Part shown: piece after piece, positions 1 through 64,000 of the stretch
Numbering within the stretch: position 1 is the stretch's first letter
Layout of the letters: each line of letters begins with the position of its first letter
Assembly (NCBI GenBank): GCA_009692005.1
Contig: SHZZ01000008.1
Location: 1-64,000 of the forward strand
DNA length: 64,000 nt
From: Gemmataceae bacterium
GTDB taxonomy: Bacteria; Planctomycetota; Planctomycetia; Gemmatales; Gemmataceae
Direction: 5' to 3'
The notes under the pieces: model-generated
What the model saw: only the letters and a program-made list of their open reading frames with translations
Database searches by the model: none
Told to the model about the DNA's origin: nothing
Program-made: the position numbers and the translations under genes

Positions 1-5
1 AACAA

Positions 6-77
6 AGCCGCCTCAGGGATTTGAACCCTGGACCCCGGCTTTACGAAAGCCGTGCTCTACCGCTGAGCTAAGGCGGC
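6..77 (-). tRNA. tRNA-Thr (anticodon CGU)
   Basis: Read on the minus strand this folds as a complete cloverleaf. The 7-bp acceptor stem pairs GCCGCCU with AGGCGGC, the D-loop region is normal, and the 5-bp anticodon stem CGGCU/AGCCG encloses the loop UUCGUAA, giving anticodon CGU, which reads ACG (Thr). The T-arm GGGUUCAAAUCCC is standard. The discriminator base is U, as usual for threonine tRNA. CCA is not encoded. Identity follows from the anticodon. Confidence 0.95.
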
Positions 78-94
78 GGTAATTCTAGGATATG

Positions 95-122
95 TCTATA
101 ACATCCATTCAAGCACCCTCAA
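95..122 (-). promoter_or_regulatory. Candidate promoter of tRNA-Thr
   Basis: Upstream of the tRNA on the minus strand there is a TTGAGG hexamer (117-122) and a TATAGA hexamer (95-100) separated by 16 bp. The -10-like box lies 17 nt before the mature tRNA 5' end. This is a sigma70-like match by eye only; a second weaker box (TAGAAT) lies too close to the tRNA to be useful. Confidence 0.4.
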
Positions 123-245
123 GGTCAACCCTGCTAAGGAAACAGGACTCAACCCCTGACCTACATTGGCGCATTTCATCAAGGTAAATAGACGGCATCT
201 ATCAGGCAAGGTGATATGAGTAAAATACCAGCCAATTCTGCAGGT

Positions 246-1940
246 TTACTTGTTGGCATCCTTCTTTTCTGCTTCCTTCTTTTCTGCTTCCTTCTTTTCT
301 GCATCTTTCTTTTCTGGTTCTTTCTTTTCAACTTCCTTTTTTTCTGGTTCCTTCTTTTCCACTTCTTTCATCGGTTCAGCCGCTTTTCCCTGCCCAGGAC
401 GAGCGAATTGCGCGTTGGGGTTTGGCCCCTGTTCAAAAAAATTCCTTGGCACACGATAGCCGGCCATTTCCAGGTATTTCCTGATATCCATGCGGATAAC
501 CCCATTTTCCTTGGCGGAATTTCGCAGGGTTTGAATTCCAATAGTTAAGCGGGCCATGTCTTCCTGAGTTCGTCCCCGGAGTTCCTTGATAAAATCCAAA
601 TTGTCCCCCTCAATCAAGTAATCCGTTTTTGGGGTAATCCCCGGCTGATTTTTTATTTCAAAAGTAGTGGGGTCTAAATAAGAATCCACCAATACCCCTT
701 TATTCTCAAGCTGTTTAATGAATTCAAAAATATTGTCTTTGCCAGTTCCTTGGAGGTCAATAATTCCCATGATGGCCACGCGCTTTGTGGCGCCGGAACT
801 CCAGATTGGGTTGAAAACAACATCCCCTTTGAGAATTGGATCCTTGTTGGAGTTTTTTACGGTAATAATTCGGCATTGGGCCAGGTGTTCGCCAACAATA
901 TTTACAATTTCAAGGCTGCCCTTCACATTGGGATTCGGGCGGCCATCCGCGGAAATCCCATGAATGCTAAAAGTGTCCTGGGGCTTGATCCGATCGCCAA
1001 AACCCAAATTGATATAAAGCGTGGTTCCTGTCCGGTCGATATTGACGATTTTGAATTCCGGCCGGATATTGCTGGCCACCTCGTTTTCTTTTGTGCGTTC
1101 GAGAATTAATTGCGACTGCAGGTTGCCAACCAAGAGATCCCGATCGCGGAGTTTTTTGGCAATTTTATCCAAATCATCTTTGGCATCGTCTGCGGCCTTG
1201 GCGCGTTCCGTTTTTTCCAGTTCCAGTGCTTTCCTTAACCCGTCTTTTTCTACCCGTGTTTTTTCCAGCTCATCTTTGAAGTCTTTAAATTCCTTGACAT
1301 GGGCCATTTGGCTCGACTTCACCAATTCGCCGGTTTTCTTTTTGTAAGCAGCCAAGTCGTCGGCCAATTGCTTTTCCTTGACCTGCCCTTCTTTCAACTC
1401 TTCCTCGGTGCGGTTAAAACGGGTTTCCAAAGCGCTGTACCTTTTGCTTTGTGCCAGGAGAATTTCCTCCATGGTGCTGGAAGGCCGTTTGAGTGCGCTG
1501 TCAAATTTCAAATCGAGGAGTTTTCCGGAAGCATCCTTGAATCCAACTCGCTGGCCCATAGCGGTTAAATGTTTTTCTCGTTCTTTGACTATTTCCTCAA
1601 GCCCTTTGACGCCTTCGCCAGACGGCAAGATTTTTCCATCCTGAAACTTTTCCCGGAGAACAGCAAACTCTTCCAAATCCGCCGCCGCATAACCATTTAC
1701 TTGCGAAATATTATTCCAATAGAGCATGGCTTGATACTTGTAAAATTCAATCATCTTGGCTTCGTTCTTTTGTTTTCCTTCAGCCTCATCAGCCTTTTTG
1801 GCCAACCCTTCTTGTTCGGCAAAGCCATAAAAGGTTGCAACCCCCAGCCCAATGGTGGACAAAACAAAAAACACCAGGGTGATGATCAACCCGGTTTTGG
1901 ATTCCGCCCTGGAAGTATTGCGTTCAGGTATTCTTGCCAT
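246..1940 (-). CDS. Coiled-coil membrane-anchored protein with Lys/Glu-rich tail (unknown function)
   Basis: 564 residues. A short basic N-terminus is followed by one membrane segment at about residues 17-40. A long charged helical region predicted to be coiled coil runs from about 45 to 290. A globular domain follows at about 290-490, including the stretches INLGFGDRI and LIEGDNLDFI. The last 35 residues are an imperfect repeat of K-K-E/D-x-E units. The ATG is preceded by AAGGA. The likely topology is a single-pass anchor with the coiled coil outside the cytoplasm, inferred from the hydrophobic segment. I recall similar proteins as hypothetical in Gemmata-type genomes but know no function. 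It stands alone, with tRNA-Thr downstream on the same strand and polA divergent from it. The tail is low-complexity at DNA level (about 15-nt period), so its length may vary between strains. Confidence 0.8.
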   Translation of the reverse strand: MARIPERNTSRAESKTGLIITLVFFVLSTIGLGVATFYGFAEQEGLAKKADEAEGKQKNEAKMIEFYKYQAMLYWNNISQVNGYAAADLEEFAVLREKFQDGKILPSGEGVKGLEEIVKEREKHLTAMGQRVGFKDASGKLLDLKFDSALKRPSSTMEEILLAQSKRYSALETRFNRTEEELKEGQVKEKQLADDLAAYKKKTGELVKSSQMAHVKEFKDFKDELEKTRVEKDGLRKALELEKTERAKAADDAKDDLDKIAKKLRDRDLLVGNLQSQLILERTKENEVASNIRPEFKIVNIDRTGTTLYINLGFGDRIKPQDTFSIHGISADGRPNPNVKGSLEIVNIVGEHLAQCRIITVKNSNKDPILKGDVVFNPIWSSGATKRVAIMGIIDLQGTGKDNIFEFIKQLENKGVLVDSYLDPTTFEIKNQPGITPKTDYLIEGDNLDFIKELRGRTQEDMARLTIGIQTLRNSAKENGVIRMDIRKYLEMAGYRVPRNFFEQGPNPNAQFARPGQGKAAEPMKEVEKKEPEKKEVEKKEPEKKDAEKKEAEKKEAEKKDANK

Positions 1941-2220
1941 GATCCTTCACCCCTGATGTAGCCCCGGTTCCATGCCTTTAAATTGGCACTTTAATTTTAA
2001 ACCATTCCCGAAATCAGTCAATTTATTTGGCAAATCAATTAATGATATCGGTTATCCCAGACGGCAATCTTTCCCTATTCCCTCATCAAAGCGTCCGGCA
2101 ATAACCAGGTTTGAAGTTTTTTAGCGATTAACCGGCATTTGCCGGTAATTCCTTGGATAATCCTTTTACCCTTATTACATTGCCGTAAGCGAAACCTTTA
2201 CTTAGAAATTGGAAATGAAA
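1941..2220. other. Divergent intergenic region between the coiled-coil gene and polA
   Basis: About 280 bp, AT-rich, with no coding sequence I can support. A short inverted repeat (ACCGGC/GCCGGT, 2131-2146, 4-nt loop) has no T-run and does not look like a terminator. Promoters for both flanking genes must lie here, but I could not assign convincing boxes. Confidence 0.4.
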
Positions 2221-5082
2221 ATGGAAACTCTTTATTTGGTTGACTCGCATTCGCTAATATTTCAGGTATTCCACGGCATTCCTTCCATGACCAGCCCGAC
2301 TGGGGTACCAACCAACGCAGTCTTTGGCTTCACCCGAGATTTAATGGCTCTGCGGGGTAAAAAGCCCGACTACCTGATTTGCGGCTGGGATCTGCCGGAG
2401 CCAACTTTTCGCAACCATATTTTTCAGGAATACAAGGCCCACCGGGAAGCAATTCCCCCCGACCTGTTAATTCAATTTCCGCTCATTCAGCAAACCCTGG
2501 AAGCCCTTTCCATCCCCGTGGTGGCTTGTGCAGGTTTTGAAGCAGACGATGTACTGGCAACCATCGCAGAATTGGCCAAGAAAAAAGGTATGCGGGTTTT
2601 TATTTGCACCTCGGATAAAGATTACAGGCAGTTGATCGACAACCAAGTGTCCCTCTACAGCTTGCGCAAACAACAAGAATATGGAAGCCAGGAATTGCAA
2701 CGGGACTGGGGAATTACTCCAGAGCAAGTGGTCGATTTGCAAACACTGGTGGGCGATTCGGCAGATAATATTCCAGGCGCCGATGGCATTGGCGTCAAGA
2801 CAGCAGCAAGCCTGCTCGGAAAGTACGGTACCATTGAAGAGATTTACAAAAACCTGGGAAATATATCTGGCGTCAAACGCAAGGAAAACCTTCTTGCCTT
2901 TCAACCTCAAATTCCCTTGGTCAGAAAATTGGTCACTTTGGAAAGAAACATTCCCCTGGTTCCCGACTGGGAGAATTGGAAAATGCGGGAAATGCAAGCG
3001 CAAAAGGGTCGGGACCTGTTTCATTCCCTTGGGTTCAGAGGCTTTACATCGCAAATGGAAAAACTGTTGGGTGTCAATGAAAACCTTGGATTATTCGCCG
3101 CGGCGCCTTCCCCCGAAACTATTTCCACGGAAAAGGAAACAGCCCTGAGTGAACCGGTTCGCCCACCTACCCGGCTGACCATCGAATTTCCCCTAAAACT
3201 CAAGGGTGCCGAAGGATGGGTTCACGACTATGAACTGGTGCAATCGGAGGAAGCTTTTTCCCATTTTTTTGCCCAGCTAGAAAAGACCCAGGCCTTCGCC
3301 TTTGACACGGAAACCACCGGATTGGATCCGTTTCAATCTGAATTAGCAGGAATAGCTTTTTGTTGGGAAGAGGCGCGTGCCTATTACCTTTCCTTCAAAG
3401 CTCCGTTCGGGAATTCAACCCTAGGGGAATCGGCGCTAAACCGTTTGAAACCCATATTTGAAAATTCATCTATCAAAAAAGCCAATCAGAATATCAAGTT
3501 TGATTATCTGATTTTAAAAAACCTGGGGATCAAACTGCGGGGCATTTCCGGCGATTCCATGATCGCGGACTACCTTCTCCACTCAGGCGAAAGGTCCCAC
3601 GGGCTAAGTGAACTTGCCAAAAAACATCTCAACCACCAAATGATTGAAATCACGGAACTGATTGGTGTAAAAGGCAAGGGAAAAACCCAATTGCGCATGG
3701 ACGAAGTGGATCCGCAATTGGCTGCCCTTTATGCCTGCGAAGACGCGGATGGCGCCTGGCGTTTGACCGTACTCCTTGAAAAAGCTCTAGGTGAGGCATT
3801 GGGGGACGGCGATAAGGGCAAGTTGTTCACACTTTATCAGCGCTGGGAAATTCCACTCATTGAAGTCCTGGCGGAAATGCAATGGCAGGGAACCAGGGTA
3901 GACCAAACTTTCTTGCGAAGGGTCGGCAAGGAAATGGAATTGGAATTAATGAAAGTAGAAGGAGAAATTCATCATGCCGCGGGCAAGCCATTTCAAATCA
4001 CCTCCCTGCCACAATTGCGCAAAGTTCTCTATGAGGAACTAAACCTCCCCGCTCTCAGGAAAACCGGTATTTCAAAAGCGACCAGCACCGACCAGGAAAC
4101 CCTGGAGAAGTTGGCCGCCCTCAACCACCCGGGAAGTTATTTGGCCCAAAAAGTTCTCGAGTACCGTCAGATCAGCAAATTAAAAAGCACTTATGTGGAT
4201 TCCCTGCCGAAAATGGTCCATCCAAAGACAGAGCGAGTTCACGCATTTTTTAATCAAACTGTTGCCGCAACGGGCAGGCTTTCCTCCAGCAACCCCAACC
4301 TTCAAAACATCCCAATCCGCCGGGAAATGGGTCAGCAAATTCGCAAAGCCTTCATCCCTCGTGAGGGTTGGACCTTGGTTTGCGCGGATTATTCGCAAAT
4401 TGAATTACGGCTGCTGGCACATTTTTGCCTGGACCAGAACCTGCTTAACGCCTTTAGAGAAAACCGTGACATCCACGCGCAAGTGGCCAGCGAAATCTAT
4501 TCGGTTCCAGAAACTCTGGTCACCCCAGAAATGCGCCGCAATGCCAAAACCGTGAATTTTGGCATCATTTATGGCATTAGCGCCCACGGTTTGAGCCAGA
4601 GATTGCGCATCTCACGAAAAGAGGCGGGGGAATTTATTGATTCCTACCTGAAAAATTTTCCTTCAGTCCTGGCTTACCAAGAAAGCGTTTTAGACAAATG
4701 CCGGAAAACGGGTTTTGTCACCACTCTGTTAGGACGACGAAGACGCATTGAAGGGGTGCGCGACCGTTCCACCTATCAGCAAAGGAACCAACCGGAACGG
4801 GAGGCCATCAACATGGAAATTCAGGGTTCTGCTGCCGACTTGGTAAAAATGGCCATGGTAGGAACGCACCAGGCCTTGGTAAAGAATAAATGCTCCGGTC
4901 TTTTACTTATGCAGATCCATGACGAGTTGGTCATTGAAAGCCCGAAGGAAGAAACACAATTAATTGCTGAAATTCTCCGGACCCAAATGGGTGCCGGGCC
5001 GGAAAAGGAACTAGGACTCCGGGTGCCCTTGGTTGTGGATATTTCAAGCGGTGGCAACTGGCTTGAGCAAACTCCTTTGTAA
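2221..5082 (+). CDS. polA: DNA polymerase I
   Basis: 953 residues from the ATG at 2221. All three PolI modules are present. The N-terminal 5'-3' exonuclease/FEN domain covers about residues 1-290, with an acidic metal-binding site around EADDVLA and a GVGVKTA-like HhH segment (read here as GIGVKTAA). The 3'-5' proofreading domain starts with FDTETTGLDPF near residue 361, so the D-x-E metal ligands are retained. In the polymerase domain motif A is DYSQIELRLLAHF near 722, motif B is RRNAKTVNFGIIYG near 771, and motif C is HDELVIE near 900. In-frame TTG (2209) and ATG (2215) codons lie upstream; the ATG at 2221 has GGAA at good spacing. The enzyme fills gaps and removes primers in the cytoplasm. 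coaE follows after 11 bp, so the two are probably co-transcribed. Confidence 0.97.
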   Translation: METLYLVDSHSLIFQVFHGIPSMTSPTGVPTNAVFGFTRDLMALRGKKPDYLICGWDLPEPTFRNHIFQEYKAHREAIPPDLLIQFPLIQQTLEALSIPVVACAGFEADDVLATIAELAKKKGMRVFICTSDKDYRQLIDNQVSLYSLRKQQEYGSQELQRDWGITPEQVVDLQTLVGDSADNIPGADGIGVKTAASLLGKYGTIEEIYKNLGNISGVKRKENLLAFQPQIPLVRKLVTLERNIPLVPDWENWKMREMQAQKGRDLFHSLGFRGFTSQMEKLLGVNENLGLFAAAPSPETISTEKETALSEPVRPPTRLTIEFPLKLKGAEGWVHDYELVQSEEAFSHFFAQLEKTQAFAFDTETTGLDPFQSELAGIAFCWEEARAYYLSFKAPFGNSTLGESALNRLKPIFENSSIKKANQNIKFDYLILKNLGIKLRGISGDSMIADYLLHSGERSHGLSELAKKHLNHQMIEITELIGVKGKGKTQLRMDEVDPQLAALYACEDADGAWRLTVLLEKALGEALGDGDKGKLFTLYQRWEIPLIEVLAEMQWQGTRVDQTFLRRVGKEMELELMKVEGEIHHAAGKPFQITSLPQLRKVLYEELNLPALRKTGISKATSTDQETLEKLAALNHPGSYLAQKVLEYRQISKLKSTYVDSLPKMVHPKTERVHAFFNQTVAATGRLSSSNPNLQNIPIRREMGQQIRKAFIPREGWTLVCADYSQIELRLLAHFCLDQNLLNAFRENRDIHAQVASEIYSVPETLVTPEMRRNAKTVNFGIIYGISAHGLSQRLRISRKEAGEFIDSYLKNFPSVLAYQESVLDKCRKTGFVTTLLGRRRRIEGVRDRSTYQQRNQPEREAINMEIQGSAADLVKMAMVGTHQALVKNKCSGLLLMQIHDELVIESPKEETQLIAEILRTQMGAGPEKELGLRVPLVVDISSGGNWLEQTPL

Positions 5083-5093
5083 AGAGGACCGAA

Positions 5094-5696
5094 TTGAAAA
5101 AGGAAAAACCCGTCCTGGCCGTCCTTGGGGGAATTGGCAGCGGAAAGACCACGGTGAGCAATCTGCTCCTTGGGGAAAAGGGATGGCTTTTTTCCGCCGA
5201 CCAGGAAGCCCATTTACTGCTGGAAACACCCGATGTGGTCGAAAAGCTCATTTCCTTTTTTGGGAAGGACATCCTGAGTGGCGATGGGTTGATTAATCGA
5301 AAAGTACTCGGCGAAAGAGTTTTTCCGGACAAAGTCGGATTGGATTATTTGGAATCCATTCTGCATCCGCTCATCAGGAAAAAAGCTCTGGAATTCATTG
5401 AAAAAGGCCAGAATACCCACGATTGCACCCATTTACTTTTGGATATTCCACTCCTCTTGGAGAAAAACTGGAGGAACCTTTGCACTATTCTGGTGTTCGT
5501 TAAATGTGGGGATGAAAAGAGACTGCAACGGGTCCGCGGTAGAAACTGGAATGAGGGTGAATTAGAAATTCGTGAAAATGCTCAGTTCCCCTTGACCACC
5601 AAAGAGTCCATCAGCGATTATATTATTGACAATTCCGCGGAATTGGACCAAACCCGTCAGCAAGCAGCGGACTTGTTAAAGTTGATCCTTCCTTGA
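5094..5696 (+). CDS. coaE: Dephospho-CoA kinase
   Basis: 200 residues. It phosphorylates the ribose 3'-OH of dephospho-CoA with ATP, the last step of coenzyme A synthesis. A P-loop GGIGSGKTT lies at about residues 12-20, followed by the CoaE-type D-x-E segment (SADQEAH), a lid region, and the LLDIPLLLE motif that is diagnostic of the family. The start is TTG at 5094, supported by AGAGGA about 6 nt upstream; no suitable ATG exists near the P-loop. Length is normal for CoaE. The gene sits 11 bp after polA. polA-coaE adjacency is common in bacteria and supports one transcript. About 210 bp separate it from rho. Confidence 0.93.
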   Translation: MKKEKPVLAVLGGIGSGKTTVSNLLLGEKGWLFSADQEAHLLLETPDVVEKLISFFGKDILSGDGLINRKVLGERVFPDKVGLDYLESILHPLIRKKALEFIEKGQNTHDCTHLLLDIPLLLEKNWRNLCTILVFVKCGDEKRLQRVRGRNWNEGELEIRENAQFPLTTKESISDYIIDNSAELDQTRQQAADLLKLILP

Positions 5697-5910
5697 TTGT
5701 TCATTGAATGAGTGTTGATTTTTGGATTTGGTACCAATACGAAGAAGGAATCGAGTCCTCCGGTGAAACGGATTTACCGGCGACGGCCCGACTTATGACA
5801 ACCCGACAACGATGAACATTTCATCGACAGGTTTCATAGCCTATCCCAGGAAGCGCTGGTCGCGTTGCATATCTTAAGACCGGCACTTTCAGGAGAAAAC
5901 GGAGACCATA

Positions 5911-7455
5911 ATGGCGGAAGCCAAGAGTAAGCGCGAAATACCCCTGCCTCGCAGTCGTGGAAAAACTAGGTCAGAACCTCAGCCGGAAAGCGAACTGGCG
6001 CCTGAACCCACCCCCAGCCAGCCGGAAAATCATGAACTCGCCGTGGAGGTGTCGCCGGCGCCCGCAGGCGATGAAGAAATCGTTTTCACTCCCCGTGACC
6101 AAGATGGCAAAACACCAAGCAAAAGTTCCGATGACCACAAGAGATTTGATGATGAGGTGAACTCCCGGTATGAAGAAATCAAGAAAACCGGGGGAACCTT
6201 CATTAATGAATTACAGCAAATGGGCTTGCCCCAACTTCTCACCATGGCCAGCGAATTGGGGCTTTCAGAGGCATCGGGATTAACCAAACAAAACCTGATC
6301 TATTTGATCCTCAAGGAAAGAGTGAAACAAAACGGGTTAATGCTAGGGGAGGGAACCCTGGAAATCCTTCCCGACGGATTCGGATTCTTGCGCAGCCCGG
6401 ATTACAATTACCTCCCTTGCGTGGATGATATTTACATTTCTCCCTCGCAAATCCGCAGGTTTGGGCTTCGCAATGGCACCATTGTTTCGGGCCAGATCCG
6501 TCCTCCCAAGGAAAGCGAAAAGTATTTTGCCCTATTGCGCGTAGAGGCCATCAATTATTCCGACCCCGCCTTGATGAACCAAAAGGCAGTTTTTCAAGAC
6601 CTCACTCCTCTGCACCCGAATAAAAGGCTCAAATTAGAAATCGGGCCAGGCGAAGTCAGCATGCGTGTTTTGGACTTGGTTTCCCCAATTGGCAAGGGTC
6701 AACGGGGATTGATCGTCGCTTCACCGCGAACCGGGAAAACCATCCTCTTGCAGAAAATGGCCAATAGCATCATCCAAAATCACCCGGAATGTTATGTCAT
6801 TGTCCTGCTGATTGATGAACGGCCTGAAGAAGTCACGGAAATGGAACGGACCGTGAAGGGCCCCAGCGTGGAAGTGATCAGTTCCACCTTTGATGAGCCG
6901 GCTTCGCGCCATGTGCAAGTTAGTGAAATGGTCATCGAAAAAGCCCGCCGCCTGGTTGAATACGGAACCGATGTGGTGATACTTTTGGATTCCATCACCA
7001 GATTGGCACGAGCCTTCAACACGGAAATGCCCAGCTCAGGGAAAATTCTCTCTGGGGGCATTGATGCCGGAGCTTTGCAAAAACCCAAGCGGTTTTTCGG
7101 CGCGGCCCGCAATATCGAAGAAGGAGGCAGCCTGACCATTCTGGCCACAGCCTTGATCGAAACCGGCTCACGCATGGATGATGTGATTTTCGAGGAATTC
7201 AAGGGCACCGGAAACATGGAAGTTCACCTAGACCGGCGCTTGGTGGACCGCCGGGTATGGCCCGCAATCGAGATCAACGCATCCGGCACCCGCAAGGATG
7301 AACTCCTCATGGAAGAGGACGAACTACGCAAAGTGCATGTTCTGAGGCGAGTCCTCAGCGATATGAACCCCGTGGAAGCCATGGAACTCTTGATTAACCG
7401 CATGGGGAAAACCAAAACCAATGCAGATTTTCTCAATAGCATGAACCTGTCTTGA
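5911..7455 (+). CDS. rho: Transcription termination factor Rho
   Basis: 514 residues, about 95 longer than E. coli Rho. The extra length is an N-terminal, Pro/Glu/Ser-rich and probably disordered extension (residues 1-90), a feature of Rho from several phyla. The Rho N domain and the cold-shock-like RNA-binding domain follow, with [16 protein letters not shown] near residue 150. The hexameric RecA-like ATPase has Walker A ASPRTGKT near 270, Walker [17 protein letters not shown] and the Q/R-loop regions. The motor uses ATP to pull RNA and release RNA polymerase. The ATG is preceded by GGAGA. The 214-bp leader upstream is non-coding and could carry the autoregulation known for rho genes, though I see no specific motif. 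ribH follows 24 bp downstream. Confidence 0.97.
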
Positions 7456-7479
7456 ATGAATATCTGGTCAGGAAACGCC

Positions 7480-7953
7480 ATGGGGATTCAAATCATTGAG
7501 GGCAATTTCGCGCCGGGTAAGGGATCGTTCGCGATCGTGGCTGCTCGATTTAACCAGGCAGTGGTAGACGGATTGGTTGGCGGCGCAATTGAAGGCCTGC
7601 AAAGGCACGGTGTGGCTGAGCAAAACATTGTGTTGGTGCGAGTGCCAGGTTCTTTTGAAATCCCGGTGGCTGCGAAAAAACTCATTGAAACAGGGAAATA
7701 TTCGGCGGTCATTTGCCTGGGCGCGATTATTCGAGGCGAAACTGACCACTACGACCATGTAGCCGGTGGCGCCGCAAAAGGGATTGCCCAACTTTCCATG
7801 GAACACGGGGTCCCGGTGATTTTCGGAGTGCTCACCTGTGACACTTTGGAACAAGCCGTAAACCGGGCCGGCGCAAAATTGGGAAATAAAGGTTTTGAGG
7901 CCGCCTTGGCCGCCATCGAAATGGTTGACCTGCTCGGAAAAATCAACCGCTAG
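7480..7953 (+). CDS. ribH: 6,7-dimethyl-8-ribityllumazine synthase
   Basis: 157 residues from the ATG at 7480, which has AGGAAA upstream. An ATG at 7456 would add eight residues and overlap nothing useful. The enzyme condenses 5-amino-6-ribitylaminouracil with 3,4-dihydroxy-2-butanone 4-phosphate, the penultimate step of riboflavin synthesis. Family features are visible: the early ARFN segment, VPGSFEIP, the [17 protein letters not shown] motif containing the catalytic His, and VPVIFGVLT. Length is typical of the icosahedral or pentameric lumazine synthases. It is followed 16 bp later by nusB, the classic ribH-nusB pair. Confidence 0.96.
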
Positions 7954-7969
7954 TTCCTCCTCCTAAACC

Positions 7970-8383
7970 ATGATCACGAAACGAACCAAGGCCCGTGAAG
8001 TCGCTTTACAATTGCTTTACCGGGCGGACTTGAACCCCTCGATTTCCCCGGAGCAAGCTCAGGAATTCATTACCGCCCGCTTGATGGATCAATCCAGCCG
8101 CGATTTTGCCCTGCAACTTTATGGTGAAACCAGGCAGTTTCTGGCCTCATTGGACGAAACCTTGGCCAAGACAACAGAAAACTGGCGTTTGCCCCGAATG
8201 GCCGCCGTGGACCGCAACCTTCTTCGCCTTGCAGCCTATGAACTGGTACACCGGACAGAGATTCCGCCCGAAGTAATCCTTAATGAAGCGATTGAATTGG
8301 CCAGGCGCTTTGGCTCCGCCGATTCCCCCGCCTTTGTCAACGGAATTTTGGATAAGGTCCGCTCCAATGAGCGCCCCTCCTGA
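7970..8383 (+). CDS. nusB: Transcription antitermination factor NusB
   Basis: 137 residues, all-helical NusB fold. The opening TKAREVALQLLYRADLNP matches the family N-terminus, and the C-terminal helix contains ILNEAIELARRFGSADSPAFVNGILDKV, here cited in part as ELARRFGSADSPAFVNG. It binds the boxA element of nascent rRNA together with NusE (S10) and helps rRNA antitermination and maturation. It lies 16 bp after ribH and 2 bp before the PHP gene, so it belongs to the same transcript. Confidence 0.95.
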   Translation: MITKRTKAREVALQLLYRADLNPSISPEQAQEFITARLMDQSSRDFALQLYGETRQFLASLDETLAKTTENWRLPRMAAVDRNLLRLAAYELVHRTEIPPEVILNEAIELARRFGSADSPAFVNGILDKVRSNERPS

Positions 8384-8385
8384 TT

Positions 8386-9273
8386 ATGCCTAAAGGACAG
8401 CCTTTTACACGGATCTGCCAGGCCTTGGTTTCCTCTTCGTGGGAATCAAGGGCCGATCTCCATATCCATTCCAGTTTTAGCGATGGCCTTTTCGAAGTTC
8501 AAGAAATTGCCAAACTGGCCAAGCACCTGGGATTAAGGGCCATTTCTATAACCGACCACGACACCCTGGCCGGCCATCATGGTGCTTTCGATTCCCTGGG
8601 AATTGAAGTGATTTCCGGAGTCGAAATTACTTGCGTTTATGAAACCCGGGTGTGCCATTTACTGGGTTACCTGGTTGATCCCTTCAATCAGGAGTTGGAA
8701 GAAAGCCTTTCAGAAATCCGGGCATACAGGAGAAAAAGACTGGCCCATATGGCTGGGCAATTGGAAGGGAAAGGTGTTTTATCGCCTTCCTGGAAATCCC
8801 AACTCGGACCAATTTTAGAAAAGGAGAGCAGTAGCCCAGGCAGTCGTCATTTAGCACGGATTCTTGTAAACCAAGGAAAGGCCAGAACGATCCCGCAAGC
8901 AATATGGAAGTATTGGAAAGACCTGCCTGCAAATAATGAGGGTTGGCTGACTTTTCTCGAAGCCGCGAGGTTAATTCGCCAGGCGGGTGGAATCGTGGTG
9001 CTTGCTCATCCGAGGCCGGAGGACGACGAAGACCGAATCAAGGACATGATTTCCCGGGGATTGCAGGGGATCGAAACGACCTATCCGGGAATGAAAAAAC
9101 CGCGAAGGAAGGAACTTGGGGAAATTGCTTGCCGCCTGGGGCTGTGTGAAACAGGGGGCAGCGATTGGCACGGGGATTCAAATCGGGGTCTCGGGGCGGA
9201 AACAGTCCCTGCCTCTCGGGTGGAAATTCTTAGAAGACAAACAGGCAGAGACTCACTATGTTCCGCAGTTTGA
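8386..9273 (+). CDS. PHP-domain phosphoesterase (RNase AM / nucleoside bisphosphatase-like)
   Basis: 295 residues. The PHP fold is clear. ADLHIHSSFSDG gives the first two metal-binding histidines near residues 25-27, ITDHDTLAGH the third, GVEIT a metal-binding Glu, LLGYLV the next segment, VVLAHPRP the central His, and GGSDWHGD the final D-x-H pair. This full set matches the YciV/Rnm group, which hydrolyses 3',5'-nucleotide bisphosphates and trims RNA 5' ends, so that is the best guess. A DNA-polymerase-X-linked PHP is less likely because the protein stands alone. It starts 2 bp after nusB and its 3' end overlaps ftsY by 16 bp, implying translational coupling. Confidence 0.85.
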   Translation: MPKGQPFTRICQALVSSSWESRADLHIHSSFSDGLFEVQEIAKLAKHLGLRAISITDHDTLAGHHGAFDSLGIEVISGVEITCVYETRVCHLLGYLVDPFNQELEESLSEIRAYRRKRLAHMAGQLEGKGVLSPSWKSQLGPILEKESSSPGSRHLARILVNQGKARTIPQAIWKYWKDLPANNEGWLTFLEAARLIRQAGGIVVLAHPRPEDDEDRIKDMISRGLQGIETTYPGMKKPRRKELGEIACRLGLCETGGSDWHGDSNRGLGAETVPASRVEILRRQTGRDSLCSAV

Positions 9274-10169
9274 TGGAAAAACTGAAACAAGGGTTGGCCA
9301 AGACTAGGAACTTGTTCGCCGGGGTCGCCAGCCTCTTCCGTCTCAAGGGCCGTGTCGACGGAGAATTCTTAAAGGAACTGGAAAAAAAATTATTCCTGGC
9401 GGATGTGGGCACTGCAGCGACCTCTTCCCTCATCGAACGGGTCCGTCAGGCCTACATGGACAAAGAGGTGGGAGTGGATGTTGAAGCCTTTGTGAAAACT
9501 CACCTGGCAAGCCTATTGGAAGGGGCAGAATCGCGGGTGCTGAAAACCGGTTTGGAAAGCCCAACAGTAATTTTGATCGCGGGGGTCAATGGTTCGGGAA
9601 AAACCACTTCCATTGCCAAGTTGGCGTATTTCCTGAATAAGCAAGGCAAAACCGTATTGGTCGGCGCCTGTGACACTTTCCGCGCTGCGGCCATTGATCA
9701 ACTCGCGATTTGGTGCGACCGCATCGGCGTGGAGTTGGTCAAGGGCCAGCCGGGGGGCGACCCGGCCAGCGTTGCCCATGACACTTGTGAAAAAGCCAAG
9801 GCCAAGAAAGTGGAATTTGTCATTCTCGACACGGCAGGCCGGCTGCACACTCAAAACCACCTTATGCGAGAGTTGGAAAAAATTCACCGGGTGGCGGGAA
9901 AAGTGGTTCCCGGTTCCCCCCACGAGGTTCTCTTGGTCCTGGACGGCACCACTGGGCAGAACGCTATTATGCAAGCGGAGAATTTCCAGAAAGCTGTTCA
10001 TTGCACCGGCATCATTCTGACAAAACTCGATGGCACCGCCAAAGGAGGGGCAATATTCAGCATCAAGCAACGCTTGAATATTCCCGTGAAATTCATTGGC
10101 GTTGGGGAAAAACTCGACGACCTTGAACCCTTTGATCCCGAGGCCTATGTTGCGGCGCTATTTTCCTGA
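9258..10169 (+). CDS. ftsY: Signal recognition particle receptor FtsY
   Basis: 303 residues containing only the N and G domains. The long acidic A domain found in E. coli FtsY is absent, as in many bacteria. SRP-GTPase motifs are visible: the P-loop [10 protein letters not shown] near residue 109, [34 protein letters not shown] and [13 protein letters not shown]. The protein docks the SRP-ribosome complex at the cytoplasmic membrane. The start overlaps the end of the PHP gene, and the next gene begins within 8 bp of the stop. The N-terminal helix (residues 1-12) is amphipathic and may give membrane binding. Confidence 0.97.
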
Positions 10170-10176
10170 TTCCGGT

Positions 10177-11091
10177 TTGAAGTTTCTGGTGACCGGGGGC
10201 GCCGGGTTCGTTGGCTCCCACTTGGTCCAATCCCTATTGAAGCAGGAAAACAAGGTCCGGGTGCTAGATGATTTTTCCACCGGCCGTGAACAAAACCTTG
10301 CAAATTTCACGACTAATCTTGAAGTAATACATGGCAGCATTCTCGATCAGGAATTGATGGCAAAGGCCATGTCTGGCATCGATATTGTCTTTCACCTAGC
10401 AGCCATTGCCTCAGTTCAAAAAAGCCTCGACAACCCAAGTGCAACTCACCAGATATGCGCCACGGGCACTTTGGAAGTTTTGCAAGCGGCCAAGCAAGCC
10501 GGCTGTAAAAGAGTGATCTATGCCGGCAGCAGTAGCGCCTACGGGCACTGTCCATCCCCAGTCCAGCATGAGGACTCGCCGCTAGAACCCCTTTCTCCTT
10601 ATGCGGCGGCAAAAATCGCCGGGGAGCTTTACTGCCTTTGCTTTGCCAAGGCTTTGCAGTTAGAAACCGTCCGCTTGCGATTCTTCAATATTTTTGGACC
10701 CAGGCAAAGGGCCGATAGCCCTTATTCCGGCGTCATAGCCATTTTTGCCCAAGCATTTCAGAAAGGGCTAGTCCCCACCATTTTCGGCGATGGATTGCAA
10801 ACCAGGGATTTCGTCCATGTTGATGATGCTGTTCAGGGTTTACTTCTGGCAGGATCGGTCCCAGGTATTTCCGGCCAGGTTTTCAATATTGGGACAGGCC
10901 TGGGGACCAGCTTGTTGGATTTAGTGCAGGCGCTGCAGTCCTTGACTGGCAAGGAATTGGCGCCAAAGTTTGAGCCAGGACGGTCTGGAGAGGTTCTGCA
11001 CTCCCGGGCGGACATCACAAAAGCCACAAGCCAGCTTCAATACAAGCCAAGCAAGTCATTTACCCAGGGCCTGGCCACCCTTTTCACTTGA
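10177..11091 (+). CDS. NAD-dependent sugar-nucleotide epimerase/dehydratase (extended SDR)
   Basis: 304 residues if translation starts at the TTG at 10177, immediately before the Rossmann motif. An ATG at 10147 would overlap ftsY by 23 bp. The NAD-binding GxxGxxG motif is TGGAGFVGSHL. FHLAA follows, then the catalytic S...YxxxK (GSSSAYG, then SPYAAAKIAGE) and the family segment RFFNIFGPRQ. This is the UDP-glucose 4-epimerase/UDP-glucuronate-decarboxylase branch of extended SDRs. The exact sugar nucleotide cannot be told from sequence. A cell-envelope polysaccharide role is likely by family. It is the last gene of the continuous run that began with rho, apart from the lipoprotein gene 126 bp further on. 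Confidence 0.88.
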   Translation: MKFLVTGGAGFVGSHLVQSLLKQENKVRVLDDFSTGREQNLANFTTNLEVIHGSILDQELMAKAMSGIDIVFHLAAIASVQKSLDNPSATHQICATGTLEVLQAAKQAGCKRVIYAGSSSAYGHCPSPVQHEDSPLEPLSPYAAAKIAGELYCLCFAKALQLETVRLRFFNIFGPRQRADSPYSGVIAIFAQAFQKGLVPTIFGDGLQTRDFVHVDDAVQGLLLAGSVPGISGQVFNIGTGLGTSLLDLVQALQSLTGKELAPKFEPGRSGEVLHSRADITKATSQLQYKPSKSFTQGLATLFT

Positions 11092-11217
11092 ACTTGTCAA
11101 GCCGCCTATTCTTCCTTCTTTGGCTTGCTTTTGGCATTGACAATTATCCCTTAGGGAGGCAAAAGCCCCCTGTTCGCTGGGGATTTTCCGTTTTCCTTGC
11201 CAACAAGGATAGAGGAA

Positions 11218-11874
11218 ATGGCTGCTATGATTTTTCTTACGCCAAAGTCCTGGGTTTGCTTGCCCGCCTGGGCAGCAGTCTTGATTTTGGGAGGTTGTGC
11301 CACTGGGCCGTTATTGGAAAACCCACTGGTGGTAAAACCAGAATTGGAATCCACCAAGGAAAACCCCATCTATGTGCCCTTGGGCCCGGCCTCTTACGGT
11401 TTGGTTTTTGAAAAATGCCTGGATGTCACCAGCGATTTCTTCGAGATTTCCTTTTCCAACCGTTACGATGGGCGGATAGAAACTTTTCCCTCAGTAGCGC
11501 CTGGCCTTGGGCAACCCTGGAAACCAGGGAGTCCAGATTTCCGGCAAAGGCTGCTCGCAACTTGCCAAAGCGTACGCCACCGGGCTGTGGTCGCAATTCA
11601 ACCCGCGGATGACGGCGGTTTTTTTGTCGATGTCAAGGTATTCAAAGAACTTGAGGATTTAGAAAGGCCGATGCGTCAAACGGCTGGTTCGGCGACTTTC
11701 CGCAGCGATTCCACCGTGGAAAGGCAGTTTGAGGTCATTGACGACACCGTCTTTGCCTCCAATTGGATTCCCATTGGCCGGGATTTTCACATCGAGCAAG
11801 TTATTCTTCAGCGAATTGCCAAATTCAAAATTCCGGAGGCTTTGAATCAAATTCCGGAAAAACAAAGCAAATAA
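11218..11874 (+). CDS. Lipoprotein of unknown function
   Basis: 218 residues from the ATG at 11218 (AAGGA upstream); an ATG at 11227 is also possible. A type II signal sequence ends in the lipobox LILGGC, so the mature protein should be lipidated at Cys and anchored in a membrane. The remainder has no domain I recognise. It contains alternating beta-strand-like stretches such as RHRAVVAIQPADDGG and FFVDVKVFKEL, compatible with a small periplasmic beta domain. It lies between the epimerase gene and a convergent histidine-kinase gene whose stop is 10 bp away. I can assign no function. Confidence 0.75.
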   Translation: MAAMIFLTPKSWVCLPAWAAVLILGGCATGPLLENPLVVKPELESTKENPIYVPLGPASYGLVFEKCLDVTSDFFEISFSNRYDGRIETFPSVAPGLGQPWKPGSPDFRQRLLATCQSVRHRAVVAIQPADDGGFFVDVKVFKELEDLERPMRQTAGSATFRSDSTVERQFEVIDDTVFASNWIPIGRDFHIEQVILQRIAKFKIPEALNQIPEKQSK

Positions 11875-11884
11875 AGCAAACCAA

Positions 11885-12715
11885 TTAAGGGTAGAACTGT
11901 TGCCCTTCGGGATTGGTGGGCAACTTAATTGCAAAGACAGTCCCCTTCCCCACTTTGCTTTCCACTCGCAACCTGCCCTGATGTTCCTCAAGGATTTGCC
12001 TGCAGACATAAAGGCCCAAGCCGGTCCCCCCATTGCCGTGTTCATCGGGAAGCTTGGTCGTGAAAAAAGGGTTGAAAATCCGGCCCATATTTTCTGGAGA
12101 GATACCCTGCCCAGAATCCGCCACCACGATCTCGGCGAATCCGGAATCTGCGCATTCACGCACCTCAATTCGCAATTTTCCACCCAGGGGCATGGCCTGG
12201 CGGGCATTAATCACCAGGTTCATTAATACCTGCTCCACCTGGCTGGCAATGACCGGCGCTTTGGGCCGAGACACAAAATTCGTTTCAATCCGGATTTGGT
12301 ATTTAGATAAGTCCTTGGAAGTAAGCACCAAGACTTCTTCCACCAAGGAAGCCAGGTCCACGGATGCCCTTTCCTGTTTCCCCTTGCGAGCAAATCCCAA
12401 CATGGAATTCACAATAACCGCGGCCCGCTGGCCTCCTTTTAAAACCTTTTCTAACGCCTGTTTGCGGCTTTCCTCGTCAGTGGAACGAGATGCCATTCGC
12501 GTGTAGTTAATAATGGTCGTGAGAATATTGTTGAATTCGTGGGCCACGCTGCTGGCAATGGCTCCAATGCTGCCCAGTTTTTGCGCCTGGAAAAGCTGTT
12601 GTTTTAAGGCTCGGATTTCAAATTCAGGCTGAAGCATTTTTTGCCGGGTCATTCCCACAAACTCCAAGTGCAATTCTTGGTCATTCCAGGACAAAATATC
12701 GGCAGAAAATGGCAA
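11885..12715 (-). CDS. Cytoplasmic sensor-type histidine kinase
   Basis: 276 residues. The HisKA dimerisation helix carries the phospho-acceptor His in SSVAHEFNNILT near residue 59. The HATPase domain shows the N-box NLVINARQAM, the G1 box VVADSGQGISPE, the F-box IFNPFFTT and the G2 box GTGLGLYVC. The region before the H-box is only about 45 residues with no membrane segment, PAS or GAF domain, so any input must come from partner proteins or a very short N-terminal module. There is no receiver domain, and no response regulator lies next to it, so it is an orphan kinase in this window. It is convergent with the lipoprotein gene. Confidence 0.9.
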   Translation of the reverse strand: MPFSADILSWNDQELHLEFVGMTRQKMLQPEFEIRALKQQLFQAQKLGSIGAIASSVAHEFNNILTTIINYTRMASRSTDEESRKQALEKVLKGGQRAAVIVNSMLGFARKGKQERASVDLASLVEEVLVLTSKDLSKYQIRIETNFVSRPKAPVIASQVEQVLMNLVINARQAMPLGGKLRIEVRECADSGFAEIVVADSGQGISPENMGRIFNPFFTTKLPDEHGNGGTGLGLYVCRQILEEHQGRLRVESKVGKGTVFAIKLPTNPEGQQFYP

Positions 12716-12928
12716 GCGACTTAATTGGAACTGTATGGGGGAAAAGAAGTTATAACTAAACTCACAAGCGACTAGAGCCCTTGGGAGGATCCGGAGGACT
12801 TTGGGGTTGGCGCAAGAACTTTAAACCCGGCAAGGTATACTCCCTGGGGGGGCTATCCACCATCGAAGGAAATACCATCACGCTTTGCTAATTTATCCGT
12901 TATTCATGGACTATTTTCCCCACAGATT

Positions 12929-12934
12929 TATAAT
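12929..12934 (+). promoter_or_regulatory. -10 box of tRNA-Arg promoter
   Basis: A perfect TATAAT lies 10 nt before the 5' end of tRNA-Arg, the spacing expected for a tRNA with a short leader. No good -35 hexamer is visible; TTCATG at 12903-12908 is the nearest and is about 20 bp away. Confidence 0.5.
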
Positions 12935-12944
12935 TTGGACATTA

Positions 12945-13018
12945 GTTCCCGTAGCTCAATTGGATAGAGCGTTGGCCTCCGAAGCCGAAGGTTACAGGTT
13001 CGACTCCTGTCGGGAACG
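12945..13018 (+). tRNA. tRNA-Arg (anticodon CCG)
   Basis: Complete cloverleaf. Acceptor stem GUUCCCG pairs with CGGGAAC, with discriminator G. The D-arm contains AGCUCAAUUGGAUAGAGC. The anticodon stem UUGGC/GCCGA has loop CUCCGAA, giving anticodon CCG, which reads the CGG arginine codon. The T-arm CAGGUUCGACUCCUG is standard. No CCA is encoded. Confidence 0.96.
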
Positions 13019-13071
13019 CTGAAAATCCTTTTTACCCGCCAGGTTTTGAAATACCTTCATTCCTGCCAGGG

Positions 13072-13806
13072 CTAAATAAAAACGGCTCCTTGGGGAATGA
13101 TCACTAATTCGGGAATGACGACATGCCCAGGCATTTGCGCCAGGAACAACGCCGCCTTGGCTATATCCACTGGCTGTAAAATGGCATGGCGATGTTCTTC
13201 AGAAACGGGATTGGGCCTGACATCCAAAATAGGGGTATTCACTTCGCCAGGGTAGATTTGGCAAAAACGGATGCCATTTTTGGACTCCTCCGCTGCTGCT
13301 GCCACCACTAACCCATGCAGGCCAAATTTCCCTGCTACATAGCCCGAACCTCCCAAGGGGCTCCCTCGCAATCCTGCCACGGAATTCACCACAATGATCA
13401 GGCCGTTTTTTCTGGCTCGCATTCCAGGGACCGTTTCCCTAATGCAATGGAATCCGCTATGGAGATTCCCATCGATCAAGAAATGCCACGACTCGGGAGT
13501 CAATTCGGAAAAAGACCGTTCTTTGACATTGACTCCGGCGCAATGCACCAAAATGTCAATTCTTCCATGCATTTTCAAAATCGAGGCAACCATGTCATGA
13601 ACTTGCTTGGCAACGCTGGCATCGCAAGCCCTGGTGTGGATTTCCCTACCGGGGGCACCCTCTTCCCGCGCGGCTTTTTCCAATTTCTCGAGGTTTCTCC
13701 CGCAGATTATTACTTCCGCGCCAGCGCCATGAAGCAAACCGGCGCAGGCTTTGCCTATGCCACTTCCCCCGCCGGTAACTAAAACTATTTTGCCATTCAG
13801 ATTCAT
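13072..13806 (-). CDS. Short-chain dehydrogenase/reductase
   Basis: 244 residues, classical SDR. The cofactor motif TGGGSGIGKA lies at residues 11-20, followed by HCAGVNV (the NAG region), the catalytic Ser in VNSVAGL and the YxxxK pair in SGYVAGKFG. The acidic or basic residue after beta-2 is in CGRNLEKLE; an Arg there favours NADP(H), although this is only suggestive. The substrate is unknown. GAGG precedes the ATG. The gene is monocistronic by context, convergent with tRNA-Arg and divergent from prfB. Confidence 0.88.
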   Translation of the reverse strand: MNLNGKIVLVTGGGSGIGKACAGLLHGAGAEVIICGRNLEKLEKAAREEGAPGREIHTRACDASVAKQVHDMVASILKMHGRIDILVHCAGVNVKERSFSELTPESWHFLIDGNLHSGFHCIRETVPGMRARKNGLIIVVNSVAGLRGSPLGGSGYVAGKFGLHGLVVAAAAEESKNGIRFCQIYPGEVNTPILDVRPNPVSEEHRHAILQPVDIAKAALFLAQMPGHVVIPELVIIPQGAVFI

Positions 13807-13946
13807 TTCTTCGCCTCTTTTCTATCTCTCTCGGACTGAAAACCCTCTGCGGGTTCCAAGGAAATTGCTATCGACCCATATCCAGACTGCCATAGAATTT
13901 TCTCTAGTAAAACAAATTATGCCTTTCTTGGAAGGGGATGCTGGCA

Positions 13947-15057
13947 ATGAATAGCGAATTACGCAGACGACTAGAAAATTTGGTTGGCAGGTTGACTCAG
14001 CTACGGGACAGTCTTTGACATACCAGGGAAAAAAGCCGAACGGCAGCAATTAAGCGACCGCATGGGGATGGCAGACTTCTGGGATAACCAGGAAAAAGCC
14101 CGGCAAGTGATTGCTTCTTTAAAACCCTTAAGCGGTCTGTTGAAACCTTATGAAGAATTGGAAGCGGCCATTCAAGACCTTGGCGCCCTTGGGGAACTAT
14201 GCCAGGAAGATGAGGGACTGGAAAGTGAACTCTCGGCCGAACTGGCCAAATCGGAAAAAGCCGCGGAGGAATTCCAACTGCGCGCCATTTTAAACGGCCC
14301 GCAGGATTCCAGTAACGCTTATTTGCGAGTTCAAGCGGGCGGGGGCGGCACCGAAGCCTGCGACTGGGCCCAAATTCTTCTGCGCATGTACTCCCGCTGG
14401 GCTGAAAAACAAGGGTTCGCTGTCGAACTGGTGGATGAACTCAGGAATGAGGAAGCAGGCATTCGCAGCGCCACCTTGCGAATTTTGGGTGAATACGCCT
14501 ACGGGAATTTGCAGAGCGAAGCAGGGGTTCACCGGCTTGTACGGATCAGTCCGTTCGATTCCAACGCGCGCAGGCACACTTCTTTTGCCGCCGTTGATGT
14601 CATGCCGGAAATAGACGGTAGCATTGAAATTGATATTCGCCCCGATGATTTGGAACGCCAGACCTTTCGAAGCGGCGGGCCAGGTGGACAGCACCAGAAT
14701 AAAACTGAAAGCGGCGTTCGCTACATTCACAAGCCAAGCGGGGTGGCGGCGGAAAGCCGAAGTGAACGGAGCCAGCACAAGAATGACGACATGGCCATGA
14801 AACTTTTGAAGGCCAAGCTGTACCGCATCGAGGAACAAAAGCGAAAAGCTGAATTCGAAAAACTTTATGATGAAAAGGGCGAAGTCGCCTGGGGTTATCA
14901 AATTCGCAATTATGTTCTGCAGCCTTACACCCTGGCCAAGGATGTGCGGACGGAACATCAAACTGCCCAGGTGTTTGAAGTCCTCGACGGGGATTTAAAC
15001 CAGTTCATGCAAGCGTTCCTCAGGCAAAAGGCCGAGAAGGCCAACAAGAAAACTTAG
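13947..15057 (+). CDS. prfB: Peptide chain release factor 2, made by +1 programmed frameshift
   Basis: RF2 recognises UGA and UAA and triggers peptide release. The gene is in two frames. Codons 1-23 (13947-14015) end in CTT followed by an in-frame TGA at 14016-14018, then C. This is the CUU-UGA-C slippery stop of bacterial RF2 genes. Slipping +1 onto UUU and reading GAC (14017-14019) enters the main frame, giving 369 residues. The anticodon-mimic motif SPF occurs near residue 200 and the catalytic GGQ near residue 245. The upstream Shine-Dalgarno-like spacer is weak here (CGGGAC rather than AGGGGG). The frameshift autoregulates RF2: low RF2 lets ribosomes shift. Annotating only from the ATG at 14062 would lose 38 residues. 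The stop overlaps that of the convergent neighbour by 4 bp. Confidence 0.95.
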
Positions 15058-15917
15058 GTCCCTGGTTTATTTTGCAAATCCTCCGCCAAGGCGCGGATGT
15101 GGGCAGGGGTGGTCCCGCAACACCCGCCGATCCAATTGGCTCCTGCTTCAACGATTTTTTTTGCTCCCCGGGCAAACTCATTATTAGCCAATGGGATCCA
15201 AGGCACTTCTTTATTTTCAGAAGGGGACCCTGCGTTAGGCCGGGCCATAATTGTCTTGCTAAATTCTCCCTTGTATTCCACAACTATCTGGGCGGTTGTC
15301 TCCAAGCTGATGTTGCGCCCGCAGTTACAGCCCAGAAAATCCAACTCTTTACTTCTGGACATGGAAGCCACTTGATGGGGCGTGGTTCCATCGGGTAGAA
15401 CCGGTTTTCCATTTTCCAAAAGGAATGAAAAGGATACACCCCAGGCAATTGGCTGGTAAATCCATTGGTCCCGTAATTTCTGGATCCAATCCAGGGAATG
15501 AAGGCTGGAGCAGGTTTCAAAAATAATTCCTGAAACCCTTTGGCTCGCTGCTAGTAGGGCGTTCAAGAAAGCTTTATCCCCGGTAGGGGCCCAAGGCCCC
15601 AGGGCTAAAAAAACACAAGCGTTTTCTCTGGGCGGGTCCAGAGCGTGATTGATCCCCAGGGACAATCTTTCAAGCCGAACTTTTTCCAGGTCCTGACAGG
15701 CAGGGCCAGAAAAAGTATTAAAGGTGTTGGTAAATAAGGCTCTGGCCCCCGCCTGGACATACTCGCCATGAACCTTGCGCACCAATTCCGGGAAATTAGG
15801 ATTTGCCTGGTCGGTAATTTGATCCGTGGGAAAGCCCAGGGAAAAAAGCATGGTAGCCATGGCGCCATCCGTGATGACCGGCTTGTCTTTCGAAGCGAGG
15901 TTTATTTTGGCCGTCAT
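15054..15917 (-). CDS. Homocysteine S-methyltransferase family protein
   Basis: 287 residues from the ATG at 15917; a TTG at 15938 would overlap the previous gene by 4 bp. The fold is the (beta/alpha)8 barrel of the BHMT/MetH homocysteine-binding domain: ITDGAMATML at the start, then TNTFNTF, and zinc-binding cysteines in LGCNCG and in GGCCGTTPAHI near the C-terminus. The family transfers a methyl group to homocysteine from betaine, S-methylmethionine or, in MetH, methylcobalamin. The methyl donor cannot be read from sequence, and there is no cobalamin domain. It lies just downstream of the phosphoglycerate mutase gene and is probably co-transcribed with it. Confidence 0.85.
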   Translation of the reverse strand: MTAKINLASKDKPVITDGAMATMLFSLGFPTDQITDQANPNFPELVRKVHGEYVQAGARALFTNTFNTFSGPACQDLEKVRLERLSLGINHALDPPRENACVFLALGPWAPTGDKAFLNALLAASQRVSGIIFETCSSLHSLDWIQKLRDQWIYQPIAWGVSFSFLLENGKPVLPDGTTPHQVASMSRSKELDFLGCNCGRNISLETTAQIVVEYKGEFSKTIMARPNAGSPSENKEVPWIPLANNEFARGAKKIVEAGANWIGGCCGTTPAHIRALAEDLQNKPGT

Positions 15918-15934
15918 GGTGAGTGCCACCCGGT

Positions 15935-17140
15935 TCAAGCGCCGTATTTCGCCAGTTTTCCCGCATGGGCCATGGCCAACGACATTAAGTGCTTCGCTTC
16001 AAATTGCCCGAGCCCGCCCTGCAGGCATTGGGCTTCACCAAACCCAGTCACTTGGTCAGACCTGCAGGAATTGGCCCAAAGCAAGGTGGGCACGGGATGC
16101 CAGCTATGGCTTTTCAATTTGCTGGGGGTGCTGTGGTCGCCCGTTACGATAAGCACATCGGGGTTTAAGGCGCGAATATCAGGAATGACCTGGTCAAGCT
16201 TTTCGATCTTATCCACCTTGGCGGCAAAATTCCCATCTTCCCCGGTGCTATCGGTGTATTTGTAATGCAGGAAGAAGAAGTTGAATTTGTCCCAAGCGGA
16301 GCGCAACACGGAAATCTGGTTTTCCAAGGTGGAACCGGCGTCCAAAATGGTCATGCCAACTAAACGGGCCAAACCTTTATACATGGGATAGACGGCAATT
16401 GCGGCTGCCTGGAAACCAAAGACCTGGTTCATGGTTTCAATTTTTGGATAAGTGGCAAAACCCCGCAGCGTTACCATGTTTGTGGGCAAATCTTTACCCA
16501 GGACACGGCCCGCTTCTTGGATAAACTGATTTGCCACGGTGGCGGTTTTCCGCGAAGCCGTGTCTTTCCCACTGGCTTCCAAGGGCTTAAGACCTGTTTT
16601 TTGCGGATCTGTGTCGTTCACCTGATCCCCAAGACCGTCGCCCCGAAACACCAAAACAAATCGGTGCTCCCTGACCGGTTCGACAAAAACTTCCACGCCG
16701 GGGATTTGAATCTTCTTCAACTTGGCGCACATGGCGGCACAGCGCTCTGTGGTCGGCCTTCCCGCGCGGCGATCGGAAATATTCCCCGCGGCATCAACTG
16801 TGCAAAAGTTCCCACGAATGGCCACATCTCGGGCGCCCACTTCAAAATTGATCCCCAGGGCCTCGAGAATTCCCCGACCAATCCGGTATTTTAAGGGATC
16901 GTAACCAAATAATGCAAGGTGCCCTGGGCCGCTGCCCGGAGTAATTCCTGGCAAAACCGGCAAACTCAACCCGCAGACCCCTTCTGATGCCAGGGCATCC
17001 AAGTTCGGCGTCCGGGCCGTTTCCAATTCCGTTTTTCCCCCGGTCTGCAAGGGTAGGCCACCCAGGCCATCCGCCACCAGCAGGACGATTTTTTGGGCAT
17101 TTTCTTCGCGAAGTTCCTTGATGATATCGTGCAAGTCCAT
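15935..17140 (-). CDS. apgM: 2,3-bisphosphoglycerate-independent phosphoglycerate mutase, archaeal type
   Basis: 401 residues of the ApgM branch of the alkaline-phosphatase superfamily. The N-terminal metal site is LLVADGLGGLP, the nucleophile region is TPGSGPGHLALFGYDP, and C-terminal metal ligands lie in IVTGDHSTPS. The protein interconverts 3- and 2-phosphoglycerate in glycolysis without a bisphosphate cofactor. A second family member lies at 34968-36194 next to hom. This copy, which has no amino-acid gene beside it and retains the canonical TPGSGPGH segment, is the better candidate for the glycolytic enzyme. It is followed by the homocysteine-methyltransferase-like gene. Confidence 0.88.
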   Translation of the reverse strand: MDLHDIIKELREENAQKIVLLVADGLGGLPLQTGGKTELETARTPNLDALASEGVCGLSLPVLPGITPGSGPGHLALFGYDPLKYRIGRGILEALGINFEVGARDVAIRGNFCTVDAAGNISDRRAGRPTTERCAAMCAKLKKIQIPGVEVFVEPVREHRFVLVFRGDGLGDQVNDTDPQKTGLKPLEASGKDTASRKTATVANQFIQEAGRVLGKDLPTNMVTLRGFATYPKIETMNQVFGFQAAAIAVYPMYKGLARLVGMTILDAGSTLENQISVLRSAWDKFNFFFLHYKYTDSTGEDGNFAAKVDKIEKLDQVIPDIRALNPDVLIVTGDHSTPSKLKSHSWHPVPTLLWANSCRSDQVTGFGEAQCLQGGLGQFEAKHLMSLAMAHAGKLAKYGA

Positions 17141-17291
17141 AATTTCTCCGATTGCTTTGCGTCACCGTGCTTTTGTAGCTCAAAAAAACCAACACGGCTA
17201 GAGGACTCTCTTTCAATGCAAAAAAACACAACCGCCTGAGTTTTAGGGAATATACTGGCAGAACAAATAATTCTTTTTGGAGGCGCATTCC

Positions 17292-18017
17292 GTGGATCTC
17301 CCCAGTCAAATGAATCCCCAAATTTCTCAGGATAAATTAACACTTCCCGGTCTGGATTTGGTGGAACGGCGGGTGCTTGGAGTATTAATTGAAAAAGCCA
17401 AAACCACTCCTGAGAATTACCCGCTTTCCTTGAATTCTCTGTTAACCGGTTGCAACCAAAAATCCAATCGCGACCCTTTAATGAACCTCGACGACGCCAG
17501 ACTTGAAAATTGCATTCGGACCTTGATTCAAAAAACCCTAGTTTCTCTGGTTCGAGGTGGCCGGGTCGAGCGCTGGCAGCACGAACTCTACACACGCTGG
17601 AATGTTTCCAAACAAGACATGGCCATTCTTGGGGAACTTTTCCTTCGCGGCCCGCAAACCGAAGGACTTCTCCGCTCGCGGGCTTCTCGCATGGAACCCT
17701 TTGATTCCCTGGAGGAGCTCCGCGCATCCCTGGATCAACTGGCGCAAAAAGAACTGGCAATTTGGGTGGATGCACCAGGCAGCCGAGGGGCCAGAGTTTC
17801 CCATGGATTCCATTCGAAGGGAGAATTAGAAAATCTTGGCCCAGCGTCCGTGGGTGAGCTTCCATCTGGATCGCCAAGCGTTTCCCTCGTGAACGAGGGT
17901 AATTCCCGGGAAAAGCTGGATTCCCTGCAAACTAAGCTGAATACGCTCGAAGAAGTTGTAAAATCCTTGCAAGAAGCTGTTGCCCGGTTGGAAAGCCGGA
18001 TTCCTCGAAATGGATGA
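17292..18017 (+). CDS. YceH/UPF0502 (DUF480) family protein
   Basis: 241 residues from the GTG at 17292, which has GGAGG eight nt upstream; a TTG at 17277 overlaps that site. The tandem winged-helix DUF480 domain is clear from the segments RVLGVLIEKAKTTPENYPL, SLNSLLTGCNQKSNRDP and VSKQDMAILGELFLRGPQT, each typical of YceH. The function is unknown; a DNA-binding role is inferred from the fold. The C-terminal 40 residues form a heptad-like coiled coil (KLDSLQTKLNTLEEVVKSL), which could dimerise the protein. It precedes the pseudouridine synthase by 28 bp. Confidence 0.87.
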   Translation: MDLPSQMNPQISQDKLTLPGLDLVERRVLGVLIEKAKTTPENYPLSLNSLLTGCNQKSNRDPLMNLDDARLENCIRTLIQKTLVSLVRGGRVERWQHELYTRWNVSKQDMAILGELFLRGPQTEGLLRSRASRMEPFDSLEELRASLDQLAQKELAIWVDAPGSRGARVSHGFHSKGELENLGPASVGELPSGSPSVSLVNEGNSREKLDSLQTKLNTLEEVVKSLQEAVARLESRIPRNG

Positions 18018-18045
18018 GTTCGAAAAGAGATAACAAGGAGCCAGG

Positions 18046-18795
18046 GTGGAAAAAGCTACTGAAGAAAAACGCTTAAACCAGTATTTAGCCCATGCGGGTG
18101 TTGCTTCTCGCAGGCATTGTGAAAATTTGATTCTCCGCGGCAGGGTCACAGTGGATGGCGAAGTGGTGAGGGAGTTGGGAACCCGCGTACACACAGGCCA
18201 AACCGTCGCAGTGGATGGCCAAGAACTTCAGGGGGAAATCCTGGTTTACTGGATTCTAAACAAACCCCAGGGTTATCTGTGCACGAATCATGATCCTTCC
18301 CAGCGGCCCCTGGCAGGCGATTTCATGACCCATGTAAAGGAAAGGCTGTTTCTGGTGGGGCGATTGGATGAGGACAGCGAAGGGTTGCTGCTGTTTACCA
18401 ACGACGGCAGCCTGGCGCAAAAAATCACGCATCCGCGGTTTGGGGTTGAAAAGGTCTACCATTGCCAGGTAGCTGGATTTCTCAAAAGAGAAGAAATGGC
18501 CAAATTGGAAAAAGGGGTATGGTCCAGCGAAGGACGGATGCAAGCCAAGCGGGTCCGGCCCATGAAAAGGCAAGGCGAGAGTTTGTGGCTGGAAATCACC
18601 CTGTGTGAAGGAAAGAATCGGGAAATCCGGCGCATGCTTGCTGCTCTGGGTCACAAAGTTCTGAAATTAAAGCGAGTATCGATCGGGCCGATCCGAATGG
18701 ACAGGCTTCCCAAGGGAAAATCCCGCCGTTTGAAACCCAATGAAGTCGCTCAACTCCAGAGAGTATTTTCCAAACCAAAGGCGCCGGGTCATTGA
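18046..18795 (+). CDS. 16S/23S rRNA pseudouridine synthase (RsuA/RluB family)
   Basis: 249 residues. The start is GTG at 18046 with AAGGAG five nt upstream. An S4 RNA-binding domain (residues about 7-60, with RLNQYLAHAGVASRRHCE) is followed by the pseudouridine synthase domain. Its catalytic Asp lies in GRLDEDSEGLLLFTND, and the C-terminal motif EGKNREIRRML is characteristic. The family isomerises a single uridine in rRNA. RsuA (16S) and RluB/RluE/RluF (23S) cannot be separated with confidence; the presence of S4 and the length favour RluB. It belongs to a three-gene run with yceH and the reductase gene that follows. Confidence 0.9.
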   Translation: MEKATEEKRLNQYLAHAGVASRRHCENLILRGRVTVDGEVVRELGTRVHTGQTVAVDGQELQGEILVYWILNKPQGYLCTNHDPSQRPLAGDFMTHVKERLFLVGRLDEDSEGLLLFTNDGSLAQKITHPRFGVEKVYHCQVAGFLKREEMAKLEKGVWSSEGRMQAKRVRPMKRQGESLWLEITLCEGKNREIRRMLAALGHKVLKLKRVSIGPIRMDRLPKGKSRRLKPNEVAQLQRVFSKPKAPGH

Positions 18796-18798
18796 AGC

Positions 18799-19623
18799 GT
18801 GCGCCAGCAATCAGCAATAATCCGGGATCACTTTCAAATCGCCCAAGGAACCTATATGGTTCATTTGGACAGCCCTGAAATTGCCGCCCAAATTCGCCCA
18901 GGGCAATTCTTCATGGTCCGTCTCCCAGGACAAAGCGACCCCTTATTGGGCAGGCCTTTTGCCCTGTATGACACTGCGGTGGATTCCTTGGGAAACCCCA
19001 CAGGAATATGGTTCGCTTACCTGCAAGTGGGGAAGATGACCGGTATTTTTCCCGATTGGGGCCAAGGGAAAAAAGTGGAGTTGTGGGGGCCATTGGGAAA
19101 ACCATTTCCCATTCCATCAAGCGGAAAAAAAGTGACCTTAATTGCGGGCGGAATCGGCCAAACTCCTTTCCTTGCTTTTGCGAAACAGTTGCTTGGCATC
19201 AAAGGCTTTGGCGGAGATCAACCTTTTCCCCACACCAAAAATGCGGAATTTCTCTATGGTGTGCGATCGAAGGAGTTTCTGGCAGGAGTAGTTGATTTTT
19301 CCTCCACGGGTATTTCATTCTTAATTGCAACCGAGGACGGAAGCGAAGGGTTTCACGGCCGGGTAACAGGATTGCTCAAGAATCGGCCAAGCGCTGAAGT
19401 TTGGTACGGTTGCGGACCGGAACCGATGCTAAAAGCCCTTTCCCTTCTTGCCAAAGAAACCAATACTCCCTGTTTTCTTTCCCTGGAAACTCCCATGGCC
19501 TGCGGGCTAGGCATTTGCTTTAGCTGCGTTGCCAAGGTAAAAGTAGGGGGTGCTTGGGATTACCAACGGGTTTGTGTGAACGGCCCTATTTTCGATTCTT
19601 CTCTACTCCTGATGGACGAATAG
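18799..19623 (+). CDS. Dihydroorotate dehydrogenase electron-transfer subunit-like flavoprotein (PyrK type)
   Basis: 274 residues, GTG start 3 bp after the preceding stop. A ferredoxin-reductase FAD domain (GQFFMVR, GRPFALYD) is followed by an NAD domain opening with AGGIGQTPFLAF. Near the C-terminus there is the PyrK [2Fe-2S] cysteine array: ETPMACGLGICFSCV and a fourth Cys in RVCVNGP. In PyrD-PyrK enzymes this subunit passes electrons from dihydroorotate to NAD. No pyrD lies in this window, so the partner is unknown and another reductase role is possible. The intact cysteines indicate a working iron-sulphur cluster. Confidence 0.85.
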   Translation: MRQQSAIIRDHFQIAQGTYMVHLDSPEIAAQIRPGQFFMVRLPGQSDPLLGRPFALYDTAVDSLGNPTGIWFAYLQVGKMTGIFPDWGQGKKVELWGPLGKPFPIPSSGKKVTLIAGGIGQTPFLAFAKQLLGIKGFGGDQPFPHTKNAEFLYGVRSKEFLAGVVDFSSTGISFLIATEDGSEGFHGRVTGLLKNRPSAEVWYGCGPEPMLKALSLLAKETNTPCFLSLETPMACGLGICFSCVAKVKVGGAWDYQRVCVNGPIFDSSLLLMDE

Positions 19624-19653
19624 GGGAATACCAGAGTATTATGACTGGGGCCT

Positions 19654-21792
19654 ATGCTTTCCCGATTTCCCTTGGCCGCGGATGCTTTTGAACCGATGTC
19701 GAACTTTGTAATTGCCAAGTGCCCAGGCTGTTCAAAATCCCTCAAGGTCCCGCCTGACTGGGTAGGGCAAATCATTCGTTGCAAGTATTGCGATATGACC
19801 ATCCAGGTCCGCTCGCAAGGGAAACCCCAGAATGGGGAATACAAACCGGAAAAATCCCTTCCTGTTCAACCGTCTCTTCCATTGAAGAACAGCCATCTCC
19901 CTTTGCCGGCCAGAAAAAACGACTTTTCCTTCAAAGGCGCGGGGGATGTTTCCAACTTGCCTCGGTTCAAGAAAAGCAATGGCCGGTGGACAACGCCAGT
20001 CCTGCTTTTGCTGTTTCTGGCATTTCTGGGTATTGGCCTGGTTTTTGCCCTGCCTCAACTGAAAAAAATCCTCGATGGGGGAGATAGTAAAGGGGGTGAC
20101 AATAATGGCGACCCCAATTCAATCGTCCATAAGGATCCCATAGGGGATAAGGGCAAACAAAACCAAGGCGGGCTTCCGGAGCTAGGAAAAGATAAAACTC
20201 CCGGCGGGAATTTCCATGGCAACTTCCCAAGGCGGGCCTTGATCATCAGCATTCATAACTACCTTTATGCCAATCCGACTCAATATGGAATGATGGTGTC
20301 GGGCGCCAGAAATATTCCTGGTTTGGTAAACATCTTGCGCAACCAATTTCACATTCCCAGCGGGCAAATTGTTCACCTGAGTGATAATGCCAAGGAAAAC
20401 CCGATATCCCCGGTGAAAAGCGCCATTGAATCCACGGTGACGGGATTCCTGAAAAGTTCACGAAAGCAAGACCGCGTACTCTTGGCTTTTATTGGCCACG
20501 CCGTGGAATCGGAAGGCGAAGTATTTCTGGCTCCCATCGAGGGGGACTTGACCGAAAACGCCACGCTCATTCCGCTGAAATGGCTTTTCAAGGAATTGGG
20601 GGATAGCCCTGCCAGGCAGAAAGTCCTAATTCTTGATGTCTGCCGTTTTAACCCCGTTGTGGGATCGGAAAGGCCGGGCGGAACCCCCATGTCCGAGAAA
20701 ATGGAAAAGGCCATTCAGGCGGCGCCGGATGGCGTCCAAGTGATTTCCGCTTGTTCCATGGATCAGCGGTCGATGGAAACCGACAATGAGCCAATGGGTT
20801 TATTCCTCGATTCATTTTACGCGGTGGCTCAAAAAGGCATTCCAGGCAAAATTCAGCAACCCAATGATCCCTTCCCATTAAAAGAACTGACTGATTCGGT
20901 AAATAAAACCATGCGGGAAGCCATGGACGGACAGAATATCAAACAAGTGGCCAAGCTTTTTGGGCAAATGAAATCTGCGGGAGAAGACTTTAACGATTCG
21001 GAGCAGAAACCACCGAAGGCATCCATTACCGGCGTGACACCCATGAACCCGGAAAGCCGTGAAATGATTGAAGTGGTTTTCAAGGAAATCAGCACTCCGC
21101 CGGTTAAGCCTTCCAATATCGACTTGACTCTCCGCTATGAGGTTTTGCCCCCCCTATCCCCGGATGCCTTGAAACAACTAGGCGCCAAATCCGGCGCGGA
21201 AACTGAACTGCAAAAGGCAGTCAAGCGCGCCAGGAATGAATTGTGGGCCGTTTCCCCCATGGAACCTCCCGCCGATATCAAGGCGGAGGTCATGAAAATC
21301 AAAGCTCAAGTCAAAGTCAATTTGAATGTCATGAGGGATGGCTACCGGGCCCCGAATAATGAAAACGCTTTTAAAGCTGAAATTGAAAGAGATGAAAAAG
21401 AAGTAGCCCGAATGTTTTTGAATTTGCAAGAAGCCCTGGATGACTTAATCAAATTGGAAGAAGCCAGGGAAATGGAAGGCAAACGCTGGCAAGCCAACTA
21501 CGACTTTATTCGGGCCCGGCTTTCCGCGCAAATCGCTTACCTTTATGAATATCAATCCATGCTTGGTCAACTGCGCAAAGAACTTCCCCCACGGGATGCG
21601 AAAATCCATGGCGGGTGGAAATTAGCCTCGACCGCGAAACTGACCGGCGACAGCACGGGGAAAAAGCTGGCCAAGGAATCCAATAAAACCATGGAGCAAC
21701 TGGTCAAGGACCTGGCTGGTAGCCCGTGGGAAATTCTCGCCAAAAGAGAAAAATTCACTAACCTGGGTCTGGAATGGCAACCCACCCGCTGA
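19654..21792 (+). CDS. Caspase-fold (peptidase C14) membrane protein with N-terminal zinc ribbon
   Basis: 712 residues, or 698 if the ATG at 19696 is used. A zinc ribbon with two C-x2-C pairs (CPGC, then CKYC about 21 residues later) opens the protein. A single membrane segment lies at about 114-137. The caspase/metacaspase-like domain follows at about 190-400, starting RRALIISIHNYLYA. Its catalytic His is in LAFIGHAVE near 278 and its Cys in ILDVCRFNP near 329, so the dyad is present, although the canonical GHG and DxC context is diverged. The last 300 residues are largely helical with no recognised domain. Planctomycetes are known to carry many such proteins. Substrate and role are unknown. 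The neighbouring membrane-protein gene is convergent, with stops 2 bp apart. Confidence 0.82.
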   Translation: MLSRFPLAADAFEPMSNFVIAKCPGCSKSLKVPPDWVGQIIRCKYCDMTIQVRSQGKPQNGEYKPEKSLPVQPSLPLKNSHLPLPARKNDFSFKGAGDVSNLPRFKKSNGRWTTPVLLLLFLAFLGIGLVFALPQLKKILDGGDSKGGDNNGDPNSIVHKDPIGDKGKQNQGGLPELGKDKTPGGNFHGNFPRRALIISIHNYLYANPTQYGMMVSGARNIPGLVNILRNQFHIPSGQIVHLSDNAKENPISPVKSAIESTVTGFLKSSRKQDRVLLAFIGHAVESEGEVFLAPIEGDLTENATLIPLKWLFKELGDSPARQKVLILDVCRFNPVVGSERPGGTPMSEKMEKAIQAAPDGVQVISACSMDQRSMETDNEPMGLFLDSFYAVAQKGIPGKIQQPNDPFPLKELTDSVNKTMREAMDGQNIKQVAKLFGQMKSAGEDFNDSEQKPPKASITGVTPMNPESREMIEVVFKEISTPPVKPSNIDLTLRYEVLPPLSPDALKQLGAKSGAETELQKAVKRARNELWAVSPMEPPADIKAEVMKIKAQVKVNLNVMRDGYRAPNNENAFKAEIERDEKEVARMFLNLQEALDDLIKLEEAREMEGKRWQANYDFIRARLSAQIAYLYEYQSMLGQLRKELPPRDAKIHGGWKLASTAKLTGDSTGKKLAKESNKTMEQLVKDLAGSPWEILAKREKFTNLGLEWQPTR

Positions 21793-21793
21793 T

Positions 21794-24700
21794 TCAAGCT
21801 GTGAGCAACTGCTTATTCTGCGCCTGGGCAATCCCTTGCCCATTCGATTCCTGATGATTGAACTCGGTAATGGAATGGGACGCCAGTCCCAATAGATCTG
21901 GCTCGACTCCAGCAAAATTCAATGGTTCAACTTCAAGGTCCATGGCCGCCCTGTCCCAACCTTTGGCCCAGTCCTTCCATGCCACCGGGTGTAAATAAAA
22001 CAAGGAACGCGACCAATTCAGTTCGGGTGTCTGCCGGGGGGAATTTTCTATTTCTTCCAAGGAGAGAACCCCTTTTCCTCGGTCGAAAGAATACCCATTT
22101 TTTTCACTTTGGAAATTGATTAAGGCAAATCCTTCTTTGGCAAATTCCCATTTTTTGGCCCAGCCAGGAAGGCCATTCGAAATCTGCTCCATGGAAAGTT
22201 CCACCCCGGCGAATTTGAAAAGCCCTGCAACTCCCAAATTCAGGCTGCGCTGTTGCATTTGGTTCAACCCCCAGTCTCCTGTCGGGTTGGAAACGCTTCC
22301 GAGTATCCATCCCTGAGAATACTCAAAACAAAGGGAAAAACTTGCACACCCCTCGCCTTCCAAACCAGAAAGCACAACTTTTACACGGTTTAGTCCCAAT
22401 TGGATTTCTTTCACGCGGAAGGGGTTAGGAAACGCTTTATTATTCTGTTGCATGGGATTTAGAAAATCCCTTTCAACGAAGCGGGCAAGACGGTCCTTGA
22501 GAGATTGCAATTCCAACCGAAGGGTCCGGGCATGCCGCCAATCGTTTTCCTGAATTGCTTTTTTTTCGGTGACACGCAGCCGGTGAAATAGCCGGGGAAT
22601 CGTACCAGAATAAAACCCCGGACGCAGCAGTTGGCCCACCGTTTCCCCATAGCTGCCCACCATGACCGGCCTGAGAGAAGTAGGCCGGTTGGCCCGGTAA
22701 AGCCCCCAATTCTCCTTGGTTTCCCAAAAAAGAAAACCAAAGGCATCAGGCAGCAGCCACAAAGTTGACCCGATAATTAAATTGGCTGCAACATCGCCAA
22801 TGAAAGGGGACAAAAAACTTACCAGGGCTGGGTGCAATGGCAAGGCGACCGGGTAAACGAATTTGGCCGCCACCGAGGAGACGGGAAACTTGATCGGGTT
22901 GATTCCTGGTTCCACCAAAACCACCAGGTAAAAGCGGATAAAAAACGCGATCGGGGCCCACAGAATGGTAAGAGCGCCTCGAGCTACAACTTTCCAGGCA
23001 GTAGGGTGGCCTTTTAAACGAAGCCAATCATCCACGCGGCGCAAGAGATATTCCAGTCCCTGGATTATTTTCCGGAAGATTTCCAGGGCCAATTTAAAAA
23101 GAATGACAATTAACCCCTCCTTTATCAGTTGGCTTAACTCCTTCACGCAACGGAGGAGCATTTCTGTCAGGAACCGGCCCAAGGGGGTGTTCAGGAAAAA
23201 GGTAAATACCAGAAATAAGGCGGCATCGGTGAAATACTTGGGGAAATATACAGGCAACCAGATCGCAATTGCTTCCGCAAACACCAAGGGTTTAAGAAGG
23301 TAGGAGTAAACCCATTGCGCAGGGTAGCTACGGAGCATTAACAAGAGCGGCGGCCAGAAAACAACCGCCTTGGGAATTTCAAAAAGAAAGAATTTAAAAA
23401 CACTGTAAAAAGCTTTGGAAATGCCCGTTGCGGCGCCCCGGATCCAGCGAATGTTGATCAGGCCAAAAAGCAAAATTCCCAAAAACAGGAAACTTTCCGC
23501 ACGCAAGGCAGCGGGAGGTCGGACCTGAATGGCTTTTTCACAGATAATATCAAGAGCTTCAACTACTAGGAAGGCCCCGCCAAAAGGCAGAGTCAAGTAA
23601 CGAGTAATCAACCTGCCCGTAGCTGTGCCAAAATTGAGCGCCGTCAGTTTTTCCAGCCAACGAAGATAGCAATCGCTCCTGCGGTAAACGCCGTCCAGTC
23701 GGATCCCCAGCAATCGATCCAGATGCAATAAAGAATCTCCCTTGAGCAAAGCGAGGGGACTGGCGATATCTTCCATTTTGAGGTGATTTCTTGAAACCAT
23801 GTCGCGTAGATCGGAGTAGTCTAAAAAACCACGGTCGAGAACCCGGTCAATAATTTCCTCAACCAGCCGCCGGCGGGCTATCTCGCCCTGAGCCCCTTCC
23901 CCCAGCAGTCCTGCCTGGCCCAAACAATCGATAAGTAACGGCCGGATTGTATCCCGGACGCGGTTCTCATGATCACGGCCAATTGCCAGAATCAGGTTTT
24001 CCAGGTTTTTTCTATCGGTGAAAGACAGGCGAGTTGAAGTGGAACGCAACCCCGCGGCGCGGAGGCGGTGGTGAATATTCAATTGCCTTTGAAAGGGAAG
24101 CGGCCTTTGCAGCGGTTTCTTCCCCAGGGAAAAAACCCACCCTGACAAGTCCAGACGGAAAATCTCCTGCTCATGATCTTCGCAGGCAAGTTGCAGTTCC
24201 CGAAGCAACCTGGCTTCCGCGGTATTGGAACCTTGATCCGCTTTACTCAACAAGGGAAACAAGGCTGATTCCCATTGTGAAATTTTGGAGGGGTCAAAAT
24301 CGAGGGCCTTTTGCAATCGTCCCACCAGAATGCGGATTTCGCCGTGGGCTTGGGCCATGGTTTCTGCGGAAAATTCCGCAGGGGCAATGCGGTTGGCCTG
24401 CGTCCATAAAATGGCAGCCCCTACCTGGTTATGCCCGATGGATTCTTTCCTTGCCTGTTGGGAAAGGCGCTGGAAATACTCATTGGATTCCTCGGAGTGC
24501 GTTTCGGGAGTTGGCTGCGGGTCGGGGGCTTTTTCCAGCCGGGTTTGCTGAAAAATGGCCAGATCAGGAATATCCTTTCGCATCACGGCTAATGCCGCCT
24601 CGATATCCCGGATGGCGGGAAAGTAATTGCCCAGTAAATTTTCCGAAAAATGGTACAGGGCCAAGAACTCCGCGGTAAATTCCATGTATTGGTTAAACAA

Positions 24701-25180
24701 CGGCTCCTCGCCAGACAGCTTCTTTTCCTCCGATAAAACCAGGAGCGCTTCCTCAAAGGCAATCCTCCCAATGGCTTCAATCCGTTCTTCCAATTGGCCT
24801 GGGGAACATTCGCCCTTTTCCCTTAATTCCATGAAGGTCAATTTCACCCGAGCTTTGAACAGCCGTTGCCAATATTCCAAGCTGGCGGAATTCAAATCCT
24901 TGGGAGAGAAAATATCCACATCCACTCGCGCCAGTAAAAGCGCCTTGTCGAAAGAAGCATCGGGCGGCTCCAATGGGTAATCAATGGCTTTTGAAACCGC
25001 GGCAAGTTCGCTCAAGTCCACCCAGAGGAAATCCCCTTGGCAGGGCGGCCCCCCCAGCGGATTGTGGAAAATAGGGGAATCACTTTTAAAGATAAGGGCT
25101 TTTTCAACGATACGAGGCGGGATCAAAATTACCCGGGGTTCCAGCTTTTTGACTTCAACTTCCAAAGCCAAGGCAACCAT
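21794..25180 (-). CDS. Very large multi-pass membrane protein of unknown function
   Basis: 1128 residues. The N-terminal 500 residues are soluble, helical and charged. A central block at about 520-830 holds numerous hydrophobic segments, for example FLFLGILLFGLINI, AALFLVFTFFLN and LIVILFKLALEIF, probably six to eight membrane passes. The C-terminal 300 residues are again soluble, with beta-like stretches. I recognise no enzymatic motif or named family. The ATG has GGAGA ten nt upstream. It is monocistronic by orientation, convergent with the caspase-fold gene and divergent from the phytanoyl-CoA-dioxygenase gene. The ordinary codon composition and the length of the uninterrupted frame make it a real gene. 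Confidence 0.8.
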   Translation of the reverse strand: MVALALEVEVKKLEPRVILIPPRIVEKALIFKSDSPIFHNPLGGPPCQGDFLWVDLSELAAVSKAIDYPLEPPDASFDKALLLARVDVDIFSPKDLNSASLEYWQRLFKARVKLTFMELREKGECSPGQLEERIEAIGRIAFEEALLVLSEEKKLSGEEPLFNQYMEFTAEFLALYHFSENLLGNYFPAIRDIEAALAVMRKDIPDLAIFQQTRLEKAPDPQPTPETHSEESNEYFQRLSQQARKESIGHNQVGAAILWTQANRIAPAEFSAETMAQAHGEIRILVGRLQKALDFDPSKISQWESALFPLLSKADQGSNTAEARLLRELQLACEDHEQEIFRLDLSGWVFSLGKKPLQRPLPFQRQLNIHHRLRAAGLRSTSTRLSFTDRKNLENLILAIGRDHENRVRDTIRPLLIDCLGQAGLLGEGAQGEIARRRLVEEIIDRVLDRGFLDYSDLRDMVSRNHLKMEDIASPLALLKGDSLLHLDRLLGIRLDGVYRRSDCYLRWLEKLTALNFGTATGRLITRYLTLPFGGAFLVVEALDIICEKAIQVRPPAALRAESFLFLGILLFGLINIRWIRGAATGISKAFYSVFKFFLFEIPKAVVFWPPLLLMLRSYPAQWVYSYLLKPLVFAEAIAIWLPVYFPKYFTDAALFLVFTFFLNTPLGRFLTEMLLRCVKELSQLIKEGLIVILFKLALEIFRKIIQGLEYLLRRVDDWLRLKGHPTAWKVVARGALTILWAPIAFFIRFYLVVLVEPGINPIKFPVSSVAAKFVYPVALPLHPALVSFLSPFIGDVAANLIIGSTLWLLPDAFGFLFWETKENWGLYRANRPTSLRPVMVGSYGETVGQLLRPGFYSGTIPRLFHRLRVTEKKAIQENDWRHARTLRLELQSLKDRLARFVERDFLNPMQQNNKAFPNPFRVKEIQLGLNRVKVVLSGLEGEGCASFSLCFEYSQGWILGSVSNPTGDWGLNQMQQRSLNLGVAGLFKFAGVELSMEQISNGLPGWAKKWEFAKEGFALINFQSEKNGYSFDRGKGVLSLEEIENSPRQTPELNWSRSLFYLHPVAWKDWAKGWDRAAMDLEVEPLNFAGVEPDLLGLASHSITEFNHQESNGQGIAQAQNKQLLTA

Positions 25181-25311
25181 GTTTCGCGATTTTCTCCGGT
25201 TTTCGTGCCTTCCTGGAGAATTACTTTTGATTCCCCCGGAAAATTAGCCCTGGCAGTTTATTCTCCCAATATTTCGCAGTAACATAAACAACAATATTAA
25301 GGAGATTTCCC

Positions 25312-26157
25312 ATGCGGCCGCGAACACTTAATTCCAAGGATATTCAACGCTACCATGAGGATGGCTATGTCATCGCCAAGGGCTTTTTCGACCCGGAAGA
25401 AATTTCGCTCCTGGACCGCGCTGCAAGGGAAGATCATGAACTGGATAAACGGTCCTTCGGCAGAATGGATGGCGAAGGCGGGTGCGTCCGGCTATCGCTT
25501 TGGAATCACCCCGGGGAAGGCATTTACGGAATGTTCGCCCGGTGCGAACGGATCGTGCGATCCGTGGAAGCGATCCTGGAAGGGGAAGTTTATCATTATC
25601 ATTCCAAAATGATCATGAAGGACGCGAAAATCGGGGGTGCCTGGACCTGGCATCAGGATTATGGTTACTGGTATCAGAATGGGATTTTGCAGCCTTTGCT
25701 TACGAGTGTAAGTATCGCGGTGGACCCGGCCACGACGGAAAATGGCTGCTTGCAGGTCATTCCCGGATCCCATCTTTTAGGGCGGATTAACCATAATCTC
25801 TCGGGTGACCAAGCCGGCGCCGACATGGAGCGAGTCCGGGAAATCCTCAAGCGGATGCCAGTGGTCTATTGCGCAATGGAACCTGGCGACGCGATTTTCT
25901 TCCATTGCAACTTGTTGCACCGGTCGAATCAAAACACCTCGGACAAGCCCCGCTGGTCGATGATTTGCTGTTACAACGCCGCCCGGAATAACCCCTACAA
26001 GGAATCGCACCATCCCTGTTACACGCCGCTCAAATTAGTCCCGGATACCGCCCTTAAGGAAGTTGGAATCAAAAGGTTTTCCGACGACCCATCGGATGTC
26101 GCCTGGTTGCAAGACAAGCGGGATCAAAGCGCCAAAATACTGGCGCCTAATCCCTAA
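25312..26157 (+). CDS. Phytanoyl-CoA dioxygenase family protein (Fe/2-oxoglutarate)
   Basis: 281 residues. The double-stranded beta-helix iron site is visible: H-x-D in WTWHQDYGYWYQ near residue 110 and the distal His in CNLLHRSNQN, followed by an Arg in KPRWSMICC that would bind 2-oxoglutarate. ENGCLQVIPGSH is a hallmark of the PhyH family. The enzyme should hydroxylate an unknown small substrate. AAGGAG precedes the ATG by 7 nt, a strong site. The 3' end overlaps the convergent Gfo/Idh/MocA gene by 11 bp. A second PhyH protein lies at 60098-61003 with a different sequence. Confidence 0.88.
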   Translation: MRPRTLNSKDIQRYHEDGYVIAKGFFDPEEISLLDRAAREDHELDKRSFGRMDGEGGCVRLSLWNHPGEGIYGMFARCERIVRSVEAILEGEVYHYHSKMIMKDAKIGGAWTWHQDYGYWYQNGILQPLLTSVSIAVDPATTENGCLQVIPGSHLLGRINHNLSGDQAGADMERVREILKRMPVVYCAMEPGDAIFFHCNLLHRSNQNTSDKPRWSMICCYNAARNNPYKESHHPCYTPLKLVPDTALKEVGIKRFSDDPSDVAWLQDKRDQSAKILAPNP

Positions 26158-27487
26158 ACTGCCTGACCCTGTCAAGAATAGCCCGAATGCGGGGAAATCG
26201 TACTTCCCGCGCCTGTTCCTCAAGAGTCCAGGGGGAACGGTACTCTCGCAGCAAAAACCGGTTGGCCTCGCTATCGTTCGGGAAGACTTCGCTGGCTGGA
26301 TCCCAAACCAGGGTCTTATTCAAGCGGTAGCCAAGGTTGCCGAGGTGGCAAATACTGGCGCTGCGGTGGCCGATTTCCGGTGGACAGATAATGGGCGTGC
26401 CATTCCGTATGCCATCCAGCCAATTTCTGCGGTGGTTATCGGCAACCAAAATGGAAGGGTCGGGCTTCTCCAAAGGCGTTTTCAAGATTTCTTCCTTGGT
26501 GCAGGTAATCGTGGACCTGTCCACATACAAAACCGCGTCGGTTCCCTCAAAGGTGCACCCGCTGGGTCCGCCATGAAACATTTCAATCCCGTTGGCGTAG
26601 ACAAATTTCAAGCCCGAGGAACCTGACGCAGGGGGAATAATTTTCACCGGGCCGGTGTGATCCATGTTCAATGCCCATTGGGCAATGTCAAAATGATGGG
26701 CGCCCATGTCCGCCAGACCGCCGCCGGCGTACTCCCAATAGTTGCGCCAGGCGGGGAAATGTCGGTGGAGGCCTTTGGGGCAAAGAATTTCGTTATAACC
26801 GCGCATGGGCGCGGGCCCAACCCACATATCCCAATTGGTTCCCGGGGGAATTTCCTGCGTTGGCAGGTCGCATTTTACCGCGGGTCCGCTGACACCGACC
26901 CGCACGGTTTTTATTTTCCCTAGCCGACCCGAACGGACTAGCTGGGCCGCCAGGCGGAATTTCCCGCCAAATTCGCTTCGTTGCTGACTGCCAGTTTGAA
27001 AAACCACTCCCGACTTGGCCACTTCCTTTTGAATGAATCTCCCCTCGGCAATGGAATGGGTCAGGGGCTTTTCACAATAAATGTGTTTTTTCAGGCGTGC
27101 GGCCATCACACAAGGAACGGCATGCCAATGATCCGGGGTGGCAATAACCACGGCATCGACCCGGCTATCATTCAGCAGGTCGCGGAAATCCTCATGGGCT
27201 GTGCAGCCCTGGTAATTGACTTGCCCGGATTCCTTGCCATATTTTTCATTAACCCTTTTTTTCGCGTCTTCCAACCGGGTCGGCTCGACATCACAAACAG
27301 ACACGACCTGGACATCGTTCATGCCCAGGAAACTTCCCAAATGGCCGCGGCCCATGGTGCCCACGCCAATAAAACCGAGTTGCAAACGGTTATTAGCGGC
27401 AGAATCCCCGCGCGTGGAACTCAAAGCGAAAGCCCCGGATATTCCTCCCAAAAACAAAGTCTTGTTAAATTCCCTTCGCTGAATCAT
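26147..27487 (-). CDS. Tat-exported Gfo/Idh/MocA family oxidoreductase
   Basis: 446 residues. The N-terminus has a twin-arginine signal, RREFNKTLFLGG, so the folded, NAD(P)-loaded enzyme is expected outside the cytoplasm. The Rossmann motif LGFIGVGTMGRG follows at about residues 36-47. The family EKP motif is in YCEKPLTHSIAEG. The C-terminal half is the alpha/beta Gfo/Idh domain with GGLADMGAHHFD. Members oxidise or epimerise sugars, cyclitols and derivatives. The substrate is unknown, but planctomycetes typically encode dozens of such Tat-exported forms and use them on polysaccharide-derived sugars. Confidence 0.9.
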   Translation of the reverse strand: MIQRREFNKTLFLGGISGAFALSSTRGDSAANNRLQLGFIGVGTMGRGHLGSFLGMNDVQVVSVCDVEPTRLEDAKKRVNEKYGKESGQVNYQGCTAHEDFRDLLNDSRVDAVVIATPDHWHAVPCVMAARLKKHIYCEKPLTHSIAEGRFIQKEVAKSGVVFQTGSQQRSEFGGKFRLAAQLVRSGRLGKIKTVRVGVSGPAVKCDLPTQEIPPGTNWDMWVGPAPMRGYNEILCPKGLHRHFPAWRNYWEYAGGGLADMGAHHFDIAQWALNMDHTGPVKIIPPASGSSGLKFVYANGIEMFHGGPSGCTFEGTDAVLYVDRSTITCTKEEILKTPLEKPDPSILVADNHRRNWLDGIRNGTPIICPPEIGHRSASICHLGNLGYRLNKTLVWDPASEVFPNDSEANRFLLREYRSPWTLEEQAREVRFPRIRAILDRVRQFRD

Positions 27488-27567
27488 TGGCTACTCCCTG
27501 GTTAAGATTGCTTGTGAATTGTTCCCATAATGGATAATTGGCTATTCCTGAAAGAAAAATGCAAGAA

Positions 27568-28806
27568 CTATTTTCCTTTTTCTCTCCAGACCTGGGCCAG
27601 TTCGACTAAAACCCGCGCCGCGGTTTCCATTTCTTCTAAACATGTCCATTCCAGGGGTGAATGCGGGTTGTGTTCCCCGGTTGACAAATTGGGAGTGGGC
27701 AACCCTAATTCCGTCAAACGCGAACCGTCCGTTCCTCCGCGAACGGAAGTGACTTTGGGTTCAATCCCGGCGCGTTTCATGGCTTCAATGGCAAAGGCGA
27801 TTGCCCTTGGTTCTTTTTCCATGCCGTCCGCCATATTCCTGTATTGCTTGGTTACCTGGACATCGATGGTGGCGGAAGGGTATTCCTGTTGCAATTGCCC
27901 GGCAATTGTTTTCAACCGGATTTCCAGTTGCCGCAAGCCTTGCGTTTCAAAATCCCGCAACAAAATTTTCAAAGTGATTTGGGCCACGCCACCTTCCATG
28001 TGGTAAGGATGCATGAATCCTTGCTTGCCCTCGGTAGTTTCCGGCGACAAGGAATCCCAAGGGAGCAGGGTGAGGAACTTCCCAGCGATGCGCACGGCGT
28101 TGGTCATGCGGTTTTTGGCGATAGACGGGTGGATATTAACCCCGTTGATCCGGACGGTTGCCAGGTCGGCGGAAAATGTCTCGGTGTCAATTTCCCCTTG
28201 CCCGCCGCCATCCAGGGTATAGGCAGCAACCGCGCCGAGGAATTTCAGATCCAAGTGATCCACTCCTTTGCCAATTTCCTCATCGCAGGTAAAGCACACT
28301 CGGATTTTTCCATGAGGAATCCCCGGATTGGTGAGCAACCTGGTCATCGCTTCCATGATCACGGCGACGCCCGCCTTATTGTCGGCGCCAAGCAAGGTCG
28401 TGCCATCGGTAGTAATCAGGGTTTTCCCCACCATACTGGCCAACTCCGGATTTTCCCGCACCAGAATCAACTGCGCCCTATCTCCAGGCAAGACGAGATC
28501 CCGGCCATCGTAATTGGGATGAACAACGGGCTGAACATTCTTCCCAGAGGTTTCCGGAGAGGTATCCATGTGAGCCAGCCACGCAATAACGGGAACCTTT
28601 TCCTGAACCGTGGCCGGAATGGTGGCGTAGACAATTCCATGCCCGGTTTGAACAACTTCCTGCGCCCCTAGCGATTCCATTTCTTCTTTTAAAATCTTCC
28701 CAAGAGCCAATTGGCCAGGACTGCTGGGGTAGGTTTTGGCCATTTCATCGGCTTGCGTGTCCACCCGGACATACCGGCAAAAACGGTTTAACAATTTCGA
28801 TTCCAT
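27568..28806 (-). CDS. pepT: Peptidase T (tripeptide aminopeptidase)
   Basis: 412 residues from the ATG at 28806, where MESKLLNRF aligns with the usual N-terminus. A GTG at 28815 would overlap the nth stop. M20-family zinc ligands are all visible: AHMDTSP (His and Asp), GADNKAGVAV (bridging Asp), CDEEIGKG (general base and ligand Glu), YTLDGG (Asp) and TGEHNPHS (His). The enzyme removes the N-terminal residue of tripeptides in the cytoplasm. It sits directly downstream of nth on the same strand, with coding regions separated by 5 bp or overlapping by 4 bp depending on start, so the two are co-transcribed. Confidence 0.94.
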   Translation of the reverse strand: MESKLLNRFCRYVRVDTQADEMAKTYPSSPGQLALGKILKEEMESLGAQEVVQTGHGIVYATIPATVQEKVPVIAWLAHMDTSPETSGKNVQPVVHPNYDGRDLVLPGDRAQLILVRENPELASMVGKTLITTDGTTLLGADNKAGVAVIMEAMTRLLTNPGIPHGKIRVCFTCDEEIGKGVDHLDLKFLGAVAAYTLDGGGQGEIDTETFSADLATVRINGVNIHPSIAKNRMTNAVRIAGKFLTLLPWDSLSPETTEGKQGFMHPYHMEGGVAQITLKILLRDFETQGLRQLEIRLKTIAGQLQQEYPSATIDVQVTKQYRNMADGMEKEPRAIAFAIEAMKRAGIEPKVTSVRGGTDGSRLTELGLPTPNLSTGEHNPHSPLEWTCLEEMETAARVLVELAQVWREKGK

Positions 28807-28811
28807 GGAAT

Positions 28812-29483
28812 TCACTTCCCCTTGGGAGATTTCGTTTTCAGCTTTTTGGCCGCAACCCCTTTTTTAGGACAAAGGGAAGACAATTGGCACTCGTCGCATT
28901 TGGGGGACCGGCTAGAGCAGATTCTTCTCCCATGAAAAATCAGCCGGTGGCCTAGCATTGTCCATTCCTGGGGTGGAAATAATTGGTGCAGATCCAATTC
29001 AATTTTGACGGGATTTTTTTGTTCGGTAAAACCTAGGCGGTAGCTCAGCCTTGTTACATGGGTATCCACTGGAAGCCCGGGTTTTCCAAAGGCGTTTCCC
29101 AAAACCACATTGGCGGTTTTTCTCCCCACGCCGGGCAACGCAACCAGGTCTTCCATAGTGTCAGGCACCTGGCCCCCGTGTTTTTCCAGCAATTGAGCGC
29201 AGCAATTGCGAATGTTGGCCGCCTTATTGCGAAAAAACCCCGTGGATTGAATCATGGTCTCCAGTTCCCCTTCCTGCGAATTTGCAAAATCCTCGCAAGT
29301 CTGGCACTTGGCAAAAAGTCGGGGGGTGACCTGGTTTACCCGGGTATCCGTGCATTGAGCTGACAAGATAGTGGCAATCAACAGTTGCAAGGGCGTTTCA
29401 TAACGAAGTTCACATTTCGCCTCCGGGTAAAGGCGTTCTAGGAGGTGGTTGACCTGGTTCGCCCTATCGCGGAGGGGCATCAT
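28812..29483 (-). CDS. nth: Endonuclease III (DNA glycosylase/AP lyase)
   Basis: 223 residues. The helix-hairpin-helix LPGVGRKTANVVLG carries the catalytic Lys, and the active-site Asp is in PVDTHVTRLSYRL. The [4Fe-4S] cluster cysteines occur as C-x6-C-x2-C-x5-C in CSSRSPKCDECQLSSLC. The enzyme excises oxidised pyrimidines and cleaves the resulting abasic site during base-excision repair. The C-terminal tail (about 15 residues) is Lys-rich. The start is at the first of two adjacent ATG codons (29483 and 29480). Confidence 0.96.
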   Translation of the reverse strand: MMPLRDRANQVNHLLERLYPEAKCELRYETPLQLLIATILSAQCTDTRVNQVTPRLFAKCQTCEDFANSQEGELETMIQSTGFFRNKAANIRNCCAQLLEKHGGQVPDTMEDLVALPGVGRKTANVVLGNAFGKPGLPVDTHVTRLSYRLGFTEQKNPVKIELDLHQLFPPQEWTMLGHRLIFHGRRICSSRSPKCDECQLSSLCPKKGVAAKKLKTKSPKGK

Positions 29484-29584
29484 GATGAGGGATCGCTTTC
29501 CTTTTCACTCGCCTTGGCGAAGGTATTTTTCTAAAGTAGCATGGCAATACTATCAGGTTTATTGCCCATTGGATTCACCCAAAA

Positions 29585-30493
29585 ATGAGACAAGTTGGCC
29601 ATATCCCCGATCCAGTTAAAGCCGGCGTTTTCGAGGATTACCTCTTCACCTTGGGGGTTTTCACAAAACTAGACCGTCAGGGCGCCGGTTGGAATATTTG
29701 GGTACTGGATGAAGATCGCCTGCTGATTTCCCGCAAGGAACTGGCCGATTATTTGGTTAATCCAATTGATGAAAAGTACGCCAGCGCGGTTTCCATCGCC
29801 GAGGGTATTCGGAAACAATCCCAGTTGGAAGCTGGGCCCGAAGAAGAATTTGATGAGGATTCTGAGGAAACAAGTTACCCCTTTCCCAAGGTCACCATTT
29901 TCTTGATCCTTCTTACTTTGCTGGCTAGCTTGACCCTTTTATTTTCCGAAACCAAGAAGGATTTGATAATTCAATATTTGTCCTTCGCCAGAGAAACCGA
30001 TCCTCCTTTGAAATCCTCTTTGATTTCCCAGGGAGAAGTTTGGCGGTTGATTACGCCTGTTTTCATCCACTTTGGCTGGCTGCACTTGCTGTTTAACCTG
30101 GCGTTGCTTTTTGAACTGGGGAGCTTGATTGAGTTTAGCCGCGGGCAAGTCCGATTCATAATTTTGTTTTTAATCCTGGCTCTGGCTTCCAACCTGGCCC
30201 AGTTTGCCCTGGGAGGAATCACTTGGGATGGCTGGCGGTTGACCATGCTGACACCGCCTTTGTTTGGCGGAATGTCCGGTGTAATTTATGGCTTTCTCGG
30301 CTACGCCTGGATGAAGGGGCAATTTCAAGAAGACCTGAATATAGCTGTGCCCAAGCCTTTCCTGCATTTCCTTCTCTTTTGGCTCGTGCTTTGTTGGACT
30401 GGGCTATTGGGGCCGGTGGCAAACTATTCCCACACCTTCGGCTTGATCGCCGGAACCATTCTCGGCTTGTTTCCCAAAAAAACCACCCTGTGA
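29585..30493 (+). CDS. Rhomboid-family intramembrane serine protease
   Basis: 302 residues. A soluble N-terminal domain of about 105 residues precedes six to seven membrane segments. The nucleophile motif GMSGVIYGFLGY sits in the fourth rhomboid helix and the catalytic His in ANYSHTFGLIAG, so the Ser-His dyad is intact. The HxxxN-type oxyanion region is FGWLHLLFNLALLFELG. The acidic linker at about 88-98 separates the soluble and membrane parts. The enzyme cleaves single-pass membrane proteins within the bilayer; the substrate is unknown. It is convergent with the UxaA-type gene with 7 bp between stops. Confidence 0.92.
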   Translation: MRQVGHIPDPVKAGVFEDYLFTLGVFTKLDRQGAGWNIWVLDEDRLLISRKELADYLVNPIDEKYASAVSIAEGIRKQSQLEAGPEEEFDEDSEETSYPFPKVTIFLILLTLLASLTLLFSETKKDLIIQYLSFARETDPPLKSSLISQGEVWRLITPVFIHFGWLHLLFNLALLFELGSLIEFSRGQVRFIILFLILALASNLAQFALGGITWDGWRLTMLTPPLFGGMSGVIYGFLGYAWMKGQFQEDLNIAVPKPFLHFLLFWLVLCWTGLLGPVANYSHTFGLIAGTILGLFPKKTTL

Positions 30494-30500
30494 ACAAGTT

Positions 30501-32051
30501 TTATAAGGTTGGCCCAATGCTCCAGGGAGCGAATTCCTCTTCCCCCACGCCGTTCAATTCGCTTTTAGTTTTCTTGCCGCTGGCCACAGCCAGAATTTCC
30601 TCGAAGATTTCCCGGCCCACCTCTTCCACCGGTACTCCATCCAGAATTACTCCGGCGTTGATATCCATGTCGTCGATCATGTGGTGGTACATGGGGGAAT
30701 TGGTTGCCACCTTGATGGAAGGGGCCGGCTTGCAGCCAAACACGGACCCCCTTCCCGTGGTAAAAACCAAAACATTGGCCCCGCCTGCGACAATACCGGT
30801 CATGCTGACCGGGTCATAACCCGGCGTATCCATGACGACAAAGCCCTTGGTTTTAACAGGTTGCGAATAACCAACCACATCAGTCAGGGCGGTGCTTCCC
30901 CCCTTGGCAATAGCTCCAAGAGACTTTTCAAAAATAGTCGTCAAGCCGCCATCCTTGTTTCCCGGAGAAGGGTTGTTGTTAATTTCCGCACCAAAAATTC
31001 CGGTATACCATTCCCACCACTTGATGCGGTCCACCAATTTTTGCCCAACCTCCCTGGAGATGGCCCTGCGTGTTAGCAAATGCTCGGCGCCATAGATCTC
31101 TGTTGTTTCCCCAATGATGGAAATTCCTCCGTGGGAAATCAAGATGTCGGAGGCTACTCCCAGCGCCGGGTTAGCGGTAATGCCGCTGTTCCCGTCCGAT
31201 CCACCGCAATTAGTTCCCAAAATAATTTTGTCGGCGGTTAATTTGGACCGGGTAAATTGATTTACCCTTGGCAAGAGTTCTGCAATTGCCTGAACCCCCG
31301 CATCCACAGCCTTGCGAATGCCGCCGCATTCTTGAATGCTAATTACTTTCGGTCTTTTCTTGGAGCCATCCAATTGGATTAAGTTCTGGTTTTCAATCAG
31401 GTGCATGGCTTGCCCTGTTTCGCAACCCAGCCCCAAAAGAATGTACGCCGCCACATTGGCATGCCGGCCAAACCCGGCCAAAGTCAAATCAAGCTGATTG
31501 TGGTCAGGCCCGCCATACTGCATGGCGCAACCCGCCTTGTGAGTGATGGCCACCACTCCGTCCACATTGGTGTATTGCTTGAGGAGATCGGTCCGGTTGA
31601 ATTTTTCGGTGATATATTTGCTGGTGCTGGCAGAGCAATTGACCGTGCTAATAATGGCGATGTAATTTCGCGTGCCGTACCGGCCATCGCCACGGTCGTA
31701 ACCCATGAAATACTTTTCCTCCGCCGGCTTTGGCAGGGGCGGGGGGCAGTCGCTGCAAAAGGCATAGTCTCTGGAAAAATGATCGGCGCTTACATTATGG
31801 ACATGCACATGGTCTCCGGGAAAAATATCCTCGGAAGCAAAGCCAATAATTTGCCCGTATTTCAAAATCGAGGAACCCTTGGAGATGGCCTTCAAGGCGA
31901 ATTTGTGCCCAAGTCCAATCCTCACATTTAACTTAATTGCTAACTTGCCAACCGGGATTTCCTCTCCCTCCCTCAGCCCCCGCGAGGCAATCGCAACATT
32001 ATCTTCAGGCCGGAGATGAATAGCCAAGGGCGCGGCGGCAGGTTGATTCAT
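30501..32051 (-). CDS. UxaA-family sugar-acid dehydratase (altronate dehydratase-like)
   Basis: 516 residues. The N-terminal SAF-like domain (about 1-95, with GHKFALKAI) is fused to the large UxaA domain, which starts FMGYDRGDGRYGTRNYI and has conserved Cys and Gly motifs such as NCSAS, HKAGCAMQYGG, GLGCETGQ, CGGSDGNSG and TGRGSVFG. Full-length UxaA enzymes dehydrate D-altronate to 2-keto-3-deoxygluconate and use an Fe/Mn centre. Galactarate dehydratase is a close relative, so the exact substrate is uncertain. GGGAG precedes the ATG. It would feed the same KDG-type intermediate expected from the operon at 39.9-43.2 kb. Confidence 0.88.
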   Translation of the reverse strand: MNQPAAAPLAIHLRPEDNVAIASRGLREGEEIPVGKLAIKLNVRIGLGHKFALKAISKGSSILKYGQIIGFASEDIFPGDHVHVHNVSADHFSRDYAFCSDCPPPLPKPAEEKYFMGYDRGDGRYGTRNYIAIISTVNCSASTSKYITEKFNRTDLLKQYTNVDGVVAITHKAGCAMQYGGPDHNQLDLTLAGFGRHANVAAYILLGLGCETGQAMHLIENQNLIQLDGSKKRPKVISIQECGGIRKAVDAGVQAIAELLPRVNQFTRSKLTADKIILGTNCGGSDGNSGITANPALGVASDILISHGGISIIGETTEIYGAEHLLTRRAISREVGQKLVDRIKWWEWYTGIFGAEINNNPSPGNKDGGLTTIFEKSLGAIAKGGSTALTDVVGYSQPVKTKGFVVMDTPGYDPVSMTGIVAGGANVLVFTTGRGSVFGCKPAPSIKVATNSPMYHHMIDDMDINAGVILDGVPVEEVGREIFEEILAVASGKKTKSELNGVGEEEFAPWSIGPTL

Positions 32052-32226
32052 TAGATTGCTCCCAAATTAAAACGATGGATGTCTTCGCATGGTCAATTAT
32101 CGGAAAGGAGGAAGTGAATTAAAAGGAGCTCTTTGGATATTCCCAACAAGGAATTTTTTGTTTGTCTTTTATCTCGGTTCCGGTTTTGATGGTGACCTGG
32201 AGAGTTTTTACAGGAAGGATTCGGCC

Positions 32227-33564
32227 ATGGCCAATTTTCATGCCGCCGTTTTTACCGCCGATATTTCTCCCCCTCTGGGGCACCCACTGTGTGGAGGGTG
32301 GATTGAACCGGTTCGCGGACAGGATGACCCCCTGGAAGCCAACGGCATGGTTTTACTTGGCTGCGGAGCCCCCATCGTCTTGTGCGCCCTCGACTGGTGC
32401 GGAGTAAGGAACGATGCCCACTTGGCCTGGAGAAAAGCCTTGGCTGAGACTGCCCACACCACGATTGAAAGGGTTCATGTCCACACGGTACACCAGCATA
32501 ACGCCCCCTTCGCTGACACTGGGGCAGAAAAAATTCTGCAATCCGTTCAAGGACCGCCCAGTCTGGATTTGAAATATTTCGATCAGGCTGTTTCGCGGAC
32601 CGCGGTATCCTTGAAAGCCTCGCTTTCAAAGACGAAAAAAATCGACCGCTACGGTTTCGGCATGGCCCGGGTGACCCAGGTGGCCTCGAACCGGAGAATC
32701 GTAAGCCCCGATGGAAAAGCCCTTCATTCCAGGACTAGCGCCACCAAAAACAAGACCATTCGGGATTTCCCCGAAGGAGTGATCGATCCATATTTGCGCA
32801 CCCTTAGTTTTTGGCAGGGTGAAAAAGCGGTGATCGCCCTGCACTATTACGCCACCCACCCAATGAGCTATTACGGGGACGGCATGGTCAGCGCCGATTT
32901 TTGCGGTCTGGCCAGGAGAAAACGCCAGGAGGATGCCCCGTCCATTTTTCAAATTTATTTCACGGGCTGTTCAGGAAATGTCACCGCGGGCAAGTACAAC
33001 GACGGAGCCAAGGAAAACCGGGCCATTTTGCGCGACCGAATTTACCAGGGCATGGCTGATGCCTGGAAAGAAACCAACACTCGGCCGTTGGATTACTTGG
33101 GATTTCGTTCCGAACAACTGCGCATGGGAATAAGGCGGGAAAAAGAATTCACTCGAGAAGAGAACGAAAAACTGGTTGCCGACCCCAGCCAAACCAAGGC
33201 TAAAAGGAATAACGCCGCGTTTAAGTTGGCGTGGATCAACCGGCAACAACGGCCCATTGACATAACCTGCCTGGATTTTGGCGCCGCCTCTATTCTTCAT
33301 CTGCCCGGCGAGGCCTTTGTGGAATATCAGCTTGCAGCCCAACAAATGCGCCCAGATTTGTTTGTTTGCGTTGCGGCCTACGGCGATGATGGCCCTGGAT
33401 ATATTCCTGTCGAAAAGGCTTTTTTTGAAGGGGGCTACGAACCTACAGTGTCCCTGGCCCCGCCCAATGAAAAAAACTTGAAAGACACCATGGCTAGGTT
33501 GCTTGGCCCAAAACTCCCCGAAAAAGTCTTCCCCTTCAAACGCCTGAGAAAGAAAATAAAATAA
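32227..33564 (+). CDS. Neutral/alkaline ceramidase-like hydrolase
   Basis: 445 residues from the ATG at 32227, which has AGGAAGGA upstream; the open frame continues to 32089 without a better start. The N-terminus FTADISPPLGHPLCGGW and the segment HVHTVHQHNAP, giving zinc-binding histidines, match the neutral/alkaline non-lysosomal ceramidase family. YYATHPMSYYG and FTGCSGNVTAGKY follow. No signal peptide is obvious at this start. In planctomycetes this family is expanded, and real ceramidase activity is unproven; an amide or ester hydrolase of unknown substrate is the safe description. A paralogue is at 38464-39906. hom follows after about 75 bp. Confidence 0.82.
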   Translation: MANFHAAVFTADISPPLGHPLCGGWIEPVRGQDDPLEANGMVLLGCGAPIVLCALDWCGVRNDAHLAWRKALAETAHTTIERVHVHTVHQHNAPFADTGAEKILQSVQGPPSLDLKYFDQAVSRTAVSLKASLSKTKKIDRYGFGMARVTQVASNRRIVSPDGKALHSRTSATKNKTIRDFPEGVIDPYLRTLSFWQGEKAVIALHYYATHPMSYYGDGMVSADFCGLARRKRQEDAPSIFQIYFTGCSGNVTAGKYNDGAKENRAILRDRIYQGMADAWKETNTRPLDYLGFRSEQLRMGIRREKEFTREENEKLVADPSQTKAKRNNAAFKLAWINRQQRPIDITCLDFGAASILHLPGEAFVEYQLAAQQMRPDLFVCVAAYGDDGPGYIPVEKAFFEGGYEPTVSLAPPNEKNLKDTMARLLGPKLPEKVFPFKRLRKKIK

Positions 33565-33640
33565 GACCAACCCTTATTAAGCGGTTCCCGGCCAGAAGGC
33601 TTGGGCAAGGGTGGACTATTCAACTCAGTGGAAAAAATGC

Positions 33641-34948
33641 ATGGCGGAAAAGCCCCTCAAAATCGGCATGATAGGCTGCGGCGTAGTTGGCACCGGGGTC
33701 GCCAGGCTGCTACTTGAGCAAAAAAGCAGATTGAACGCCAAGGCGCGCAGAGAGCTTTCGCTCGTTCGTGTTGCTGTTCGCGACGCCGGAAAATCACGCG
33801 ATCCTTCACTTGCCAAAATTGAATTCACTCCCAACTGGAATGAAATCGTCAACGACCCATCCATAGATGTGGTGGTGGAACTTGCCGGGGGTGTCGATTG
33901 GACTCGGAAAGCTGTGCTAAAAGCTTTGGCCGCTGGCAAACATGTGGTGACTGCCAATAAAGCGCTGCTGGCAATTCATGGCAATGAAATTTTCGATGCC
34001 GCCAGAAAACACCAGGTATGTGTGGCCTTTGAGGCTTGTGTTGCAGGCGGTATTCCCATTATCGGGGTGCTCACTCAAGGCCTGTCGGCCAATCAAATTA
34101 CCGGACTGCGGGGAATTCTTAACGGGACCTGCAATTTCATTCTTACCGCCATGAGTGAATCCGGGGCCTCGTACCAAGAAGCTCTTAAAGAAGCGCAAAC
34201 CCGCGGCTTTGCCGAAGCCGACCCTTCCCTGGATGTCAATGGCACCGACACTGCACACAAGCTTCTTATCCTGGTGCAGATCGCTTTTGGCCAAACCCTT
34301 CAATTTGAGAAAGTCGACAGAAAAGGAATTGATTCCCTCGATTCAACCGACATTCGCTTTGCCATGGAACTGGGTTATGGCATCAAACTTTTGGCCGAAG
34401 CCTGGCTCAATGAGGGCCGCCTGACTATCCATGTTTCCCCTGTCTTGGTCCGTGGGAATTCCCCCTTGGCCCAAGTGCGCGGCGCCTATAACGCCATTCA
34501 GGTCATAGGTGACGCCGTCGGAGATACTTATTACCAAGGGCTTGGCGCGGGCCGGATGCCAACCGCCAGCAGCGTTGTTGCTGATCTCATTGATATTGCC
34601 ATCGGCCGGGCGCAAAACACTTTCCGATCCATGAAACTTTGGTCGGCTGAACAGCCAACCTTGGCCCTCCTGGACAATTCCCTGGTCCGCAGCCGCTATT
34701 ACCTGCGATTACTGGTGGACGACCGGCCCGGCGTCCTGGCCGAGGTCACTTCCATTTTGGCCAAGCACCTGATCAGCATCGCTTCCATAATTCAGCATGA
34801 GGCAGCGGCCGAAGGCGACACCTCCCGAGTTCAACTGGTCATCATGACCCATGTGTCCAAATGCGCAGCATTCCTGGCCGCAGTCAAAGAATTGGGAACC
34901 CTTTCTTTTGTTACAGGAAATGTGGTCAATTACCCCGTCGAGGATTAG
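33641..34948 (+). CDS. hom: Homoserine dehydrogenase
   Basis: 435 residues from the ATG at 33641; a GTG at 33611 is possible. The NAD(P)-binding motif IGMIGCGVVGTGVARLL is at the N-terminus. VTANKALLA, FEACVAGGIPII (substrate site), ILNGTCNFILT and the FAEADPSLDVNGTDTAHKL catalytic segment follow. A C-terminal ACT domain (about 355-430, with RLLVDDRPGVLAEVTSIL) suggests feedback control, usually by threonine. The enzyme reduces aspartate semialdehyde to homoserine. It is followed after 19 bp by an ApgM-type gene, with which it must be co-transcribed. Confidence 0.95.
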   Translation: MAEKPLKIGMIGCGVVGTGVARLLLEQKSRLNAKARRELSLVRVAVRDAGKSRDPSLAKIEFTPNWNEIVNDPSIDVVVELAGGVDWTRKAVLKALAAGKHVVTANKALLAIHGNEIFDAARKHQVCVAFEACVAGGIPIIGVLTQGLSANQITGLRGILNGTCNFILTAMSESGASYQEALKEAQTRGFAEADPSLDVNGTDTAHKLLILVQIAFGQTLQFEKVDRKGIDSLDSTDIRFAMELGYGIKLLAEAWLNEGRLTIHVSPVLVRGNSPLAQVRGAYNAIQVIGDAVGDTYYQGLGAGRMPTASSVVADLIDIAIGRAQNTFRSMKLWSAEQPTLALLDNSLVRSRYYLRLLVDDRPGVLAEVTSILAKHLISIASIIQHEAAAEGDTSRVQLVIMTHVSKCAAFLAAVKELGTLSFVTGNVVNYPVED

Positions 34949-34967
34949 GCTGCAAGCCTGGACATCC

Positions 34968-36194
34968 ATGAAATATGTTATTGTCATCCCCGATGGTTGC
35001 GCCGATGAACCCCAGGATTCCCTTGGTGGAAAAACCCCTTTACAAGCTGCAAGAACTCCAGCAATGGACCGGGCTGCTCAAATGGGCCAGGTCGGCGCCA
35101 GCAACAATGTTCCACAACCTTTAACCCCTGCCAGCGATGTCGCCACATTAAGCCTTTTTGGTTACGACCCTTTAGAGGTTTACACCGGCCGGGCGCCACT
35201 GGAAACCGTGGCCATGGGGATTCAGTTGAAACCCGGCGATTGGGCCATCCGCTGCAATCTTGTTCATGTTGCTGATGGATTAATGAAGGATTTCACCGCA
35301 GGGCACATTAGCTCCGAAGACGGCAAAGCCCTTATTCATGCACTTGAAGCCAGCCTGGGAGGGGAGGTCAAATCGGAAACAGGCGAGATCATGGGGCGCC
35401 TGGAATTTTTCCCAGGGGTTAGCTACCGCAACATTCTTGTCTACCGCGCCAACCGACCAGTTCCATTCACCAAAGAAACCAGAACCCAACCGCCTCATGA
35501 CATTCCGGACCAACCGGTGTTGGGCCATTTGCCCACTGGCCCAGGAAATGTTTTACTCCGCAATCTCATGGAAAAAAGCAAACCGATTTTCCATTGCCAT
35601 CCAGCCAACCAAGCCCGTATTTCCCAGGGGAAAACACCGGCCACGCAGTGCTGGCTTTGGGGACAGGGCAGCGCTCCTATCCTAAAGAATTTCAAGGATC
35701 TCCACTCCATACAGGGGGCCATTATCAGCGCGGTGGATTTGGTCCGCGGCGTGGGAATGCTTATTGGGTGGAATAGAATCGATGTCCCAACTGCGACTGG
35801 CTATCTGGACACCGATTATGCCGCCAAGGCGAAATACATGATTGAGGCTCTGAAAAATCACGATTTGGTCTGCGTTCATGTGGAAGCTCCTGATGAAGCC
35901 TCGCACGAGGGGCGGGTGGATGCCAAAGTAAAATCGCTGGAGGAAATTGATCGCCACATCGTTGGCCCAGCGCTTGAGGAATTGCCGAAGTTTGGCGACT
36001 GGCGCATCTTGGTTTCCCCTGACCACCAGACTCATTTAAGAACCCGGGCGCACTCTTATGGCCATGTCCCTTTTGTCATGGCGGGAACCGGAATCCCTTC
36101 TTTTGGGCAATCGACATACGACGAAGCGGTCGCCGCTGCAAGCTCTTTGAGTTTTGACAAAGGCCATCACTTAATAAATCGCTTCTTGAAATAA
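34968..36194 (+). CDS. ApgM-type alkaline-phosphatase-superfamily protein; candidate homoserine kinase analogue
   Basis: 408 residues from the ATG at 34968. It is a full ApgM-family protein. The metal site is VIPDGCADEP, the nucleophile region ASDVATLSLFGYDP, and the C-terminal metal ligands SPDHQTHLRTRAHS. By sequence alone it would be called a phosphoglycerate mutase, and one is already present at 15935-17140. Its position 19 bp after hom, with no thrB in the window, fits the comparative-genomics proposal that hom-linked ApgM paralogues replace homoserine kinase in threonine synthesis. The proposal is from general knowledge, not shown by this sequence. The 3' end is followed by an AT-rich region. 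Confidence 0.8.
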   Translation: MKYVIVIPDGCADEPQDSLGGKTPLQAARTPAMDRAAQMGQVGASNNVPQPLTPASDVATLSLFGYDPLEVYTGRAPLETVAMGIQLKPGDWAIRCNLVHVADGLMKDFTAGHISSEDGKALIHALEASLGGEVKSETGEIMGRLEFFPGVSYRNILVYRANRPVPFTKETRTQPPHDIPDQPVLGHLPTGPGNVLLRNLMEKSKPIFHCHPANQARISQGKTPATQCWLWGQGSAPILKNFKDLHSIQGAIISAVDLVRGVGMLIGWNRIDVPTATGYLDTDYAAKAKYMIEALKNHDLVCVHVEAPDEASHEGRVDAKVKSLEEIDRHIVGPALEELPKFGDWRILVSPDHQTHLRTRAHSYGHVPFVMAGTGIPSFGQSTYDEAVAAASSLSFDKGHHLINRFLK

Positions 36195-36376
36195 GCAACA
36201 TTCCGTCGGCAGAAACCCTCCTTGCGGGAAGAACTGCATTAGCACTTTTGCAGACTTGTTTTTTCTTGGTATTTTCATTTAGTGAATTTTTTTAGATTTT
36301 TTATTGATTTTTTTTTTGAATATTGGACTATCTTGTTTGGTTTGTTTCTTTTAACCCATTAATGAAGGAGTCCGTT

Positions 36377-36694
36377 ATGCGTCCAGCATCTGTCCGGTTG
36401 GCGGCTTGTCTTTTGTTTTTCGGATCGGTTTGTTTTTTGCCTGCGGCCCAAGACAAGGATGTCAAACTTAAAGGCCAACTACCCCAGCATTTCAAAAAAC
36501 TGGGACTCAAGGACGAACAGGTGCAGAAAATTTACAAAATCCAAGCCGATTTCCGCACCAAGGCCCAGGACCTTGAAAAACAAATCAGGGAACTGAAGGC
36601 CAAGGAAAAAGGCGAAATCGAAGGATCTCTCACGGAAGTTCAAAAAACACTCCTCAAGGATCTTCGCACCGGCGAAAAGACCAAAACCAATTAG
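36377..36694 (+). CDS. Small secreted helical protein, Spy/CpxP-like (LTxxQ)
   Basis: 105 residues from the ATG at 36377, preceded by an ideal AAGGAG. A signal peptide covers residues 1-25 (RPASVRLAACLLFFGSVCF, then LPAAQ). The mature part is a charged helical hairpin with two LTxxQ-like elements, LGLKDEQVQKI and SLTEVQKTLL, separated by an amphipathic EK-rich helix. This resembles the Spy/CpxP periplasmic chaperone and metal-stress group, though it is shorter. The upstream 100 bp is strikingly AT-rich with long T-runs, and a strong intrinsic terminator follows the gene, so it is a single-gene unit that may be highly expressed. Confidence 0.75.
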   Translation: MRPASVRLAACLLFFGSVCFLPAAQDKDVKLKGQLPQHFKKLGLKDEQVQKIYKIQADFRTKAQDLEKQIRELKAKEKGEIEGSLTEVQKTLLKDLRTGEKTKTN

Positions 36695-36715
36695 CGAAGT
36701 GAACAGTAAACTTTG

Positions 36716-36749
36716 CGGGCCTGGACTTTTCCAGGCCCGTTTTATTTTT
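36716..36749 (+). terminator. Intrinsic terminator after the Spy-like gene
   Basis: A perfect 10-bp stem (CGGGCCTGGA with TCCAGGCCCG), a 4-nt loop and the run TTTATTTTT directly after the stem. It lies 21 bp after the stop codon. It is the clearest Rho-independent terminator in the window. Confidence 0.92.
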
Positions 36750-36851
36750 CCGCCGACTGTTTTCAACCACCCTTTCGTGACGGTTTTACTCGAAAGGTCT
36801 TGAAGTTTTTGGTATACCCCAGGGAACATTTTTCTTCACCTGGGGAAACCT

Positions 36852-37802
36852 ATGAACTCCCATAGCCGACGCCTCTTCTTGACCGGGAACTTGAGCGCCA
36901 TTAGCGCCTTGGCGGCTTGCGGAAAGCCAGGATATGCTGATGACCCCGCGCCAAGAAGGCCAAAAACAAACCGTCTTGCCGTTTCCACATACTCCTTTTG
37001 GCAATTCAAGAACCAGGAGTTGCGGAACATCGAAAAGTGCATTGAACTCTCCGCCGAAATGGGATTCGATGGCGTCGAGATTCTCCACAGGCAAATGGAA
37101 AAAGAAGACAATGCTTATTTGCAAAATATAAAAAGGCTGGCATTTATTAATGGAGTAGACCTATGCGGCTTCTCAACTCATCAAGGATTCGTTTTTCCTG
37201 ACATCACCAAACGCCAAGAAAATATCGACCACACAATCCGCTGTATTGAATTGTGCTACCGACTTGGAATTCCAACCATGCGCGTGAATACCGGGCGGTG
37301 GGGAACCATCAAGGACTTCGACGAGTTAATGAAAAACCGAGGGATTGAACCAGTATCAAAAGGTCAAACCGAGGAGGATGGTTTTAAGTGGGTCATTGAC
37401 AGCCTGGAAAAGTGCCTCAAAAAAGCCGCTGAATGCGGCGTAATTCTGGGACTGGAAAATCACTGGGGATTAGGGCGAACTTGGGAAGGCGTCATGCGCA
37501 TTGTCAATGCCATCAACTCTCCCTGGCTACAAGTCACCATGGACACGGGCAACTTCCTGGAGAACCCTTATGAGGCTCTTGAAAAACTTGCGCCTAAAAC
37601 TGTACTGGTTCAAGCCAAGACTTATTATGGCGGAGGTCTCTGGTACTCTCTCGACCTCGATTACCCCAGGATCATTAAAATGCTTAGGAAGTACTCATTC
37701 AAGGGCTACATTTCCCTGGAATTTGAAGGGAAAGAAAACCCCTTGACAGGAATTCCAAAAAGCCTGGCCCTCTTAAAAAAAGCCCAGGAATTGACCCAAT
37801 AA
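36852..37802 (+). CDS. Exported TIM-barrel sugar isomerase/epimerase family protein
   Basis: 316 residues. The N-terminus SRRLFLTGNLSAIS has a twin-arginine-like motif followed by LAACG, which could act as a lipobox, so the protein should be exported. The xylose-isomerase-like TIM barrel follows, with VSTYSFWQF, EMGFDGVEILH, LGLENHWG, VTMDTGNF and ISLEFEG as strand ends. The Glu, His, Asp and Glu residues in these motifs form the usual metal site. The substrate is unknown. The family is expanded in planctomycetes next to Gfo/Idh/MocA enzymes. GGGG lies before the ATG. The gene is convergent with miaE. Confidence 0.85.
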   Translation: MNSHSRRLFLTGNLSAISALAACGKPGYADDPAPRRPKTNRLAVSTYSFWQFKNQELRNIEKCIELSAEMGFDGVEILHRQMEKEDNAYLQNIKRLAFINGVDLCGFSTHQGFVFPDITKRQENIDHTIRCIELCYRLGIPTMRVNTGRWGTIKDFDELMKNRGIEPVSKGQTEEDGFKWVIDSLEKCLKKAAECGVILGLENHWGLGRTWEGVMRIVNAINSPWLQVTMDTGNFLENPYEALEKLAPKTVLVQAKTYYGGGLWYSLDLDYPRIIKMLRKYSFKGYISLEFEGKENPLTGIPKSLALLKKAQELTQ

Positions 37803-37822
37803 AGTTCCAACCTCGGCCTTTT

Positions 37823-38425
37823 TCACTTCCAACCGGAATGCATTCTTGGCCCGAGCGGCTGGGCTTGAATAATAGTGGCTTCCTCCCGCAGGAGTTCCTG
37901 CCAGCGCTCAAGCACCTCATTTTCCTGCCGAACCAGTTTCGCCAGGTTAAGGAATACGAGGTAGTGGTTCCGTTCGGATTTCGCCAACCCACTATAAAGT
38001 TTTGACAACTCATTCTCTTGAGCCGGTTTTGCCAACAACTCAAAGCGTTCGCAGGATCTAGCTTCAATTAGGGACGCTATCAGCAACCTGTCCATCAACT
38101 CCAGGGTTCCCTGCCCTTTCCTCACAAGTTTGTGGAGGGTGGAAGCGTAAGGATTGAAATGTGTGCGGGATAATTTCCCTCCGAACTTGGCCAAAAAACG
38201 AATCACCATGACCAAGTGAGCGGATTCATCCCTGGCGATTCCTGCCAAAGTGGAAAGCCATTTTCTTGGGTACTGTGGTTCAGGCCAGCGGTTGAGTAGT
38301 TCCAGGGCGTTTGCCGCCGCTTTTTTCTCCAGGTAGGCGTGATCGTTTAAAAGATCCACGGGACTGGCCAGGGCGGCCTTGGCCCAGGCTGTCGGGGTGA
38401 AAACCAATAACGGCAACGGCTTCAT
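37823..38425 (-). CDS. miaE: tRNA-(ms2io6A37) hydroxylase
   Basis: 200 residues. Ferritin-like four-helix di-iron protein. Iron ligands occur in NDHAYLEKKAAANALELL, DESAHLVMV, EARSCERF and KSERNHYLVF, the order expected of MiaE. It hydroxylates the isopentenyl group of the modified adenosine at position 37 of tRNA. Length and motif order match the family closely. It is the last gene of the leftward run that begins near 45.2 kb, 38 bp after the ceramidase-like gene, although functional linkage to that run is unlikely. Confidence 0.92.
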   Translation of the reverse strand: MKPLPLLVFTPTAWAKAALASPVDLLNDHAYLEKKAAANALELLNRWPEPQYPRKWLSTLAGIARDESAHLVMVIRFLAKFGGKLSRTHFNPYASTLHKLVRKGQGTLELMDRLLIASLIEARSCERFELLAKPAQENELSKLYSGLAKSERNHYLVFLNLAKLVRQENEVLERWQELLREEATIIQAQPLGPRMHSGWK

Positions 38426-38463
38426 ATGGGCCTAATGAGTGGTCCAGGAAACAATGGGTTTGT

Positions 38464-39906
38464 TTAAAGTACTAATTTCCCTAACTTTTCCCGCACAACC
38501 GCAATCAAATGCTCCAAAGACCCTGCGGCCAAAGGGGAAATTTCCTCCTGGTATATTCCCTTGCCATAAGCGGTTTTGGCGGGAATATACCCCGGCTGCC
38601 AATCATTGGTTTGCGTGACTACATACAGGGGAAAATTCAATGATTCACGGAGTTCCAATTGAAACACCTGATATAACTCGCCCGGGGAAAAAACCCAAAA
38701 TAGATCCCCAAGCCGCCACAAGTTGATTACCAAAGGGAATGTTTTTCCCTGAGGGATCGCTTTCAACCGCGTCAGTTGCCTGGTCATTCTTTCAGCCATG
38801 GCATGGCAATCCCTGGCCGCTTCCAAATTTCCCTGGGCGTTAAACTCTTTTTCTTTAATTACCCACTGGCCGTGCTGCTTATCCGTTTCAGCAATGGATG
38901 GCAAATCTGGTTTATAAGGCAACTCCACCGTTATTTGATCTGCCGTCCACAACTCCTTGGTTCGCAATACTTCTGGTTTCAATGGGATGTGGTTCCAAAT
39001 CCCCAAGGTAGCGCCAGAAATCACTTGCCCCTGGTAAGAAAAGGTCGTGGCAGGAGGGGGGAGAGATTCCAAAACGGCGGCAGCAGCATACCCCGCTTGC
39101 CTGCCGTTCTTATCCGCGATGGCACTATCGCCAGTAAAACCCTCCAAAGGCCCAAGGTCTCCCGAGGCGCCTTGAAAAAACAGACACGGACATTTGTTTG
39201 CCGATTCCACAATTTCCCTTAAAGACCCGACAAAATCGGGGCTGATGCGCGTGTTTTCCCAGGCCAGGGTTGTGGGATGGCAAGCGTAATTCACCAGGGC
39301 GGCAATCGGCATGCCATCAGCACTGATAATTTTTGCCACTAGCAAAGTGTCATCGGAAAACCCTTCAGGGTTAAACCCGCAAACAGTATTTCCTTTGCCA
39401 GAATCGAGGAAATCCCGATTCCTTGCCAGGGTGCAAACGCCTTGGCCGCTTATCAAATTTGCTGGCCGGGCGGTCTGGCAAGCTTCCTGGCCAATTTCGT
39501 TTACGGTTTGCAATAGTTTTTCAAAATAAGGAGAGATTAAATCTCCCCCCGGAAAAGTCGACCGTGAAAGGGACATCCACCCCGACCCATGAGTATGGGT
39601 GAGTGTGATCATAACTTGGCTCGGGGGAAGGCATGCGCCCTTTCCCGCTTCGAGCCGCATTTCTTCCATTTGCTGGCCATCAATAATGCAATGGTCCAGA
39701 GTAATTATCAGGAGAGAATGTTGTCGATTGCCGTCCATGCTGGCAAGGAACAAGCCATAGGCCTGTAAAGGCTTATGGACCCCGGTGGCGATTTCATGCG
39801 TGGCCGCGCCCCACATCCGGTGGTAAATACCAACAGGAGGAGTGATGTCTCTGCGAGCCACGCCGCATTTACATCGCCCCTGAGGAGTGGGAATCTCATT
39901 TTGCAT
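38464..39906 (-). CDS. Neutral/alkaline ceramidase-like hydrolase (second copy)
   Basis: 480 residues. The family N-terminus is CGVARRDITPPVGIYH. ITLTHTHGSGW carries the zinc-binding histidines, NYACHPTTLAWEN follows, then FFQGASGDLGP, and QTNDWQPGYIPAKTAYG lies at the C-terminal end. No signal peptide is seen. It is clearly related to the protein at 32227-33564, but the two are distant in sequence. It is the fourth gene of the dehydratase-aldolase-MFS operon, starting 3 bp after the carrier's stop. The context suggests it releases or trims the imported compound, which is inference only. Confidence 0.83.
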   Translation of the reverse strand: MQNEIPTPQGRCKCGVARRDITPPVGIYHRMWGAATHEIATGVHKPLQAYGLFLASMDGNRQHSLLIITLDHCIIDGQQMEEMRLEAGKGACLPPSQVMITLTHTHGSGWMSLSRSTFPGGDLISPYFEKLLQTVNEIGQEACQTARPANLISGQGVCTLARNRDFLDSGKGNTVCGFNPEGFSDDTLLVAKIISADGMPIAALVNYACHPTTLAWENTRISPDFVGSLREIVESANKCPCLFFQGASGDLGPLEGFTGDSAIADKNGRQAGYAAAAVLESLPPPATTFSYQGQVISGATLGIWNHIPLKPEVLRTKELWTADQITVELPYKPDLPSIAETDKQHGQWVIKEKEFNAQGNLEAARDCHAMAERMTRQLTRLKAIPQGKTFPLVINLWRLGDLFWVFSPGELYQVFQLELRESLNFPLYVVTQTNDWQPGYIPAKTAYGKGIYQEEISPLAAGSLEHLIAVVREKLGKLVL

Positions 39907-39909
39907 AGG

Positions 39910-41112
39910 TCAGGCCACCTGAGGTTTCGCTGGATTAATGAAATACCAGATAATGGCATCGATTGCAAAGATAGCGGCGAATAAAAACACGACTGCATTC
40001 CAGCTTCCTGTTCTTTCAAGAATCAGGCCTGTAACGAGGGGAAAAAGGGCGGCCCCAAAATTCCCGCACATATTTACCAGGCTGAAAACGGTTGCCACTT
40101 TTGCCCCGCCATATTCAATGGTCACGGTGTACCCGCTGACCCCGCCAAAATTCGCGAAAAATGCGCCGGTTGTGATGAAGCCAACAGCCCAATTAATATT
40201 CTCAGCAAAATACGAGGCCACAACTAAAACAGCGCACAGCGACATGCCCCCCACGGCAATCCCTTGTCTGGCCAATCTGCGGTTGCCCGTGATTTGCAAA
40301 ATCTTTTCCGAAGCAAACCCGCCGAGGACACCTCCCAGCATGGCTCCCAGCAAGACCAAAGTTCCCAGGTTTCCAGTTTCCAGGTTGTTGGCCGAGCGCC
40401 CCTCTTTCAGGTAAGTTGGGAACCAGGTGAAAAAAAACACCATGGCCATGGCCCGAAAAAACTGTTGTGAACAAAGCAGTATCACGGTGGAGTCTTTAAA
40501 GGTTTCCGTAAAAGATTTCAGGTTGAATTTTCTAATTGCTGGGGACAGCACAACGCTTTCCCCCGGAACCCCTTTGGTCAGGATGAAAAATGTGGCCCCC
40601 CATAAAAACCCAGGAACAGCAATAAGGACAAAACTCTCCTGCCAAGGAAACCTATCATTGAGGCGGCTAAGGATGATTTGAGAAATGGCAGCTCCAAAAG
40701 CCATGCTGGCTGTCAACATTCCCGAGGCAATTGCCTTGTTGTTATGAATAAACAACTCGCTAATGGATTTAGTTGCGCAAGGAAAAATCCCCGCCATGGC
40801 CATTCCCATGGCCATCCAAATCGCAAGAAGGGAAGTAAAATCCCAGGCACACCCTGTCAAGGCGGTGAAAAAAGACCAGGCGGCAGCCAAAAGAAACATG
40901 GCCGTTCTGCTTCCAAGCCGGTCGGCAAGAATTCCTGAAGGGACCTGCATAATTGCGTAGCCGAAAAACCAGGCGCTCATGACATAGCCCATGTCCTCTT
41001 TATTTAATTTCAGGTCGAATTGGATTTCCTTGACGGTGGTAGAAATGCCAAGTCGCTGGACATAAGAAATAACCGCGCCCATGCACAATAAGAATAAAAC
41101 CCAATAACGCAT
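39910..41112 (-). CDS. MFS transporter, anion:cation symporter (sugar-acid) type
   Basis: 400 residues, twelve predicted membrane segments. The opening segment ISYVQRLGISTTVKEIQ and the loop 2-3 signature GILADRLGSRTAMF are typical of the ACS family (ExuT, GudP, DgoT). Those carriers bring in hexuronates, glucarate and galactonate with protons. The gene lies between a KDG-aldolase-like gene and a ceramidase-like gene, 15 bp after the former, and the first gene of the operon encodes a galactonate-dehydratase-like enzyme. A sugar-acid substrate is therefore the best inference. Confidence 0.88.
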   Translation of the reverse strand: MRYWVLFLLCMGAVISYVQRLGISTTVKEIQFDLKLNKEDMGYVMSAWFFGYAIMQVPSGILADRLGSRTAMFLLAAAWSFFTALTGCAWDFTSLLAIWMAMGMAMAGIFPCATKSISELFIHNNKAIASGMLTASMAFGAAISQIILSRLNDRFPWQESFVLIAVPGFLWGATFFILTKGVPGESVVLSPAIRKFNLKSFTETFKDSTVILLCSQQFFRAMAMVFFFTWFPTYLKEGRSANNLETGNLGTLVLLGAMLGGVLGGFASEKILQITGNRRLARQGIAVGGMSLCAVLVVASYFAENINWAVGFITTGAFFANFGGVSGYTVTIEYGGAKVATVFSLVNMCGNFGAALFPLVTGLILERTGSWNAVVFLFAAIFAIDAIIWYFINPAKPQVA

Positions 41113-41127
41113 TTAATCTCCCAGAGG

Positions 41128-42039
41128 TCAGGACTTCATGGCCACTTCAAGAATGGCGTAAAGGCGGTCGAGTTCTTGCCCGGTTTCTTGATCCATTTCC
41201 CAGCGAATGGGGGGCCGCCGTATCTCATTCTTAAACACGCCTAATTTGCAAAGGAAGTATTTTTCAACGGCTAAAAAACCATCCAAACCCGCCTGCATTT
41301 CCAGCGCAACAATGGCGCAAATGGGCAAGTAAAGGGCGTAAACCTGCCGGGTGTCGCCTTGCTGCAAGGCCTTCCACAGGGCAACAATTCCAGCCAAAAG
41401 ATCCATGCCTGGAATAGTGCCGACGATCCCTCGGCGAAAACTATCCACCAGGAAAATACCCCCTGAGCCTTCAAAAATTCGCGCCTGGCCATTGGTGGCA
41501 TCGCGCAGGAGGGATAGGTTGCCACCAATGGGGGGAGCTTCGGGTTTAAATAAGATTTTTTCCGGGCCAAAGTCTTGCAGTAACACCAGGTAGACTTCCA
41601 TGGGGATGGGTTGGCCAACATACCCCGAGGCATCCTGGACAATCATGGGAATAGTAATTTCCCGAGCAAGCGAACGGTAATATTCCAGTAGATTGTTCGC
41701 ATTCAAATCCAGAGTGGTGGGGGGAATGGCCATGATGGCGTCAGCGCCAGCGTCAACAGAGGCCTTGGCGAATTCCAACGCCTCCTTCACGGTCTCGGCC
41801 CCGGCGCTGCAAAAATAGGCGCCCATCCCCTGGTTCATTTTCCCAATGCGATTGGTTAGCTCGATCCGCTCCGTTTTGTTTAAGCGCAAAATTTCCGAAA
41901 CCATGCCAGTGCCAACCCCGTCCGCCCCCATGGAATAGGCCCAATCGACTTCCCTTTCCAAAGTGGGGTAATCGATCGAGCCATTCTCATGAAAAGGGGT
42001 TTGCAGGACCGGCAAAACTCCTTGTAGTTTTTTCGCCAT
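41128..42039 (-). CDS. Dihydrodipicolinate synthase-family aldolase/lyase (KDG-aldolase-like)
   Basis: 303 residues from the ATG at 42039, which has a G-rich ribosome-binding region; an ATG at 42060 would overlap the upstream gene by 7 bp. (beta/alpha)8 class I aldolase. The opening LQGVLPVLQTPFHENGSID is typical. The Schiff-base Lys is in ILFKPEAPP. The usual YYN segment is replaced by VQDASGYVG. The true DapA signature is incomplete, so a 2-keto-3-deoxy-sugar-acid aldolase or dehydratase is more likely than lysine biosynthesis. The operon position after a galactonate-dehydratase-like gene agrees with this. Confidence 0.87.
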   Translation of the reverse strand: MAKKLQGVLPVLQTPFHENGSIDYPTLEREVDWAYSMGADGVGTGMVSEILRLNKTERIELTNRIGKMNQGMGAYFCSAGAETVKEALEFAKASVDAGADAIMAIPPTTLDLNANNLLEYYRSLAREITIPMIVQDASGYVGQPIPMEVYLVLLQDFGPEKILFKPEAPPIGGNLSLLRDATNGQARIFEGSGGIFLVDSFRRGIVGTIPGMDLLAGIVALWKALQQGDTRQVYALYLPICAIVALEMQAGLDGFLAVEKYFLCKLGVFKNEIRRPPIRWEMDQETGQELDRLYAILEVAMKS

Positions 42040-42053
42040 TATCCATCCCCCAT

Positions 42054-43232
42054 TTACCAATCCCCAACACTGCCATCGGTGTAGAAGACCTGCTGAGGAA
42101 TCTCCTGCTGGAAGGGATGCTTTTTGATTTCCGCCAGAGAAATCTCAATTCCCAGGCCAGGGCGTGGATTCGGGCGAACTAAGCGCCCTTTCTTTTCCAC
42201 GGTGAACCCTTCCTTGACCACATCCTGGCGCCAAGGGACATCCTCGTGGACGGTTTCGCAAATCACATACCCCGGTTGAGAAAATCCAAACTCCAAGGAA
42301 GCCGCCGTGCTAACTGGGCCCTGCGGGTTGTGGGGCGCCAATCCAACCCTGTGGGAATCCGCCAGGGCGGCAATACGGCGAGCTTCGGTGAAGCCGCCGC
42401 AATGCGTAATATCGACCTGGCAAAGGGAACAAGCGCGAGCGGCAAAAAGCCGGCGGAATTCGCTATTGGAGGTAACTCTTTCCCCCGTGGCAATGGGCGT
42501 GGCCACGGCGGCTTGAATGGCTGCCAAGCCTTCGATTTCCTCGGGCCAGCAAGGTTCCTCCAAGAAGAACAAGCCAAATTGTTCCAGCGCTTTGGCAAAT
42601 TGCAATCCCATGGCTGGGGAAGGACGCGCATGGCAATCGACCATGATGTCGATACTCTCACCCACCGCGTTGCGCATGGCTGCGACGCATTTTTCCGCTG
42701 TGCGAATTGGTTTCAATCCTTCTAACGGCAAAGTGGGAGGAACGGCCATGGCTTTAAACGCGGTAAAACCCGCCTCGACGGCCTGAGTGGCCATGTCGGC
42801 AAAACGCGCCGCGTCTTCCGAGGAAGTTTCGTAAAAATCCTCCATTTTTCCTCCACCCAAATGGCAGTAAGTGCGAATATGATCGCGCACTGGGCCCCCC
42901 CAAAGTTTGCTGCAAGGAAGGCCTGCGACCTTTCCCAAAATATCCCACAGGGCAATGTCGATTCCAGCTATGGCGGTGGCTCGAACAATTCCATGTCCAT
43001 GCCAAAAATGCTGCCGATACATCATTTGCCACAAGTATTCGATCCGGGTTGGGTCTTGGCCAATCAGGAGAGACGCGAGGTCTTCCACCGCGCCAACCAC
43101 AGCTCGGGTATGCCATTCCAATGTGGCTTCGCCCCAGCCGTAAAGCCCATCTTGGTCGGTTAACACGCGGACAAAAATCCAATTGCGCATGCGGGCATGG
43201 CAAACATGAGTTTCAATGGCAGTTATTTTCAT
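42054..43232 (-). CDS. Mandelate racemase/enolase-superfamily dehydratase (galactonate dehydratase-like)
   Basis: 392 residues from the ATG at 43232 (AAGGGG eight nt upstream). The capping domain is followed by the barrel. Metal ligands and acid/base residues are in MVDCHARPS (Asp and a catalytic His), [10 protein letters not shown] (Glu), TGERV (Glu) and APHNPQGPV (catalytic His). This pattern matches D-galactonate dehydratase and related acid-sugar dehydratases, and not mandelate racemase proper. The product, a 2-keto-3-deoxy acid, would suit the aldolase encoded next. It opens the four-gene operon that runs to 38464. The gap to the upstream selenoprotein gene is 67 bp. Confidence 0.88.
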
Positions 43233-43299
43233 GGCTGGCCCCTTGGGAAAAAAGGATCCTACCATGAATCGATTGGCGTGTAAGGCGTTTCCAGTTTGG

Positions 43300-44544
43300 T
43301 CAGCGAACTAGCAACATGGAGACTTGCATTTTCTTTCCTTCCCGGATCAATTCCAGAGGAACGGATTCACCCACAAGATAATTCTGCCGGATATATTCGA
43401 AAAAACCGTCCACATCCATTTCCAGGGTTTTGTCTTTCACCCCGGTAATGATGTCCCCGCCGCGAATCCCGGCGGCCTTGGCCTGGTCGGAAAGCGAATC
43501 CTTATGGCGAAACGCAAGCTGTGTTGCCGAGATGCCCAAACTTTTTTTCTCATTTACCGTCAAATTGGCCCCATAGATTCCGGGCAACGGCACCAACTTC
43601 TTTTGCGATGGCCTCCAGGATAAATCGGATTTCTTCCAGTCTTTGGCAAATTCCAATTCACTTTGAAAAGATTGGCCATTTCGCTGCCAGGTAATTTTTA
43701 CTTTCCCTTCCTTTGGCGAACGGTCAAGGGCGTACTGAAAATCGGCAAGGGAATGGATCGGCAGCCCATTCATGAAACGGATATCGTCACCCTTGAGAAT
43801 TCCCGCTTTTTGGGCAGGGGACTCGGGGATTACCCGGGCCACCTGATTTCCTTTATCGACATCCAAAACCAAGCCCGCATTTTCCGGGAAGGGGAACCGC
43901 CAGATCATTTCTCTCTCCCATTTTCCTGAACGAACGAGGGAGTGGTTTAAGGCTTCACGCACCTGATGGCAATGCGCGCACCCATTAATTCCCCTTCCGC
44001 GCATTAATTGGGAGTATGAATCCGGAGAATTGACCCTGGGCTCGGCTACTGCAGGGAATGTTTTTTCGTGCATTTTCAGCACCGATTCCATCGTATGGCG
44101 TAGGCCTTTCAGGGAATGGCGTGAATCGGCGCTTGTCGCATCCCGGCTGCCATACCGAGAATAAATCTTGCCTGCGGAGTTCATGAAGAAAAAAGCCAAG
44201 GTCAAATCGTAATCGAAATCGAAAAGGTTTAAATCCAAACCATCGATCCGCGTCAGTCGAACCAGAATAAACTTATTCCCAAGATCTTGTAAGGACTCCA
44301 GTCGGACAACCTGCCCGTCAAAGTCCTGGCAATCCACTCAGGGAACACACCGAATGGCCACCAGCAAAGGCTTGTTGGTTTCTTTTGCAAGTTCCAATCC
44401 CCTTTGTAAACTTCCATGCCAGGTGGGCCGTGGAGATTTCCCTGGTTCTTTCGGTGACTGGCTAAACCCACTTTGGGGTGACAAAATCCACCCGAATATT
44501 ACCAAGCATCCCAAGAATATTTTTTCAGGCACACCTATCTCCAT
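43300..44544 (-). CDS. Exported thioredoxin/PDZ selenoprotein (Sec encoded by UGA at 44338-44340)
   Basis: One frame of 415 sense-or-UGA codons, interrupted only by TGA at 44340-44338. Reading it as Sec gives 414 residues. A signal peptide covers about residues 5-29. A thioredoxin-like domain has the redox motif C-V-P-U-V-D-C with Sec at 69. A CxxCH motif (GCAHCHQ) lies at about 188-194, and two PDZ domains follow at about 220-300 and 330-414, with [12 protein letters not shown] and [10 protein letters not shown]. The alternative start GTG at 44532 has GGAG nearby. I recall a Trx7/PDZ (seleno)protein family name in planctomycete annotation, which fits. Without readthrough only a 68-residue stub, or a headless PDZ protein from the GTG at 44337, would be made. 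It lies 7 bp after the dioxygenase gene and is probably co-transcribed. No Sec machinery is visible in the window. Confidence 0.82.
44293..44326 (-). promoter_or_regulatory. Candidate bacterial SECIS element
   Basis: Starting 12 nt after the UGA. The lower stem GGACT/AGTCC (44326-44322 with 44297-44293) leads through an internal loop to the upper stem CGGGCA/UGUCCG (44317-44312 with 44308-44303, one G-U pair). The apical loop is GGU (44311-44309), 27-29 nt after the UGA. Bacterial SECIS rules ask for an apical loop of 3-14 nt with a G in the first two positions, about 16-37 nt downstream. The E. coli fdhF element also presents GGU at its tip. Confidence 0.75.
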
Positions 44545-44551
44545 AAATGAT

Positions 44552-45211
44552 TTAACCCGCGGGAGTCATGCCCAGGACAATGTTGAAATTTGCGGCAAAT
44601 TCGCCAATTTTCGAGCCAGGCAAATGTTCAAAAGGAACTGTTAAAGCTTCACGGTCCTTGGGATCGCGAAGGCTGCGCCAAATCCCATCCCGTTCATTCC
44701 CAGGGTCGCCTTTAACATAACACTGGGTGGTAAGGAGTTCCTTGCCATTTTTCAAAATCTTGAAATGGATATGGGGAGTACGCCCTGGATAGGAAACCGG
44801 CTTAATGGTGCGAAAATAATAATCCCCCGTGGAACTGGTGACAAAACGGCCAAACCCCTGAAAGTTTTTATCCGTTTTCTCTTTGTTATCGGTCTGGCTA
44901 TGCAGATAGGCCCCATTGGCATCGCACTGCCAAATTTCCACCTGGGCGTTTCTAATAGGGTTTCCCCTGGCATCCAATATTTTTCCGCCAAGATGGGTAA
45001 TGGAACCAACTGCCGGGGTGATTGAATTATTGATGCGGAGCAAATCATTATCGGTATCGAGGGGCAGTTTATCCGGGAAAAATGGGCCTTCGGTCTGCTT
45101 GGGGGTTTTGGTCAGTTCCTGGGCAAAAACTCCTGGAACAAAAAGGGCCCCAGTTGCGAACAGAGAGGAAACAAAGGTTCTCCGGGAAGACAATTGCCAA
45201 GAAAGCGTCAT
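44552..45211 (-). CDS. Exported intradiol ring-cleavage dioxygenase family protein
   Basis: 219 residues from the ATG at 45211, preceded by TGGAGGA. A twin-arginine signal (SSRRTFVSSLFATGALF) indicates export. The catechol/protocatechuate 3,4-dioxygenase beta fold follows: TEGPFFPD at the start, GGKILDARGNPI, VEIWQCDANGAYLHS, and the iron-ligand region where GDYYFRTIKP supplies Tyr and GRTPHIHFKI supplies two His. Exported members cleave aromatic diols outside the cytoplasm or are of unknown role. The length is short for a catabolic enzyme, so the catechol substrate is not certain. The UGA-containing thioredoxin/PDZ gene follows after 7 bp. Confidence 0.87.
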   Translation of the reverse strand: MTLSWQLSSRRTFVSSLFATGALFVPGVFAQELTKTPKQTEGPFFPDKLPLDTDNDLLRINNSITPAVGSITHLGGKILDARGNPIRNAQVEIWQCDANGAYLHSQTDNKEKTDKNFQGFGRFVTSSTGDYYFRTIKPVSYPGRTPHIHFKILKNGKELLTTQCYVKGDPGNERDGIWRSLRDPKDREALTVPFEHLPGSKIGEFAANFNIVLGMTPAG

Positions 45212-45586
45212 GAAATCCTCCATATTAAGCCAAGAGCTAAAAAGGATTCTATCATGGCAAGGATTAAAGCACTCTGAAAACTGAGGAACGGTTAAAAAAC
45301 CAGGTAGTGGCAAATCAACAAAAATAATTTTGCAACTCCTTTTTATAGCTCTACCCAAATTAAAAATTCATTAATCAGGAGAAACCAAACTGCGAATCCA
45401 GAGTCTAATAAGTAGTGGGCGATTGTAATCGTTCAATTGGCATGGAATAGGATTCGAAAAAAAATGGTTTGACCTGCGTCACTGGGTCGTCACCAAAGTA
45501 GCCCACCTGATTTTGGCTTTTTGACTGTACCCACCTGTTTTCCTTTGTGATTAAACCATTTAGCAATGGGCCAAGAGGGACTCCCC
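45212..45586. other. Divergent intergenic region, 375 bp
   Basis: It lies between the exported dioxygenase (leftward) and the surface giant (rightward). AT-rich stretches occur near 45330-45380. No coding sequence, hairpin terminator or known riboswitch is visible. The promoters of both genes must be here, but I could not fix hexamers with confidence. Confidence 0.4.
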
Positions 45587-48500
45587 ATGTTGAAAAAAAC
45601 AACGGCGCAATGGTTTCAGAAAAGAAATCATAAAAATCATTCCAAGCCGCTTGTCCTGGAAAAATTGGAAGAGCGGATTGAATGCGCCACGCGGCTTTGG
45701 AATGGCAGCCAAATCCCTTTTGGCAACAATATTGGCCCAGTTTTTGGCGATCCGACCTTTAGTTCAGCATTAAACACTCTGGCAACCAATTGGGATGCCA
45801 CCTTGGGCCAGATACTATTGCCCGTAAATGGCGATGACCTTCTTTTTCCGGATTTAGCAGCCAGTGCCGCGGCATTGGAAACGCCGGTTGCAGGAGTTTT
45901 TGAAAACCTGACTCGACCAGACCCACTGGGCGGTCCGTTGCCAATTCCAATCTCAGTAAATTTGATCAATGACCTCGCGCGGGACAGCAGTGGCAATCTG
46001 CCTGCATATTTGCCCAACGGGACCGCTTCCTTGGATTTTGTCAACCAGGTGGAGATGTCCGGGACGGGTTATTATCTTTACTCAAGGGATTACCCGCAAT
46101 TTGGGCCGGCCAGCGGAATTTTCCCGGGTCCGCAATTGCAGTTTTTCCCCGCCACCGGTTCAGCCTTGCCCTTAAATGTCCGGACACAATGGATTGCCAA
46201 TTACGCCGGCGATTCAACCAGCCTGCCTTCCAACACCAATGCCGATTGGGTGCAAATGCACACACAGGTTGGGGCTGGAAACAGTGATTTCACTTTCAAT
46301 GTGGCTCAGGAAGGATCGTGGTTGGTTTTTTCCAACCGGATAAATGGCGCCACCGATTCCGGATACACGGTCCTTTCCGATGTCAACAACAACAAAATCA
46401 TCAAGCGCGGCTTGGGAACTCTGGTGTTCGATGGAAAAAACTCTTACCAGGGAATTACCTTGGTGGAGAACGGCTTGCTGGTGGTTGCCCACGACCTGGG
46501 CCTGGGTGATGCCAGCGTCAACTCAAATGCCGAGGTTTCCTCAGGGGCAACCCTCCGGCTCAGTTCCTCTGATTATTCCCAAAACGCCATTGGCAATCTC
46601 TTCAACGGGGGCGCACAGGTCAACAACAGGAATCTCGTATTAACCGGAGGTGACGGCTATGCTCCTACTTTGGGAACTGCCGGGATTAGTTTGAATATTC
46701 CCCAAGGCCAATTGGACGGAAAAACCGGTTCAACAACCACGCCAAACCAGTGGAATGGGACAATCACCCTGGTTGCCAACCCGTCCGCGGCTCAAACGCC
46801 GGGCGCGCCAAACCCATTTGGCGACGCTTCCCTCGGCCAACAATTCGGCAGCACAACGGAATTGAACGGGGTCCTCAGCGGCAGCGCCGGCTTAAGAAAA
46901 TGGGGCATGGGCACTGTTGAACTGACCCAGGCCAACACCTTTACAGGCAATCTAGCCATTTACAATGGGTTCCTCAATGGACAGAACAACCTTGCATTTG
47001 GGTCTCTGCAGGGCAATGCCCTGCGAAAGGACATCACCGTCAAGCAAGTTCCGGTGGGCCTGCTTGATCCGGCAAACCCGACACCTCAATTTGGCGCCCT
47101 GACTTTGGGAGACCAAGTCGTGGGAGGCCAAAACCTGGTCTTTGGTCCGCAATACCGGTTGATTGTGCAAGGGGGCAATGGTCCCGACCAGGATCCAGGC
47201 GCGCCCTTTACCGCCACTCAGCGGCTGGAAGGTTTGGGCTCCTTCCAGATTGTTTCCCCAGCCAGCCAGGCGAATACTGCAGATTGGCAAGGGGAAGTGA
47301 TTTTTCAAAACAGCGGTTCGCTAGGAGGCACGCCGGGTGGTACTTTAAAAATATCCGGGGCGGTGACGGCGCCAGCCACGGCCACCGTGGAGAAAAGGGG
47401 ATCCAATACCGCGGTTTTTGCCGCCGCTAACCCCAATTTGCTTGGCAATGTCCTGGTCAGTTCTGGAAATCTTCAACTATCCAATTCTGGCGCATTGATG
47501 AACGCCTCATCCGTCACAGTGACGCAAACTGCGGCTACACCGCCAGCGCTATCCGGGGCTGGATCGATCCAGGTATCGGGTAGCAATCTCACCATCAACA
47601 AACCTGTAACAATTGGGGGCACCGGGTTCACCGGTCTTGGGGCTCTCCAAAGCATTGGCACCAATTCTTGGCAAGGAACGGTGACTTTGTCGCAAACCGC
47701 CTCGCTGGGGGCGGGCGCGGGAAGTGAATTAGCTTTATTGGGGAACCTCATGCAAACGGCGGGGGCAATTTCTTCCAAATCGGTTTTGATAAAAATTGGC
47801 GCCGGAACTGTCCGTATTACCGGGCCAACCACCTTTGGGCTTCCTGTATCCGTTCAGGAAGGCACCTTAGTAATTGAAAATAACACATCCTTGGGAACGA
47901 TTTCGGGAAGTTCGGTGACCGTTTCGACCTCTGGGGGCGCCGGTCCGGCAACCCTGGCTTTGCAAAATAACATAGCCGTTTCTGGTAGGACCCTGAACCT
48001 GGATGGCATCGGGGTGGCCGGGGGCGGGGCATTGCGAAGTTTTTCGGGAAGCAATTCCTGGGCAGGCAATATCACCCTTGCTGGTGCGGGACTAAACGCC
48101 GCCATTGGAGTGGATCAAGGGATTTTGTCTCTAACAGGAAAGATCGATGGCGGTTCAACCACCCTGGAAAAGGTGGGCAGTGGAATTTTGGTAATTGGAG
48201 GTTCGGGAAACTCCCAGGCGCTTTCCTTGGTTTCTTCAGGGACCCTGGTTCAAAACGGCATCGACAATGTCCCCATCACCATTCGAACCGGAGGCGCCTT
48301 GCAAGGATCCGGGCAGGCGGGGGCGGTCACCATTTCTTCGGGCCAATCCGGAATCCTGTCACCTGGGAACGGAGCGAACAACGCGGCTATTTTCACCGTT
48401 GGCAACTTGCAAACAACCGGGTCGAGTGGCGTTTTCCAGGTAGACTTGCTTGGCGAAAGAAATGGCTCTCCCGTGGCTGGAATTGACTTTGATCAGGTGC

Positions 48501-50584
48501 AAGCCAAGGGGCTGGTCTCTTTAGGGGGGAGTCTCTCGATCAATCTTGGGTTTTCTCCAACCAAAGCCGGGACGGTTTACACCATCATTGGAAATGATGG
48601 CAGCGACGCGGTTCAGGGCGCCTTCACGGGGCTTTCTGAAGGGGCGACTGTTTCTGTTAACAGTTATTCCTATGTCATTTCCTACAAGGGTGGAGACGGG
48701 AATGATGTCACCTTGGCAGCGCTCGGAATAGTAACTTCCACCACCATCTCAACATCCGACCCAGACGGCGCCTCCATTTACGGGCAAAACCTGGTGTTTA
48801 CCGCCGCGGTCAATGGCGGCAGCGGGCCAGTGCAAGGAGGGACAGTTCAATTTTTGGATGGCGGCTCCACTCTGGGAGCGCCCGTTACAGTGAGTAACGG
48901 CATCGCGGCTCTTTCCCTTGCGAACTTGCAGGTTTCAGGATCGCCACACCTAATCTCCGCAAAGTTTAACGGCAACGGGGTACTCTCGCCAAACAACTCC
49001 GCCAACTCGCTTTTTCACTCCGTCAGCAAAGCTACTTCGTCGATTCAATTGAGCTCCCCATTTACCTTGTATGGCAACGCCTTGCCTATCACCTTCACCG
49101 CATTGGTCACCCCGCAATTCCCAGGGGGCCCGGCCGGGGGCACGGTGGCTTTCGAAATCGATGGCATCAATCAAAGTCCGCAAACTCTCGACCCAGGCAG
49201 CACCAACAGTAACGGCGCGCGCACCGCTTCACTCAACACCGTTCTTAATGCCTTGGGAACTTACCAGGTAAAGGCCCAATTCTTGGGAGATGGGAATGTC
49301 AATCCTTCGGGGTATTCACAAACCCTTTCCATTACCATTGTTCCGGCCAGCCTCACGACAACGGAATTGGTTTCCTCAGAAAACCCCTCTAGTTTCGGGG
49401 ATACCATTACATTCTCTATCACCACGCGTTCGGTGAACCTCAATGACGGCGTGCCGCTGGGGGATATCGTGTTATTGGATGGTGCCAATCCCATTGCGCC
49501 GACCCAGACCTTGCTCAATGGACAATCCAGTTTCTTTACATCGACCTTGCCGTCGGGGATGCGCACTATAACCGCGAATTACATCGGCGGGCCGAACTCC
49601 GCCGGGACACTTTTCTTTGCTCCCTCGAGTGTTTCAATAACGCAAATTGTAGGGGCTCAAGATAATCTTTTGGTGGTTGGGGCCAACGCCGGGGGCGGCC
49701 CCCAGGTTAATGTTTACAACCGTTTTACCGGGGCCCAAGAAAACTTTTATGCCTTCGATCCGGCATTCCGGGGCGGAGTTCGGGTGGCCACTGGGGATGT
49801 CAATGGCGATGGCGTCCGGGATATTATTGTTGGCGCGGGTCCAGGAGGCGGGCCGAATGTAAGGGTCTTCGATGGCAACAGCAAGGCCATGATCCGCAAT
49901 TTCTTCGCCTATGCCCCGGAGTTTACCAATGGAATTTATGTGGCTTCCGGCGACCTTGACGGCGATGGGTTTGCGGAAATCATGACCGGGGCAGGAAAAG
50001 GCGGTGGGCCGCATATTCAGGTTTTCGATGGCAAGACCGGGGCAACCAGAGCCAGCTTTTTTGCGTATTCACCAGGATTTCGGGGTGGAATAACCTTGGC
50101 GGCGGGGGATTTAACCGGCGATGGCATTGTAGACCTTGTAGTTGGGGCGGGCGAAGGCGGCGGGCCTCATGTGAAGGCCTATAACGGCGCCGCGCTGGCA
50201 GCGGGAAACTTGATTGAAACAGCCAATTTCTTTGCCTTTGACCCGGGAGTAAGGCGAGGGGTTTTTGTCGCCTCTGGAGATTATGACGGCGACGGTTTGG
50301 GTGAAATCGTGGTTTCAGCAGGGCCTGGCGGCGGACCGCATGTCCGCATTTTCCAGGGGAGCGGCACGGGAATTACCGATGAGTTTTTTGCCTACGACTT
50401 GAATTTCGCGGGGGGCGTCACCGTGGGAATGGTGGACAGTGACGGGGATGGGATCATGGATGTTGTCACGGCGCCACTGGAAGGGAGGGCATCAGAAATT
50501 AAACTGTTTTCCCGGCCGCAACAATTGGTTGACACCTTCTTTTCCTTCCCTCCCGCTTTTTTGGGGGGGGCTTTTGTTTCCTAG
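45587..50584 (+). CDS. Giant cell-surface protein: autotransporter-type beta-strand repeats, Ig-like domains, FG-GAP propeller
   Basis: 1665 residues from the ATG at 45587 (AAGAGGG upstream). A basic N-terminus with the motif LVLEKLEERIECATRLW resembles the LExLE-type leader common in planctomycete extracellular proteins; there is no ordinary signal peptide. From about residue 270 to 980 there are at least five copies of the autotransporter-associated beta-strand repeat, such as GTLVFDGKNSYQGITL and AGTVRITGPTTFG. Two to three bacterial Ig-like domains follow (about 1050-1355). The C-terminal 310 residues are five or six FG-GAP blades with calcium loops DVNGDGVRD, DLDGDGFAE, DLTGDGIVD, DYDGDGLGE and DSDGDGIMD. 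A role in adhesion or in the cell surface is inferred. It is a single-gene unit. Confidence 0.88.
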   Translation: MLKKTTAQWFQKRNHKNHSKPLVLEKLEERIECATRLWNGSQIPFGNNIGPVFGDPTFSSALNTLATNWDATLGQILLPVNGDDLLFPDLAASAAALETPVAGVFENLTRPDPLGGPLPIPISVNLINDLARDSSGNLPAYLPNGTASLDFVNQVEMSGTGYYLYSRDYPQFGPASGIFPGPQLQFFPATGSALPLNVRTQWIANYAGDSTSLPSNTNADWVQMHTQVGAGNSDFTFNVAQEGSWLVFSNRINGATDSGYTVLSDVNNNKIIKRGLGTLVFDGKNSYQGITLVENGLLVVAHDLGLGDASVNSNAEVSSGATLRLSSSDYSQNAIGNLFNGGAQVNNRNLVLTGGDGYAPTLGTAGISLNIPQGQLDGKTGSTTTPNQWNGTITLVANPSAAQTPGAPNPFGDASLGQQFGSTTELNGVLSGSAGLRKWGMGTVELTQANTFTGNLAIYNGFLNGQNNLAFGSLQGNALRKDITVKQVPVGLLDPANPTPQFGALTLGDQVVGGQNLVFGPQYRLIVQGGNGPDQDPGAPFTATQRLEGLGSFQIVSPASQANTADWQGEVIFQNSGSLGGTPGGTLKISGAVTAPATATVEKRGSNTAVFAAANPNLLGNVLVSSGNLQLSNSGALMNASSVTVTQTAATPPALSGAGSIQVSGSNLTINKPVTIGGTGFTGLGALQSIGTNSWQGTVTLSQTASLGAGAGSELALLGNLMQTAGAISSKSVLIKIGAGTVRITGPTTFGLPVSVQEGTLVIENNTSLGTISGSSVTVSTSGGAGPATLALQNNIAVSGRTLNLDGIGVAGGGALRSFSGSNSWAGNITLAGAGLNAAIGVDQGILSLTGKIDGGSTTLEKVGSGILVIGGSGNSQALSLVSSGTLVQNGIDNVPITIRTGGALQGSGQAGAVTISSGQSGILSPGNGANNAAIFTVGNLQTTGSSGVFQVDLLGERNGSPVAGIDFDQVQAKGLVSLGGSLSINLGFSPTKAGTVYTIIGNDGSDAVQGAFTGLSEGATVSVNSYSYVISYKGGDGNDVTLAALGIVTSTTISTSDPDGASIYGQNLVFTAAVNGGSGPVQGGTVQFLDGGSTLGAPVTVSNGIAALSLANLQVSGSPHLISAKFNGNGVLSPNNSANSLFHSVSKATSSIQLSSPFTLYGNALPITFTALVTPQFPGGPAGGTVAFEIDGINQSPQTLDPGSTNSNGARTASLNTVLNALGTYQVKAQFLGDGNVNPSGYSQTLSITIVPASLTTTELVSSENPSSFGDTITFSITTRSVNLNDGVPLGDIVLLDGANPIAPTQTLLNGQSSFFTSTLPSGMRTITANYIGGPNSAGTLFFAPSSVSITQIVGAQDNLLVVGANAGGGPQVNVYNRFTGAQENFYAFDPAFRGGVRVATGDVNGDGVRDIIVGAGPGGGPNVRVFDGNSKAMIRNFFAYAPEFTNGIYVASGDLDGDGFAEIMTGAGKGGGPHIQVFDGKTGATRASFFAYSPGFRGGITLAAGDLTGDGIVDLVVGAGEGGGPHVKAYNGAALAAGNLIETANFFAFDPGVRRGVFVASGDYDGDGLGEIVVSAGPGGGPHVRIFQGSGTGITDEFFAYDLNFAGGVTVGMVDSDGDGIMDVVTAPLEGRASEIKLFSRPQQLVDTFFSFPPAFLGGAFVS

Positions 50585-50676
50585 GATAGGTACAAGTTCC
50601 GCTACAAAAGGACCGTTGAAACGGTTGGGGAAAAAGTCCGCAGCATAGACCTGAATGCTTTCAATTTCTGATAAAG

Positions 50677-52527
50677 CTACTCCACCGTAACGCTTTTTGC
50701 CAGGTTACGGGGTTTGTCCACATCGCACCCGCGCATCAACGCGATATGGTAAGCCAATAGCTGTAATGGAATATTGCTGACCACGGGTTGCAACCACTCC
50801 GGCAACCGAGGCACCTCAATGATCTCATCGGCTTTGGCCCTGAGGGCTGGGTCCACATGGGAAGCCACGGCAATCACCGGCCCGCCCCGGGCCTTGACCT
50901 CTTCCAGATTGCTCATCACCTTGTCATACATCGGGCCTGGGGAAATTAGAAAGACGCTGGGAGTTTCGCTGTCAACCAGGGCAATCGGCCCATGTTTCAT
51001 TTCCGCCGCAGGGTAGCCTTCCGCGTGAATGTAGCTGATTTCTTTCAATTTCAGCGCCGCTTCCAGGGCCACGGGGTACAGATATTGCCTTCCCATGTAG
51101 AGAAAATTTCTCGCCTGATGGTAGTTGGAGGCAATATCCCGTGCCTGTTCCTCGCATTCCAAGGTTTTCCGCATGGCGTCGGGTAGGGATTTCAACCCTT
51201 CAAGGATTTGGGCCCCCTGGTGAGGCGACAAATGGCGCATCCGGCCGAAAAACAAGGCCAGCAGTGAAAGCACCGCAACTTGGTTAGAAAAAGCTTTAGT
51301 GCTGGCGACGCCAATTTCAGGGCCAGCATGCAAGTAAACTCCGCCATCGGCCTCACGGGCGATGGAACTGCCCACCACATTGCACAGCGAAAGGACAGGC
51401 ACGCCTTTCAACTTGGTCTCGCGCAAGGCCGCAAGGGTGTCAGCGGTCTCTCCCGATTGAGTCAAGGCGATGACCAGAGTGTTTTGTTCAATTGGAGGGT
51501 TGCGATAGCGAAACTCAGAGGCGTATTCCACTTCCACGGGCATACGGGCGAGTTCCTCGAAAAGATATTCGCCTACCAGGCCGGCGTGGTAACTGGTGCC
51601 GCAACCGGTCAGAATAATCCGTTCGGTTTTCCGCAATTGCTGCAGGGGCAGGTTTAACCCGCCAAAGCGAGCCGTGGAGTCCTTGTCATTCAATCGGCCG
51701 CGCAAGGCGTTTTCCAGCGCTTCCGGTTGTTCGTAAATCTCCTTGAGCATGTAATGGTCAAAGCGGCCGCGGTCATATTCCGCGTTTTGGAAATCCAGAG
51801 TTTCGATGGCCGGATCAATCGCGGATTGATCCATGTCCTGCAGGGACCAGGAATCGGGGGTCAGAACGCAAATCTGGTGATCCTCCAGGAAGATGGCTTT
51901 TTTGGCCAGTCCAGCGAGAGCCATTGCATCGCTAGCGAGAAAAAACTCCTTTTCGCCGAAGCCAAGAACCAACGGGCTGCCGAGGCGAGCGCCAAAAACG
52001 GCGCCTGGAAAATGTGGAGAAACGGCGGCAATGCCAAAGGTCCCCTTCACCTGAGACAGCGATTGGGAAATAGCCAGAACAAAATCGCGGAGATCGAGCC
52101 CGCGGCCTTTCTTTTCCCAGTGAAAGGCAATCAGTTGTGCCAAGACTTCCGTATCCGTGTCGCTGGAGAATTGAAACCCGGCCATTTCCAAATTGGATCG
52201 CAGGATGGAATAATTTTCGATCACGCCATTGTGCACGAGTGCGAGGGCGCAATTGCCGCCGAGATGTGGGTGGGCGTTACGGTCGGTGGCTGCGCCGTGC
52301 GTGGCCCATCGAGTGTGGGAAATTCCTGTGGTGCCGGCCGCCGGCTTTTCTTTCAAAAGCCTGGCCAGGTTGGCAATCTTCCCAGCTTTTTTCCGCAAAT
52401 GCAGCGTGCGGCCGGAAAGGGTGGCCATACCGGCGCTGTCGTACCCCCGGTATTCAAGGCGATTTAAAGCCGTGATTAATATGGGCTCCGCCTCACGGAA
52501 ACCGGTGTAGCCCACAATTCCACACAT
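50677..52527 (-). CDS. glmS: Glutamine--fructose-6-phosphate aminotransferase (isomerizing)
   Basis: 616 residues from the ATG at 52527, chosen because Cys2 of MCGIVGYTG is the N-terminal nucleophile of the glutaminase; GGGAGG precedes it. The class II amidotransferase domain (about 1-225) has HTRWATHG and HNGVIEN. Two SIS sugar-isomerase domains follow, with TGCGTSYHAG, ALTQSGETADT and KEISYIHAEGYPAAE. The C-terminus DKPRNLAKSVTVE is the conserved fructose-6-phosphate-site tail. The enzyme makes glucosamine-6-phosphate, the first step to UDP-GlcNAc and the cell envelope. There is no glmS ribozyme-like structure in the 90-bp leader. Length is normal. Confidence 0.97.
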   Translation of the reverse strand: MCGIVGYTGFREAEPILITALNRLEYRGYDSAGMATLSGRTLHLRKKAGKIANLARLLKEKPAAGTTGISHTRWATHGAATDRNAHPHLGGNCALALVHNGVIENYSILRSNLEMAGFQFSSDTDTEVLAQLIAFHWEKKGRGLDLRDFVLAISQSLSQVKGTFGIAAVSPHFPGAVFGARLGSPLVLGFGEKEFFLASDAMALAGLAKKAIFLEDHQICVLTPDSWSLQDMDQSAIDPAIETLDFQNAEYDRGRFDHYMLKEIYEQPEALENALRGRLNDKDSTARFGGLNLPLQQLRKTERIILTGCGTSYHAGLVGEYLFEELARMPVEVEYASEFRYRNPPIEQNTLVIALTQSGETADTLAALRETKLKGVPVLSLCNVVGSSIAREADGGVYLHAGPEIGVASTKAFSNQVAVLSLLALFFGRMRHLSPHQGAQILEGLKSLPDAMRKTLECEEQARDIASNYHQARNFLYMGRQYLYPVALEAALKLKEISYIHAEGYPAAEMKHGPIALVDSETPSVFLISPGPMYDKVMSNLEEVKARGGPVIAVASHVDPALRAKADEIIEVPRLPEWLQPVVSNIPLQLLAYHIALMRGCDVDKPRNLAKSVTVE

Positions 52528-52620
52528 GATCCCTCCCTGGGATAAAGCCTGCCATCCTGGCAAATGTGGGTTAACCAATACCCGGTTTTAGGAAACTGCA
52601 CTACACGATTTTTTAAGGGT

Positions 52621-53889
52621 TTAACGGGAGCGGATTCCCAATCCCCTGCGGATTTCCAACTCCAGTTCCGCAAGCTGTCTTGTGTCGATCCCCTCATCAC
52701 GGCGGTTTCGCCAAACTATGTTTCCTGCCTCGTCCAACAAAACCAGGGAAGGAAAACTATTGACATCAAATTGCGTTCGCACCGGGCAGGGTTCCAAACC
52801 GCCCCCGCCAAAGAGGGTTAGGTAATTCATGTGATACCGGGCGCGGACCGGGCGCACCCGGGAAAGTTTTTCCTCCTCGGTGCCTTTTTCATAAGCAATG
52901 CCGATCACCTCAAGCCCAAAGGACTTATAACGCTTTTGCAATTCCACCAGGTGGGGGATCGATTGCAGACAGGGGCCACAAGAACTGAACCAAAAATCCA
53001 GGAGCACCATCCTGCCGGTTTTGTTTTTCTTATAGTCCCACACCTGCCCATTCATGTCATAAAGAGTGAAATTGTCCAGTTTTTGTCCCACCAACACACA
53101 CGAAGGGACTGGGCCGGATGCCGAAGCCGGGTTAGAGGGGAAAGCAGAAAAACTCCCTGGCGTTGCGTCTGGGGTATTCCCGTTGAATCCGAGTTGCGAA
53201 GGAAAAGGCAACGGCGGCGGTGGGACCGCATATCCGCCCCTGTCCGCACCGCCTGAAGGGATGGATAAAATCGCACCCGGAGCAACCGCAAAAGTATCTC
53301 GAGCCACTTTTTCTGGACTGACCGTGCTGCCCGAGTTTGTGGAACCGGGGACATTAGTGCCGGTCTCGGCAGGTTTCACACCATCCAAGGACCCGTTGGG
53401 CGTTGCTTTTCCCGCCCCCCCTATGGACATATCCTCATGAATAAAAATGGAGACTCGCGGGTTGGGGGGAACCACCAGGGCAGTGCCAGTGTAAAAGCGT
53501 TCGCCATCCCGAACTCGAGCCACCAGTTGATAATTTTTTCCTGGCTTTAACCCTGGAATATTGAAATAGCCTTGGGAGTCGGCTGCGACTTCGACTTTTT
53601 GCTGCGAAGGGTCGGCTTGGACTTCAACGACTTGAATCATCGCACCCGTTGGGCGGCGGTTAAAGTTATCCATCACTTGGCCAGCAAGGATGGAATTGCC
53701 TGAAGGATTTGTCGCCGAGGAAAATCCCTGCTTGGGCAGCGGGTCAGTCTTGGTGTCCGCAGGTTTTTTCTGAAAAAAACTAAATGGGGAAGGCGAACTC
53801 CCACCATCCTTGGAAGCCGAATTGCCTCCAAGAGAATTGCAACCCACAACCAGGAAACCGCACAATAGCCCCAGAGCGCGTTTACGCAC
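52621..53889 (-). CDS. TlpA-like thioredoxin lipoprotein with carboxypeptidase-regulatory-like domain
   Basis: 422 residues. The start is the GTG at 53889, with GAGGTG upstream; it places a type II signal with lipobox VVGC (GLLCGFLVVGCNS) at the N-terminus. The open frame continues to 54045 but that extension has no signal. A low-complexity Ser/Pro linker follows, then a carboxypeptidase-regulatory-like beta domain at about 80-170 (GQVMDNFNRRPTGA, GYFNIPGLKPGKNY), another linker, and the redoxin domain. Its active site is WFSSCGPCLQSIPHL, near residue 300, so the CxxC pair is intact. A membrane-attached thiol-disulfide oxidoreductase is expected. It is upstream of glmS in the same direction, 93 bp away. 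Confidence 0.87.
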   Translation of the reverse strand: MRKRALGLLCGFLVVGCNSLGGNSASKDGGSSPSPFSFFQKKPADTKTDPLPKQGFSSATNPSGNSILAGQVMDNFNRRPTGAMIQVVEVQADPSQQKVEVAADSQGYFNIPGLKPGKNYQLVARVRDGERFYTGTALVVPPNPRVSIFIHEDMSIGGAGKATPNGSLDGVKPAETGTNVPGSTNSGSTVSPEKVARDTFAVAPGAILSIPSGGADRGGYAVPPPPLPFPSQLGFNGNTPDATPGSFSAFPSNPASASGPVPSCVLVGQKLDNFTLYDMNGQVWDYKKNKTGRMVLLDFWFSSCGPCLQSIPHLVELQKRYKSFGLEVIGIAYEKGTEEEKLSRVRPVRARYHMNYLTLFGGGGLEPCPVRTQFDVNSFPSLVLLDEAGNIVWRNRRDEGIDTRQLAELELEIRRGLGIRSR

Positions 53890-54168
53890 GGCCAGCACCT
53901 CATTCCACGCGAATTGCCAAGTGCATGAACTTCCTTGTTCACGCGTGGAACCTACGAACTCATTAGGAAGAACCCGGACCCCGGCGGGTCTGAGAACGGG
54001 TTTACCCCACCGTAAAAGGTTTCCCCCGTAATCTGGCTGGGTCAAAAAAACCTTTAAGGAAAATGGTTAATTTCTTGATCGGATGTAATCCCGCCATGGA
54101 AAAACTAAAACGGCAGGAATTGCAGAAACTCCCGCTGAATTCGGAACTAATGGAATAATCCGAACAAC

Positions 54169-55464
54169 TTAATGTTGGCCGTTGCGGCGGCCCTGGAAAC
54201 TTTGGGGGAACCAATACTTCTGATCCAAGTTCCCTTTTTCATCGAAGGAGATCTTTCGGCAATCCCCTTGAACATGCAACGCGGAATTGGCCCGGGCCTC
54301 CCCAAGCAAAGGATCAGAAACCCACATTTCAAAAAGTTCCAAGGTATTGGGAATCAGCGCCATGCGAATCTTTTTAAAATCGGGCTGCCAGCAAGTTTCT
54401 ATCCCGGTGGCAATGCATTCCCGGTCGTTGGGAAATGCCAGCGGCAACTTGGATCGCAATAGAAAACACGCCGTCAGGTTGTTCATTCGAAAAGGGACTG
54501 GGTCGATCGAGGCCAGCAACCGCTCGGTGGTCAGGTCGGCAATTCCCACTCCGGTGGCATTTCCATGGCTTTCGGGGGAAAGGTCCAGAGCGCATATGCG
54601 GATAATCCGCGGCTGAAACGATTCTTCCTGCCCCTCAATCAAGAGCCGCCCAACGACATTAGGATCAATGCCCGCGCCGGAATAGTTCTTCCCTATTTCT
54701 CCTACCACCAAAAGGTCAATCTCATTGAAAGGCAACCTACCCATGAGTCCACGGGCTTCTTCCAGTAGGACGGGTTCTCTTTCAAACAAGGATTCTTTGC
54801 TGACGAATTCTATTTTCGCGGTTCGCTCGTGAGCGTTTTCCAGGATCGCCAGGCCCCCGATAAACGGGGTTTTTTCCAGAATGACCTTGGCGGTTTCCGG
54901 AAGCATGTCGCGCAAACCCTTGAAACCCCAGCGGTGATGCTGCGAGGCGCCATCCCTTTTTCCCAAGCCGATGACGATCATTTTGGCGATGCCGCTTTCA
55001 AACTTACCCCGGAAATCCGTGTGCGGTTTGATGCGCGAGATGGTGACAAGGGCATCAGCAGCCAGGGCATTTTTGTCCCAAAAAACCGGTTCTCCCCAGG
55101 AATTATTGCCAATGATTTCGGTGGCCATATCTGTTTTAACCGGCACCCCCAATTTCTCTTCCGAGATGCCATATTCTGCCAACAATTCTCTTTGCCCATG
55201 CGAATTGGCTCCGCCGTGGCTGCCCATGGCAGCCACAACAAAAGGCTTGGCCCCAAGAGAGTGAAAATAAGCAATGGTGGCCTGAACGATTTGGGATAAG
55301 CCTGCGATTCCCCGACTGCCCACGCCAATCCCCACTGAAGCGCCTTTGGAAATGCGCTTTTCCAGGCCGGATTTTTTCCACTGGCTCAAGGTTTCTCCAG
55401 GCAAATCGGCAACTTCAGGTTGCGGGGCAACTTGGCGAACCAGGGCTAATGAGGGGAACTCCAC
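54169..55464 (-). CDS. LarA-domain (DUF2088) protein, lactate racemase-like
   Basis: 431 residues. The LarA-type fold is indicated by GIGVGSRGI, AAMGSHGGANSHGQ, and the substrate/cofactor segment SRIKPHTDFRGKFESGIAKM, followed by GLGKRDGA. True lactate racemase holds a nickel-pincer cofactor on a Lys and uses two His residues; the His and Lys candidates are in KPHTDF and SGIAK. Without lar accessory genes here the reaction is unknown, and other LarA relatives racemise different hydroxy acids or have unknown roles. The gene stands alone between a TlpA-like lipoprotein gene and an LptF/G gene. Confidence 0.82.
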   Translation of the reverse strand: MEFPSLALVRQVAPQPEVADLPGETLSQWKKSGLEKRISKGASVGIGVGSRGIAGLSQIVQATIAYFHSLGAKPFVVAAMGSHGGANSHGQRELLAEYGISEEKLGVPVKTDMATEIIGNNSWGEPVFWDKNALAADALVTISRIKPHTDFRGKFESGIAKMIVIGLGKRDGASQHHRWGFKGLRDMLPETAKVILEKTPFIGGLAILENAHERTAKIEFVSKESLFEREPVLLEEARGLMGRLPFNEIDLLVVGEIGKNYSGAGIDPNVVGRLLIEGQEESFQPRIIRICALDLSPESHGNATGVGIADLTTERLLASIDPVPFRMNNLTACFLLRSKLPLAFPNDRECIATGIETCWQPDFKKIRMALIPNTLELFEMWVSDPLLGEARANSALHVQGDCRKISFDEKGNLDQKYWFPQSFQGRRNGQH

Positions 55465-55668
55465 AAACTCCGTCCTTTCCTTTTCTCTTTTTACTTTTCC
55501 CTTTCCGAGTTCCTATCCTAGCAACTTCTCCCAACCCTGGGGCAGGGTAATCACTGCCCACCTATTGACACTTTTTCCCATTCCTTGTATTTCCCTGCCT
55601 TCCCCAGGGAACTTCTCAGACGATTTCCCTTTGGGGCAAAACAACTTGGAGCCAGCTCGGAGACCGGG

Positions 55669-56859
55669 GTGTTTGGAATTCTGCAACGAATGGTTTTTTG
55701 GGAACTCTTCAAGGTCTTCTTTATTTCCTTGGTGGGAATCACCGGCATCCTCCTGATGGCCGGCATAATTGCCGAGGCGACTCAGCAAGGACTTGGGCCA
55801 ACGCAAATCCTGGCCGCCATTCCCCTTTTGATTCCCAGCACCCTGCCCTACACCATCCCTGCAACCACCTTGTTCGCCACCTGCGTGGTTTATGGCCGTA
55901 TGTCGCACGATAACGAAGTCCTGGCAATTCGCGCGGCGGGAATCAACCTGGGAAACATCCTGGTTCCAGGGTTGGTCCTGGGCCTGCTCATGAGCGCCGC
56001 AACCATGGGGCTTTATTACCGTATTATCCCTTACACTCACCACCTGTTGCGGGCCATGGTCTTTAATGACGCCGAGGAACTTCTGTATTCCATGTTGAAA
56101 AAGGATGGACGAATCACTCACGCCAACATCCCCTACGCCATGTTCGTCAAAGGGGTAAATGGGAAAAAACTGATCAGCCCAACTTTTAAACGGCGGGATG
56201 CCAAAGGGCAAATTGATGTCGTGGCCCAGGCCCGCGAGGCCATGCTCACCGTGGACCGAAAAAGAATGATTCTCAAAGTGCATATGCGTTTTGGCATTGC
56301 CACCTTTGAGGACGGCAGCAAGGGATATTTTGAAGACAGGGTATGGGAAGTTCCCTTGCCGACCAATTACACCAGCGAGGCCAATCGCAGAGCCCGCGAC
56401 CTGACTTGGCAGGAGATTCTGGAAAAACGCGCCGATTTTCAGCAGGAATTGCTACAAGTGCAGCATGAGATTCAGCAAGGAAATCAGAAAATCGCCCAAG
56501 GCGACGCCCGCCCCGACTTGCCCCTCCATGTCGCCAATCTCAAAGATAGAATCCTCCACATCAAGGAGCAAAAACTGTTTCTTAATGTGGAATTGCTCAT
56601 GCGGCCGGCGCTCAGCATGGGCTGTTTTTGCTTTATTCTCATAGGCTGCCCGGTGGGAATTTGGATCAGCAAAAGCGACTATCTCAGTTCCTTCATCACC
56701 TGCTTTCTTCCCATCATAGTGCTGTATTACCCTCTTCAATTGTGCGGAATCGGCCTGGCCAAGGAAGGCAAAATCGACCCCATCCTCATGGTTTGGGTGG
56801 CCAACCTATTGATACTGGGCATGGGCGGAATTCTGTCTTGGAAAATCGTCCGCACTTAA
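55669..56859 (+). CDS. LptF/LptG family permease
   Basis: 396 residues from the GTG at 55669, which has GGAG six nt upstream. The frame extends to 55585 without a better site, and an ATG at 55690 is another option. Three N-terminal membrane helices (starting FWELFKVFFISLVGITGILLM), a periplasmic beta-jellyroll domain of about 150 residues, a helical insert of about 70 residues rich in Gln and Glu, and three C-terminal helices follow. This is the YjgP/YjgQ architecture. LptF/G form the membrane part of the ABC exporter that moves lipopolysaccharide from the inner membrane to the Lpt bridge. Only one copy is seen here. The Gln/Glu insert is unusual. Confidence 0.88.
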   Translation: MFGILQRMVFWELFKVFFISLVGITGILLMAGIIAEATQQGLGPTQILAAIPLLIPSTLPYTIPATTLFATCVVYGRMSHDNEVLAIRAAGINLGNILVPGLVLGLLMSAATMGLYYRIIPYTHHLLRAMVFNDAEELLYSMLKKDGRITHANIPYAMFVKGVNGKKLISPTFKRRDAKGQIDVVAQAREAMLTVDRKRMILKVHMRFGIATFEDGSKGYFEDRVWEVPLPTNYTSEANRRARDLTWQEILEKRADFQQELLQVQHEIQQGNQKIAQGDARPDLPLHVANLKDRILHIKEQKLFLNVELLMRPALSMGCFCFILIGCPVGIWISKSDYLSSFITCFLPIIVLYYPLQLCGIGLAKEGKIDPILMVWVANLLILGMGGILSWKIVRT

Positions 56860-56929
56860 AAATCAACAGATAAATGATGCGGCCTCATGGCAAACAACCG
56901 TTCGGGCTGCGGACCAAGTTTTATGACAA

Positions 56930-58048
56930 TTATTTTTTCTTGAAATGAGTTTTGCTAATCCGCCACACCCGCGGCTGATCGTGTTCATCCTCGATTTCGC
57001 CAACGATTTGTTCCAGCACATCCTCCAGGGTGATCATGCCGACGACTTTCCCCTCGGTATCGCGAACCAAGGCCATATGCCTGTGGGTTTTCCTGAATAA
57101 CCTCAGAGCATTCGCCAGGGATTCGTCCGGCTTCAGGAAAAGCAAAGGGTACAGGGCGTCTTGCAGAACCGCCACGCCATGGGTGGTGAAAAAGTAAAGA
57201 AGGTCTTTGGTGTTCAAGATGCCGACATAATTATCTGGGTTGTCTTCGTAGACTGGCATGCGGGTATGGCCGCCCTGCCGGACTTTTTCCAAAACCACTT
57301 CAATCGGCGTGTGCAACTCCAGCACAGACATCTTTTCCTTGGGAACCAAACAAGCCTTTACCTTCTTGGACGGCAGCAAAAACAGGTTTTGCAAGTACTC
57401 CGCCTGGTCCGGTTCCAGGATGCCAGCTTCCTCGGTGTCCTCAATCAGCAATTGCAATTCAGAAATGGAATGTGCCAGGGTGGGGGAATCCTTATTTTCC
57501 CAGCCAAACAGGCGAATGATCCAAGCTGCTGTCCCATTCATGATGTGGATGAACGGGTAAGCAACGGCAGTGAACAGCAAGATGGGCCCGCTGGCAAACA
57601 GGGAAGTTCTCACCGGATTTTGTAGGGCCAGCGTTTTAGGAATCAGTTCGCCAAACACCACATGAAGGAATGTAACCAGGGCAAAAGCCACGCCGGTTGA
57701 AATGGAATGGATGGTCAACTTTTGAGCAAAAGGGGTCAACTTTTGAAACACCGGTTCAATGATCACGGCGAAAGCCGGCTCGCAGACAAAGCCCAGGCCA
57801 ATGCTGGCCAGCGTGATCCCCAACTGGGTGGCGGCAATGGTCTGGTCCAGGTTGGCCAGGGTTTTTTCCACCAGACCGGCACCGGGGGTTCCACTGGCTA
57901 TCAGGTCTTTTACCTTGGTGCGGCGAATGGCCACCAGGGAAAATTCCGCGGCCACGAAGAAGCCATTCAAAAAAACCAGCAAGGGCACAGCCAATATGGC
58001 CGCCAGCAGACTTAATCCGTTCCAGCCCACTTCGGAAAATTCAGGCAT
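56930..58048 (-). CDS. CNNM/DUF21 transmembrane protein with CBS pair (hemolysin-family name)
   Basis: 372 residues from the ATG at 58048. The N-terminal CNNM domain has about four membrane helices (LLVFLNGFFVAAEFSLVAI, ITLASIGLGFV and others). It is followed by two CBS domains (about 210-340), which usually bind adenine nucleotides. The protein ends soon after the second CBS with a short charged tail, so the C-terminal CorC_HlyC transporter-associated domain of about 80 residues, present in many relatives, is missing. Related proteins are linked to magnesium or cobalt transport; the older 'hemolysin' name is not informative. It is convergent with the LptF/G gene. Confidence 0.87.
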   Translation of the reverse strand: MPEFSEVGWNGLSLLAAILAVPLLVFLNGFFVAAEFSLVAIRRTKVKDLIASGTPGAGLVEKTLANLDQTIAATQLGITLASIGLGFVCEPAFAVIIEPVFQKLTPFAQKLTIHSISTGVAFALVTFLHVVFGELIPKTLALQNPVRTSLFASGPILLFTAVAYPFIHIMNGTAAWIIRLFGWENKDSPTLAHSISELQLLIEDTEEAGILEPDQAEYLQNLFLLPSKKVKACLVPKEKMSVLELHTPIEVVLEKVRQGGHTRMPVYEDNPDNYVGILNTKDLLYFFTTHGVAVLQDALYPLLFLKPDESLANALRLFRKTHRHMALVRDTEGKVVGMITLEDVLEQIVGEIEDEHDQPRVWRISKTHFKKK

Positions 58049-58157
58049 TTCCCATTCATTCCTGGAACCAGGGCCCAAGGCCTTTACGCCTTGTCAATTA
58101 CCTACCCTTGTTTAGAATACTAACTTGATTAGGTCCTTTTCCCTGAGTGAGGTTAAT

Positions 58158-58238
58158 ATGGCAACCCGGAGCAAGGGTCGACGCAAAGTTGGCCGCAAAA
58201 AACGCAGAATGCGTGCCAAAATTCGTCACCGCAAGTAA
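58158..58238 (+). CDS. 26-residue, extremely basic protein
   Basis: Starts ATG at 58158 with GAGG five nt upstream. It encodes 26 residues, of which 15 are Lys or Arg, with a few others (Ala, Gly, Met, Ile, His). There is no hydrophobic or acidic stretch. Composition and size resemble short ribosome-associated basic proteins such as bS22/AURKAIP1-like or THX, but I cannot assign it to a named family. A GC-rich hairpin lies 24 bp after the stop. The gene lies between the divergent CNNM/CBS gene and the hemF stop. A planctomycete-specific ribosomal component is a reasonable hypothesis. Confidence 0.65.
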   Translation: MATRSKGRRKVGRKKRRMRAKIRHRK

Positions 58239-58261
58239 TACACAGGTTAGTTAAGGCAATG

Positions 58262-58286
58262 GCCCGGGAAAAGACCCCACCCGGGC
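58262..58286 (+). terminator. Possible bidirectional terminator hairpin
   Basis: The 7-bp stem GCCCGGG/CCCGGGC encloses an 11-nt loop. It is followed by GCGTTTAG, so the T-run is weak. It lies between the 26-residue ORF and the convergent hemF gene and could end both transcripts, possibly with Rho help. Confidence 0.5.
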
Positions 58287-58304
58287 GCGTTTAGTTCACA
58301 CGGC

Positions 58305-59198
58305 TTAGGGACTCTCCATCCCCCAATCGCGCGGCTTTAAATAAACCTCATACAGTTCTGCTTCCGGGCTCCCTGGGACCGGCTGATAATCGTAAAGCCA
58401 TTGCACTCGCTTGGGCAACGACATCAAAATCGATTCGATGCGCCCGCCTGTTTTTAAGCCAAAAATTGTCCCGCGGTCATATACCAGGTTAAACTCCACA
58501 TACCTTCCCCGGCGGAATTCCTGGAATTCCTTGTGCGCATCGTTGTAGGAAAGGTTTTTCCGCTGTTTCACAATGGGCAGGTAAGCGTTTAAAAAAGCGT
58601 TGGAACATTCCTGGACGAATTTCCAAACCTGATCGAGACTGGAATCAAAGTAATCGAAAAAGATCCCGCCTACGCCACGCGGTTCATTGCGGTGCGGCAG
58701 GAAAAAATAATCGTCGCACCATTTTTTTAAACGCTGGTAATCCGCCACTTCAGAATGCTTTTGGCAAACATCCTTCCAGGTCTTATGGAAATGGATGACA
58801 TCCTCGCGAAAGGCATAATAAGGGGTGAGGTCGGCGCCGCCGCCAAACCAGTGCTTGTCTCCCCTGGTAAGAAAGCGGAAGTTGGCGTGCACCGTGGGCA
58901 CAAAGGGGTTGCGCGGATGCAAAACCAGGGAAATCCCGCAAGCGGAGAATTTTCTCCCCTGGCCAGGGATCTGCGCCGCGAACTCTTCGGAAAATTCCCC
59001 GGAAACATCGGAAAAGTTAACCCCGGCCTTTTCAAACACTCCCCCGTCCAGCAACACCCGGGTGCGGCCGCCGCCACCACCCGGCCGTTTCCAGGCATCT
59101 TCGTGGAACTTTTTCCCATCGGTTTGCTCAAGGCCAACGACAATGCGATCTTGCAAGCCCAGCAGAAATTCACATACATTCTCACGCGAGAAATTCAT
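58305..59198 (-). CDS. hemF: Oxygen-dependent coproporphyrinogen III oxidase
   Basis: 297 residues from the ATG at 59198; the open frame runs further upstream but the extension has no family match. HemF decarboxylates two propionates of coproporphyrinogen III to vinyls with oxygen. Motifs seen: WKRPGGGGGRTRVL, LVLHPRNPFVPTVHANFRF, KHWFGGGADLTPYY, the RNEPRGVGGIFFDYFD segment, and RRGRYVEFNLVYDRGT near the C-terminus, followed by SLPKRVQWLYDYQPV-type residues. All are hallmarks of the family. Length is normal. It shows the organism makes heme aerobically. The secreted TIGR03000 protein gene is upstream in the same direction. Confidence 0.97.
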   Translation of the reverse strand: MNFSRENVCEFLLGLQDRIVVGLEQTDGKKFHEDAWKRPGGGGGRTRVLLDGGVFEKAGVNFSDVSGEFSEEFAAQIPGQGRKFSACGISLVLHPRNPFVPTVHANFRFLTRGDKHWFGGGADLTPYYAFREDVIHFHKTWKDVCQKHSEVADYQRLKKWCDDYFFLPHRNEPRGVGGIFFDYFDSSLDQVWKFVQECSNAFLNAYLPIVKQRKNLSYNDAHKEFQEFRRGRYVEFNLVYDRGTIFGLKTGGRIESILMSLPKRVQWLYDYQPVPGSPEAELYEVYLKPRDWGMESP

Positions 59199-59259
59199 GG
59201 CGCCGTTCTCTTTTTTTGAATCAAAACAAAAGTGGCGGGAGTTGAGGTCTGTTTTCAGC

Positions 59260-59898
59260 TTAAGGCATTTTAGCAGGCAAAACTGGTTTGCCAAAACGGA
59301 CCATCTTTTTTTCCCCGGAGAGAAAACGCACTTCCTGTTCCTCGGAGCGCGCCTTCCCGTTTTCTTGCCATTGCGCCTGCAATTTCCAGGCATAAACCCG
59401 GCCCTGTTTTAGCGGAGGCGTGTACACATCACGAAGGGGGCCGGTTAAATTTGATTTTTTTTCCGAAACAAAAAGCTCGGCGTTAGCGGGCAATTGCACC
59501 TGCAGCCAGGCCTGCGATTGGTCCGCTGGAGCGCCGGGCTCCCCGGAAGCCCAGGAGTTCTCCTTCTCCGCTCGTGAATTTTTTCTGGAATAGTCCTCTA
59601 GCGACCAATCGCGCGGGCGGTCGCGGTAGTAGACCTTTCCAGGCATTGGTTCGGGAAAACCGGAAAGACCATAGCCCCTGCCAAAATTGTAAAATTGCGT
59701 GTAACTACCGCCCCCGTAATAACCTGTGCTGGTGGTGTCGAGGTTGTACCCGTAAGTGGATGGGGGGTAATACCCCAGAGGTTTATTGCCGTAGGTGGTT
59801 CCCTGAATGAAGGGCTGAAATAGCCCGCGCAACGGCCCCGCGCTGGCCCCCAGGGGCATGGCCAAAGAAATTGCCAGCGAAAACCAAAGAGTTTTCAA
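59260..59898 (-). CDS. Secreted protein with C-terminal TIGR03000 domain
   Basis: 212 residues. The signal peptide (about 1-20) ends in ASA-G. A Gly/Tyr-rich low-complexity region at about 30-75 (GYYPPSTYGYNLD, GYYGGGSYTQFY) follows. The last 75 residues are the TIGR03000 beta domain, a motif known mainly from planctomycetes: WLQVQLPANAELFVSEKK and TPPLKQGRVYAWKLQAQW, ending in a strand that resembles KKMVRFG. The function of this domain is unknown; a surface or matrix role is inferred from export and composition. It lies upstream of hemF on the same strand, 61 bp away, so it may be co-transcribed with it. Confidence 0.83.
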   Translation of the reverse strand: MKTLWFSLAISLAMPLGASAGPLRGLFQPFIQGTTYGNKPLGYYPPSTYGYNLDTTSTGYYGGGSYTQFYNFGRGYGLSGFPEPMPGKVYYRDRPRDWSLEDYSRKNSRAEKENSWASGEPGAPADQSQAWLQVQLPANAELFVSEKKSNLTGPLRDVYTPPLKQGRVYAWKLQAQWQENGKARSEEQEVRFLSGEKKMVRFGKPVLPAKMP

Positions 59899-60097
59899 AG
59901 GTGCATCCGCTCGTGTTGATATTCCGCATTAAAGATAAACCAGAAATCATAATCTGGGTGAGTTTCAGTCCCCTTTTCTTTTTAAAACAGCGGCTTTAAA
60001 AACCCGGTTGCATGGAATAAACCCATTCTGCGTTGCCAGGAAACCGGTAAAAACTGTAAATTTCCCTTGAGGCCTCGAATTGGAATTGGGGAAAAAC

Positions 60098-61003
60098 ATG
60101 GTTACCGATTTAGCAGACTTTCATCATCCTGTTTCCAACATTTTTCACAGCGACTTGAAGAAGTCCCTTGCCTCCTTCAATTTGACAAACAGTCAAATCG
60201 AGTTTTTCAAAAGCGAAGGATATTTACCTGGGATCCAGGCGCTTAACGATCAGCAAGTCGAGCAGCTTCGGAGCGAGCTCACTCCCATCATGGACCCTGC
60301 CCACCCGGGCAACTCGCTTTATTACGAATTTCACACCAATGAGTCGAAGGACCCGGCCAAAGTGCTTTTTCACGCCCTAGGCGGCTGGCGGATTACCCCG
60401 GCGTTACACGACATTTTGTGGGCTCCCGGGTATTTGCAACCTGCTTTTCAACTTCTCGGCGGGCCAGTCCGTTTTTGGCACGACCAGCTTTTTTGCAAAC
60501 CTGCCAAGCATGGAGGGGTGGTAGCCTGGCATCAGGATTATTCCTATTGGACCCGCACAGGGCCCATGGCCCATTTGACCTGTTGGATTGCCCTCGATGA
60601 CGCCACCGTGGATAACGGTTGTGTCCATTACATTCCCAAAAGCCACCAGTGGGACTTGCTTCCCATCACCGGCCTTGCGGGCGACATGGAATCGATCCGG
60701 TCGGTATTAAGTCCAAAGCAATTTGAACAATTTGTCCCCACACCGGTTCCCTTGAAAAAAGGCCAGGCGGTTTTCCATCATCCCCTTACCATTCACGGTT
60801 CCTTTGAAAATAAAACACCCAACCCACGCAGGGCAGCGGTAATTAATGTCCTCCTTGACGGGACAATTTCCAAATCGGACGAACCCTTGCTCACCGGAGT
60901 GCCTGCAATTGCCAAGGGAACTGCCGTCAAAGGGAAATTCTTCCCTTTGCTTCATGATGGCGAGAAAATTTGCGCTTCCGACTACAAAGGAATCCGTGGT
61001 TGA
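60098..61003 (+). CDS. Phytanoyl-CoA dioxygenase family protein (second copy)
   Basis: 301 residues from the ATG at 60098 (an in-frame TTG at 60080 is also possible). The Fe(II)/2-oxoglutarate site is visible: [10 protein letters not shown] (His and Asp) and [10 protein letters not shown] (distal His), followed by [11 protein letters not shown], whose Arg should bind 2-oxoglutarate. [15 protein letters not shown] is the PhyH family segment. The N-terminal 100 residues differ from the protein at 25312-26157, so it is a distinct subfamily. The substrate is unknown. It is translationally coupled to the TVP38 gene, with an 8-bp overlap. Confidence 0.87.
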
Positions 61004-61757
61004 AATTCCCCCGCCCAGCAAGAGCCCCTTGGCCTTGCGGGTTGTCAAAATCTTGCTGCTGGCGTTGATCCTGGGGACGGGGATCTGGCTGTTTGCATCC
61101 GGCGATTTCCGCGACACTTTCCAGCAATGGGTATTGCAACTTCGCAGTTATGGCTGGAAAGGAATGTTCCTTTTCGCCACTTTATATTTTTCCCTGGGAC
61201 TAATTTCCTTCCCAGCCTCCATGGTCACCATCGCCGCGGGGTACATTTTTGGATTTTTCCCAGGCATTCTGATTGCCAACCTGGGCAGCACCCTGGGGGC
61301 GACGGGCATTTTCCTGTTTGGCCGGTTTCTATTTCGCGGTATTATTGCCAGGCAAATCGCCCAGTCCCCCTACTGCCGGGTTTTGGACTCCCTGATCGAG
61401 GACCGCGGTTTTCGCATCGTCATCTTGGCCAGGCTTTCTCTCCTCATGCCCTTTGGCTTGTTGAATTATCTTTTCAGCTCCACGCGAATTCACACCGGGA
61501 CTTTTTTCCTCGCCTCCCTTTTAGGAATGCTACCCGGATCGGTCCTCTACATTTTGGTAGGGTCATCTCTGCAGAACCTGAGCGAACTTTCAGGAATTGG
61601 CTTTTTTGAAACGGGGTCGTCTCACAATCAGCAACTCAATCAGTGGAAACTGGTTTTTTTGATTGTGGGACTGCTGGCATCCATGGGGCTGGTTTTTTAC
61701 CTGGGCAAATTGGCCAAGCAGGCGTTTCAATTGCTTCCGGAAAAACCGGCCAAATAA
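60996..61757 (+). CDS. TVP38/TMEM64-family (SNARE-associated Golgi) membrane protein
   Basis: 253 residues. The start is GTG at 60996, with AAAGGA upstream, inside the end of the preceding PhyH gene. The hallmark of the PF09335 family is [18 protein letters not shown], followed by [15 protein letters not shown] and [17 protein letters not shown]. There are about six membrane segments. Relatives of this DedA-like group have been linked to lipid flipping or envelope maintenance, but the role of this subfamily in bacteria is unclear. Its stop lies 3 bp from the convergent gatB stop. Confidence 0.88.
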
Positions 61758-61760
61758 AGG

Positions 61761-63254
61761 TCAGCTAACTTCAGGAGTTTTTGCCAGCTCCGCCATGACG
61801 ATTTCCTGCACCACTTCCATCTTGGCCATGCCCTTGGTTTCCCGCATGACCGCCCCCTTGATGGCATCAGCAGCTTTGGTCTTTCCCTTTTTAAAATCGG
61901 CCACGGCCTTCGGATTCGCCCCGATCGCCTTGCGAACGATTTCCGTAATTTGCCCCACATCGCCCACCACCTTGAACCCAAGCTTTTCAATTGCTTGCCT
62001 GGCGTCTTCCCGAGTTTCCAGCATGCGGGTGTATACTTCCCTGGCTCGCTGCATATTCAATCCGGTTTCCTGAACCTCGTTCACCAATCCGGCAAGTATT
62101 TCTGCAGGCAAGGGGAACTCTCCAATGTTCAGGCTTTTTTCATTCAATGTGTTCAAAACCTGGTTGGTAACCCAATTGCAAACGGCCTTCGGATCCTTGG
62201 ATTTTCTGGCCGTGGCTTCATAGTATTGCACCAGGTCCTTCCCCAGCTTGGTGAGAACGCTGGCATCGTACCGCCCCAGCCCGAAATCTTTTTCCAAACG
62301 CGCACGGCACGCAGAGGGCAGCTCACCCAGGTTGGCGCGTGCCTGCGAAAGGGTTTCCGGCGATACCCGCACGGGAACCAGGTCCGGCTCGGGAAAATAT
62401 CGATAGTCCGAGGCTTCCTCTTTCCGCCTTTGCACTAGTGTCACCCCGCGGGCCTCATCCCAACCGGCCGTCGCCTTGGCCACCTCTCCCAGCTTTTTAC
62501 CGTCCTTTTGAAACTGCTCATACTGACGGTCGGCCTCGTATTTCATCGCTCGTTCCACCGCGCGGAAGCTGTTCAAATTTTTCACTTCCACGATGGGTGT
62601 GGCAGCGACCGCGCCATCCGGCTGGGAAATGTGCAGGTTGATATTGGCGTCGCAGCGCAAACTGCCTTCCTGCATTTCGCAATCGGAAATTCCCAGTTCC
62701 TTGAGAAGCAGGCGCAACTCTTCCAGGTAAAGGCGGGCTTCTTCTCCTGAATCCAGTTCGGGTTGGCTGACAATTTCCAACAAGGGAGTCCCGGCGCGGT
62801 TCAAATCCACCCTGGAATCCTGGCCCGAACCCGATTCGTCATGGAGCGATTTCCCGGCATCCTCCTCTAAATGAGCCCGGATAATGCCAACCCGCTTGGT
62901 TCCGCCAGGCATTTCGATTTCCAGAAACCCGTTAGAGGAAAAGGGCAAATCATACTGGCTGATTTGGAAGTTCTTGGGCAGGTCGGGGTAGTAATAATTT
63001 TTCCGATCCCACTTGGTAAAGTCGGCGATTTCGCAATTCAGCGCCAGCGCCGCTTTCAACGACAGTTCGAAAGCCCGCTGGTTCATGACCGGCAGCGCCC
63101 CCGGCATGCCCAGGCAAACCGGACAGGTGGATGAATTGGCGGGTAGTCCAAATTTCGTGCTGCAGCCGCAAAACAGTTTGCTTTGCGTCAGCAACTGCAC
63201 ATGGACTTCTAAACCGATTACCACCTTGTACGGAGCCGCTACTGCGTTTGACAT
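61761..63254 (-). CDS. gatB: Aspartyl/glutamyl-tRNA amidotransferase subunit B
   Basis: 497 residues from the ATG at 63254 (a GTG at 63266 adds four). The family N-terminus KVVIGLEVHVQLLTQSKLF, the zinc Cys motif CPVCLGMPGALPV and FCGCST, the kinase-site segment KNYYYPDLPKNFQISQYD, and the C-terminal YqeY-like tail domain are all present. GatB activates the misacylated Glu-tRNA(Gln) or Asp-tRNA(Asn) with ATP and passes it to ammonia from GatA. No gatA or gatC is next to it, so the subunits are encoded apart. The enzyme indicates the indirect route to Gln-tRNA or Asn-tRNA. Confidence 0.96.
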   Translation of the reverse strand: MSNAVAAPYKVVIGLEVHVQLLTQSKLFCGCSTKFGLPANSSTCPVCLGMPGALPVMNQRAFELSLKAALALNCEIADFTKWDRKNYYYPDLPKNFQISQYDLPFSSNGFLEIEMPGGTKRVGIIRAHLEEDAGKSLHDESGSGQDSRVDLNRAGTPLLEIVSQPELDSGEEARLYLEELRLLLKELGISDCEMQEGSLRCDANINLHISQPDGAVAATPIVEVKNLNSFRAVERAMKYEADRQYEQFQKDGKKLGEVAKATAGWDEARGVTLVQRRKEEASDYRYFPEPDLVPVRVSPETLSQARANLGELPSACRARLEKDFGLGRYDASVLTKLGKDLVQYYEATARKSKDPKAVCNWVTNQVLNTLNEKSLNIGEFPLPAEILAGLVNEVQETGLNMQRAREVYTRMLETREDARQAIEKLGFKVVGDVGQITEIVRKAIGANPKAVADFKKGKTKAADAIKGAVMRETKGMAKMEVVQEIVMAELAKTPEVS

Positions 63255-63505
63255 GGTCGATTCCACATAATTTTTGATTCACCAGCTAACGGCGCTTATT
63301 TTATGACACCTCGTGACTTTTTCAGGGGAACTGCGGTTAAACCCGGGAGCCGGGACAAGGTTGGGACCTGTCTCCTGACCGTGCAACGGCCGGTCGCCGG
63401 TCTACAATTTCCCTTTCTCATTCAACCAGGAGAATATTTAATAGTCAAAACAAGAGTCAGGCTTTCGAGCCTGACTCTTGTTAGGTTAAATCCCCTGCTC
63501 TTTTT
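63255..63505. other. Intergenic region upstream of gatB
   Basis: No supported gene. It should contain the gatB promoter. The only clear structure is the perfect hairpin at 63449-63482, which ends a leftward transcript from the fused remnant to the right. A plus-strand open stretch across this region (63303-63554) has no ribosome-binding site or protein-like composition. Confidence 0.5.
63449..63482 (-). terminator. Perfect 15-bp hairpin, terminator of the right-edge remnant
   Basis: AACAAGAGTCAGGCT pairs perfectly with its complement across a 4-nt loop. Read leftward the loop is CGAA (TTCG on the plus strand), and TTTT follows the stem (TTTTGACT). It lies 24 bp beyond the stop of the FG-GAP remnant and shields gatB from upstream transcription. 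The T-run is short but the stem is exceptional. Confidence 0.7.
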
Positions 63506-63769
63506 TTACACGAATACGCCTTCCCAGGAGGAAATCTCGCCAGCGAAGAACTGATCGATCTGTCCCGAATTGGTTCCTTTAAAGAACTTTATATTCGGCG
63601 AACCGCCGGGGCCCGCGCCGAACACAAGATCGAGCTTTCCATCCATGTCATAACCCTGCAGCGCCACGCGGACCCCGCCGGTAAAGACAGGATCGAAAGC
63701 GAAGAACTCGGATTTTTTCTGCAAGGAAACGGCGTCGAAGATGGTCACATGGGAGCCGCCCCCCTGGCC
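63506..63769 (-). pseudogene. C-terminal remnant of an FG-GAP surface protein
   Basis: About 87 residues of FG-GAP propeller remain in this frame: GQGGGSHVTIFDAVS, FFAFDPVFTGGVRVA, GYDMDGKLDLVFGAGPGG and SPNIKFFKG. The ending, WEGVFV, resembles the C-terminus of the giant at 45587-50584 in style but not in exact sequence. No beginning is present: in the 5' direction the frame runs into sequence that belongs to an ECF sigma-factor fragment in another frame. The junction is at about 63751-63769, within GGCCAGGGGGGCGGC on the minus strand. It is most easily read as a deletion product. Confidence 0.7.
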
Positions 63770-63960
63770 CGGAGGTGGTCGGTGATGCGGTTGAAGGCCA
63801 CCCGCCGCAACCAATTGCCGAAACGCCTTTTATCCGGGGAATAAAGCTCGCCAAATTCCTTCCAGGCCTGGCCATTCTGGCAATCCCGCAGGCGAACCAG
63901 CAAGCTGGGGTGAGTGGTTGGCGATAATGCAACAATGTTCAATGGATAACCCGTTGGCAA
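63745..63960 (-). pseudogene. Remnant of a planctomycete ECF sigma-factor gene
   Basis: Reading from TTG or nearby, the segment PSLLVRLRDCQNGQAWKEF and GELYSP match the sigma2 start of planctomycete ECF sigma factors. It then continues directly with DKRRFGNWLRRVAFNRITDH, which normally lies about 40 residues later. The sigma2 core in between is missing and so is all of sigma4: the frame ends at about 63745 where the FG-GAP remnant begins. The gene is broken twice and cannot give a functional sigma factor. Confidence 0.7.
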
Positions 63961-64000
63961 GGACTAATCCAGCTTAAAGAGTTGGAATTGGCAATCAGCA

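Follow-up and report, generated by a model that had tools for sequence, protein, structure and literature searches.

A predicted selenoprotein of the Trx7/PDZ family in a Gemmataceae bacterium, with a SECIS-type hairpin supported by comparison of relatives

The Trx7/PDZ selenoprotein family gains a member in the genome of a Gemmataceae bacterium; the assignment is well supported, and the SECIS element is proven by comparison with relatives. In the window, i.e., the whole stretch of 64,000 nucleotides of contig SHZZ01000008.1 that was analysed, a minus-strand gene is interrupted by an in-frame UGA at 44340-44338. Judged from sequence, this UGA is almost certainly a selenocysteine (Sec) codon and the product a member of the family described by the model NF041199. 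Sec decoding, the SECIS element, the domain make-up and the exchange of Sec for Cys among relatives are each supported at this level of evidence. The gene and the predicted parts of its product are as follows:

43300..44544, minus strand: Trx7/PDZ selenoprotein gene, 414 amino acids, with predicted Sec at residue 69 and a terminal TGA at 43302-43300
44457..44544, minus strand: signal-peptide-like N-terminal segment of 29 residues, read from the translation
44185..44424, minus strand: Thioredoxin_7 domain, residues 41-120 (Pfam PF13899, 44.6 bits)
44338..44340, minus strand: in-frame UGA, predicted Sec69 of C66-x-x-U69-x-x-C72; the same codon is UGA or Cys in relatives
43966..43980, minus strand: CAHCH motif, residues 189-193, between the thioredoxin and PDZ domains; possible heme c site
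43669..43857, minus strand: PDZ domain 1, residues 230-292 (Pfam PF13180)
43303..43599, minus strand: PDZ domain 2, about residues 316-414 (second Pfam PDZ stretch and match of the structure model to DegQ PDZ1)

When TGA is read as U, the stretch 44544-43303 of the minus strand yields 414 residues, and codon 69 is the sole internal UGA. The initial annotation had described a continuous frame around this codon and, indeed, the frame 44544-43300 is open on either side of it, with no frameshift and 345 codons intact past the UGA. The same annotation placed the UGA at a redox-motif position, C-V-P-UGA-V-D-C, which also holds: the peptide context is R-C-V-P-U-V-D-C, i.e., a C-x-x-U-x-x-C motif, and homologues carry Cys or Sec at residue 69. 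The start codon is ambiguous, being either ATG at 44544 or GTG at 44532, the latter preceded by a GGAGA-like ribosome site. Hydrophobic N-termini similar to that of the window protein are found in nearly all relatives.

Family membership is given by the NCBIfam model NF041199 (trx7_PDZ_seleno), "Trx7/PDZ domain-containing (seleno)protein", an equivalog model with a curated cut-off of 300 bits, which the window protein matches at 423.5 bits over residues 41-410 (profile positions 2-388 of 390); the family name given in the initial annotation was the correct one. Besides this score above the cut-off, the protein has the Thioredoxin_7 and PDZ domains and the CxxU/CxxC motif with Sec/Cys exchange, and the predicted structure agrees. 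The structure model has a mean pLDDT of 89.2 and is confident from about residue 31 onward. Its residues 27-164 match ERp19 (1sen) with a Z of 10.5 and an rmsd of 2.5 over 118 residues, and the thioredoxin-fold matches of this part also include AGR2 and AGR3. The best match of the C-terminal part is DegQ PDZ1 (Z 12.8, rmsd 1.8, 94 residues). The two PDZ domains claimed from the sequence were recovered as Pfam stretches, and the C-terminal part of the model matches PDZ domains of the DegQ type. Matches to HtrA protease structures, where they can be placed, lie on the PDZ domains, and a Pfam scan of the window protein finds no trypsin-like protease domain, so that the similarity is one of PDZ alone.

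The relatives were drawn from 59 genomes, i.e., the source genome plus 58 others from its family, order and class, of which 32 have a family match above the cut-off in a profile search. Among the 45 genes read besides that of the window, the codon corresponding to residue 69 is UGA in 26, spread over 20 other genomes, and TGC or TGT in 19. It is always Cys or Sec; neither a frameshift nor an unrelated residue was seen at this site. A paralogue with Cys at this codon and 35% identity is encoded on contig 31 of the source genome itself. The maximum-likelihood tree groups the window gene in one clade of Sec forms, 24 in all, and shows only three switches between the Sec and Cys labels. A single-protein scan of 84,980 species genomes for close relatives, run with peptide patterns that proved too specific, returned one unrelated PDZ match only.

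All components of the Sec-decoding machinery that the initial annotation proposed to look for are present in the source genome (4.19 Mb in 99 contigs, listed as 100% complete). The selB (360 bits) and selA (554 bits) genes are adjacent on contig 84, selD (351 bits) is on contig 47, and a single tRNA-Sec with anticodon UCA is on contig 72. The selD gene (7588-8517 of contig 47, minus strand; locus L104) carries an in-frame UGA of its own near the start, in the context SCAGUAGK, so selenophosphate synthetase is probably a selenoprotein too, as it is in other bacteria. Across the survey, selA scores above the cut-off in 20 of the 21 genomes with a Sec form versus 3 of the 11 genomes with Cys forms only (Fisher p = 1.3e-4, not corrected for relatedness). 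A related genome pair, G037 and G038, provides the clearest single case of an evolutionary contrast: it has no selA match, its genes have Cys at the site, and the hairpin is eroded to 4 of 7 stem pairs, while the sister genes in G040 and G041 are accompanied by selA and have UGA and the full stem. A match to the tRNA-Sec model in both G037 and G038 (53 bits, 86 bases long) was not counted, since 86 bases appears to be the size of a tRNA-Ser. G017 is an exception in that it has a UGA form (locus L028, contig 172), yet selA and tRNA-Sec are not found in this fragmented draft. Incompleteness of the draft is perhaps the cause; missing contigs, contamination or a gene that is losing its decoder may each account for it.

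The element thought to direct Sec insertion lies just downstream of the UGA:

44301..44319, minus strand: SECIS-type hairpin with upper stem GACGGGC-AGGUU-GUCCGAC and GGU in the loop, from comparative pairing
44292..44327, minus strand: extended lower stem of this gene, with an internal A.A mismatch, from the minimum free energy fold

The loop GGU is located 27-29 nt downstream of the UGA, as the initial annotation had it, and the hairpin it noticed turns out to be a real SECIS-type element, although the window's own copy is a poor example. Indeed, its 7-bp upper stem contains one A.A mismatch, the lower stem being longer instead, and its single-sequence fold is unremarkable (z = -0.62, with 49 of 200 shuffles folding equally well). 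The window sequence alone is therefore unconvincing, and the proof of the hairpin comes from comparing relatives. Across the 27 Sec sequences, the stretch from the UGA to the hairpin aligns without gaps, and a 7-bp stem with an AGGUU-type loop is paired in 180 of 189 cells (95.2%). Synonymous recoding of the same peptides (2000 times) gives 131.5 +/- 3.8 paired cells with a maximum of 145, and because the observed 180 lies above this maximum, the stem is, on these sequences, selected as RNA and no by-product of the protein sequence. One stem pair alternates between G-C, A-U and C-G, and 11 stem cells are changed on both sides, a number reached by 0 of 500 shuffles. In the Cys forms the stem is gone, with 0-4 of the 7 pairs left. 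A covariance model derived from the family places the window hairpin as the sole location in the source genome at E < 1, and this family-specific model finds no further selenoprotein gene there; Rfam has nothing at the hairpin. The variant hairpin, with its mismatch and longer lower stem, is the small difference of the window gene from the NF041199 family. Its nearer relatives on contig 624 of G018 and contig 45 of G033 also have an altered base at the mismatch site and a longer lower stem, and comparably longer stems occur at loci L063 and L070.

A lone in-frame stop in an open frame resembles, at first sight, a nonsense mutation or a sequencing error, which would leave a pseudogene, or else two genes separated by the stop. 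However, the UGA recurs at the same codon in the 26 genes of the 20 other genomes, the hairpin is selected beyond the needs of the peptide with a covarying stem, and the long frame downstream is intact. The UGA common to these genes and the covariation in the stem rule this explanation out, and we regard it as highly improbable. The remark that a chance stop mutation would not be expected to bring such a hairpin is upheld by a stem kept far beyond what the peptide requires. The frame would likewise be open if UGA were reassigned or leaky, e.g., read as Trp, but general reassignment is not an option because the gene's own terminator, in the same frame, is UGA. Moreover, the homologues show Cys and never Trp at the site, and the Sec machinery is complete. 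Since a UGA terminates the gene and homologues use Cys, reassignment is ruled out and its probability is practically negligible.

The Trx7/PDZ family is catalogued as a CxxU family in a 2026 review (PMC13188914), and a 2022 review (PMC9312934) has an entry "PDZ domain-containing protein, pfam13899", with the motif CxxU, that cites the Global Ocean Sampling survey of 2008 (PMC2398784). The survey describes a CxxU selenoprotein under the name "Putative secreted serine protease MucD", which, going by this citation and the shared CxxU motif, appears to be the Trx7/PDZ family; it is named a serine protease there, whereas the window protein is without a protease domain. On this reading, prediction of the family dates back to 2008 (PMC2398784), and the window gene is a new member with the same Thioredoxin_7, CxxU and PDZ make-up as NF041199. 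The thioredoxin-like stretch around Sec also aligns weakly to the VPGUxxT family NF041382/NF041383 (21.8 and 16.2 bits), but this is far under the cut-offs of 350 and 275, and the motif of that family is UxxT as opposed to the CxxU of the window protein.

With UGA 44340-44338 read as Sec, SelB would bind the hairpin just behind it and deliver to the ribosome the Sec-tRNA-Sec that SelA and SelD produce, so that Sec would be inserted at residue 69. The N-terminal signal would export the product, the Cys66-x-x-Sec69 pair of the thioredoxin-like domain would perform thiol/selenol redox chemistry, and client proteins of the cell envelope would probably be bound by their tails at the two C-terminal DegQ-type PDZ domains. 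The signal-like N-terminus together with the thioredoxin and DegQ-type PDZ folds fits an exported, PDZ-targeted thiol/selenol oxidoreductase. A substrate-targeted thiol oxidoreductase, whether disulfide reductase or isomerase, is accordingly a function towards which we lean with caution. Positions 66 and 69 seem to form the essential pair, because the third Cys (C72) is missing from some Sec forms, namely L075 (contig 168 of G004), L095 (contig 146 of G013) and L096 (contig 137 of G018). UGA is found at both positions, as U-x-x-U, in L096:3556-4674 and in L089:5220-6404 (contig 52 of G048), two members that are distant from each other in the tree and that probably carry two Sec residues.

A different role for the Sec protein centres on the CAHCH motif. 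The initial annotation reported a CxxCH; the motif is present and is more exactly a CxHCH with an invariant inner His. All 46 of the 46 sequences, Sec and Cys forms together, have C189, H191, C192 and H193, which makes these four residues better conserved than the third active-site Cys. One can thus envisage that the main work of the protein is electron transfer, in which a c-type heme bound at CxHCH would exchange electrons with the Cys-Sec pair. The family proteins look exported, and the genome encodes a cytochrome c maturation protein of the ResB type, which makes heme attachment possible. PDZ domains and a CXXCH magnetochrome are also combined in the magnetosome proteins MamP and MamE, and the PDZ fold of MamP matches the window model (Z 9.7, rmsd 3.0, 90 residues). 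To our knowledge, however, MamP and MamE have no Trx domain. Against a heme, no Pfam cytochrome match is significant, the best being NapB (E 0.07, in two members), with Paired_CXXCH at E 0.14 and magnetochrome (PF18509) at E 0.18 in one member each. The 46-sequence alignment shows no distal Met or His that is invariant, and CxHCH might just as well be a site for another metal or a second dithiol. Among the structure matches listed, which barely probe this stretch, none is centred on it. Electron transfer through a heme as the main work is, on balance, rather unlikely. The same tentative standing applies to an exported Sec/heme relay for the cell envelope, in which Cys-x-x-Sec and the putative heme would pass electrons while the PDZ domains pick the substrate. 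No heme site is mentioned for the family in the passages searched of the review entries (PMC9312934, PMC13188914) and of the 2008 paper (PMC2398784), and the invariant CxHCH is the first testable biochemical question for the Trx7/PDZ family.

The neighbourhoods of the 46 loci hold no conserved partner gene that would point to a substrate. The most frequent neighbour families, which we take to be DUF1501-like and cytochrome-like surface proteins, occur at no more than 6 of the 46 loci, in scattered positions. In the window, six genes with short gaps run along the minus strand from 45358 to 38464, in the order intradiol dioxygenase-like, selenoprotein, mandelate racemase-like, DHDPS-like, MFS transporter and ceramidase-like. 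Together they resemble a single operon for the degradation of aromatics or sugar acids, a setting in which a redox selenoprotein is unexpected. The intradiol dioxygenase-like gene (45358-44552, minus strand) ends 7 nt ahead of the selenoprotein gene, and relatives of the dioxygenase are found near three Sec loci. On the plus strand, 45566-50584 encodes a large protein of surface type that contains PATR, Ig-like and FG-GAP repeats.
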